Part shown: piece by piece, positions 1-64,000 of the stretch
How positions within the stretch are numbered: position 1 is the first letter of the stretch
Layout of the letters: each line of letters opens with the position of its first letter
Source: Antedon mediterranea
Lineage: Eukaryota > Echinodermata > Crinoidea > Comatulida > Antedonidae
DNA: 64,000 nucleotides
NCBI RefSeq assembly: GCF_964355755.1
Contig: NC_092677.1
Span: 4,035,001-4,099,000 of the forward strand
Direction of reading: 5' to 3'
Notes under the pieces: model-generated
What the model was told of the DNA's origin: nothing
Database searches by the model: none
Seen by the model: the letters and a program-made list of their open reading frames with translations, nothing else
Position numbers and translations under genes: made by a program

Positions 1-1274
1 TTGGTTGAATGGTATCTTCTTTTTTAGTCCTTTTCGCAGGTGATGATTTTACCGAACTTGTTTCTTCAAACTCTTTGCCAATACTCCTCTTTCTTATTTC
101 TTGTAACTCTTTACCTAATAAAAAAAAATCCAGTGAAAATATAAGAATGTAGCAGATACAGTAGTGCTGTTTCGATTTTCTAGACTATTGTAAAAACCTC
201 ACCTCAAAATACATGTACTGTTTTCAAAACTTACCTCTTGAATTTTGATAATTTTCCAACGCTTCTTTTTCTAATCGACGTCCGTAATGTGGAGCATACC
301 AAACCAGAAGCTTGCCATCAACCTCAATATCTTTAATAGCAGAGTACATTATGCCATCTTTGTATTGAAACGCACTAAGATTCTGTTCCACTGCATTGCC
401 AGCTACTTTCACAAGACACATCCAATTGCATTTGTCTTCATTACTTGGATCAAGGTACACAGGTTCCTCGTCTTTTTTGAATACCTGAAATGTGTTAAAA
501 GTAAAAATAATTTTCCTTCTTTTCTGTGGCTGGGATTCTTAAGCCTTTTTATCTATCTCTTTCACTTATACAAATGGCAGACTTGTTTGTTTGGAAACAA
601 TACATTTGTGCAGTGTTTTAACATTTTATTTAATGTACAGTGCTCGAATATTGTATTTTACCTTTAGAAAAAATCCTTCCAATTTGTCATCAGCAATACT
701 ATCCAGAAGAGGTGCTTCAAAAGGACCAAATCTTGTTCCTTTTGGAATTGCAATTCCTGCAACAACATGCTTCTCCCCATCAATAACTTTCAAGTTCAAA
801 CTTCTTGGAAGAGTGGCTTCTGCTTTATTCAGAATAGGTTCTCCGAGGACATTGAGAATGCTGCCTGCAAGAGGGCACTCGGTCTCATGCGTATCCTGAC
901 AATCCTCACACCCTAAAAAATGTTTATCATACTTTCAATTTAAATATACAGGTACTGTAATATCAAAAGACTTAAATACAGTTTAACAGAGTTTTGTTGC
1001 CAGATAATAATTATTCAGTAAACAATGAAAAATAACCATGAGTGAGAATGGGCTAAAGCCCAAACAGATCCTGCACTCACGCAATGCACAGCAAGACACT
1101 TTTAGAATACAGCTTTAGGAGTCATGTCTAATTATTCTACAGGCAGAAAGTGTAGTTTCAGTACTGCAGTAGAATTATTTTAAAACGATTCCTTAAATAG
1201 AAAAATTGGAAATCATGTTCAATCTAGGAATCATGCAACTTACACAATGGAGTAGAATTTTCGTCAGACTGCAT
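1..1274 (-). CDS. PRDM15: PRDM15-like PR/SET domain protein, N-terminal part (3' end outside the window)
   Basis: Four coding exons can be joined in phase: 1244-1274 (start ATG at 1274), 662-912, 235-484 and 1-114, the last running off the window. The predicted start MQSDENSTPLWCEDC leads into a zinc-knuckle-like segment (WCEDC, then EC). A PR/SET domain follows, with RFGPFE, SNEDKCNWM, EQNLSAFQY and LLVWYAPHYGRRL. The WCEDC start, FGPFE, the LKVF-KD step and the SNED-CNWM signature match PRDM15 better than my recollection of PRDM9 or PRDM11. A Lys/Glu-rich linker (KRTKKED) follows. C2H2 fingers would lie further 3' and are not seen. PRDM15 is a nuclear transcription regulator, and PR domains often lack strong methyltransferase activity. 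An acceptor at 1304-1305 (exon to 1303) indicates an upstream 5'UTR exon. The next gene is head-to-head. Confidence 0.85.
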
Positions 1275-2560
1275 TTTTCAAGATTTGAAACACTTTTTTG
1301 AACCTGTACAGAAAAAAAAATTATTGTAACTCCTACAGTATACACATTTTAGGTTTAAATGTTTAAACCTAAAATAAAAAATTTAATGTTAACCACACAA
1401 TATACAGTACTGTACTATCAATGTAGGCCCATTAGTTACCATTTACATAAAATTAAATTAATTTACAGGTATTGTGAAATGATAAACGCTGTGTATACCC
1501 ACAACAATCATTTGCCTTGTTTGTTTCAATTTTGATATATATTTTTTTAAATAACGTATTAACGTTTGGTAATCACATTGGCTGAAGCAAAACTTTTTAT
1601 GAAAGGAAAGTATGGTTTTCGTGTTGTGCCTCTGTATTTTAAACATTTTATTTCTGTTTCTTCAGAAGATAATTTTCATTCATATTCAAAGTCTTGAAAG
1701 TCTCCGAAAACACATCCCACAACCAACTAGCAAGGGCTAGAGTGGAGTGGTACACCCCGCCACCAAACCGTATCTCTCAGGCCAGTTTTAATTTATTAAC
1801 TTTGGGCCAATTCTTGGCCTAGCCTACCTGAATGGTGGGTCATTCATGGGGCATGGATTAGAATAGATAGGCTACAGCAGTAGCAGGGTAGGGCTAGCTG
1901 CCTGATTGGTTGAGCTTTCTATCTAGTAGGTAGGCCCAGCCTAGACTAGAGGGGATCCCTAGCAATAGCATTGCCATTAGCATATTTGTTGTTGCTCGAT
2001 CACAGTATTTATCTGATAGAAATTAAGGAAGTTTTTAAAAATTAAAGGTTGAATGTACCACACCAAATACACTGCTGCTGGCGTGGTACAAACACATGTG
2101 ATACATTACTAGTAGTAGATTAGTAGTGTACTCTATCTGTGTGGAACTGTAAAAACCAATGCCAAGCATGGACCGTTTCGTTCCGAGTTGCCATATTTAC
2201 CCGCCGCCGCGCCAAAAGCACAATGTAAAACATGGAAGGGCTAGAGAAAGTGCAGCCTCTGTATTTTTTTCATACATTTTTCTACATAAAACTACAGTCA
2301 AAGAATGTTACACAATTACTATACATTACATTAATTACACTATATTTTTATATTATATTTCATGATAAGTATATTGTAAAAGAAATAGTGATTTCGTATA
2401 AAAAACCAACCTACTAATTTTGGCAAAACATATCCGCGTTGGTTCGTCTCGAATACGCGGAGAGAGGTCGCAAAATTGTAATCTACCGAGAGCTGATATT
2501 ACAACAGTTCCCATTGGATATTTAAAAGAGTACTCTAAAGAAAACACATATTAAACTCCT
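1275..2560. other. PRDM15-like 5' intron and upstream region
   Basis: This stretch holds the rest of the ATG exon (to 1303), then a non-coding intron and the 5' end of the PRDM15-like gene. I see no conserved coding exon. A short GC-richer patch with CGCCGCCGCGCC at about 2201-2212 could be close to a transcription start, but this is not established. Confidence 0.4.
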
Positions 2561-2908
2561 TATTATTTACCGTTATTATTGAAAATATTGTATTATTAAT
2601 GGTCGTACATTACATAATTATATAAATGATGACATAATTTTACGTTAGATATTTGGAAAATAAAGCTCAGAATTAGTAAAAGTTATCAACAATGTCAACA
2701 ACCAATGACATACTTCGTTAAAAAAAGCAAGTTGACAAAATCAAAACCGGAAAAGAAGATACTTGTTTTGTTTTTCGACGACGATGACGATCGCCATGAT
2801 TTTGTGATTTGTCTGTGTTTTTGTTTTGGTTTTTGAAAATGAAAATAAAATAAACAAACGAATATAATTCCAGCATAAGCCGTAAAAACGGTACAACTAT
2901 TGATAATT
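2560..2908. promoter_or_regulatory. Probable shared promoter and first non-coding exon of the plus-strand gene
   Basis: The region lies between two divergent genes. A consensus donor (AATT then GTAAGTAA) at 2909 would end a non-coding first exon of the plus-strand membrane-protein gene, whose next exon starts at 3812. No TATA box stands out. The exact start sites cannot be read from sequence. Confidence 0.35.
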
Positions 2909-2919
2909 GTAAGTAACCT

Positions 2920-3110
2920 ACTCTAGCCTAGGTTAGACCTAGCCTAGTAGGAGGGCAGACTATGCCTACTTTAGATAGGCTAGGCCTACTAGGCTAGGCC
3001 TACTACTACTAGGCCCTAGCCTAGGCCTACAAGCTAATTAAAAGCTAGTTTTTAGTTAGGCGGCTATATAGCTACCTAGTAGGCTAGGCCTAGATAGCGA
3101 AGAGTCGATA
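2920..3110. repeat. TAGGCCTA-rich low-complexity tract
   Basis: Dense overlapping TAGGCCTA, CTAGGCC and CTACTA words fill this segment. The same palindromic word is scattered across the window, for example near 18990, 19225, 25760, 28420 and 40890. It looks like a genome-wide compositional feature rather than a gene. Confidence 0.6.
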
Positions 3111-3680
3111 GAGTAGAGAAGCGGGAGGCGAGCTTACAATCATAATAACATAGGGCATACGTATAGTTTAGTTTAGTTATAATGGGAAAGTTTAGGCGAG
3201 TGCCTTTTTAACCCCATATCAACTACATTGTGTCGATGCGATTCTTGAAGGTGTTAGTGGTCTCAGAATTAACGTCAGCTGGTAAACTGTTCCAATGGTT
3301 TATTACTCGTTGCGAGAAGGTATGTCTTCTACAGTTCAATCCTTTATGGAAAATAGGCTTGAAAAATCTCAGGTGATGTCCTCGAGTAATTCGGCTATTA
3401 TGTTACTTCTCATTTGGAAAAAGTCATCCTTGGCTACACCCTCGAAATCTTCAAAAATTTTATATGCTTCAATCAGGTCACCTCGAATTCTTCTGTCGTA
3501 CAAGGTTGTTAGGCCAAGAAGCTTTAGTCGATCTTCATATGAATATGAACGGATACATGGAACTAATTTAGTCGCACGACGTTGTCCTCTTTCAATTACA
3601 TTTATGTCCTTTTGAAGATACGGATTCCATACTTGAACACAAAATTCGAGATGTGGGCGTATGCTGACTATAAACAAATT
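3110..3680 (-). mobile_element. Non-LTR retrotransposon fragment, 3' end of the reverse-transcriptase ORF
   Basis: The minus strand encodes a typical LINE ORF2 C-terminus: VRPHLEFCVQVW-like, RRATKLVP, SYEDRLKLLGL and RRIRGDLIEAYKI. After a frame shift near 3350 it continues as FSQRVINHWNSLPADV and ends at a stop at 3223-3225. A 3' tail extends to about 3110. It is 5'-truncated and frameshifted, so it is dead. It lies in the first intron of the plus-strand gene. Confidence 0.85.
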
Positions 3681-3863
3681 ATGCCTAACTAAACGGGTAA
3701 TGATAGGCTAGGGCCTAGTAATGTATTATATTTTTATACTACGTACTAGCTAGCCTATCATATTACCTTTTTTATTGTCAATGTCATAAAAATGTTTTTC
3801 CTTTCTTGCAGGTAGTCAGCTAAAATCTCTAGTAGTGTCACTATCAACAATCTCAAGAATAAG

Positions 3864-5916
3864 ATGGCTTTAACGTCATCTAGTGCACAAATTATTTATA
3901 GTAAGAAGTTTACTATATGGCTTACATTACAATATTTGAAAAACATTTTAACACAATAAGCCAAGGATGTAATCCAAACATCAAATTAAGACTTTATTTA
4001 TATACATTATAGGCCTACTGTATTTATACTGTAGGGAAATCCATACTGTATGTTTCCCCTACAATAATTTGTATTTTGTTATAAAATATAGGGATATCAA
4101 TACAAAACAATAAAATGGTAAATACCATTTCATTTACATTCAACACTGTTGAATTGAATTGAATTGAATTTATTTGGAAAATCATCATAAAAAATACATA
4201 CAAAGTGATAACATAAATTATGGACATTACAAATAATACATTTATAAAAGACTTTCCAGGATAGCCCAAAAAGCTTATCAGCTTATTTCCATTGGGATCC
4301 TTTTACAATCTAAAATAAAAAATATAAACATTACAAAGTATTGCATTAAACACGTAAATATTACAAAAACAATAATACAAAAAACAAGTTAAATTAAAGA
4401 TTATGATTGACTTATAAAATTATTTGGTAGAACAGAAATGTGATTTAACATTTTTCTTAAAATTAAATTTGTTTTCTATTTGTTGAATGGAATGAGGTAG
4501 GTTATTCCATGCCTTTACTACTGTAACTTGCAATAATATATTGTAGAGAATTATACAGGCTATAAATTTTAATCTGGTTTAATATTATACAGTTACTAAG
4601 TTAAGTATTTTTCACTTTCTTTTAGTTTTGATTTTTAGTTGTTACCAAGCCACAACTACTACCCAGGCTCAGATATATTCCGACTATGTTCCACTAAATC
4701 TAACAACCTTTTGTAAGTACAGCATTGGTCAGGTAGCCTAATGGTATAAATGAGGAATTACATTTTTTCTTTATTAAAGAGGGCCTAAATACCAGTTAAC
4801 CTACTGGGCTAAACTGGAAGGATTACCCTCTTTAATGATAGTTAAAATAAAAAATCAAAAAAAAATCTATTTATATTTTATTCATAAATCTAAAATGAAA
4901 GACTACATTGGTTTGAAAATGTACCAACAAGTTATTTCAATGAAACAAAGCAGATACTGCAGTAACTGCAGTAGAATAATTTTGACATAAACTTCACCTA
5001 CACACAATACAATAACAAATAAACTACATACTATCCAAGGCCATTATTGAACACAAAGCAACAAAGTATAACTAGTATAGTATAAGTATAATTTTTTTTT
5101 ATGCTTTATGCATTCATTCAATAAGTCGAAATTTATTATTACTTTTCAGTGGAGCAGCTGATGAATTTTTCTTACTCTCAAAATAATAGAAACGATTACA
5201 ATAATCAGCAATATTACCCGGCTTCATTGCCGTTCACAGACCAACCGCACGACACAAACAATGACGAGTACGTTACCCCTCATCCCAACTATTGGGACGA
5301 CTGGGACACCAACAGTAATCGAAGTAATCTGATAACTAGTACCATGATAGCAGTAGCTATTGCGCTTATTGTTCTTATTAAACTGACGTTGATTGCGCTT
5401 ATGGTCAGACGAGGGCGCCGTTTACAACAAAGGATGTCGGTTGTATCATCAAGTAAGTTGAACAGCTGCACAATATATTTTATAACGACGATTATGGGTA
5501 TAAAAATATTTGCTTAATTACCGTAGATGCCCGGGGATATGCTTGCATGCGAAGGTAATCGTAAAGTCAGGGGTGGGATTATACTCGAGGTGGGATTATA
5601 CCCGAGGAACTACGGTAATATTTAAAATTTCACACTTAATTTTGTCTTTCCAATTTCAGATCAAATAAGTATTCCAAATGAATTTGACAACGATAGTGCT
5701 CATCTCGTTACTCCGGCGACTATTATGTACGTGGAGCCCGAAACCCTGGACAACACCAATGGCGTACCCACTGTACCATGCTCCACAGGAACGCAAGGCC
5801 TCCTAATGACACCGCCACCATATAGCGAGGTTTCAACTGATAACTTGCCTTCGTCTGTTTGTACCCCAAAAGATGACTATCCGCCCCCAGCTTATCAAGA
5901 ATTGCCAGATGCTTAG
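3864..5916 (+). CDS. Single-pass type I membrane protein with two PPxY motifs (family not recognised)
   Basis: Exons 3864-3900, 4626-4712, 5150-5452 and 5660-5916 join in phase to give 227 aa. A 5'UTR part starts at 3812, after a CAG acceptor. A hydrophobic N-terminus (residues 9-18, IIYILIFSC) may be a signal peptide. Residues 20-105 are rich in Asn, Asp, Tyr and Thr, with sequons at N37, N47 and N98. Residues 106-127 form a clear membrane helix, followed at once by RRGRR, so the C-terminus should be cytosolic. The tail ends with PPPY (194-197) and PPAY (218-221), which in other proteins bind WW domains of NEDD4-type ubiquitin ligases. This suggests an adaptor or a trafficking-regulated membrane protein. 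That role is inference, and I recognise no family. Confidence 0.75.
4140..4330 (-). mobile_element. Retroposon 3' tail with a GAATT microsatellite
   Basis: A (GAATT)n run at about 4150-4170 is followed by sequence that reads on the minus strand as a LINE-like 3' untranslated end (CCCAATGGAAATAAGC, then an AATAAATTCAATTC-type tail). It lies in the intron 3901-4625. No coding part is present. Confidence 0.45.
5519..5618. mobile_element. Short inverted-repeat element (MITE-like) in an intron
   Basis: The ends TTACCGTAG and CTACGGTAA are inverted. Inside, GCCCGGGG and TACCCGAGG are a looser inverted pair, and GGTGGGATTATAC is duplicated. About 100 bp in all, in the last intron of the PPxY gene. 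Confidence 0.5.
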
Positions 5917-8900
5917 TGTGTGTTGTTCATGTTGTACAGTCTATAAAGAATCATACTGTAAAGCACAGTTAAAAAAAAATAGTGCTTTAAAGGATTTCAC
6001 TAAACATATATAGATGTACATATTCTACTTCTCAGTTCATTTCTATGAATCTATTCTAAATACAGAAAATCCTTACATAATACGGCGTAATGATGCCACC
6101 ATAATACACATTAACTAGTTATGTGCAGTAGACATCATAATAAAAGTGTGTGGATAAGGGATATTCAACGGAACATTTAAGGGACATGTTTAGAACCCAA
6201 CAAATTGTCCCCTAAATAAATTTGGCTATATTGTTGCTAATTAGTTTCTCGGAAAAGTGTCCCTGCAATAGGAGTGCCCATTGAAAGAGGTTTGGATTTA
6301 CTGTATACCGATATAGCCTTGATAATTTATACATGGGAAGATAATTATGCGTAGATGCCGTTGTTTTACATCAATGTTACATCAGTGTAATTTTACAGGC
6401 CTCGATTGCTGCGATGTTATTTGATGATTCACGGAAACGCTCGCACACATTTTAACTTAACCAACAGTAATGTCATAAATATTGGCTCATACCATGTTTC
6501 CTAATTAGTATACTACAAATAGATCATGGTGCGATTTCTGTGTGAATGGCTTCTTTTTATCGTGCTAAACTAAAATGATAGATCATGATAATTAAGTCGG
6601 TATAATTATATAGAATAATATTAATAGTTGCTTCCACAGACAGTGCCTGTCGTAGTTACCTACTCAATTATTTAACATTTTAAAAATCATTATTTTTAAA
6701 GATTTATTTATTTAACAGGGTTTGAAGTACATTTTAACAAATATTGTATAATCTGATTTGGTTTTTCATATTATAATATATTAAATATTTTTTTTGTTTC
6801 ATTTTTCTTGATTTAAATTTACTGTGCTTATTTTATTTACAAATAAGTGACATTATTTATTATTTAATAATAGCAATGTTTTAAATATTTGGAATATTTC
6901 ATCGGGTGGTATTCTGGTGCGGATTCAAAATGTTTTGCATTATTTACCAACCTTTATAAATACAGTATTTAAAATTATAAATTTAATTTCAGTTATAGAT
7001 TAAATACCATACATATTGTTAACATAATACTGTACTATGTACCTACTGCATGCTGTGCATTATATAAGCATGAACGTACTGTATGTCATGCATTATTATA
7101 ATATAAGCATGAACAGACTATATGTCATGCACTATATAAGCATGAACTGTACTGTATGCTCAACTTTATATAAGTGAACATACTGTACTGTTCTATAACT
7201 AATACTGTATTTTATATAATGAGTGAACGTACTGTATATTACAGTGGACATACAATATTGTTTTATCTAACTGAGCACACTGTAACTTAATTTGTACTAC
7301 AGTAAAACAATCAATACGGTCATATATCAGCGTAAGATGTTAGATATATATGTATAAAAGGTTAGAATAAACCAATTTCTTTGTACACTCCTATCTGTAA
7401 ACAATAAAAACTATTTTATAATAAGTTGATTTGTTTAGCCTAATTTTTTACACCAGAAAATAAAACATATTTTGAAAACACTTCCTACATACATACAGAC
7501 AATAAAAACATTTTATAACAAGAAATATTTCTTACAAAAAACGCTGCTCGCTTATTGACGTAACAGTTTTAAAGATATATTGTTCCTCTGAAAAATATTT
7601 TTTATTTCAAATTTGTTTTTGAATGTGTCATTTTATTGTTACCTGAAAAAAATGTAATTAAAAGCAAAAAATACTTCAATTGTCTGTCAGACAATGTGGT
7701 TTTTGAGTTATAATTAAACGTTTCTTTTCTCTTTCTATAATGTGAATTTTGTTACAGAAGTGAATAACTTTGATATGAAACAGATTCAATTTAGTTTATT
7801 TTATTGCTAAGGTCAAGTCTGGGGGTCACTTCATCAAGCCTTAGATACTTCAAGTGTGAAGTATCATATTACAAACAAAAACTTTCATGGACTGTTTTGA
7901 TAATAATTCAATGATTATCTGACAGCGAAATACAGTATTATCATGGGACTCATAAATACCAGAAATGCAGCTGCTACTTATAAATTATAGTGGAGTTTCC
8001 ATTAACAAAAATGTCAAAGTGTAGTACTATAACTGCTGCTTGATTTCATCTAATTAATGAGTCATCTCGTGTGACGCAGCGGGCTAGAGCAGCAGCCTGA
8101 AAAAAGACAAACCACAATGTAGAAGGAAAAAGCTTTTAAGTTTTAATACAAGAATAAAATTATACTAAAAATACAACTGTATAATGTTATAAATATATAG
8201 ATGAAATATCCAGCATGTATATGCTAAAGTTGCTTTTTAAATTTGTTTTCGAATATATAATTAATGTTTATGTTTTGTCATTATTTGCATTATATAACAT
8301 ACGTATATGTTCTAAAGCTGCTTTTTAAATGTGTTCAACAAATATGTTGATCATCTAACCTTAATACAACAAATAGTAAATGTTTATTCAATTAACCCGC
8401 TGCTTCCCAGTCCCATAAACAATGTTGAAAGCTATGCCATTAAAAGGTGTTCACCACAAGGTAGAACGCGCACAACAATATTGTGTTGCAGAATTCTAAC
8501 GACAAAGCTGAACATCCATGCAATGAACTAGTAAATCTACTTTTGCATTCTAGTAAAACTAATAGTACTATTAAACATCATGTGATTTGAAATTAACCAA
8601 TCAAATGGCAAGAATACACTTAAGTGGTTATAATAAATAAAGCACTATTATTTATTGGGTCTGAATTAAAATGTACCTCATGAACTCAGTGTTTGACCAT
8701 TGACAGAATTTTTGTGAATATGAAGGGTTAAATGTAAAAGTAATAAGGAAAAGGAAGATAAAGTCTTGAGGCTATGAAGTCTTGAGAATCAAGCCAAAAT
8801 GCCTGTTTACCAAAATGAAGATAAAAAAATAGAATTACTAAAACTCTAGATCTCGAAACATGTTGCTCAAATGCAACGATTTCCAACAATTGAATGCACA

Positions 8901-9592
8901 CGTAATGTACTGTATATCGCATTTCCAATGTTTCTACATACGGCCGTCCACCAAAACACGAAAACACTATAAAGCTATGATAAAGCTAAATTCAGCCTTT
9001 TTTCTAAGCTACTTGCATGACGTAAAATAAGTACTGTCACCATTTAATTGCAAAACTGCTAATAATGTGCTCAAATCAAGCACATATGCTTGCTGTATTA
9101 ATACAACACTATTGGCTGGCTCTATTAGACACAAACGTGGGTCATGACTTGACAAAACAGAGATTGCTTATTTTTACCTGTACTTTTTAAATTATTAATT
9201 CAATAATTTTTCACAATTATAGCACTTCTGATTTATAAATAACTTGCACTTTAAAATAAATCACCAGTATAATAATATTCACACACATTTTACAAGTTAT
9301 AATAAATAATGTTACTGGTACTGGATCATTTAAAAGCTAATCCATGTACGCCATGAAGTGAACAAAGCAAAAATTCACTTGGTTCCAGTAAATTAGAACA
9401 AAACAACACTTATGGAAAGTAATATTAAGATACAGTAGATATTAATCAGTTGAACAAATAAATCTTCAAAGGAGAATGCTTAGTCAAGCAGAAGGTTTAC
9501 TCAATCAGAACACTTATTTATGAACATGATGATTTTTGAAGAACAGTATTATAGTAAACAAGAAATAGATCTAAAAAAGAAATTTAAGGAAA
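5917..9592. other. Intergenic and 3'UTR region between convergent genes
   Basis: The stretch holds the 3'UTR of the PPxY gene, with several AATAAA-type signals (for example near 6142 and 7402), and the 3' flank of CBS. No coding exon is supported. Apart from the degenerate repeat at 7035-7260 it is simple AT-rich sequence. Confidence 0.5.
7035..7260. repeat. Degenerate tandem repeat of about 40 bp
   Basis: Units resemble TATATAAGCATGAACGTACT followed by GTATGTCATGCA and recur about five times with decay. The unit is itself partly palindromic (GCATGC, TGCATA). Confidence 0.55.
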
Positions 9593-17503
<7,911 letters not shown>

Positions 17504-19481
17504 GTTGTGTTTTTTTTTCCAAGTTAAATTATAATAACTAAAAATTAATAACAAAATGGAGATAATCAAACCAATTTAATGTTATGTGAAGAACAGGAAG
17601 CATTTATGATGAAAATCTTAAATTCATTTTAAAACCAGTTCTTATCAAACAGCGCATGGATGTACCGTACAGTAATTAGGCGGATGGTGGCTTGGAATAA
17701 GGTCCTGTTTCTACTTCACCGGTTTTTAACCATGTGAATATAAAAATTAAACCCAATTTCTTGGCCACCAGGACCGATTGCATTTCTATCAACGACCACC
17801 CACTGATTTAAATGGTTATTCAGGAGCAAAAAATGAGCATAAATGCAGTCCATATAAAAATTATATTTTAAATCTATTTTGAAATAAATGGTTTATTCAG
17901 CGCTATGGAGCAGAAACTTTAAGGCACCTAGAATTATAAACCGTTTGTTATTTACCCTTTATTTATTTTAGCACGTACCGAACATTATAACTTCTATAGC
18001 GTATATTAATTATTCTATAATTTGTGTTTCCTTGAAACCAGAAGTACTGTGTTTTCACTCATTAAAAATTAACAGATGGTCCAGGTAGAAAAATGAATTT
18101 ACTCATACAGTAAAAATATCAAAAAATGTGTTTTTATACCAAAAAATAAAACAAAATTATCAGCAGTTAGGTCTAGTAGGCATACATCTGAAATTGTAAG
18201 TATTTTTCTACCAAAAATAAACATATTATTAATCATCTCTTTATGTTATTGTTACTGTTAGCACAATTATTACAACACCACAAACAAAAACAAAATTACA
18301 ATTTATTTACTGTAATGTAAGGCTAATGGTAGATGCACATTTTAAAATTCTTAATTCTGCTATAACATATTGTTAATCATAATTTAAACGCTCACAATCA
18401 ACATTAATAATGCAGATGTAATTCTATAAATATCTTTAAATTACTAACTAAATTGGCATACGTCAAACTGCATAAATAGCATTATGGAATAAACTAATTG
18501 TTTGACCAATAACTGAAAACAGGTGTGACAAGGCATGGGGGAAAATTTCCATTATATGGTCAAATGGAGGTAAAATGGAGGTAAAATGGAGGTCAACTAG
18601 TATATCATTTATGATTTCCTAAATAAAATTTACAGCAATATAGAAACAGTTATAAAAGTGAAGCGTGGTCTTTTATTAAAGTTAAAAATTAATTATTAGT
18701 GTTACTGTTAATTAACAGCCAAAAAACAGAAGTAAAATTTCACGACAAATGTCAACACACAGAGTTTAAAATCAAACATTAAAATAAATGTTTAAAAATG
18801 ACAGTAAAAAGAGTGAATCCATCTTTGTTTGAATTGATTAAATTTTTTTAGTATCTTCACTTGTATTGTATAGATAGTTATAAATAGTATAAATATAATT
18901 AAACAGTAGGCTTGGCCCTTGGCTAGAGCTTATATAATAGGTACTGCAGTTGTTAGCATACACTTTGCTGGTGGTGGTATATAGCATAGTAGTTCTAGGC
19001 CTAGTAGTAGGCCTAGTTAAGTAGTTAGTGTAGTAAAGAAGTAGATGACCTTTTTTGTTATCCACCACCACCCGGACATGGATTTAATAAATTTGTTTAA
19101 GTGACCACAACAAAACGTACGTGACTTTTCCGACATCGACAACACTGCAGTCTCATATAATTATACCAACGATAGAATTTTCGCTTGGTTTCTAAGCCTA
19201 GTTTATAGAAAAATTAAAATTAGGCTAGGCCTAGGCCATGTAGCACATTCTCTCTATAGGAGGTGTGAAGTGGGTGTGTATTCCCCATTGAATAGTTAAC
19301 CAATCAGTTATTACGTCATGGAAAATACACACTGCATATTTCAACCGAAACTGTGTAATATGATGGGGGATAGGAAAACTACCATCTTAAGCCTACCTGT
19401 TGAAAAAATACTAAATTAAATCAAATACCAATATTATGTACATTTGTGATACTCAGTGGAATTTAAGAATAAAAACTTACA

Positions 19482-19635
19482 ATTTCTACAGCTGCCTTGT
19501 CCACCAACGGAGGTCTAGACAATGATCGGATACGTGAGGTGTGTAGAGAAAAAGTGGACCACGTTTGATCGTCGAAAAATAAGTATAGCCTCGTTTTGGT
19601 ACCGAAAGGGCATTCTCTGTAAGCGGATTGGTCAA
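19482..19635 (-). promoter_or_regulatory. Candidate first non-coding exon and promoter of CBS
   Basis: On the minus strand, GCTGTAGAAATT followed by GTAAGT (donor at 19479-19480) could end a 5'UTR exon that splices to the acceptor before the CBS start codon. About 110 bp upstream, a CCAAT box (GACCAATCC) lies at about 19623-19632. This is inference from spacing and motifs only. Confidence 0.3.
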
Positions 19636-20480
19636 ATCAGTTTTGACATGCGTACACGATTTACAGTACTGTATTTTGTTGCACACAATATTATTTTATT
19701 AAGATATATATATTATATTATTGGTAAATTTTTGTAGGAAATGGAAGAGGAGGAAAAAGCAAATAAGTAACTCAGTTCATAAAATAATATTGTATAGATT
19801 GATTAATTAAAATGATATGATTAAAATACATTACTGTACCATACCCAAGAGCAAATTAATAACATATTGCTGATGACAAGTATGTTTCCTCAGAAGGCCA
19901 TCAATTTCTCAATCATTATTCACATCAGTATGGTAACATTATAATAAATTTCAATATTAGTACAGTACAAACAAAAGAAATATTTTGCTACATAATCATA
20001 CATAAAAATAGTATTTAAAAAAATGAAATATGTTAATTATTGTCATAAAAATGTACTTTTTAAAATAAATCAGTCACTTTATTAGTACAATCATGGATCT
20101 ATAAATTAGGTCCATGGTACAATCAATCTAATTATCTGCTTTCTGCCTGTAAGTTTATTAATTAAAATAACTTTATATATTTTATTTACATAATATTTAA
20201 TAAAATAATATTTAATAGTACCTATTGTATCTTAGATAATATAGAATGCATTTAATGAATTTTAAACAATTGTTGAGAGATTATTCATTTTTGGTCCTTC
20301 AGGTTCCAGTGACACCATAAAAATAAATTGTCTACATAGCTTACAAATTCAAAACAACCAGTCCGGAATATCACTTTGTTTCCATTGCCCATTTACAGCC
20401 TTTTTGAACAATTGGTGGTTACTGCAATACTGGATATACTGCAGTAATAATATATTATTGTAATAACATAATTAATAATA

Positions 20481-20540
20481 TTATGCATAGTTTTAAGATA
20501 ATTGGAAAGTTCTCTGTTATCCGGTGATCATCTTGTAAAG
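20481..20540 (-). pseudogene. Decayed duplicate of the VPS26C terminal exon
   Basis: The segment repeats the real last exon at 20638-20697. It shares AATTGGAAAGTT, TCTGTTATC and GGTGATCATCTTGTAA, and retains the TAA position. The encoded reading is DDHRITENFPI where the gene has DDHLITENFPI. No acceptor is evident. It lies 3' of the gene and is separated from it by a TACTGCAGTAGTGAATT minisatellite. Confidence 0.8.
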
Positions 20541-20544
20541 TTGG

Positions 20545-20628
20545 TAGTTACTGCAGTAGTGAATTTATTGCAGTAGTAAATTTATTGCAGTAGTGAATTT
20601 ACTGCAGTAGTGAATTTACTGCAGTATT
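20545..20628. repeat. 17-bp minisatellite
   Basis: About five units of TACTGCAGTAGTGAATT or TATTGCAGTAG variants lie between the real and duplicated terminal exons of VPS26C. The unit holds the palindrome CTGCAG. Confidence 0.75.
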
Positions 20629-20637
20629 AACATCATT

Positions 20638-23600
20638 TTATGCACGGTTCAACTTAATTGGAAAGTTTTCTGTTATCAGGTGATCATCTTGTAATACCAC
20701 AACAACATTTACTTCAAATTCTGAAAAAAAAAAACACAGAAAAATGACAATGGTGTGGCTGGATCTCAATGGAGATAGAAAATAAAATAAGCAAAAAGCT
20801 AAATCAAAACAATAAAGTAAAACAGCAAGAAAAATTAAGAGCTTTCAGGCTACACTGTGCCTTCAGCACATACAGAATGTAATCACCATCAATGCAATGG
20901 CCACAATACTTACCTATTTTGAAATTACTAGTAGCAAGGGTTGGACACGTGAATAATCGCGGAAATACCATGTAGATTGGAATCGTTAAACCACGACAGA
21001 CATCGCCCTCACCAATCTGAATATTTTGAATTTCGGTAGCTAAAAAAAAATATATTGGGATGATTTTTTGATGTATTTAGATATGACATATGTATGACAC
21101 TAGATTTTACATATGACCCTAGATATGACATATGACCCTAGATATGACATATGACCCTAGATATGACATATGACCCTAGATTTGACATATGACCCTAGAT
21201 ATGACATATGACCCTAGATTTGACATCTGACCCTAGATTTGACATATGACCCTATATTTGACATATGACCCTAGATTTGACATATGGCCCTAGATTTGAC
21301 CTATAATCCTAGAAGAGGACCTCTGACCCTAGAACTTACCATCTCTAGCATAACCCTCAGCACATCCACAAGTTTCCACTCTGACCAGTTGAATTTCGAT
21401 GGACTTGATAGGTGCATCGCAGTGGTCAACTACCAACTGACCGGTCAGTGGTTTTGTGATGTTACAGTGAGCTGAATCTAGTCGTCCCTTTACAAGAAAC
21501 TTGGGAAGATTTGATTTCTGTGAAGGAGAAACATTTAGTATGAAAAATAATGTCCTAAAAATGTCATGGAAAGATTTTTTTTAAATAAAAATAAATTTGG
21601 CAATAGAAAAAATAAGTTTTTGGTAAATTTCTGCATACAGGGATTGTATAAGATGTAATGGTGCGTGGCTGCGTCGTAGTGGACGGGACTTCAAAATAGC
21701 AATATCTGATTGGCCAATGTGATGAATCAACATTCTATGGTTTTTTTGCATCTTGAATCACTTTTTGAACTGTAATTACATTGTAGTTAACCCTCTAGTT
21801 AATTATATAATCTCTTTGGTAAATATAATAACTGTCTGATCGCAATCCCTTTACATCTTCAACTTACATCTTTAACATTCTGGAGCGTTTCTGGCTTGAT
21901 TGAAAATGAAACAGGATTTGGAATTATCTTTTCCTTTTGTGGTTTGTACTCGATGATAAACTCAACCGTCTTTGTTAGATCTTTAGCCAGTAGAGGCCGC
22001 TTTATATCCGTCTTGATTAAATACTGCAAATAAATGAAAATCATTAAAAATAATTTGCACCATTTTCATATTTATATATATTTTATTACAAAGTAAAATC
22101 TTTCCATCAATTAAAAGAAAAAAATAATGTCAAAGGTCATACCAGTACCTGTATATTGACAAACACCCCATGGTATGTCTCATGAAGAGCTTTATTTCCT
22201 TTCGGTTTTAATGGAACTTCAAATGGAATTTCAGTCCTTCCTGATGGAAGCTTCCCTGGTTTAGCAACCACTAAACTATAATTCAGTAACGTGATGGGCT
22301 GCAAGTACAAAAAAAAAGACAAACTTAAAATTGGCAACAATTTCGTTTCAATAAGGTTGAGCGTAAATAGCTAATAAATAATACTAATGGTAAAATTATA
22401 CACATATTTTTATAAATACCTTTAGTGAACTGTAAAATGCCTCAAATAGGCCAACACTTTTTGAGCTCAGCTGCAATGTAACTAAGCCTTCTATTAACAG
22501 ATTAATACCCTGGTGCTGTAACTCTCCTTTACTATCGACCACTACAACACCAGCCAATACCTCCTGCAAAAAAAACCCCAAAAACAAAAACATTGAAAAA
22601 AATCGAAAAAAAAAAGCAAATATGCTCTAGAAAAAAACAGTCAAACCCAGACAGACCCTTTTTTAATTAAAAAAAAATGTTTTTATTTTTAGGCTGATAA
22701 ATTAAAAAGACTATAAAAATAAATAAATCTATGCCTAGAGGTTTGTAGTACTACAGTATATATATGGGATTATGGTCGAAGCGGCCGCCAACCAAAGTGG
22801 CCGCTAGTTCAATAACGGTAATTTGTATGGAACGCCGTGTGTGCTTTGATTGTCGTTGTTTTGTAATTTTTGATTGTCATTGTTTTGATCAACAGGTTTT
22901 CTTTTCCTCGGACGTAAATAACAACCTACATATTATTAATATTATGTAATTTATTCTCTTTTTTTACAGATTGAATATGATACGTTCTTTTAAACGAAAT
23001 GGCGAATCGATGATTACTTACTTTAACTGTTCTAAATGATATAGGCCTATATGTTTAATAAAGTCAATAAAATACATTGTGGTGTTTGTATTGTATATTA
23101 ATATAATATATAATAAGCCAATTATTAAGAATGATATATATATTTTTTCAATAAAGTATAACAAAATATATTTATTGTATATTAATATATTAGTAAAGTA
23201 ACTACTGTAAGTAGTACGTGTTCGCAAACATAATTTAATTACAATAACATGATGACATCAATTTATTTATTTAATATCCTTAATTGTTTTATACCTTCAG
23301 ATATATAAATATTGATCAATTTAAAATGAGTTTTAAATACTAAAATAAGATGCGTCTGTACGGTACGGTAATTAATTACGCGAATTTCTGCTAATAACTC
23401 GACTGGCGGCCGGCCAGGAATAGTGCTGTAGAAGGTTGCGTTTTCGTCTTTACGTTGCTTTTATTAAAAACACAAACAATGTATTACAATGGAATAACAC
23501 TTAAATGTATAACACACCCTATTACTAATCAATAAAAACAAGATTCGATAGTACAGTGTAAACTAAACGAGATATAAAAATTCGGCAATACCGTACGTAA

Positions 23601-26600
23601 ATTATTATTGCAATAATGTATAAAGATTCGATGTAAATGAGATATAAAGATTCGGCAATACCGTACGTAAATTATTAATGCAATACCGTATAAAGATTCG
23701 ATAGTATGTAAATGAGATATAAATATTCGGCAATACCGTACGTAAATTATTATTGCAATACTGAAAGATTTGATAGTATGTAAATGAGATATAAATATTC
23801 GGCAATACCGTACGTAAATTATTATTGTAATACTGAAAGATTTGATAGTATGTAAATGAGATATAAATATTCGGCAATACCGTACGTAAATTATTAATGC
23901 AATACTGTATAAATGAGATAAATATTCGGCAATACCGTACGTAAATTATTAAAGCAATACTGTATAAAGATTCGATAGGAGAGTGCTCAAGAAACGTCGG
24001 GTCAGTTCAACGTTATTTTTTATGTATTTAAAAAAAAAGGAGATATAAATAAACTAATAAATAGTACGTAAATGAGACATAAAGGTTCAATAGTATGTGG
24101 ATTATGATGCATAAATGATTAATGATTCGATAGTATATGTAAATATATTTAGTTAGTTAATATTAAAATACAAATAAAAATACATTGGTTTATCGGCAGG
24201 CAAACTTAATTATTATAGAAATATAAAGATTCGATAGTACATGATTTGGCTTATATTTATTGGTTTGACCATTTATTTATTTGGAATTACACCTTTAGAT
24301 CGGTGGCACACTTAGCACAAAGGTGCATCCTTTACAATAACAATATAAAATATAACAATTAACAGAAAAAGTAAAAAGGCAAAAGCAACTATCAACCCTA
24401 TCCTACCACCCCCCCCCCCCCCTCCAATTTACATCGATACATACAGTAGATCATTACTTTACACAATTGAATACAAAACAAACACAGGTTATTACGCAAA
24501 CCCACCAACCCCCTCACCCACCCCTCAATTTACTTAATGTAGCAATGTAGATAACATAGTTATTGAGTCATGGAATTCAGTGAATCATTTCGAAATTTCC
24601 ATGCTTGTTTTAGGTATCTTTTACAAAAACTATCCAAAATATTTTCACACTCTTCATCAATTAAATTATCTGAGTATCCCAAAATATATTTAAGTTTGTC
24701 ATTTTCATGAGAAGTATAAAAAGTATCAAACATATCTTTGCTGCCATTTCTATACATATCCACATATTAATTAAATAATTCCTGATTACGTATATTATTT
24801 AAAGCTGGACAATTAAGGATGAAATGATGGATGTCTTCGTTCGAATTTGTACCGCATAATTTACATTTTTTATTATTATATCAATATTCCAATTTGCAGT
24901 TCTATCATTCAAAGGTAGAGTATTTGAACGAGCTTTAAATTTTAATGCAGCACCTTCAAAATTAGTTTTATCAATTAAGTAGTTTTCAAGTCCATGTTTT
25001 GATTTTTAATGTTTCATAGATGTGGAGACTTGATTTGTAATTCAATTCTCCATTCATCTATCATTATAGAGTTAAGTTTTCTTAAGATTTCAGAAATTGG
25101 AAAGTAGACTTCTTTATAATTTGAGACTAGAGAGTGGTGAAAATATTTTTGGAATAACAATTACACTTCAAGAGAATATCGTTTATACAAGATAGAAACT
25201 TATACCTTAAGTCTTTAAATACACAATTAAGTTGTAGCATTCCAATAAACATAATTTTTGGCCATCGATAGTTTTCCATCTTTATAATTCTATGGAAGTA
25301 TTTCATACGAAGAGCGTTATGGATCTCGTTAATTGGAGACCAACCAAACTCTCCATATAAGGCGGCACAAGGTGTATTTCGAGGTGCTTTTAAGATATAA
25401 CGCGCCATTTGGAGCTGGAGAAGCTCTAGTTTACCATACATACAGCTGTAACTCAACTCGCCATAGGCCATGGCGTTGACAACGACAATCAAAGATTAAA
25501 GCGCACATGGCGTTCCATACAAATGACGATACAGTCGACCTTCTCATTTACACACTTCTCAATTACGAACCTTCTATTTTACGAACGCCGTTCGAACGAT
25601 GACGTCATCAGTACCATTAATAAAACTTTTACGTACCTACTAATTTATTATCTTCTTAATTTATTAAACTACCCCAAAACAATTATTTCATAAATAAAGC
25701 AAAGCTTATTAAAAACGATCCACGATTTATTTCTAGTTTAAAAGTTGTCTATTCCTAGGCCGTTAGCTAGGCCGTTTAGTCTAGGCCTAAGCTAGAGATC
25801 ATCATCCCCACTGCTGGGAGTGCATGGAGAGCACCCTGCACGTGTTTTTGAAAAAAACAAATGTTGATCGCGAACTGCAAAAAGGGCTAGCTACGATGAC
25901 CATACTATCAATTTAGTTTTGTTTGTGGGATCAGGTGCCGTTTTCGGCCACCTCGACTTATATGGACTATACCATTATTATGATAGGGGTGTGGTGTATT
26001 ATGTTTTATGTAGAGAAGGGTGGCTATTGAATGGGAAGACAATACAATTGTTATGTTATGTAACCTACAGTACAAACTACAAGGAACAATACAGAACATC
26101 AAAAACTAGCAATGCATGTACTTTTTATAAGGCATGTTATTATTAGGTACTGTGTGCCAAGATTTTGTAACAATTACTATATATTAACTAAAGATATTTT
26201 AAATAAAACAAATTTTATAGACAAATTTAATGAAGAACCATCTACTAACTGGATAAAGCCATTTAGGAAAAATAATAAACAAGTTGATCATAACGAGTGG
26301 TTTTCAAAGGCCCAAAGCAAAACGAAATTCCATGCAAAACAACTTTAACGGAATATACTATGTATAAAGGAACCAAACCTTGAACAATATTTGTTAGATA
26401 AAACTAATTTTAAGAGTATCAATTTAAAATTTAAAGAAAGATCAAACTCTCTAGATCTTGAGGGTCGTAGACAATCCTGGTCAAATCATAACACAGGATT
26501 ATGTAAGATGTGTACAGTACTAACGAAAAAGAAACAGTAAACCATTTTTTATTTAAATGTCCTTCATTAAACTCTGTTAGACAAATTAAGTGTGTACCGG

Positions 26601-28539
26601 GATAATTTTAATTGTGGACCTTAGGAATTAAAACACCACTTTATGCTAGACAATTTATTCACTGAAAATGAAACATTAGGAAAAATCTTTGATTTTTATT
26701 GTAAAAAATATTTAATGAAAGCATGGGTTACTAGATCTACAATGTTATCAGTTATCGGCCCAATCCTATCGGTAGATAAATCATATATTTTATTTTCTTG
26801 AACTAAACATAAATAAAACGAAAGAAATAAGGATTGATTTTCGAAAAACATAATTGGTCTGACAGTATACATTAATTAAAGTAAAGGAAGTAGAGATTGT
26901 TAACAATTATAAGTATCTGGCAGTAGTGTTTGACTAAAGCTAAATGGGTGGACATGATCGTAGTTAAGAAGTTAAATACAAGGCTGTACTGCTTGAGGAA
27001 ACTCGGTTCTTTGGGGTAAAGCAGCATATTTGTACTATAGAATGTTTATGTTTTACTAATCAGTGATGTTCTATTTGGGCATATTGTATATTGGGCTAGG
27101 AATATCAGTAAGGGAATGTAAGGGGGATAAAGACCGAATTGAGAAGGTGCTGGGTAGAGCGGGGAAAGTAATTGGTTTGTCTAGTATGCAAATGCTTGAC
27201 TCGTTCTACAGCGAACGGCTTTCCGATGTATTCCATGCTATATTGGAAGACACCAATGCACTTGAACATACTGTATAAGTAAATAAAATAAATAAAATGT
27301 ATTTCTACACAGAAACGTTTAAAAACGTGTTTAAAACATTTTTTTAGAAAGAAAAGACCAAACCTAAAAACATACAATGTCAAACGCTGTGTTTTCTGAG
27401 AACAAAATGGTACAGATTCATTGACAAAATTATAATGTTTATTTGTTTTACTGATTACCTAATAATCAGTATGTGATAAATATACTACTGTCATCTTTAT
27501 TAAATGTACTACTGTGTTATCGTTAGGTAAATTATATTTTTTATTTGTAACTCAAATAAAAACTTTCTTTATAAATTATATACTTTTTGTATCTATAAAT
27601 CTGTAAAAATTATATAGAAATAAAGAGCCATAATATACTGCATTAACTTGAAAACTGAAATTAATTCTACGGCATGCAGGGCGTAGTTGTTTTCCCTTTG
27701 TTGCTGAAACAACAAGAAAAACAAAAGAACAAAAGCAGCAGTATTTTAACATCTTTTTATAATGGTATAGTCCATACAAGTCGAGGTGGCCGAAAACGGC
27801 ACCTGATCCTGTTTGTGCATGTGGTTACGATATAAAAAAACACTTGACTCTTATTTATTAACATTTTAAAACTTTGTTGTCAGTCGTCGCGTATCGTAGC
27901 CATTTTTCTGGGAATTCCATTTTACTTGCTGTCAAACACCACACATACATAGTAGCTTAAAAATGTAAATATTTGCGGTCCAGAACGGATTTGATATTAT
28001 TACTTTAGGAACGAGTTCGTAAATTACAGTTTGTGTCAAAATATGCACAATAAAAAGTAAACGATGGAATTTTGGTACAGAGAGTGTGTGTAACGTAACA
28101 AAATGCAGAAATATCAATCTTTTTGGCATTTAAGGTGTTAATTTACATGTTAAATCTAATTCAAATTGTTTTATACTGTATTTTTAATACTGTTTGTTCT
28201 TTATAGTGTACTATATACACAGTAAGTTGTACATAGGGCATTTTGTTTGGACATGTTTTTACCACTGATTTAATAGAGGGCGCTTTTTTCCGAACCTTCC
28301 CATTTACGAACTTTTTCATTTACGAACGCCTCTCTCAGACCAAGGGGTACGTAAATGAGAAGGTCGACTGTATTATTAAACTGGCGGCCGCTTCGACCAC
28401 CATGATACTCCGGCTAGGCCTAGGCCAGGCCCTGGCCTAGCTTGTTTCATGTTTATTATAAATGAGTTTTAAAAACTGAACTTACCCCTTCGTGGTAAAC
28501 TTTATTAACCTTCTTAAGTCGTACATCGAGAGCAGCCAT
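20638..28539 (-). CDS. VPS26C: VPS26C (DSCR3), arrestin-like subunit of Retriever
   Basis: Seven coding exons join in phase: 28486-28539 (ATG at 28539), 22420-22563, 22149-22298, 21868-22023, 21340-21517, 20914-21039 and 20638-20720. They total 891 nt, or 296 aa (human 297). Matching stretches include MAALDVRLKKVNKVYHEG, LQLSSKSVGLFEAFY, ETYHGVFVNIQ, RPLLAKDLTKT, ETCGCAEGYARD and DDHLITENFPIKL. The protein is the cargo-side arrestin-fold subunit of Retriever (with VPS29 and VPS35L), which works with the CCC/Commander complex in endosome-to-surface recycling of membrane proteins. The first intron, 22564-28485, is 5.9 kb and packed with transposon remnants. Confidence 0.96.
21085..21335. repeat. 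19-bp minisatellite in a VPS26C intron
   Basis: About 12 units of GACATATGACCCTAGATTT (or -ATAT) stand head to tail and decay toward the right end, which almost touches the exon donor at 21338-21339. Confidence 0.85.
22764..23580. other. Left part of VPS26C intron 1
   Basis: The segment carries GAAGCGGCCGCC at about 22778, which is inverted to GGCGGCCGCTTC at about 28384, and GGCGGCCGGCC near 23404. There is no coding potential. It may hold one end of a large inserted element. Confidence 0.35.
23578..23985. repeat. Tandem repeat of about 72 bp (6 units) in VPS26C intron 1
   Basis: TTCGGCAATACCGTACGTAA recurs near 23581, 23651, 23726, 23799, 23870 and 23924, with spacings of about 54-75 bp. 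The linker is ATTCGATAGTATGTAAATGA. The short open frame across it is a by-product of the repeat. Confidence 0.85.
24265..25500 (-). mobile_element. Non-LTR retrotransposon fragment (3' end)
   Basis: The minus strand encodes pieces of a LINE C-terminal region: LQLQMARYILKAPRNTPCAA, YGEFGWSP and MKYFHRIIKM at 25127-25492, then a zinc-knuckle-like part and KYILGYSDN with KRYLKQAWKFRN at 24560-24763. The 3' UTR with an AAATAAATAAATGG tail ends near 24265. The reading frame is broken between the two pieces. A C14-class poly-C run sits at about 24407-24421. Confidence 0.75.
26100..26810 (+). mobile_element. LINE 3' fragment A nested in the foldback element
   Basis: The plus strand carries broken frames typical of a LINE C-terminus: WIKPFRKNNKQVDHNEW, RSNSLDLEGRRQSWSNHNTG then a LCKMC zinc-knuckle start, and a TVNHFLFKCPSLN-type motif after a frame shift. 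Stops and shifts show that it is inactive. Confidence 0.6.
26830..27420 (+). mobile_element. LINE 3' fragment B nested in the foldback element
   Basis: A second reverse-transcriptase C-terminal remnant shows a VNNYKYL-like start, LYCLRKLGS, GRAGKVIGL and LEDTNALEHTV across several frames with stops. Fragment A has a different signature, so this comes from another LINE family. Confidence 0.6.
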
Positions 28540-28941
28540 GTTATCGTTAATTAAGCTTTAAAAACACAACAAATTGTTTACCTAGTAGTAGGCCTTGTAA
28601 CGCCAAATGAAGTGACATTGCCAAATGAGGTTCGCGTGGCCTGTATCGCACAAGGCTAGGTCACTTAATTTGGCAGCACGTTTCTGGCGAGCTAATCGTG
28701 TTATAAATATTGATATTACTTATTTCCAAATAAACACAAACTGAAAATTATTAACCGGAGTATTTCTAACCTAATAACCTTTACTCATTGTATGAAATTA
28801 AACCATTATAACTGAAACATACGACGAAAATTTACTATTTTAGTGTAAAAAACGTTCATCGAAAAATCTAGAAAACTCGAAATGCATGATGGGAAGCCTA
28901 CCGACCCCTTTCTAAGCAGCTGGAAAAGAAGACTACTCGTT

Positions 28942-29021
28942 TTAGCGCCAAAGGAAAGTGTCTGAAGTCACGTCTGCATGTTATGCGGACATGGTCTGGG
29001 ACAATTTTCCTTTGGCGCTAA
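28942..29021. repeat. Inverted repeat with 16-bp arms
   Basis: TTAGCGCCAAAGGAAA and TTTTCCTTTGGCGCTAA flank a spacer of about 47 bp. It is probably a small nested element or hairpin in the large TIR element. Confidence 0.6.
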
Positions 29022-29604
29022 AGCGTTTAGTGTTTGAGTTATGGGACGCTATTGCTGCATTATTTTCTAGTAATATTTTGATTTGACGTTCCTTTCGTCG
29101 GTACATTATTCCCGTTATTATTTTGTTCGGTTTTATGAATTTCTATGTTTATGTTTTCAAATTAAAATGATTATTCGTTGAATATGAATGTATCCTGTTA
29201 TTCTACTGATTATTATATATTTTTTTTTTTTTTAACATTGCTTACTATTTAATCAATTCCGTTTTTTTAAATGTATATGACCAATGTTATTTAGGCCTAT
29301 GTTTTTTATTTATAAGTTCTTTAAAAATATTAGTTACATGATCACATTTTTGTCACTTATTATACCTACAGTATAACACTATATTTCCTTTGATGTCTGA
29401 AACATTAAAACATAAATTCGCAATACTATGGCGAACCTAAGTCGCAAATTGTTAGTTGGATATTCGTTATAATTTCATCATCTCATTTGTTACACATGTG
29501 TGTGTGACCTATAATAAATAAATAAGGGATGGTAGGCCTAAAGGTAGTCGAGGGGAAATTCATCAAATTGTTTCATCAAAACAATAACTCATAAGGTCGG
29601 AAAC

Positions 29605-29671
29605 ATTTAGATAATGGAACCAAATTTTGCAATAAAGTCTTTATTGCAAAATTTGGTTCCATTATCTAAAT
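29605..29671. repeat. Near-perfect palindrome, 33-bp arms, 1-nt spacer
   Basis: The left arm contains GGAACCAAATTTTGCAATAA and the right arm its exact inverse, centred on T29638. I could find no mismatch from 29605 to 29671. It is built from two inverted copies of the internal repeat of the surrounding element. Confidence 0.9.
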
Positions 29672-30464
29672 ATTAAAAGATGAGATATTGCCTTGTTCTC
29701 TTTTGTTATCAATCTTTTCATGTCACGTACCGTAATAGAATGTAACAGTTGAACATGCATATCACAATAAATAAATAATGGCACCTAATTAGTTAAGCAT
29801 TTTCATCAAGTTTTAACAATATTTGATGTCGGAAACATTTCCAATAATAGAGACTAATTTTGCAATATGTTAGATATTTTATTCAGCTGGTACTTTTTAC
29901 CTTGATGTCGGAAACATTTGAACATAAATACGCAATAATGGATCATAATTGTGCAATGAAGTTGTCATCTCATTTGTTCATATGGATGTGAGAAACAGTT
30001 TGGATGGGAATGTGGTGAGCGAAATTCTAAGCAAGCTAAATACATGATACAGTTATTTTAAGGTTGGGAATTACACAACGTGAATTCGCAAATAATTGAA
30101 CGTAATTTTGCAATAAAGTCGTCCAATAAAGTAGTTTGTTCATATTACGATGTGGGAAACAAGTTTGGATGGGAATGGGGTGGTGAGCAAAATTCTAAGT
30201 AAGTATTACTTCGAAGTCGGAAACAACCTTAAATTCGCAATAATGCAATGGAACCTAATTTTGCAATGAAGTCGGTCACCTTGTTTGTTCATACGATGTT
30301 GAAAACATGTTCGGAGGGGTGGACGAAATTCTAGGAAGCTAAATACAGTTACCGTAGTTATAACACTAATTATTTTGAGGTCGGGAATATTAGAATTTAT
30401 ACTTAAATGGAACCTAATTTTGCAATGGAGATTGCATGCGTTATTTTCATCTCGATTGTTCGTT

Positions 30465-31950
30465 CCATCAATTCATACGTCGTACATAATATGGAACATG
30501 CATGCACTTTTATACTTTGTGGGGTGATGAGAGTGGGACGCTACTGTAAGTTAATATTTTTTATTTATTGACATACAGTAATTTAATTAGCTATATCGAT
30601 GGAATAATAGTAGATTAGGCTTATATATACACATTTGCAGCCTTCACTATTTATAGAATAAATCAGCATTAAATAAGCCAGTGGGTAAATCTTTATGGAA
30701 TTCATTCAAAAGGAAAGCAATATGCTTAACATTGAATGTGAAAGATATAACAATAAAGAAACAAGTATAGAAAAATGGGTAGCTTTAAGAAATACTATTA
30801 TGTTAATATAAATTCTAATTTGCTCGATTATCAGAAAAGGAATTCACTGTGATATGAGTTACAGGTGGTGCTGATCTGATTTAATTCGTTTTATCTTTAA
30901 TTCGTTTTATCTTGTATATAAATACATTGTATAATCCGGGTTGTAAAATTAAAACAAACAATTGAAAATCTCACAAATTCTTTATGTGTAAAATATTTTA
31001 AAACGAAGAACATTAATGAAAATAGGAGGCAATACGGAATTCATAAATGTAAAAATGTTACTGATGAATTGTAACGACATTGGGAATTAACAAATGTGTT
31101 AAATAATATGATTTTATGTAATGACATGAGATAATATATGAATGTGGATAAAAGTGGTGTTTGCGCCACAAAAGAGAAAAAAAAAGCTATCGATGGAATG
31201 GTGGGTACGAAATCCATGATAATTTAGTTACTTATCTAAAATAAATTCGACGGGAACCTGATTTTACAAGAGGACCTCTTATATGAGTTTGTGAGGACTC
31301 CGTTTATAGAGGACATCTTAATATCTATTCTAAAGACTCCTTAATATCAGTTCTAGAATTAACCTTAATTCAATTCAAATAGATCAGTTCTTTTCTAATG
31401 AAGAATCTGGGCAATTTACAATCAAGCAACAACACCACATAATTCTACGTGAATTCTGCTGTACGTGAGCTAGCCTTAATAATACCGCCTGATTACGGTA
31501 TATAGGCCTACAGTATTATGACGACGCATTCTACCGATATTAAAACAAAATGAAAATATTAAATTGGCTTCGTCGAAATGTTGTACCTTGATAGACAGAC
31601 CCCCAAGCAGACAGCCCACATTACTGTACAGACAATCTGCACTGCAGCACAATCTATTGGTTTTAACTGTACACGCGGTGATTCAACTAAAAGCAGTAAA
31701 AACACACAAGGCGTATCATATAATTTGCGGACCATGACCGAAGCACTTCCGCTTTGATCTATTCGACGAAAATCAAAAAAGGATAACTATTTTCTGCTTT
31801 ATATTTAATTTAATGTAATTACTAATAGCTTGATCTAATAACAGGCGTAACAACACAGAATACATATTGTAGTTTAATACTGGCTTAAATATGTTTGTTT
31901 TATATAAACTGTATTTTACAAAATTACAATAGAACTTCATTTTGCAATAG
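30465..31950. other. Right interior of the TIR element, no gene seen
   Basis: AT-rich sequence with no conserved coding exon. A short ATTCGTTTTATCTT duplication lies near 30885-30915, and the rest shows nothing recognisable. Confidence 0.4.
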
Positions 31951-32402
31951 TACCTAATTTGGCGCCTTAGACGCCAAATTAAGTGCGGTACCTCATTTGG
32001 CAGTGGTACCTCATTTGGCGTGACAGGCCTCTCTCAAGTCCTCAGTCTACCGATTGAATCCTATTCTATTCTAAACACAAACTCGAGCGTAAAGAGGCCC
32101 TCTACATATTTGTGGAGAAATGAATGGAGAGAGAAAGGGAAATTAATGAAATTGAATGTACAAATTCTGAAAAATACAAGCTCAACGAACATTATTTTAC
32201 TTCTCAGGTCGGTCTAGCCTAGGTCTATATATTTCTTTTTTCATTTTTATTTTATTTTTGTTTAATGAATGATTGCGAGCCAATTACTATTTATATTTAG
32301 CAAATAGTCTAGTAAGACACCAATGGCATCCCATACATATTGGTTATTTCACGCTCGAGTTTTTCACGCTCGTCAAAAAAACCGACAAAATTCAACCTGC
32401 AA

Positions 32403-32898
32403 ATGATGCAAAACCTTAGCTTCGGAAAGGTAGCGATTGGTAGAATCTTATATAATAAGTTGTCGAGTACATTTGCTTTCAGATGTGGCATTTCTAGTTT
32501 TGATCCAAAGATTCTAGATACAATCGCCTGTCCATTAAGTAAAGAAAAGCTAAGGTAGGTCGGATGAAAAATGTGTCAGGGGGTTGTGAAAGCTATCGCA
32601 TGGCTGGTGTCTCTCTGGTGGTGGGTTAGATAAATTCAGTAAGAGGCCTAGGATATTGGAAGTTATGAAACGCCAAATACGCCTTTAAGCACGGTATAAA
32701 ACAATTTATATAAAATAAAAGCATTTAAAAATATCACATCTTTTTATTTCCAGATATGATCCTGTCAATGATGAGCTGATTAATGATAAACTTGGTGTCT
32801 CGTATAAAATTACCAATGGAATCCCAAACTTAATTCCGAGTGATGGAAAAGTTATCAAGGAAAAAGAAAATTCAAATAATAATATGAAAGAAACATAA
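32403..32898 (+). CDS. PYURF: preY-like mitochondrial TRM112-family protein
   Basis: Exons 32403-32554 and 32754-32898 give 98 aa. A basic and hydrophobic N-terminus (MMQNLSFGKVAIGRILYNKL) is a plausible mitochondrial presequence. The UPF0434/Trm112-like core follows: FDPKILDTIACPLSKEKLRY, NDELINDKLGVSYKI and NGIPNLIPSD. Human preY matches closely at CPLS, LRY, ELIN and GIPN-IP. PreY is a mitochondrial chaperone-like partner of AdoMet-dependent methyltransferases used in complex I and coenzyme Q biogenesis. Two adjacent ATGs start the frame and the first is chosen. A strong donor 32 nt after the stop links the transcript toward MVK. Confidence 0.92.
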
Positions 32899-32930
32899 CA
32901 ATACATTCTATCGGAACAAATTTGTTTTAG

Positions 32931-33031
32931 GTACGTGTATAGGCCAGCCAACTATATCCGGATTATTTTACATCCATATATTCCTAAACAACATGATTTT
33001 ATTTAATTAACATGTTTATTATTTTCTATAG
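32931..33031 (+). other. Candidate 101-nt intron between the preY stop codon and the MVK start codon
   Basis: TTTTAG followed by GTACGTGT at 32931 is a strong donor. TATTATTTTCTATAG ending at 33031 is a strong acceptor. The acceptor lies 15 nt before the MVK start codon. Removal of this intron would place the two coding regions on one mRNA, 47 nt apart. No separate promoter can be read in the gap. Confidence 0.55.
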
Positions 33032-33046
33032 GGAAATGAAGATTTA

Positions 33047-34210
33047 ATGATGGAGGAAAAGACAGAAGAGATTTGCGTAAGCTCCCCAGGTAAAGCGATC
33101 TTGTTCGGGGAGCATGCTGTGGTGTATGACAAGCCAGCATTAGCAGCAAGTTTAGATATGTGTACATTTGTACGCGCTAAGATTAGCAAAGGCAACGATG
33201 TCCATCTTAAACTCGTAGATTTTAACAAGACATTCAAATGGCCAATCAAACAAATAACAGAGACGTTGTATCAACCCTCAGGAGGTGGTGATGTGAAGAA
33301 TGTACCAGATTTGTCGGTGGAAGACATCGAGTGTTTATGGTCAAAAGTTAAATCCTCGTTTCCATCTGATTATGATAATACAGCCGTATTAGTATTTCTT
33401 TATCTATATTCATCGATAGTGTGTTCAAATGAACCTCTCCCATTGGACGTTGAAGTTGCATCGTGTCTTCCTATTGGTGCAGGTCTTGGATCGTCTGCGT
33501 CGTATACAACGTGTCTTTCTGCAACTATGCTAACCGCCGTAAAAGCAATCAAAGAATTTAGTAATACCGATCTTGACCTGGTGAACCGATGGGCGTTTTC
33601 AGCCGAACGGATCCTACACGGGAACCCATCCGGCGTTGATAATTCAGTCAGTGTGTTTGGCGGGTTGATTAAATACCAATCTGGTGTAATAACTCGCGTA
33701 AAATGTCCAACTACTTTAGAAATTATTCTTATTAACACTAAAGTTCAACGAGAAACGAAAAAATTAGTTGAGAAAGTGCGAAAACGAAACATAGAATGGC
33801 CAAAGGTTATTCAACCTGTATTGGATGGTATTGGTGCTATTATTGAATCAGTGGAGAATATCTTTCAGGATGTTTCTCGCATTAATATCGATAAATTAAA
33901 TGAACTTGTCCATATAAACCAGGGACTGTTATGTGCACTCGGCGTATCGCATCCTAAACTCAATGAAATTTGTCAGCTAGCTGCTGAATGTGGTTTTAGT
34001 GCTAAACTCACAGGTGCTGGGGGTGGAGGAGGTGCTTTTTGCTTTGTACCCACTAGCTGTTCAAAGTCAGAAGATTTTATGAGCAAGTTAGAGGGTAGGG
34101 GATTTAGTTGCTGGAAAACAAAGGTTGGAGGACCAGGTGTTTTACTTCATCAAAACATTGATGAATTTAGAAAAACTAGAAATAACATACCAGAACATTT
34201 TGCCCAGTAA
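33047..34210 (+). CDS. MVK: Mevalonate kinase, intronless
   Basis: A single uninterrupted frame encodes 387 aa (human 396 aa, multi-exon). It phosphorylates mevalonate with ATP in the isoprenoid and sterol pathway, in the cytosol or peroxisome. GHMP-kinase motif 1 is SPGKAILFGEHAVVY (residues 13-27, with K16). Motif 2 is LPIGAGLGSSASYT (from 141). NPSGVDNS carries the probable catalytic Asp198. Motif 3 is LTGAGGGGGAFCF (about 321-333). Two adjacent ATGs begin the frame after an acceptor-like AG at 33031. The complete lack of introns is odd among the other genes here and suggests an old retrocopy or intron loss. No poly-A tract or frame damage is seen, so it looks functional. Confidence 0.95.
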   Translation: MMEEKTEEICVSSPGKAILFGEHAVVYDKPALAASLDMCTFVRAKISKGNDVHLKLVDFNKTFKWPIKQITETLYQPSGGGDVKNVPDLSVEDIECLWSKVKSSFPSDYDNTAVLVFLYLYSSIVCSNEPLPLDVEVASCLPIGAGLGSSASYTTCLSATMLTAVKAIKEFSNTDLDLVNRWAFSAERILHGNPSGVDNSVSVFGGLIKYQSGVITRVKCPTTLEIILINTKVQRETKKLVEKVRKRNIEWPKVIQPVLDGIGAIIESVENIFQDVSRINIDKLNELVHINQGLLCALGVSHPKLNEICQLAAECGFSAKLTGAGGGGGAFCFVPTSCSKSEDFMSKLEGRGFSCWKTKVGGPGVLLHQNIDEFRKTRNNIPEHFAQ

Positions 34211-34689
34211 CAAACCTGAATAAATCAATTAACAAATTTTCTGAACAAATTGTCCACTTTTCTTCCTATGCCTAAAAGAGCACCATTTACATATTCGTAA
34301 AATCTTGTACGTGTATGTAGATTAACAAAATTAACGTATAGATATAGTCTAAAGTAATTTTATTACCATCGGTATAAAAAAAACCATTATTTACATACAA
34401 TACTTTGACACAGGGATGTGGAAATATTCTTTTGGGGAATTAATTTGATTTAGACATAATTTCAATTGTATATCTAAGTTATAAGTGACTGTTTGGTGTG
34501 AAAAGTGATAGCTAAATGAAATATAAGATATAGTATTAGTGGTAGACCTCTCTTAAATTTCTAGGATTTTCTTCCTATTTGTGGTCGGTTATTTGTAAAC
34601 AATAGCGAGTTCAATAACAAAATGTAACTTTGCTGGGCAACGCTGTGTACTTCAGAAGTATCAAAATAAATTTGTCAATTTGTTTTTTC
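34211..34689. other. Convergent 3' ends of MVK (plus) and CPSF1 (minus)
   Basis: GAATAAATC about 10 nt after the MVK stop and AAAATAAATT near 34667 are possible polyadenylation signals for the plus strand. No coding content is present. The CPSF1 3'UTR must lie in the same 480 bp, so the transcripts may overlap. Confidence 0.5.
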
Positions 34690-37600
34690 TCAAAAATGTG
34701 TTGTTTGCCGTTCAACATCCATTATATCATCAAGAATCTGAAAAAAGAAAAAAAAAACCCAAATCATCAAAGACTGCTTGAAAACCTCTATTCTATAAAC
34801 TAATCAATATTTTCTTTAGCAAAAACAGCTGGTGGCCTTTTGTGTTTGTGGAAATAAAAAAAAAAAAACTCCTATCTTTTGCAAACGTTCTGAACGAGTT
34901 TTATTTACCTGGTCTACGGTTGTACCAATACGTCTTGCCAGCTCGTTTCGTTCAACGACGCTGAGGTAGTTGAAATGCCACAGTAAATCACCATCCACAA
35001 TATTCTTACTTGGGTTAATCAGCATTTTTTCATTGTACTTTATATGTCTGTAACAATACAACGTGCCATTGTAAACTCTATTTTTTCAATAGCATTATAT
35101 ATATATATATATATATTAGGCCTATATATTTTATTATTTAAAGATTTGGTGCAATGCTTATTCTATCAAACTTCACTGTATATGCCCTAACAACAGAATG
35201 ACCAAGGCCTCTAATAATAGGATGCCAAGTTCCGGAGATCAAAGGGTTTATCTGTGGCTGCGACATGATCAGTTCCACGCCCCTTAACAGACACTGCACG
35301 GCGGAGATTAGTACAGTACTGTATTTGTCGCAGCCAGCCAGACACAAGATCAAAGGACTGTTAATTTGGCACTTATGGGAGAAGCATGTTTTTGTTTGTT
35401 GCTAATAACTATCATAATCATTTATTTAGTATGGTTTTTCTTTTTGGAATTTCTATGTCCGGTTTACCTATATGCCTTTGGGTTCAGTCCAGCTACGTGG
35501 GGATAACTCGTCGTCAACACGTTCTGCAACATCAACATTCGGCGGTACGTTTTCTCAGATACAGGCACAAGAAAACCCATGGCTCCATCCAGTGTAGCTG
35601 TGAACAATATTACATTTCTATACATTAATATTTCAATAATAACTCTGAAGAAAATTTTATTAATTCTTATGGATGTTTTCACAGTATATGGATGTTTACC
35701 ACACATTACAATTTTTTACAATGTCACCCACATCTGTAATACAATAAAAATTATAAATATTCTTATAATAAGTTTAATGAAACGACCAATGATTTGCAGA
35801 AAAGGTACGGTATGAATTGCTTCCTTACCAAAATATGTTACATGTCTTCTCTCTGATGGGCCTGACATAAGTTTATCACTAGCTGGGTCCTGTCTCTTAC
35901 AGCGCACTCGAACAAAAGTGTTGACCCGACCTCCGATGTTGATGTCGCATCTGCGGAGAAGACGGGTGCCACCATAGCTCTCTGGTGCTACAGTGCAGAT
36001 AAATGTAATTATTAAAGCTTTAATGTATCTTAAATTACATTTGAAAAAGTGGAAAAGAGCGAATTCAGATTATCCTTGGGATTTGGTCTATTCTCAATCT
36101 TGGTTATTGCCTACAGAATCTCCTATGATATGTAAATACACCACTGTACTATATGTCCATGGTTTTGCCAAAAAAGGTCTTTAATTAGGAACACTTTCTG
36201 ATTACAAAGACTTAAGCCCTGTCTAAACTATCAAACTTTATATGATGTGGCCATATATGGACATGATGGTGTCATATCACTACCTTTTTTTAGTATATCA
36301 CTACCATATTTGGGCACATCACACTTTTTTGATAGTGTGGACAGAGCTTAAGAAGACAATACATACCTTCTGGTTGGTAATGATAGATAATGAGATTCTT
36401 GTCAGCATCAGAAACTACAAAGAGAAAATATTGTTACTTATACTGCAGTTACTGCAGTAATTAAATTTTGGTTACTGTGTTTATACAAACATTTAAAAAG
36501 CTTAATATATGAGCATGTAGATGTCCTACTAAATATGTAAGCTCTGTCTACACCAACTTTGTGACAAACAAATTTGCCCATATATGGACATGATGTCATA
36601 TCACTACCATATTTGGTAGTTTGATAGTGTAGACAGAGCTTAAGAGTTTAATATTTAGAAGTAAAATAAATGTAAGCTTACCTAGGAATGTTAATTGTTT
36701 ATCATCAATCATAAACTCGGCACTGTATATTCTTAAAGGTTTCGTGTCCTGAAAATGATTAAAATTAATAATATTGAAAAAATAACAAAATTGATAATTA
36801 ATCTTAATTAGTAACTGTGAAGTAGTTATTATTTAACAAGTTATAACAAAAATATGCATGTTATAATATTTATTAATTTATTTTGAATTTCATATGCATC
36901 CAACAGTGAGCCAAAACTCGCCAATTACAGGATGGATAAACTATTTTATAATTTATCGTGGTTATAAACTAAGTCTCGTTTGAGGCTTAGGGAGGGGAGT
37001 TGAAAGAGACGCGAGTTACAACCCTGGGACTAGGTCAGGATTGAACCCTGGACCTTTGAATTGGAAGGCAAGCACGATAACCACCAAGCTACAGCTCCAC
37101 TACATAAATGTCTACAACCTACCCTGCTAACAAGAGCAAGTGTTCTGTCTTCTTCTTGATACTGAAGGAGGAACAGACTATTTGTGATGTCAGCAATGAT
37201 GACAAAGTTCTTAATGCTAAGAGCCTTGTGTATGTATACCTGGGTGTCGATAAAGGCTAGGCCTATCAAGTCGTTATCTTTGAATGTCCATAGGTAAATC
37301 TATACAAGAACCAGAAAAAAACTTATATAAAGCTTAGTCTACACAAAATGTTATGCGACAAAAATGTGATGTGCCCATCTTAAACCTTCCAATGGATTGA
37401 TTTTAAATAAGAAAGTTGTCTGTGTGGGTCAAAAATTCTGCAATTTACAAGTAGTAATAATGTACTTTCTAGATTAAAGTTAGAATTTATTCATTCTTAC
37501 CTTCTGTCCAATGCAGGATAGGAGGAAGCCACAGACATCGCATATACAACTCACAGGACCTTTTTGCTCTTTCTCGTACAGTGTCTATGAATATAGATAA

Positions 37601-40600
37601 TATTAGTATTAATTTTTTTTTTTTACTTCTGACCAACTGACTGCCTTTTCAATTGATGTTGTGTTTGGGTAACAACGTTTTTTATGCCTAATATTAAGTA
37701 ATTAAATTTAAATTTTATTTAATTCTTTGCCATTTAAAAAATATTATAACCAAATCAAGTTGACTTTTATCTTACCTTTATTTTGTTTTTGGTGAGTGGT
37801 TGACCTGGTTCTGGTACAACTTCAATAATATCGTAAATAAATATCTGCAAAGTCGAAAACCATTTTGATTTTTAAATGCAACAGTAATGTAATATTTAAT
37901 CTGATAGATTCAACATTATATGTTTGTTAATGTTATTTGGTAAAAAAACAAAAAACAAAAATAGGCGGTTCTTCTTACCCTTCCTCTACATTGAATATCC
38001 TCATTGTAAACAAAAGTTGATGTCATGACGATGTAGTCTTTCTTTCCAGACACAGTTCCTTCGCAATTTAAGCTAACTGCTTTCAGGCAAGTCACATGCT
38101 CATACTCTTCCAATTGGATTCTTATTAAAATTATATTAAAAAAATTAAATATTGAAAAAAAAGTTACTTTCTGTAAATGTATGCAGTAAAATCCTATTAA
38201 AGTAACACCTCTATTAGGGGGACACATTCTGATGAAGAATTAGGGAGCATATATATTTTAACACTTCGCCAAGCCCTATTCAGAGGACACTTTTGTCATA
38301 ATACTTACTTTGTGTTTGGAATTGGTTCCCAGCTTAAAGGTGAAAACAACTGAATGGTGAAATAATCTTTTGTAGGGTAGACAAATCGATCATCTAAAAG
38401 AAAACATCACATATTAGGAATAAATAAAATTCATTTTAAACCTCATTTTTGATCAGATATTTTCCAGCATTGTTACTAACCTCTTTCTGCAACCACAACA
38501 TCCCGTTCATCATTTGTAATGACAACCATCTTGTCTGTGGTTTCAAGTGTACTGGTTACAACTGCATATGTCTATAAAAAAACAATAATTTATGAATATC
38601 ACACTACTACTGTACCATACACGCTAACGCTCTGTCTACACTATTAAACTTTATGTGACAGAAAACATACCTTGCTTTCGATGTGGTAGGCCAAGAAATT
38701 CGGTGTACACCTTAATGGTACCTTGCGCACAGGCCATGGCGCATCGTATGACAGATGAGACGGTAATACACATATCCTCAGGTCACCCTAGAAAAATTAG
38801 TCAATTATACATTTTACTAAGAGTGAGTGGCCGAGCGGTTTAGACAGTGGAACCGTAATCACGTAGCCATAACATCGGCAGGGGTTCGAGGCTCACTCAC
38901 TCCATGGTTCTGGTGGTAGAACGAGTCTTCTCGGATAAGGACTATAAACCGTAGGTCCAGTGTACACAACTTGCTCGTGTGCACTTTAAAGAACCTAGTA
39001 CATCTTTCGAGATGAGTAGGGGGTTACCCCGGTGTATTAGTACATCACAGCCACTGATCACCAACTGGGCCCTCTGGGAGATCAGTCTTTGACTGAAGAG
39101 GTTACCCAGTATAAAGATAAAACAAACAAAACAAACTTAAAAACAAACATTTTGATGTACATACTCTAAACATCTTAATTATTATGGTTCAAATTTTCAG
39201 AAAGTGAAATTTTTTTTTATACCTGTTTGTTAAAATACAAAAACCCCTTGGGGCAATTAATGTTATTGAAATCTGCGAAGCAAGTAACAGCGCCATCAAC
39301 AGGCATGGGATGCATTCGCAGTGATCCACGAGCCGTGACAAACAACCAGTATGGATAAGGTCCACAGATGAACACCTGTAAAAAACAAAATATTTAAATA
39401 AGCAAAATATTTAATACAGTAGTATAATTTTGAAAATTGTTAAATATTGTGGGTTATGATCAGGGACTGAACCTCAATGGAGATACACATTTTTATGTTA
39501 AATCTTTATGTTTATATTAAATAATATAAAAAATGTTAATGTTAATCTTAATTATTAGTTTCAATCAATACAAACTTACCCCCGAATAAGATGAAGAAGA
39601 AACCCCAGCAAATGTCCTCAACCTGTTGGCTCTTCTCTGTTTTACTACTGGTTCCTCCTCTTCTTGTGCCTTTTCTTTCTGTCTACTCTTTCTTGCCTTT
39701 TTCTCCTTCATCATCATTGAGTGAGGAATCTTCCAATTAAAAAGGTAATAAACTTTTAATATTATGTAAATATAATTACACACATATTCTTACATACAAT
39801 ATTGCATACTTGTATATCAATTCCATGGGTTTGAATACTCCTATCGCAGGAGAAATTTTTACTTCATGGTTTAAAAGGGTGTGTCCAGGGTCCAGAAAGT
39901 GGGCAAGAGAAATCTATGACCATTATCAGGTGACTAAAGATAGAACATAATAATACTTCTGAATTGAGGTGAAAAAAAACCCAATTTGTGATGAACTCTT
40001 ACCTTCTTAAACCTGACCTTTAACCTGTCTTGATCTGAATGTACAGCGTAAATGAAGGCTTCGTATATTATCAGATCATCATCAACAATTGCCTACAAAA
40101 CGAGCAGAATTTGTATTAAATTATTCATTTTAACAAAAATTGATGAACAAACTTCTGTGTGCGGATACAAAATAGAAGGTTAACACGGAACACAAAGCTC
40201 TGTCTACACTATCAAACTTTATGTGATGTGCTCATATATGGACTTGATGTCATATCACTACAATATTTATTTGGGCACATCACACTTTTCTTTTTTCAAA
40301 CTAGTTTGATAGTGTAGACCGAGCTTAAGACTTACAAACAAGTATGGCCGACTGTTACCCTTGCCTAGGCCAGTTATCATAATCTCTTTCACCACCGGTA
40401 ACATCTGATGTTGCTGCTGTTGTGTCTGCTCACTATAAAGTGGGTAAAACAAAACGCATCAATCATTGCTGAATACAAGCAAAGGAATATTCCACCTCAG
40501 AGTGGCTTTTAAAATGGGTTTACTACTTTTTTGGAGGGAGAGGGTTTCACAGAGTACAGTAGAACCTGTGTTTTACGTACCCTGATTTTACGTTCCCTCG

Positions 40601-43600
40601 ATTTTACGTACGCTTAAAATAACCGATGACGTCATCATTTTGTTACATTGCGGGCGCAATTTAACAACAACAAAGCACACAAAGCCACAATCATGGCTGT
40701 GTGAGGAATTCTGCTGTGTGTGGGGGACAAGCTACGCACGTGCATTCCCCCTAAAGCAGCGACTGTTTTTATTGATAGAAAACAATTATATTTTACACTT
40801 TATTTAAACATCGCACAGCCTGTATAACTGTACTTTTCTAGTTAGGCCTCACATCTTGCTAGCCCTGCTAGCCTAGCCTGAATAGCCTAGGCCTAGCTAA
40901 GCTAGTGACGCATACTGTACACAGTACTGAGTTCAGAAGTAGGCAAATACGGCTAGCTACGATCTCTACGTATTTGGGGTCAAGTTAAGGTCAACCTTGA
41001 TTTTACGAATCCCTTGTTTTACGTACGCCTTTCGGTCCCGTACCGTACGTAAAATGGAGGTTCTACTGTATAAGTTTTTGGGAGAGCATACCTTGTGATT
41101 GCCAATGGACTGTCCACGAGTACCTTTCCGGCCATCGGGAAATTCCGCACTACAAAAACACATTGAAATGAGGGTAGAGAGTATATCTAGAATAAGAGAA
41201 AAGAACTTTATAAAATATGATTGACATTTATTTGAGTAAAAACTATTTTTAATGCATTACATCATGTTACATGAATATTCATAAAGCTAAATTATTCGTC
41301 TTAATAGCCAATTAGATAGCAGAAAGAAATCATATATATATTGTATGTAGTGATTTTCATATTTTAACCTTCCTACCTCAAGTAAACCATTCTCCCTGCA
41401 AACAGCACACCAATAGCTTAGGTTAATAACCTCCTCCTTGACCTCTTCTGGTTTACTAAAAGTAATAGAAAACATATATACTTATGTACATGGGGTTAAA
41501 TTTATGAAACATGCTTAGTACAAAATTCATCTTTACGTTGTCTTAAGTTAATTATTTTTATTAAGTCAGTTTCCAAAATAACCTATTAACTTAAGAAAAT
41601 ATATTTACTTACAAAAATACTGTCAAAATACTATGCTATAGATCAAAATAACTGGTTTGATAAATAAGGTATCTTAACTACATTGACTTAAGCAAAAACA
41701 TTGATAAATTTGCCTAAATATATGAACAGAAAAAAATTCCCACTCTCTTAATAACAACAATAAAAAATACACAATATTACCTGCTTTCGGTCGTACTTGT
41801 CTCTTCAGTCGTAGGTTTAAACATAGTGGGTTCAGAATCACCATATAATAACTCATCTTCATCATCTACATTTCTATAATAAATAAATAAAATGTTTTTG
41901 ATTAAATGATTAAAAAATAATAGAGATCTGTGGTCATATTCATCAATCAAACTTAAGTGAGATATTTCCCTTAAGTATTTTACTTAAGTTAATAAATATT
42001 TAAGGATTCTTCTTAAGTGGATAGGAGAGTTTTTGGATTTTATGGTATATCCCTTAGCCTTAGCATTATTGTTGAATACAACATCTGAGGTATGTAAGTG
42101 TTTACCTAGACAGTTCAATAGATAGATGTCATGACTTGTTAATTTTTGGGAACAAGGAATTATAGTGTGGGTAGATAAAATAACCAAGGTCAAATATCTT
42201 GATATGAAAACATTTCAGAAATCTTGATAGCATTTTTGTAACGTATTATAAAACAATACCTTGTTTCAGAAACAGATATAGATTCGGATTTCTTCCTATC
42301 TTTTTTCACAGGAGTCTTCGCAACTTTACATTTGGTCGTAAACATACCGCCCTCATTGACATAAGCACTCAGAGCAAGAATCTTTGATGTCTGCAATATG
42401 TATGGAGGGAAAACAATTATTTTTAAGAATTGGTTGTTGAAAACTATGTTTGTTCTAGTGTGAGAAAATATGTATTGTTGATTTGGTTAGTGTGCTTTTG
42501 TGGGTTTTTAACTATCTATATCTTTATCTGTCTGTCTGTCCGTCCAATCATCCATCTTTCTATTTATCCTTAGTACCTATATATAATGCCCAAATATGGT
42601 AGTGATGTGCACAAATATAGCAGTGATATGACATCATCATGTCCATATATGGGCACATCACATTTTGTTGTCAGTTTGATAGTGTAGACAGAGCTTTAGG
42701 TTGTATGGACAATGTTAAAAAGGAGAGGCAAGGGTGTAAAAAGGAGTTACTTAAAAATCGTACTACTTGAGAAAAAGTGTTTTAACTTTTGTTAAATAGT
42801 TTTTAAAACTTACTAACCTGAGAAATCTCTGGTTTGAGTATACTCAATCGATGACCGGTACCATGAGAGTCCTCTTTCAGACTTAGTAGCACTATATGCC
42901 CACTCTCACTCATGATGACGACAAAAGGATCAGCCACTGAACACAGCATGATGGGAGAGCCGATGTCTAGTGGAATATGCTGCAGTTGATTGGCTACAAG
43001 AATCATAATATAATATAAACGTGCATACTATTCTGTTTTTTTTTCATAAAAAAAATAAACAAAAGATTGATTGATATATTGTTTTCTAGATTATGATATA
43101 AAGAAAAATTGCCTAAAATACCTCCTTCTAACAGCCTGACACCCATCTGTGAGACTTGCAAGATGTATTTATTGTTGCCTAGGTTACCAGCGTAAACAGT
43201 TGGCCCTTGTGTACTAAAACCACTTTGATCCAGCTCTGTAATTTCTTGTCCTGTTTGAAGAATCTAAAACAAAATGATGTCATCAAAATATTATTTAGAA
43301 TGTGATCAGTTGATTGTAGTCAACATAAAATAAAAAGGTATTAATTCTGATCCAATTTTGGGTCAAAGTAGATAACTGTTATGTGACATCAAAATGGCAT
43401 ATTCAACCAAAAATGTTTTAAGAATTATTTTTTCAGAGAGACAATACATCTTAAATATTCCAACTTTCTATACTAAGAAGATACAATACAATATCATTCT
43501 TAATACCTTCGCTATTGGTATATAAATAGTTGTTACCTACCATAGTAGAATCCAGCCTGCTGAGAATCAAGAACGAATGGCTTATTTCTGTACTTGTATT

Positions 43601-46600
43601 GGTCTTTGTTTCACCCTCTACACCTTCAGTTTCCTTAGAGCAAAATAATAAATGATCATTATCAAACTAGTTGGACAAAAAAGTGTTATATATAGAAATA
43701 GAAAGTGCTTGTTTAATGTTATATTTTGAAAGTTAAACAGAATACAATGTGTACCTTAATCGCTTCTTTCTGACCAATCACTGTCCACATATCCAAGCAA
43801 CCAGGAAGTTCAAAGGTTGTGACAACTTGTGGTCTTATAGTACGCTGAAATTTAAATGTACACAGTGTTACATACAAGAAAGTGTTATAAAACAAAGATG
43901 GTATAGTCATGTAGGGCTGATATAAAAGCATACAGCTTAAAGTTATTATAAACATTTTCTCATAACACCCACAGAAATATTAAAGTTTAGCATGAATGAT
44001 AAAAAATAACTCACCCTTAAAACAGATAGAGCTCCATTCTTACCATAGCCTGAACAAATCACCAATTCGATATCTGGGTCTGGGTTATTTTGAAACTAAG
44101 AAAACAGGGGGTATTACTATTATGAAGTATTATGAAGTATGATTATTATCTATTATTATACCTATTCAGAAAATAATTTATATATATATATAATTAATAA
44201 AAGGGAGACAGACAGATATACAATTCTTGCTAAGCATTCAATCGCTGTAACAGAATAACTGAAGAAGGTGTCCCCTTAATAGGTCCACTGAATAGGGGTT
44301 GGATGTATTTTTAAACATGTTGCTCCTTATCCTCATGGGAAAGTGTCCCCTTAATAGGGGTGTCCCCTGAATAGAGGAGGGATTCTACTGTAATACAATA
44401 AATTCTTACCTCCTCAGAAAGAAATGCTGGCTCACCCATAACCATACTTCCACATGGCCCTATATTAAGCAGACTGTCTGAAACCTAATGAATAATCATT
44501 ATCCATTACAATAATTATAAAAACCTAATCGGAATGTCATAATGATAAAAGCATGTTTGGAACCTAATGAATATCCATTACTCATTATAATAATAATAAT
44601 TATAAAAGCCTAAATGAGACGTTTTATCAACTCATCATAATAATAAAAGACTGTGTGGAATCTAATGAATATTCATAACTTATAAATATTTTATAAGCTT
44701 GATTGCAATGTAAGCAATGCTATGGTTTTACAGTAACGTATGGAGTGCTAAAAAGTAACAAACGGTAGCATACCTCAAATGTATAGCTTTTAACTTGCGT
44801 GCCAGTTTTCTGTGCTTGCTTGCCATACACTTCAAGTTCATCAGGATCTTCAAGTAGGTTCACGTCAGATGCTGAAGTGAAAAGAAAAAAAAATGTACTT
44901 ACCAAATAAGGAACAGTGAGGAGGAGGCGAGTCCCGTGTTCTCTGTTAGGAGCTCATTGTACTAAGCCTCGGCATTATGTGGTAGGGTGGCCAGTTCCCT
45001 TCCATGCCGCCTTTTTTCTCCCTAGTATTTTCAACCAGGTACTCATTTACAGCTGAGTGGACTGGGAGTTGTCGGGAATTGAACCCGGGTCTATCTGTAT
45101 GACAGTCAAGTGTCCTAACCACTCGGCTATCCAACTCCTAGGAACAGTACTTACCAAATAAGGAACAGTACTTACCAAATAAGGAACAGTACTTACCAAA
45201 TAAGGAACAGTACTTACCAAATAAGGAACAGTACTTACCAAATAAGGAACAGTACTTACCAAATAAGGAACAGTACTTACCAAATAAGGAACAGTACTTA
45301 CCAAATAAGGAACAGTACTTACCAAATAAGGAACAGTACTTACCAAATAAGGAACAGTACTTACCAAATAAGGAACAGTACTTACCAAATAAGGGACAGT
45401 ACTTACCAAATAAGGGACAGTACTTACCAAATAAGGAACAGTACTTACCAAATAAGGAACAGTACTTACCAAATAAGGAACAGTACTTACCAAATAAGGA
45501 ACAGTACTTACCAAATAAGGAACAGTACTTACCAAATAAGGAACAGTACTTACCAAATAAGGAACAGTACTTACCAAATAAGGAACAGTACTTACCAAAT
45601 AAGGAACAGTACTTACCAAATAAGGAACAGTACTTACCAAATAAGGAACAGTACTTACCAAATAAGGAACAGTACTTACCAAATAAGGAACAGTACTTAC
45701 CAAATAAGGAACAGTACTTACCAAATAAGGAACAGTACTTACCAAATAAGGAACAGTACTTACCAAATAAGGAACAGTACTTACCAAATAAGGGACATTA
45801 CTTACCAAATAAGGGACATTACTTACCAAATAAGGGACATTACTTACCAAATAAGGAACAGTACTTACCAAATAAGGAACAGTACTTACCAAATAAGGAA
45901 CAGTACTTACCAAATAAGGAACAGTACTTACCAAATAAGGGACAGTACTTACCAAATAAGGGACAGTACTTACCAAATAAGGGACAGTACTTACCAAATA
46001 AGGGACAGTACTTACCAAATAAGGGACAGTACTTACCAAATAAGGAACAGTACTTACCAAATAAGGAACAGTACTTACCAAATAAGGAACAGTACTTACC
46101 AAATAAGGAACAGTACTTACCAAATAAGGAACAGTACTTACCAAATAAGGAACAGTACTTACCAAATAAGGAACAGTACTTACCAAATAAGGAACAGTAC
46201 TTACCAAATAAGGAACAGTACTTACCAAATAAGGAACAGTACTTACCAAATAAGGAACAGTACTTACCAAATAAGGAACAGTACTTACCAAATAAAAAAC
46301 AGTACTTACCAAATAAAAAACAGTACTTACCAAATAAGGAAGAGTACTTACCAAATAAGGAACAGTACTTACCAAATAAGGAACAGTACTTACCAAATAA
46401 GGAACAGTACTTACCAAATAAGGAACAGTACTTACCAAATAAGGAACAGTACTTACCAAATAAGGAACAGTACTTACCAAATAAGGAACAGTACTTACCA
46501 AATAAGGAACAGTACTTACCAAATAAGGAACAGTACTTACCAAATAAGGAACAGTACTTACCAAATAAGGAACAGTACTTACCAAATAAGGAACAGTACT

Positions 46601-49600
46601 TACCAAATAAGGAACAGTACTTACCAAATAAGGAACAGTACTTACCAAATAAGGAACAGTACTTACCAAATAAGGAACAGTACTTACCAAATAAGGAACA
46701 GTACTTACCAAATAAGGAACAGTACTTACCAAATAAGGAACAGTACTTACCAAATAAGGAACAGTACTTACCAAATAAGGAACAGTACTTACCAAATAAG
46801 GAACAGTACTTACCAAATAAGGAACAGTACTTACCAAATAAGGAACAGTACTTACCAAATAAGGAACAGTACTTACCAAATAAGGAACAGTACTTACCAA
46901 ATAAGGAACAGTACTTACCAAATAAGGAACAGTACTTACCAAATAAGGAACAGTACTTACCAAATAAGGAACAGTACTTACCAAATAAGGAACAGTACTT
47001 ACCAAATAAGGAACAGTACTTACCAAATAAGGAACAGTACTTACCAAATAAGGAACAGTACTTACCAAATAAGGAACAGTACTTACCAAATAAGGAACAG
47101 TACTTACCAAATAAGGAACAGTACTTACCAAATAAGGAACAGTACTTACCAAATAAGGAACAGTACTTACCAAATAAGGAACAGTACTTACCAAATAAGG
47201 AACAGTACTTACCAAATAAGGAACAGTACTTACCAAATAAGGAACAGTACTTACCAAATAAGGAACAGTACTTACCAAATAAGGAACAGTACTTACCAAA
47301 TAAGGAACAGTACTTACCAAATAAGGAACAGTACTTACCAAATAAGGAACAGTACTTACCAAATAAGGAACAGTACTTACCAAATAAGGAACAGTACTTA
47401 CCAAATAAGGGACATTACTTACCAAATAAGGAACAGTACTTACCAAATAAGGAACAGTACTTACCAAATAAGGGACAGTACTTACCAAATAAGGAATAGT
47501 ACTTACCAAATAAGGGACACTACTTACCAAATAAGGGACAGTACTTACCAAATAAGGAACAGTACTTACCAAATAAGGGACAGTACTTACCAAATAAGGA
47601 ACAGTACTTACCAAATAAGGGACACTACTTACAAAATAAGGGACAGTACTTACCAATCCAGTCGCTTGCATCTTCTCCTCTCACTTTCTTAGTTGGTGGT
47701 TCTCCCTGAAAAAAAAATAAGATGGTACTTCAGAAATAAAGAAGATAAAGGCATAACAACATAAGAGAATTTTTACAAATATTTGATACTAACCTCTTTT
47801 CTTTCTTTCTTGACAGCATCTAAAAAACAACAAAACCATGTAATATAAATAATCACATATAAACATTATTATTACCACAACATACAATAAACAACTCTAA
47901 CTGACCAAAACATAATTATCTAATTACGGCCTACCTTCTGTTTCAGCTTTTTCTGTATATTTAAGAAGTAGAGAATTTCCCAGTCTGGATCCAAGAAATA
48001 AATAGCCCTCTTCCATTTTACATATCTAAAAAAGAATACGTTATTTTATTTTAGGTATTTGTTCTTACCGAGATGGAAAATTTAGCAACCAATATAGTGT
48101 GGATTATTGAATTGTTTTTAAAGGTCATTTTCAAAATTGACGAAGGTGGCTTGCTAGTCCTTTTAACCGAAGTGGGAGAGTGCATGGTCATCTTCTGCAC
48201 TAAAAACCGCAGCTGAACAAAGGGTAAAAAAAACCCCGAGCCATGGTCAAATATTAATTTAAAAAGTAGGTATAATTAGCTGAGTTAAACGATGTTACAG
48301 GATGATACTTAAATTGTTTGGAATATACAACATAAATACATATACTGGAATTTGGCCAGCTTTCAACCAGTCATTCATAATAAAATTACTAATAACGAAA
48401 ATCTACCTGGTGGTGGTCACTATTGACTGGATTTTAGACATGACTAATTTCAACTAAATTTATATACATGTTACTCACACAAGTCGTCAGTACACTAGCC
48501 GCCGCCTTGTAAAAATGAAACCCTCTAACACTCCTCATGCCATCAATCATCAAAGTTAAAACATAGCTGAAAATATTAAAATACAACTCTCCAAACAAAA
48601 TTGTTCATATTAAAAGAGTAGCTGTAGGTCTAAAAATATGGAATGTGGAGTCCTATTATTATATCTTGCATATCATCAATCAAAAACAATTTTTTTTCAC
48701 CCAAATTTCATAAGCTGTTGCTGGAACATTCCTCTCTCATTACCATTTATTTAAAAAAAATGTAATGATGAATTAAAATTTAGTTATAGATATACAGTCA
48801 ACTCTCCCAATACCGGACATCTTTGGGCTGGCAAAATATGTCAGTTTTTTTCAAAAAGTCTTGTATATAAAAAGTGTTTTAATTGTAAAAAGGAATTTTG
48901 AACCTTTTGGACTTTTTTTTTTGGACGGTTTTCTGAGAGTCCGGTATTGGGAGAGTTGACTGCATACAAAAAAGCCCTGTAGCACTACTTTTTTCATAAA
49001 AAATTGGCTTATTTTCATGTTAGTTCTATTTCACTGCAGTCAAAAAATTAGTAGAGTTACTATCAATGCCATCGCAAAGTCTTATAATAGAAATTTTAAA
49101 CATGTTTATTAAAAATATTATATATCTTACATTTCTCCTCCTTTTAGTGACAGCACTAACTTATCAAAACTAATGAATGTAATTTGGCAGCAGTCCAATG
49201 ATATCGTTACTCCACTTTGTTTTTCTAAAAATTGTAAAATATTTGAAATTTAATAAAACAAAACGATATTATTAATATTAATTTTTTAAATGATCATACA
49301 AAATAAAAAATATTTATTAATACATTACAACTATCCAAAGTGTCTCCTAAATAGGGGTTGGCCTTAGTGTTAAAATATATAATGCTTCTCATTCATGTCC
49401 TCTGAAAAGAGGGTGTCCCCAAAGAACCGGTATATAATGCTTCTCATTCATGTCCCCTGAATAGAGGGTGTCCCCAAAGAACCGGTATATAATGCTTCTG
49501 ATTCATGTCCCCTGAATAGAAGGTGTCCCCAAAGAACCGGTATATAATGCTTCTCATTCATATCCCCTGAATAGAGGGTGTCCCCAAAGAACCGGTATAT

Positions 49601-52600
49601 AATGCTTCTCATTCATGTCCCCTGAATAGAAGGTGTCCCCAAAGAACCGGTATATAATGCTTCTCATTCATATCCCCTGAATAGAGGGTGTCCCCAAAGA
49701 ACCGGTATATAATGCTTCTCATTCATGTCCCCTGAATAGAGGGTGTCCCCAAAGAACCGGTATATAATGCTTCTCATTCATGTCCCCTGAATAGAGGGTG
49801 TCCCCAAAGAACCGGTATATAATGCTTCTCATTCATGTCCCCTGAATAGAGGGTGTCCCCAAAGAACCGGTATATAATGCTTCTCATTCATGTCCCCTGA
49901 ATAGAAGGTGTCCCCAAAGAACCGGTATATAATGCTTCTCATTCATGTCCCCTGAATAGAGGGTGTCCCCAAAGAACCGGTATATAATGCTTCTCACTCA
50001 TGTCCCCTGAATAGAGGGTGTCCCCAAAGAACCGGTATATAATGCTTCTCATTCATGTCCCCTGAATAGAGGGTGTCCCCAAAGAACCGGTATATAATGC
50101 TTCTCATTCATGTCCCCTGAATAGAGGGTGTCCCCAAAGAACCGGTATATAATGCTTCTCACTCATGTCCCCTGAATAGAGGGTGTCCCCAAAGAACCGG
50201 TATATAATGCTTCTCATTCATGTCCCCTGAATAGAGGGTGTCCCCAAAGAACCGGTATATAATGCTTCTCATTCATGTCCCCTGAATAGAGGGTGTCCCC
50301 AAAGAACCGGTATATAATGCTTCTCATTCATGTCCCCTGAATAGAGGGTGTCCCCAAAGAACCGGTATATAATGCTTCTCATTCATGTCCTCTGAATAGA
50401 GGGTGTCCCCAAAGAACCGGTATATAATGCTTCTCATTCATGTCCCCTGAATAGAGGGTGTCACCAAAGAACCGGTATATAATGCTTCTCATTCATGTCC
50501 CCTGAATAGAGGGTGTCCCCAAAGAACCGGTATATAATGCTTCTCATTCATTTCCCCTGAATAGAGGGTGTCCCCAAAGAACCGGTATATAATGCTTCTC
50601 ATTCATGTCCCCTGAATAGAGGGTGTCCCCAAAGAACCGGTATATAATGCTTCTCATTCATGTCCCCTGAATAGAGGGTGTCCCCAAAGAACCGGTATAT
50701 AATGCTTCTGATTCATGTCCCCTGAATAGAAGGTGTCACCAAAGAACCGGTATATAATGCTTCTCATTCATGTCCCCTGAATAGAGGGTGTCCCCAAAGA
50801 ACCGGTATATAATGCTTCTCATTCATGTCCCCTGAATAGAGGGTGTCCCCAAAGAACCGGTATATAATGCTTCTCATTCATGTCCCCTGAATAGAGGGTG
50901 TCCCCAAAGAACCGGTATATAATGCTTCTCATTCATGTCCCCTGAATAGAGGGTGTCCCCAAAGAACCGGTATATAATGCTTCTCATTCATGTCCCCTGA
51001 ATAGAGGGTGTCCCCAAAGAACCGGTATATAATGCTTCTCATTCATGTCCCCTGAATAGAGGGTGTCCCCAAAGAACCGGTATATAATGCTTCTCATTCA
51101 TGTCCCCTGAATAGAGGGTGTCCCCAAAGAACCGGTATATAATGCTTCTCATTCATGTCCCCTGAATAGAGGGTGTCCCCAAAGAACCGGTATATAATGC
51201 TTCTCACTCATGTCCCCTGAATAGAGGGTGTCCCCAAAGAACCGGTATATAATGCTTCTCATTCATATCCCCTGAATAGAGGGTGTCCCCAAAGAACCGG
51301 TATATAATGCTTCTCATTCATGTCCCCTGAATAGAGGGTGTCCCCAAAGAACCGGTATATAATGCTTCTCATTCATATCCCCTGAATAGAGGGTGTCCCC
51401 AAAGAACCGGTATATAATGCTTCTCATTCATGTCCCCTGAATAGAGGGTGTCCCCAAAGAACCGGTATATAATGCTTCTCATTCATGTCCCCTGAATAGA
51501 GGGTGTCCCCAAAGAACCGGTATATAATGCTTCTCATTCATGTCCCCTGAATAGAGAGTGTCCCCAAAGAACCGGTATATAATGCTTCTCATTCATGTCC
51601 CCTGAATAGAGGGTGTCCCCAAAGAACCGGTATATAATGCTTCTCATTCATGTCCCCTGAATAGAGGGTGTCCCCAAAGAACCGGTATATAATGCTTCTC
51701 ATTCATATCCCCTGAATAGAGGGTGTCCCCAAAGAACCGGTATATAATGCTTCTCATTCATGTCCCCTGAATAGAGGGTGTCCCCAAAGAACCGGTATAT
51801 AATGCTTCTCATTCATGTCCCCTGAATAGAGGGTGTCCCCAACGAACCGGTATATAATGCTTCTCATTCATGTCCCCTGAATAGAGGGTGTCCCCAAAGA
51901 ACCGGTATATAATGCTTCTCATTCATGTCCCCTGAATAGAGGGTGTCCCCAAAGAACCGGTATATAATGCTTCTCATTCATGTCCCCTGAATAGAGGGTG
52001 TCCCCAAAGAACCGGTATATAATGCTTCTCATTCATGTCCCCTGAATAGAGGGTGTCCCCAAAGAACCGGTATATAATGCTTCTCATTCATGTCCCCTGA
52101 ATAGAGGGTGTCCCCAAAGAACCGGTATATAATGCTTCTCATTCATGTCCCCTGAATAGAGGGTGTCCCCAAAGAACCGGTATATAATGCTTCTCATTCA
52201 TGTCCTCTGAATAGAGGGTGTCCCCAAAGAACCGGTATATAATGCTTCTCATTCATGTCCCCTGAATAGAGGGTGTCCCCAAAGAACCGGTATATAATGC
52301 TTCTCATTCATGTCCCCTGAATAGAGGGTGTCCCCAAAGAACCGGTATATAATGCTTCTCATTCATGTCCCCTGAATAGAGGGTGTCCCCAAAGAACCGG
52401 TATATAATGCTTCTCATTCATGTCCCCTGAATAGAGGGTGTCCCCAAAGAACCGGTATATAATGCTTCTCATTCATGTCCCCTGAATAGAGGGTGTCCCC
52501 AAAGAACCGGTATATAATGCTTCTCATTCATGTCCCCTGAATAGAGGGTGTCCCCAAAGAACCGGTATATAATGCTTCTCATTCATATCCCCTGAATAGA

Positions 52601-55600
52601 GGGTGTCCCCAAAGAACCGGTATATAATGCTTCTCATTCATGTCCCCTGAATAGAGGGTGTCCCCAAAGAACCGGTATATAATGCTTCTCATTCATGTCC
52701 CCTGAATAGAGGGTGTCCCCAAAGAACCGGTATATAATGCTTCTCACTCATGTCCCCTGAATAGAGGGTGTCCCCAAAGAACCGGTATATAATGCTTCTC
52801 ATTCATATCCCCTGAATAGAGGGTGTCCCCAAAGAACCGGTATATAATGCTTCTCATTCATGTCCCCTGAATAGAGGGTGTCCCCAAAGAACCGGTATAT
52901 AATGCTTCTCATTCATGTCCCCTGAATAGAGGGTGTCCCCAAAGAACCGGTATATAATGCTTCTCACTCATGTCCCCTGAATAGAGGGTGTCCCCAAAGA
53001 ACCGGTATATAATGCTTCTCATTCATATCCCCTGAATAGAGGGTGTCCCCAAAGAACCGGTATATAATGCTTCTCATTCATATCCCCTGAATAGAGGGTG
53101 TCCCCAAAGAACCGGTATATAATGCTTCTCATTCATGTCCCCTGAATAGAGGGTGTCCCCAAAGAACCGGTATATAATGCTTCTCATTCATGTCCCCTGA
53201 ATAGAAGGTGTCCCCAAAGAACCGGTATATAATGCTTCTCATTCATGTCCCCTGAATAGAGGGTGTCCCCAAAGAACCGGTATATAATGCTTCTCACTCA
53301 TGTCCCCTGAATAGAGGGTGTCCCCAAAGAACCGGTATATAATGCTTCTCATTCATGTCCCCTGAATAGAGGGTGTCCCCAAAGAACCGGTATATAATGC
53401 TTCTCATTCATGTCCCCTGAATAGAGGGTGTCCCCAAAGAACCGGTATATAATGCTTCTCACTCATGTCCCCTGAATAGAGGGTGTCCCCAAAGAACCGG
53501 TATATAATGCTTCTCATTCATGTCCCCTGAATAGAGGGTGTCCCCAAAGAACCGGTATATAATGCTTCTCATTCATGTCCCCTGAATAGAGGGTGTCCCC
53601 AAAGAACCGGTATATAATGCTTCTCATTCATGTCCCCTGAATAGAGGGTGTCCCCAAAGAACCGGTATATAATGCTTCTCATTCATGTCCTCTGAATAGA
53701 GGGTGTCCCCAAAGAACCGGTATATAATGCTTCTCATTCATGTCCCCTGAATAGAGGGTGTCACCAAAGAACCGGTATATAATGCTTCTCATTCATGTCC
53801 CCTGAATAGAGGGTGTCCCCAAAGAACCGGTATATAATGCTTCTCATTCATTTCCCCTGAATAGAGGGTGTCCCCAAAGAACCGGTATATAATGCTTCTC
53901 ATTCATGTCCCCTGAATAGAGGGTGTCCCCAAAGAACCGGTATATAATGCTTCTCATTCATGTCCCCTGAATAGAGGGTGTCCCCAAAGAACCGGTATAT
54001 AATGCTTCTGATTCATGTCCCCTGAATAGAAGGTGTCACCAAAGAACCGGTATATAATGCTTCTCATTCATGTCCCCTGAATAGAGGGTGTCCCCAAAGA
54101 ACCGGTATATAATGCTTCTCATTCATGTCCCCTGAATAGAGGGTGTCCCCAAAGAACCGGTATATAATGCTTCTCATTCATGTCCCCTGAATAGAGGGTG
54201 TCCCCAAAGAACCGGTATATAATGCTTCTGATTCATGTCCCCTGAATAGAGGGTGTCCCCAAAGAACCGGTATATAATGCTTCTCATTCATGTCCCCTGA
54301 ATAGAGGGTGTCCCCAAAGAACCGGTATATAATGCTTCTCATTCATATCCCCTGAATAGAGGGTGTCCCCAAAGAACCGGTATATAATGCTTCTCATTCA
54401 TGTCCCCTGAATAGAGGGTGTCCCCAAAGAACCGGTATATAATGCTTCTGATTCATGTCCCCTGAATAGAAGGTGTCACCAAAGAACCGGTATATAATGC
54501 TTCTCATTCATGTCCCCTGAATAGAGGGTGTCCCCAAAGAACCGGTATATAATGCTTCTCATTCATATCCCCTGAATAGAGGGTGTCCCCAAAGAACCGG
54601 TATATAATGCTTCTCATTCATGTCCCCTGAATAGAGGGTGTCCCCAAAGAACCGGTATATAATGCTTCTCATTCATGTCCCCTGAATAGAGGGTGTCCCC
54701 AAAGAACCGGTATATAATGCTTCTCACTCATGTCCCCTGAATAGAGGGTGTCCCCAAAGAACCGGTATATAATGCTTCTCATTCATATCCCCTGAATAGA
54801 GGGTGTCCCCAAAGAACCGGTATATAATGCTTCTCATTCATGTCCCCTGAATAGAGGGTGTCCCCAAAGAACCGGTATATAATGCTTCTCATTCATATCC
54901 CCTGAATAGAGGGTGTCCCCAAAGAACCGGTATATAATGCTTCTCATTCATGTCCCCTGAATAGAGGGTGTCCCCAAAGAACCGGTATATAATGCTTCTC
55001 ATTCATGTCCCCTGAATAGAGGGTGTCCCCAAAGAACCGGTATATAATGCTTCTCATTCATGTCCCCTGAATAGAGAGTGTCCCCAAAGAACCGGTATAT
55101 AATGCTTCTCATTCATGTCCCCTGAATAGAGGGTGTCCCCAAAGAACCGGTATATAATGCTTCTCATTCATGTCCCCTGAATAGAGGGTGTCCCCAAAGA
55201 ACCGGTATATAATGCTTCTCATTCATATCCCCTGAATAGAGGGTGTCCCCAAAGAACCGGTATATAATGCTTCTCATTCATGTCCCCTGAATAGAGGGTG
55301 TCCCCAAAGAACCGGTATATAATGCTTCTCATTCATGTCCCCTGAATAGAGGGTGTCCCCAAAGAACCGGTATATAATGCTTCTCATTCATGTCCCCTGA
55401 ATAGAGGGTGTCCCCAAAGAACCGGTATATAATGCTTCTCATTCATGTCCCCTGAATAGAGGGTGTCCCCAAAGAACCGGTATATAATGCTTCTCATTCA
55501 TGTCCCCTGAATAGAGGGTGTCCCCAAAGAACCGGTATATAATGCTTCTGATTCATGTCCCCTGAATAGAGGGTGTCCCCAAAGAACCGGTATATAATGC

Positions 55601-58600
55601 TTCTCATTCATGTCCCCTGAATAGAGGGTGTCCCCAAAGAACCGGTATATAATGCTTCTCATTCATGTCCCCTGAATAGAGGGTGTCCCCAAAGAACCGG
55701 TATATAATGCTTCTCATTCATGTCCTCTGAATAGAGGGTGTCCCCAAAGAACCGGTATATAATGCTTCTCATTCATGTCCCCTGAATAGAGGGTGTCCCC
55801 AAAGAACCGGTATATAATGCTTCTCATTCATGTCCCCTGAATAGAGGGTGTCCCCAAAGAACCGGTATATAATGCTTCTCATTCATGTCCCCTGAATAGA
55901 AGGTGTCCCCAAAGAACCGGTATATAATGCTTCTCATTCATGTCCCCTGAATAGAGGGTGTCCCCAAAGAACCGGTATATAATGCTTCTCACTCATGTCC
56001 CCTGAATAGAGGGTGTCCCCAAAGAACCGGTATATAATGCTTCTCATTCATGTCCCCTGAATAGAGGGTGTCCCCAAAGAACCGGTATATAATGCTTCTC
56101 ATTCATGTCCCCTGAATAGAGGGTGTCCCCAAAGAACCGGTATATAATGCTTCTCACTCATGTCCCCTGAATAGAGGGTGTCCCCAAAGAACCGGTATAT
56201 AATGCTTCTCATTCATGTCCCCTGAATAGAGGGTGTCCCCAAAGAACCGGTATATAATGCTTCTCATTCATGTCCCCTGAATAGAGGGTGTCCCCAAAGA
56301 ACCGGTATATAATGCTTCTCATTCATGTCCCCTGAATAGAGGGTGTCCCCAAAGAACTGGTATATAATGCTTCTCATTCATGTCCTCTGAATAGAGGGTG
56401 TCCCCAAAGAACCGGTATATAATGCTTCTCATTCATGTCCCCTGAATAGAGGGTGTCACCAAAGAACCGGTATATAATGCTTCTCATTCATGTCCCCTGA
56501 ATAGAGGGTGTCCCCAAAGAACCGGTATATAATGCTTCTCATTCATTTCCCCTGAATAGAGGGTGTCCCCAAAGAACCGGTATATAATGCTTCTCATTCA
56601 TGTCCCCTGAATAGAGGGTGTCCCCAAAGAACCGGTATATAATGCTTCTCATTCATGTCCCCTGAATAGAGGGTGTCCCCAAAGAACCGGTATATAATGC
56701 TTCTGATTCATGTCCCCTGAATAGAAGGTGTCACCAAAGAACCGGTATATAATGCTTCTCATTCATGTCCCCTGAATAGAGGGTGTCCCCAAAGAACCGG
56801 TATATAATGCTTCTCATTCATGTCCCCTGAATAGAGGGTGTCCCCAAAGAACCGGTATATAATGCTTCTCATTCATGTCCCCTGAATAGAGGGTGTCCCC
56901 AAAGAACCGGTATATAATGCTTCTGATTCATGTCCCCTGAATAGAGGGTGTCCCCAAAGAACCGGTATATAATGCTTTTCATTCATGTCCCCTGAATAGA
57001 GGGTGTCCCCAAAGAACCGGTATATAATGCTTCTCATTCATGTCCCCTGAATAGAGGGTGTCACCAAAGAACCGGTATATAATGCTTCTCATTCATGTCC
57101 CCTGAATAGAGGGTGTCCCCAAAGAACCGGTATATAATGCTTCTCATTCATGTCCCCTGAATAGAGGGTGTCCCCAAAGAACCGGTATATAATGCTTCTC
57201 ATTCATGTCCTCTGAATAGAGGGTGTCCCCAAAGAACCGGTATATAATGCTTCTCATTCATGTCCCCTGAATAGAGGGTGTCACCAAAGAACCGGTATAT
57301 AATGCTTCTCATTCATGTCCCCTGAATAGAGGGTGTCCCCAAAGAACCGGTATATAATGCTTCTCATTCATTTCCCCTGAATAGAGGGTGTCCCCAAAGA
57401 ACCGGTATATAATGCTTCTCATTCATGTCCCCTGAATAGAGGGTGTCCCCAAAGAACCGGTATATAATGCTTCTCATTCATGTCCCCTGAATAGAGGGTG
57501 TCCCCAAAGAACCGGTATATAATGCTTCTGATTCATGTCCCCTGAATAGAGGGTGTCCCCAAAGAACCGGTATATAATGCTTCTGATTCATGTCCCCTGA
57601 ATAGAGGGTGTCCCCAAAGAACCGGTATATAATGCTTCTCATTCATGTCCCCTGAATAGAGGGTGTCCCCAAAGAACCGGTATATAATGCTTCTCATTCA
57701 TATCCCCTGAATAGAGGGTGTCCCCAAAGAACCGGTATATAATGCTTCTCATTCATGTCCCCTGAATAGAGGGTGTCCCCAAAGAACCGGTATATAATGC
57801 TTCTGATTCATGTCCCCTGAATAGAAGGTGTCACCAAAGAACCGGTATATAATGCTTCTCATTCATGTCCCCTGAATAGAGGGTGTCCCCAAAGAACCGG
57901 TATATAATGCTTCTCATTCATATCCCCTGAATAGAGGGTGTCCCCAAAGAACCGGTATATAATGCTTCTCATTCATGTCCCCTGAATAGAGGGTGTCCCC
58001 AAAGAACCGGTATATAATGCTTCTCATTCATGTCCCCTGAATAGAGGGTGTCCCCAAAGAACCGGTATATAATGCTTCTCACTCATGTCCCCTGAATAGA
58101 GGGTGTCCCCAAAGAACCGGTATATAATGCTTCTCATTCATATCCCCTGAATAGAGGGTGTCCCCAAAGAACCGGTATATAATGCTTCTCATTCATGTCC
58201 CCTGAATAGAGGGTGTCCCCAAAGAACCGGTATATAATGCTTCTCATTCATATCCCCTGAATAGAGGGTGTCCCCAAAGAACCGGTATATAATGCTTCTC
58301 ATTCATGTCCACTGAATAGAGGGTGTCCCCAAAGAACCGGTATATAATGCTTCTCATTCATGTCCCCTGAATAGAGGGTGTCCCCAAAGAACCGGTATAT
58401 AATGCTTCTCATTCATGTCCCCTGAATAGAGAGTGTCCCCAAAGAACCGGTATATAATGCTTCTCATTCATGTCCCCTGAATAGAGGGTGTCCCCAAAGA
58501 ACCGGTATATAATGCTTCTCATTCATGTCCCCTGAATAGAGGGTGTCCCCAAAGAACCGGTATATAATGCTTCTCATTCATATCCCCTGAATAGAGGGTG

Positions 58601-61600
58601 TCCCCAAAGAACCGGTATATAATGCTTCTCATTCATGTCCCCTGAATAGAGGGTGTCCCCAAAGAACCGGTATATAATGCTTCTCATTCATGTCCCCTGA
58701 ATAGAGGGTGTCCCCAAAGAACCGGTATATAATGCTTCTCATTCATGTCCCCTGAATAGAGGGTGTCCCCAAAGAACCGGTATATAATGCTTCTCATTCA
58801 TGTCCCCTGAATAGAGGGTGTCCCCAAAGAACCGGTATATAATGCTTCTCATTCATGTCCCCTGAATAGAGGGTGTCCCCAAAGAACCGGTATATAATGC
58901 TTCTGATTCATGTCCCCTGAATAGAGGGTGTCCCCAAAGAACCGGTATATAATGCTTCTCATTCATGTCCCCTGAATAGAGGGTGTCCCCAAAGAACCGG
59001 TATATAATGCTTCTCATTCATGTCCCCTGAATAGAGGGTGTCCCCAAAGAACCGGTATATAATGCTTCTCATTCATGTCCTCTGAATAGAGGGTGTCCCC
59101 AAAGAACCGGTATATAATGCTTCTCATTCATGTCCCCTGAATAGAGGGTGTCCCCAAAGAACCGGTATATAATGCTTCTCATTCATGTCCCCTGAATAGA
59201 GGGTGTCCCCAAAGAACCGGTATATAATGCTTCTCATTCATGTCCCCTGAATAGAAGGTGTCCCCAAAGAACCGGTATATAATGCTTCTCATTCATGTCC
59301 CCTGAATAGAGGGTGTCCCCAAAGAACCGGTATATAATGCTTCTCACTCATGTCCCCTGAATAGAGGGTGTCCCCAAAGAACCGGTATATAATGCTTCTC
59401 ATTCATGTCCCCTGAATAGAGGGTGTCCCCAAAGAACCGGTATATAATGCTTCTCATTCATGTCCCCTGAATAGAGGGTGTCCCCAAAGAACCGGTATAT
59501 AATGCTTCTCACTCATGTCCCCTGAATAGAGGGTGTCCCCAAAGAACCGGTATATAATGCTTCTCATTCATGTCCCCTGAATAGAGGGTGTCCCCAAAGA
59601 ACCGGTATATAATGCTTCTCATTCATGTCCCCTGAATAGAGGGTGTCCCCAAAGAACCGGTATATAATGCTTCTCATTCATGTCCCCTGAATAGAGGGTG
59701 TCCCCAAAGAACCGGTATATAATGCTTCTCATTCATGTCCTCTGAATAGAGGGTGTCCCCAAAGAACCGGTATATAATGCTTCTCATTCATGTCCCCTGA
59801 ATAGAGGGTGTCACCAAAGAACCGGTATATAATGCTTCTCATTCATGTCCCCTGAATAGAGGGTGTCCCCAAAGAACCGGTATATAATGCTTCTCATTCA
59901 TTTCCCCTGAATAGAGGGTGTCCCCAAAGAACCGGTATATAATGCTTCTCATTCATGTCCCCTGAATAGAGGGTGTCCCCAAAGAACCGGTATATAATGC
60001 TTCTCATTCATGTCCCCTGAATAGAGGGTGTCCCCAAAGAACCGGTATATAATGCTTCTGATTCATGTCCCCTGAATAGAAGGTGTCACCAAAGAACCGG
60101 TATATAATGCTTCTCATTCATGTCCCCTGAATAGAGGGTGTCCCCAAAGAACCGGTATATAATGCTTCTCATTCATGTCCCCTGAATAGAGGGTGTCCCC
60201 AAAGAACCGGTATATAATGCTTCTCATTCATGTCCCCTGAATAGAGGGTGTCCCCAAAGAACTGGTATATAATGCTTCTGATTCATGTCCCCTGAATAGA
60301 GGGTGTCCCCAAAGAACCGGTATATAATGCTTCTCATTCATGTCCCCTGAATAGAGGGTGTCCCCAAAGAACCGGTATATAATGCTTCTCATTCATGTCC
60401 CCTGAATAGAGGGTGTCCCCAAAGAACCGGTATATAATGCTTCTCATTCATGTCCCCTGAATAGAGGGTGTCCCCAAAGAACCGGTATATAATGCTTCTC
60501 ATTCATGTCCCCTGAATAGAGGGTGTCCCCAAAGAACCGGTATATAATGCTTCTGATTCATGTCCCCTGAATAGAGGGTGTCCCCAAAGAACCGGTATAT
60601 AATGCTTCTCATTCATGTCCCCTGAATAGAGGGTGTCCCCAAAGAACCGGTATATAATGCTTCTCATTCATGTCCTCTGAATAGAGGGTGTCCCCAAAGA
60701 ACCGGTATATAATGCTTCTCATTCATGTCCCCTGAATAGAGGGTGTCCCCAAAGAACCGGTATATAATGCTTCTCATTCATATCCCCTGAATAGAGGGTG
60801 TCCCCAAAGAACCGGTATATAATGCTTCTCATTCATGTCCCCTGAATAGAGGGTGTCCCCAAAGAACCGGTATATAATGCTTCTCATTCATGTCCCCTGA
60901 ATAGAGGGTGTCCCCAAAGAACCGGTATATAATGCTTCTCATTCATATCCCCTGAATAGAGGGTGTCCCCAAAGAACCGGTATATAATGCTTCTCATTCA
61001 TGTCCCCTGAATAGAGGGTGTCCCCAAAGAACCGGTATATAATGCTTCTCATTCATATCCCCTGAATAGAGGGTGTCCCCAAAGAACCGGTATATAATGC
61101 TTCTCATTCATGTCCCCTGAATAGAGGGTGTCCCCAAAGAACCGGTATATAATGCTTCTCATTCATGTCCCCTGAATAGAGGGTGTCCCCAAAGAACCGG
61201 TATATAATGCTTCTCACTCATGTCCCCTGAATAGAGGGTGTCCCCAAAGAACCGGTATATAATGCTTCTCATTCATATCCCCTGAATAGAGGGTGTCCCC
61301 AAAGAACCGGTATATAATGCTTCTCATTCATGTCCCCTGAATAGAGGGTGTCCCCAAAGAACCGGTATATAATGCTTCTCATTCATATCCCCTGCCCTGA
61401 ATAGAGGGTGTCCCCAAAGAACCGGTATATAATGCTTCTCATTCATGTCCCCTGAATAGAGGGTGTCCCCAAAGAACCGGTATATAATGCTTCTCATTCA
61501 TGTCCCCTGAATAGAGGGTGTCCCCAAAGAACCGGTATATAATGCTTCTCATTCATGTCCCCTGAATAGAGAGTGTCCCCAAAGAACCGGTATATAATGC

Positions 61601-63704
61601 TTCTCATTCATGTCCCCTGAATAGAGGGTGTCCCCAAAGAACCGGTATATAATGCTTCTCATTCATGTCCCCTGAATAGAGGGTGTCCCCAAAGAACCGG
61701 TATATAATGCTTCTCATTCATATCCCCTGAATAGAGGGTGTCCCCAAAGAACCGGTATATAATGCTTCTCATTCATGTCCCCTGAATAGAGGGTGTCCCC
61801 AAAGAACCGGTATATAATGCTTCTCATTCATGTCCCCTGAATAGAGGGTGTCCCCAAAGAACCGGTATATAATGCTTCTCATTCATGTCCCCTGAATAGA
61901 GGGTGTCCCCAAAGAACCGGTATATAATGCTTCTCATTCATGTCCCCTGAATAGAGGGTGTCCCCAAAGAACCGGTATATAATGCTTCTCATTCATGTCC
62001 CCTGAATAGAGGGTGTCCCCAAAGAACCGGTATATAATGCTTCTCATTCATGTCCCCTGAATAGAGGGTGTCCCCAAAGAACCGGTATATAATGCTTCTC
62101 ATTCATGTCCCCTGAATAGAGGGTGTCCCCAAAGAACCGGTATATAATGCTTCTCATTCATGTCCCCTGAATAGAGAGTGTCCCCAAAGAACCGGTATAT
62201 AATGCTTCTCATTCATGTCCCCTGAATAGAGGGTGTCCCCAAAGAACCGGTATATAATGCTTCTCATTCATATCCCCTGAATAGAGGGTGTCCCCAAAGA
62301 ACCGGTATATAATGCTTCTCATTCATGTCCCCTGAATAGAGGGTGTCCCCAAAGAACCGGTATATAATGCTTCTCATTCATGTCCCCTGAATAGAGGGTG
62401 TCCCCAAAGAACCGGTATATAATGCTTCTCATTCATGTCCCCTGAATAGAGGGTGTCCCCAAAGAACCGGTATATAATGCTTCTCATTCATGTCCCCTGA
62501 ATAGAGGGTGTCCCCAAAGAACCGGTATATAATGCTTCTCATTCATGTCCCCTGAATAGAGGGTGTCCCCAAAGAACCGGTATATAATGCTTCTCATTCA
62601 TGTCCCCTGAATAGAGGGTGTCCCCAAAGAACCGGTATATAATGCTTCTCATTCATGTCCCCTGAATAGAGGGTGTCCCCAAAGAACCAGTATATAATGC
62701 TTCTCATTCATGTCCCCTGAATAGAGGGTGTCCCCAAATAACCGGTATATAATGCTTCTCATTCATATCCCCTGAATAGAGGGTGTCCCCAAAGAACCGG
62801 TATATAATGCTTCTCATTCATGTCCCCTGAATAGAGGGTGTCCCCAAAGAACCGGTATATAATGCTTCTCATTCATGTCCCCTGAATAGAGGGTGTCCCC
62901 AAAGAACCGGTATATAATGCTTCTCATTCATGTCCCCTGAATAGAGGGTGTCCCCAAAGAACCGGTATATAATGCTTCTGATTCATGTCCCCTGAATAGA
63001 GGGTGTCCCCAAAGAACCGGTATATAATGCTTCTCATTCATGTCCCCTGAATAGAGGGTGTCCCCAAAGAACCGGTATATAATGCTTCTCATTCATGTCC
63101 CCTGAATAGAGGGTGTCCCCAAAGAACCGGTATATAATGCTTCTCATTCATGTCCCCTGAATAGAGGGTGTCCCCAAAGAACCGGTATATAATGCTTCTC
63201 ATTCATATCCCCTGAATAGAGGGTGTCCCCAAAGAACCGGTATATAATGCTTCTCATTCATGTCCCCTGAATAGAGGGTGTCCCCAAAGAACCGGTATAT
63301 AATGCTTCTCATTCATGTCCCCTGAATAGAGGGTGTCCCCAAAGAACCGGTATATAATGCTTCTCATTCATGTCCCCTGAATAGAGGGTGTCCCCAAAGA
63401 ACCGGTATATAATGCTTCTCATTCATGTCCCCTGAATAGAGGGTGTCCCCAAAGAACCGGTATATAATGCTTCTCATTCATGTCCCCTGAATAGAGGGTG
63501 TCCCCAAAGAACCGGTTTAACTGTACAATACAAAACATTTAAATATATTTTCGTGAAAATGGTATTATGTTTGTTATATTAATTGCTACTTACTCAGTGG
63601 AAATGCTGTTGATTTTTCCGTTATGGAGTTTAAAGAAACACCAAATGGAGGCACACTCTGGTTAAGATACAAAAGTGAGTTTACAGCAAATATTAAGACT
63701 CCAC
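34690..63704 (-). CDS. CPSF1: Cleavage and polyadenylation specificity factor subunit 1 (CPSF160), C-terminal 1152 residues
   Basis: Thirty-four exons join in phase: 63594-63704, 49131-49224, 48479-48566, 47935-48025, 47794-47819, 47654-47705, 44774-44871, 44410-44484, 44015-44095, 43755-43844, 43541-43633, 43122-43263, 42818-42993, 42260-42390, 41781-41873, 41377-41455, 41092-41186, 40336-40432, 40003-40092, 39580-39729, 39223-39375, 38671-38787, 38481-38571, 38309-38393, 37979-38120, 37776-37844, 37501-37584, 37123-37299, 36682-36748, 36367-36414, 35829-35987, 35468-35597, 34909-35047 and 34690-34737. About 280 N-terminal residues lie outside the window. Matches to human CPSF1 include [68 protein letters not shown] and [16 protein letters not shown]160 is the beta-propeller scaffold of the nuclear 3'-end processing complex that holds CPSF30 and WDR33 on AAUAAA. 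Two introns are filled by tandem arrays. It is convergent with MVK. Confidence 0.96.
35205..35370 (-). repeat. Dispersed repeat family D, copy 2 (CPSF1 intron)
   Basis: This is the inverted counterpart of 12890-13045, sharing AACAGTCCTTTGATCTT, GTGTCTGTTAAGGGGCGTG and CTTTGATCTCCGGA when read on the minus strand. It lies between CPSF1 exons 34909-35047 and 35468-35597. Confidence 0.65.
36212..36351. mobile_element. TTAA-type MITE family, copy 3
   Basis: The copy is bounded by TTAA on both sides, with ends TTAAGCCCTGTCTAAACTAT and GTGTGGACAGAGCTTAA. It lies 15 bp from a CPSF1 exon (36367-36414). Confidence 0.8.
36538..36643. mobile_element. TTAA-type MITE family, copy 4
   Basis: Ends TAAGCTCTGTCTACACCA and TTGATAGTGTAGACAGAGCTTA are inverted around the shared ATATGGACATGATG core. 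The copy is internally deleted, about 106 bp, in the next CPSF1 intron. Partial copies also lie at 37330-37382 and 38628-38666, the latter abutting the donor of exon 38671-38787. Confidence 0.75.
36955..37101 (-). mobile_element. tRNA-derived SINE fragment, family 1
   Basis: On the minus strand a tRNA-like head shows box A (TAGCTTGGTGGTTATCG) and box B (GGTTCAATCCT), followed by a non-tRNA body (CTCCCCTCCCTAAGCC). The head abuts CPSF1 exon 37123-37299. Confidence 0.7.
38180..38300. mobile_element. DNA-transposon terminal remnant related to the 55-bp satellite
   Basis: ACACCTCTATTAGGGGGACAC and, in the inverse sense, CCCTATTCAGAGGACACTTT form loose inverted ends around an AT-rich centre. The words match the satellite unit at 49375-63515 and the element at 44255-44395. 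Confidence 0.6.
38821..39125 (+). mobile_element. tRNA-derived SINE, family 2
   Basis: The head at 38821-38898 has a perfect 7-bp acceptor stem (GAGTGAG with CTCACTC), box A (TGGCCGAGCGGTTTAGA) and box B (GGTTCGAGGCT). A body with GGTCCAGTGTACAC and GTGCACTTTAAAGAACC follows, a pattern common in metazoan SINEs. The tail is rich in AAACAAAC. It lies in a CPSF1 intron on the strand opposite to the gene. Confidence 0.8.
40194..40327. mobile_element. TTAA-type MITE family, copy 5
   Basis: Ends AAAGCTCTGTCTACACTATC and GATAGTGTAGACCGAGCTTA are inverted, with the shared core. The copy lies 8 bp from the end of CPSF1 exon 40336-40432, inside the donor-side intron. Confidence 0.8.
40557..41068. mobile_element. 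512-bp pogo/Tigger-like MITE with TA flanks
   Basis: CAGTAGAACCTGTGTTTTAC at the left is inverted as AAAATGGAGGTTCTACTG at the right, with TA on both sides. Subterminal TTTTACGTAC motifs are repeated at both ends. GATGACGTCATCA, holding a perfect TGACGTCA, lies near 40626. It has no transposase and shares end design and GGCTAGCTACGAT with the element at 25530-28372. Confidence 0.8.
42582..42697. mobile_element. TTAA-type MITE family, copy 6 (left end truncated)
   Basis: The right end TTTGATAGTGTAGACAGAGC is intact. The left end is replaced by unrelated sequence, but GTCCATATATGGGCACATCA and the core words are present. Confidence 0.75.
44255..44395. mobile_element. DNA-transposon end with GTGTCCCC motifs
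   Basis: AAGGTGTCCCCTTAATAGG, GTGTCCCCTTAATAGGGG and TGTCCCCTGAATAGAGG precede a terminal GGATTCTACTGTAATA, typical of a CAGTAGAATCC-type inverted end. The TGTCCCCTGAATAGAGG word is the core of the 55-bp satellite further along the gene. Confidence 0.65.
44895..47653 (-). repeat. 21-bp tandem array of 5' splice-site units filling a CPSF1 intron
   Basis: About 120 units read on the transcribed strand as TTGGTAAGTACTGTTCCTTA-type 21-mers. Each holds G|GTAAGTA, eight contiguous bases complementary to the 5' end of U1 snRNA. The first unit starts exactly at the donor of exon 47654-47705. The last lies 24 bp from the acceptor of exon 44774-44871. Variant units (GTCCC, AATGTCCC, AGTGTCCC) cluster at the edges, whereas about 50 units between 46345 and 47400 are identical, indicating recent homogenisation. 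The array is split by a SINE at 44918-45139. A long open frame across it is a by-product of the 21-nt period. Confidence 0.97.
44918..45139 (-). mobile_element. tRNA-derived SINE, family 3, inserted in the 21-bp array
   Basis: The head on the minus strand starts GGAGTTGGATAGCCGAGTGG, has box B GGTTCAATTCC and a perfect 7-bp acceptor stem (GGAGTTG with CAACTCC). The body includes CAGCTGTAAATGAGTACC and CTGGCCACCCTACCACATAA. A 9-bp target-site duplication, AGGAACAGT, lies at 44909-44917 and 45140-45148. Both copies are array sequence, so the SINE landed after the array existed. Confidence 0.88.
48795..48962. mobile_element. 168-bp MITE with CAGTCAACTCTCCCAATACC ends
   Basis: The left CAGTCAACTCTCCCAATACC and the right GGTATTGGGAGAGTTGACTG are perfect inverse copies of at least 22 bp when GGAC is included. 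The interior is AT-rich with no ORF. It has the style of a pogo/Tigger non-autonomous element and lies in a CPSF1 intron. Confidence 0.85.
49375..63515. repeat. 55-bp satellite, about 257 copies, inside a CPSF1 intron
   Basis: The unit is AATGCTTCTCATTCATGTCC plus CCTGAATAGAGGGTGTCCCC plus AAAGAACCGGTATAT. The array spans about 14.1 kb with almost no length variation; one 5-bp insertion is visible near 61390. Point variants (ACTCATG, ATATCC, TCCTCTG, GTCACC, TTTCCCC, CTGATTC, AGAAGG) recur in the same order in separate blocks, so large multi-unit blocks have been duplicated. The left edge grades into an older GTGTCTCCTAAATAGGGG segment at about 49335. Period 55 is not a multiple of 3, so no long frame is open. 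Confidence 0.98.
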
Positions 63705-64000
63705 CTTGAAAATAAGAAAAATGCTATTATAATTTGTGATAAACAAATAAATTATGTTCTCAAAAAATTTCAAATAGATATTTAAAAATAAATTATTTTA
63801 TAATAAATTATGACCCCTCATTCGTATCACGGAAAATGTCCAATTACAGGGGTGTCACCTGAATAAATGGTTTTTCACACCTGTTCCAGTCGGGGGTACA
63901 TCATTACGTTTCGAAACAGCTACACGCATATTGATTGGTTCTTAGTGAAAATGAAACATTGACGTTTGATTTGATTTGCCGGTGCCGGACCGGGACAGTA

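Follow-up and report, generated by a model that had tools for sequence, protein, structure and literature searches.

An intron of CPSF1 composed largely of tandem copies of its own 5' splice site in the crinoid Antedon mediterranea: a probable junction-spanning minisatellite

One intron of the CPSF1 gene of Antedon mediterranea is made almost wholly of a tandem repeat that reproduces the intron's 5' splice site about 120 times. The locus, which lies in a 64,000-nucleotide stretch of DNA analysed here as a whole (the window), raises the question of whether the repeated donors serve the expression of the gene or are the by-product of a repeat that has grown at an exon-intron junction. The intron is striking but has precedent, being a very large case of the mirage-type repeat known from amphioxus and not a new kind of intron.

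The array intron occupies positions 47653-44872 on the minus strand, as do all features of the intron and its two exons given below. It is 2,782 bp long, and 91% of it is a 21-bp array. Tandem Repeats Finder reported the array at 45140-47656 (period 21, 119.9 copies, 98% match), and a hand count along the minus strand gave 119 complete units from 47653 and one unit split by a SINE, the complete units and the leading 15-bp fragment of the 120th together covering 45140-47653. The copy number of about 120 given in the first-pass annotation is thus reproduced by both counts. The consensus unit is GTAAGTACTGTTCCTTATTTG, which is carried without change by 98 of the 119 complete units, and the intron contains 121 GTAAGTA and 119 GGTAAGTA motifs. 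Unit 1 (47633-47653) contains the natural donor, TTG/GTAAGTAC (the slash marks the splice point), as had been claimed, and the G preceding its GTAAGTA is the last base of the exon. Unit 2 (47612-47632) reads TTTT/GTAAGTAG; the description of every later unit as G/GTAAGTA holds for all units but this one, in which T precedes GTAAGTA. GGTAAGT occurs only about 38,000 times in the 354-Mb genome, which excludes a chance origin of the array.

The 120th unit (45154-45140) is broken after 15 bp by a young tRNA-like SINE of 222 bp (45139-44918), the tRNA origin of which was judged by eye; neither ARAGORN nor Rfam made a call at these positions. The array restarts at 44917-44895 (ACTGTTCCTTATTTGGTAAGTAC) with a second copy of ACTGTTCCT, the remainder of the unit and a final GTAAGTAC. 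The two broken array ends overlap by ACTGTTCCT, a 9-bp target-site duplication with its first copy at 45140-45148, and the SINE postdates the array. Other genomic copies of the element have flanking duplications of their own and are mostly 97-99% identical, which indicates that the SINE is young. The array ends 23 nt short of the next exon, and this remainder (44872-44894) consists of a pyrimidine tract and the acceptor ATTTTTTTTTCTTTTCACTTCAG. A SINE and 24 bp had previously been placed between the array and the acceptor; the SINE is present, but it lies inside the last unit, and the gap is 23 nt. The branch point may be a CTTAT motif that lies within the last unit, some 36 nt from the acceptor. 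A structured or known RNA was ruled out, as Rfam gave no match in the window.

A second array, 14.1 kb long with 257 copies of a 55-bp unit, is present in the same gene at 49376-63516 and fills the CPSF1 intron 63593-49225, so that two introns of the gene are almost wholly tandem repeats. The 55-bp unit does not contain GTAAGT. The GC content of the window excluding both large arrays is 32.5%. A tektin exon of the genome matches the chain from 8SNB, the doublet of sea urchin sperm (PMC13066092), at 239 bits, against 147 bits for the best chain of any other entry; this one exon points to an echinoderm, and amphioxus was rejected as the host on the tektin match and on the low GC content (amphioxus is near 41%). 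A second tektin exon came closest to mammalian tektin-3, a paralogue for which sea urchin seems to have no solved chain. An intronless single open frame of 392 codons (33032-34210), which we take to resemble mevalonate kinase, lies a short way past the 3' end of CPSF1.

The seven exons around the array join in one open frame that corresponds to residues 277-464 of human CPSF1 (phmmer, E 3.2e-70), with the array intron in the poorly conserved linker preceding 'DELEVYG'. The exon upstream of the array (47654-47705; 52 nt, 17 residues) ends in GGATTG (GACTGGATTG) and was identified by the spliced frame and a PDB match to human CPSF1, and the downstream exon (44774-44871) has 98 nt. Both exons are those named in the first-pass annotation, and its predictions for the alternative donors are likewise borne out. 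Joining the first donor to the acceptor continues the frame and gives the normal CPSF1 protein. Splicing from donor 2 would add seven codons (GKYCPLF), while donors 3 and later would read an in-frame TAG in unit 2 and then further stops. Only the first donor preserves the normal protein, and it is the reading frame that points to use of this donor in CPSF1.

At least 42 U1 genes are present in the genome in one tandem cluster (C5:15664856-15752909), with a spacing of mostly about 1.86 kb. The 5' end of these genes is ATACTTACCTG, to which the GTAAGTA sites are complementary. Each G/GTAAGTA unit forms eight contiguous pairs with U1, as many as the real donor, and this pairing is kept at 120 of the 121 sites of the intron. 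Local sequence therefore does not set unit 1 apart from the units that follow it.

Minisatellites spanning exon-intron junctions, known as mirages, have been described in amphioxus in Adh3, the globins BflGb6 and BflGb9, TnC and PGBD5, and are reported to leave splicing undisturbed. In TnC and PGBD5 there are several tandem repeats, the first of which lies directly against the 5' splice site (PMC3902484). The CPSF1 array likewise begins at the donor, with similarity extending three bases into the exon, and repeats the splice signals through the intron. Its 21-bp unit falls within the 10-72 bp range given for the Adh3 mirage. Unlike the amphioxus cases, it is found in an echinoderm, has a unit with at most three exon bases and is known here from sequence; its roughly 120 units far exceed the copies described in the globin and PGBD5 papers.

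Intron 7 of human F7 contains several 37-bp repeats, with the donor in the first of them, and experiments are reported to have shown that splicing normally uses this first one only. The CPSF1 donor also lies in the first repeat and is followed by repeats with equal donors. The repeats of F7 intron 7 are few, whereas CPSF1 has about 120 units of 21 bp, and use of the most upstream donor, experimental in F7, is proposed here from the frame. The view that no such intron had been described is contradicted by these amphioxus and human examples. No paper on echinoderm mirages came up in a literature search, which is weak evidence given its partial coverage. Tandem splice sites within one gene are also known from the dual-specific array of polyubiquitin UBC, where AG/GT between the coding repeats acts both as a donor and as an acceptor. 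The units in CPSF1 are intronic and read TTTG/GT or TTTT/GT with no AG directly before GT, and recursive or dual-specific splicing is ruled out.

Arrays of this kind recur at other exon-intron junctions of the genome. Arrays were searched for as three donor motifs in a row, and the flanks of 19 GGTAAGT arrays outside the window were inspected. For three of the 19, the flanking exons, once joined, show homology that places the start of the array exactly at a real donor: those of DHX8 (period 37 bp), TDP2 (31 bp) and EIF3L (29 bp). Of the exon end, 32 bases are copied in DHX8, 28 in TDP2 and three in EIF3L, where there are also composite units that finish with the exon end, CCTTAACTTG. With three copied exon bases, as against those of DHX8 and TDP2, CPSF1 stands at the margin of the mirage class. 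Most of the arrays read do not lie at donors; the remaining ones are found within an intron but not at its donor, on the antisense strand of genes, beside what resembles the end of a retroelement, in DNA of satellite-like character or where no exon is recognisable.

For the GTGAGT motif, two further loci probably have junction arrays. At C3:18139966-18140347, a 17-bp array of 23 copies directly follows a coiled-coil-like exon, for which no family match was obtained, and repeats its last 11 bases. A 34-bp junction-like array occurs after a short exon-like stretch in at least five places at 20.09-21.65 Mb of C3, two of which had their flanks read, and these loci look like a duplicated gene family that has taken its array along. 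Other donor-motif arrays include one with a 31-bp unit at C1:40902567-40903658, which carries the perfect donor CAG/GTAAGTAT and lies antisense to a gene having fibronectin-like exons. A dense composite 29-bp array from C3:1667862 onward, upstream of which no exon could be recognised, contains more than 300 GGTAAGT, a higher number than in CPSF1. A 32-bp GGTAAGTA array (C3:18962617-18963393) begins immediately past what looks like the terminal part of a retroelement reverse transcriptase.

Selection on the donors was assessed from the variants of the CPSF1 array and from motif counts. Seven distinct single-base variants are present in the array, none of them in the seven donor positions (expected 2.3, p ~0.06). 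Conservation of the repeated donor positions is not significant in CPSF1, and the other arrays give no consistent pattern. Selection on the donor motif was accordingly rejected, variants not being significantly depleted at donor positions, and there is no firm sign of it in the downstream CPSF1 donors. Genome-wide, there are 37,873 GGTAAGT against 51,278 of the reversed control (ratio 0.74); within arrays the counts are 2,310 and 3,182 (ratio 0.73), a crude value in that big arrays dominate and the patterns overlap. Narrower patterns deviate in opposite directions, AGGTGAGT being over-represented in arrays (289 vs 82), with most of the listed matches coming from the repeated 34-bp family on C3, and MAGGTAAGT under-represented (123 vs 1,393). 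A genome-wide preference of arrays for donor motifs was rejected on the agreement of 0.73 with the background of 0.74 and on these opposite deviations.

These results bear on the functions that have been proposed for the array. It might be a copy-number-dependent splicing element, in which many U1-bound donors strengthen the definition of the 52-nt exon, or in which leakage to later donors into nonsense-mediated decay tunes the level of CPSF1. The retention of eight contiguous U1 pairs at nearly all sites and the stop in unit 2, which makes donors 3 and later prone to decay, are in keeping with such an element, and U1 binding downstream of a donor can boost exon definition, as in PAH exon 11 (PMC5933811). 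The lack of significant conservation at donor positions speaks against it, as do similar arrays in unrelated genes with the frame-breaking periods of 37, 31 and 29 bp, and no link was found between the array and the control of CPSF1. We consider this reading unlikely, and the autoregulatory switch with selected donors suggested in the first-pass annotation finds no support in the conservation of the repeated donors or in consistent over-representation of the motif in arrays. Were the reading as a splicing element true, echinoderms would have in the arrays at other junctions a whole class of splicing regulators able to expand. The length of the array could instead be an assembly artefact, through collapse or false expansion. 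With 98 of 119 units identical, the exact copy number is uncheckable from the sequence, but variant units are clustered, the contigs are of chromosome scale and similar arrays occur elsewhere, which limits the uncertainty to copy number and makes an artefact quite improbable.

The two other proposals concern U1 itself. U1 sites can suppress polyadenylation signals close by, and bound U1 might mask premature polyadenylation of the transcript. The 15 AATAAA in the downstream part of CPSF1 leave room for such an effect at short range, but the array intron contains neither AATAAA nor ATTAAA and the 14-kb intron of the gene has no GGTAAGT, so that masking of cryptic polyadenylation is left unsupported and appears very improbable. 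That the array acts as a U1 snRNP sink is scarcely credible: many U1 sites are indeed gathered within one transcript, but some 120 sites compare with 37,873 genomic GGTAAGT and no fewer than 42 U1 genes, and the earlier suggestion of a sink is not sustained.

The CPSF1 array is most probably a mirage-type, junction-spanning minisatellite that expanded neutrally and is tolerated since the most upstream donor wins. This reading is drawn from the start of the array at a donor of CPSF1, itself an intact gene, and from the equivalent arrays in DHX8, TDP2 and EIF3L, which begin precisely at donors and copy exon ends, together with the two more probable loci. It is also drawn from the location of most arrays away from donors, with neither consistent motif enrichment nor significant conservation of donor positions, and from the reading frame, in which the first donor alone gives the normal protein and donors 3 and later meet a stop. 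The published mirages are reported to leave splicing intact, and F7 to use only the most upstream repeated donor. Three observations stand against neutral expansion: the donor positions of the array are free of variants at the p value given above, it has copied no more than three bases of the exon, against 32 in DHX8 and 28 in TDP2, and its 21-bp unit preserves the frame, unlike those of the other donor arrays.

Under neutral expansion, slippage or unequal exchange would have made a tandem duplication of the opening 21 bp of the intron, together with no more than three bases (TTG) from the exon end, and the same processes may have enlarged the array to about 120 units, filling the intron. The young SINE would have inserted into the last unit after this growth. 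Splicing would pick the most upstream donor, beside the exon, though every unit is a good U1 site, and the remaining units would be inert intron, their copy number drifting.

The CPSF1 array provides a natural test of donor choice, with about 120 competing donors that have the same U1 match. Local sequence cannot explain which of them is used, so position must. Junction-spanning minisatellites are hereby extended from amphioxus and one human gene to an echinoderm, in which the set comprises CPSF1, three more confirmed donors and probably two further loci.
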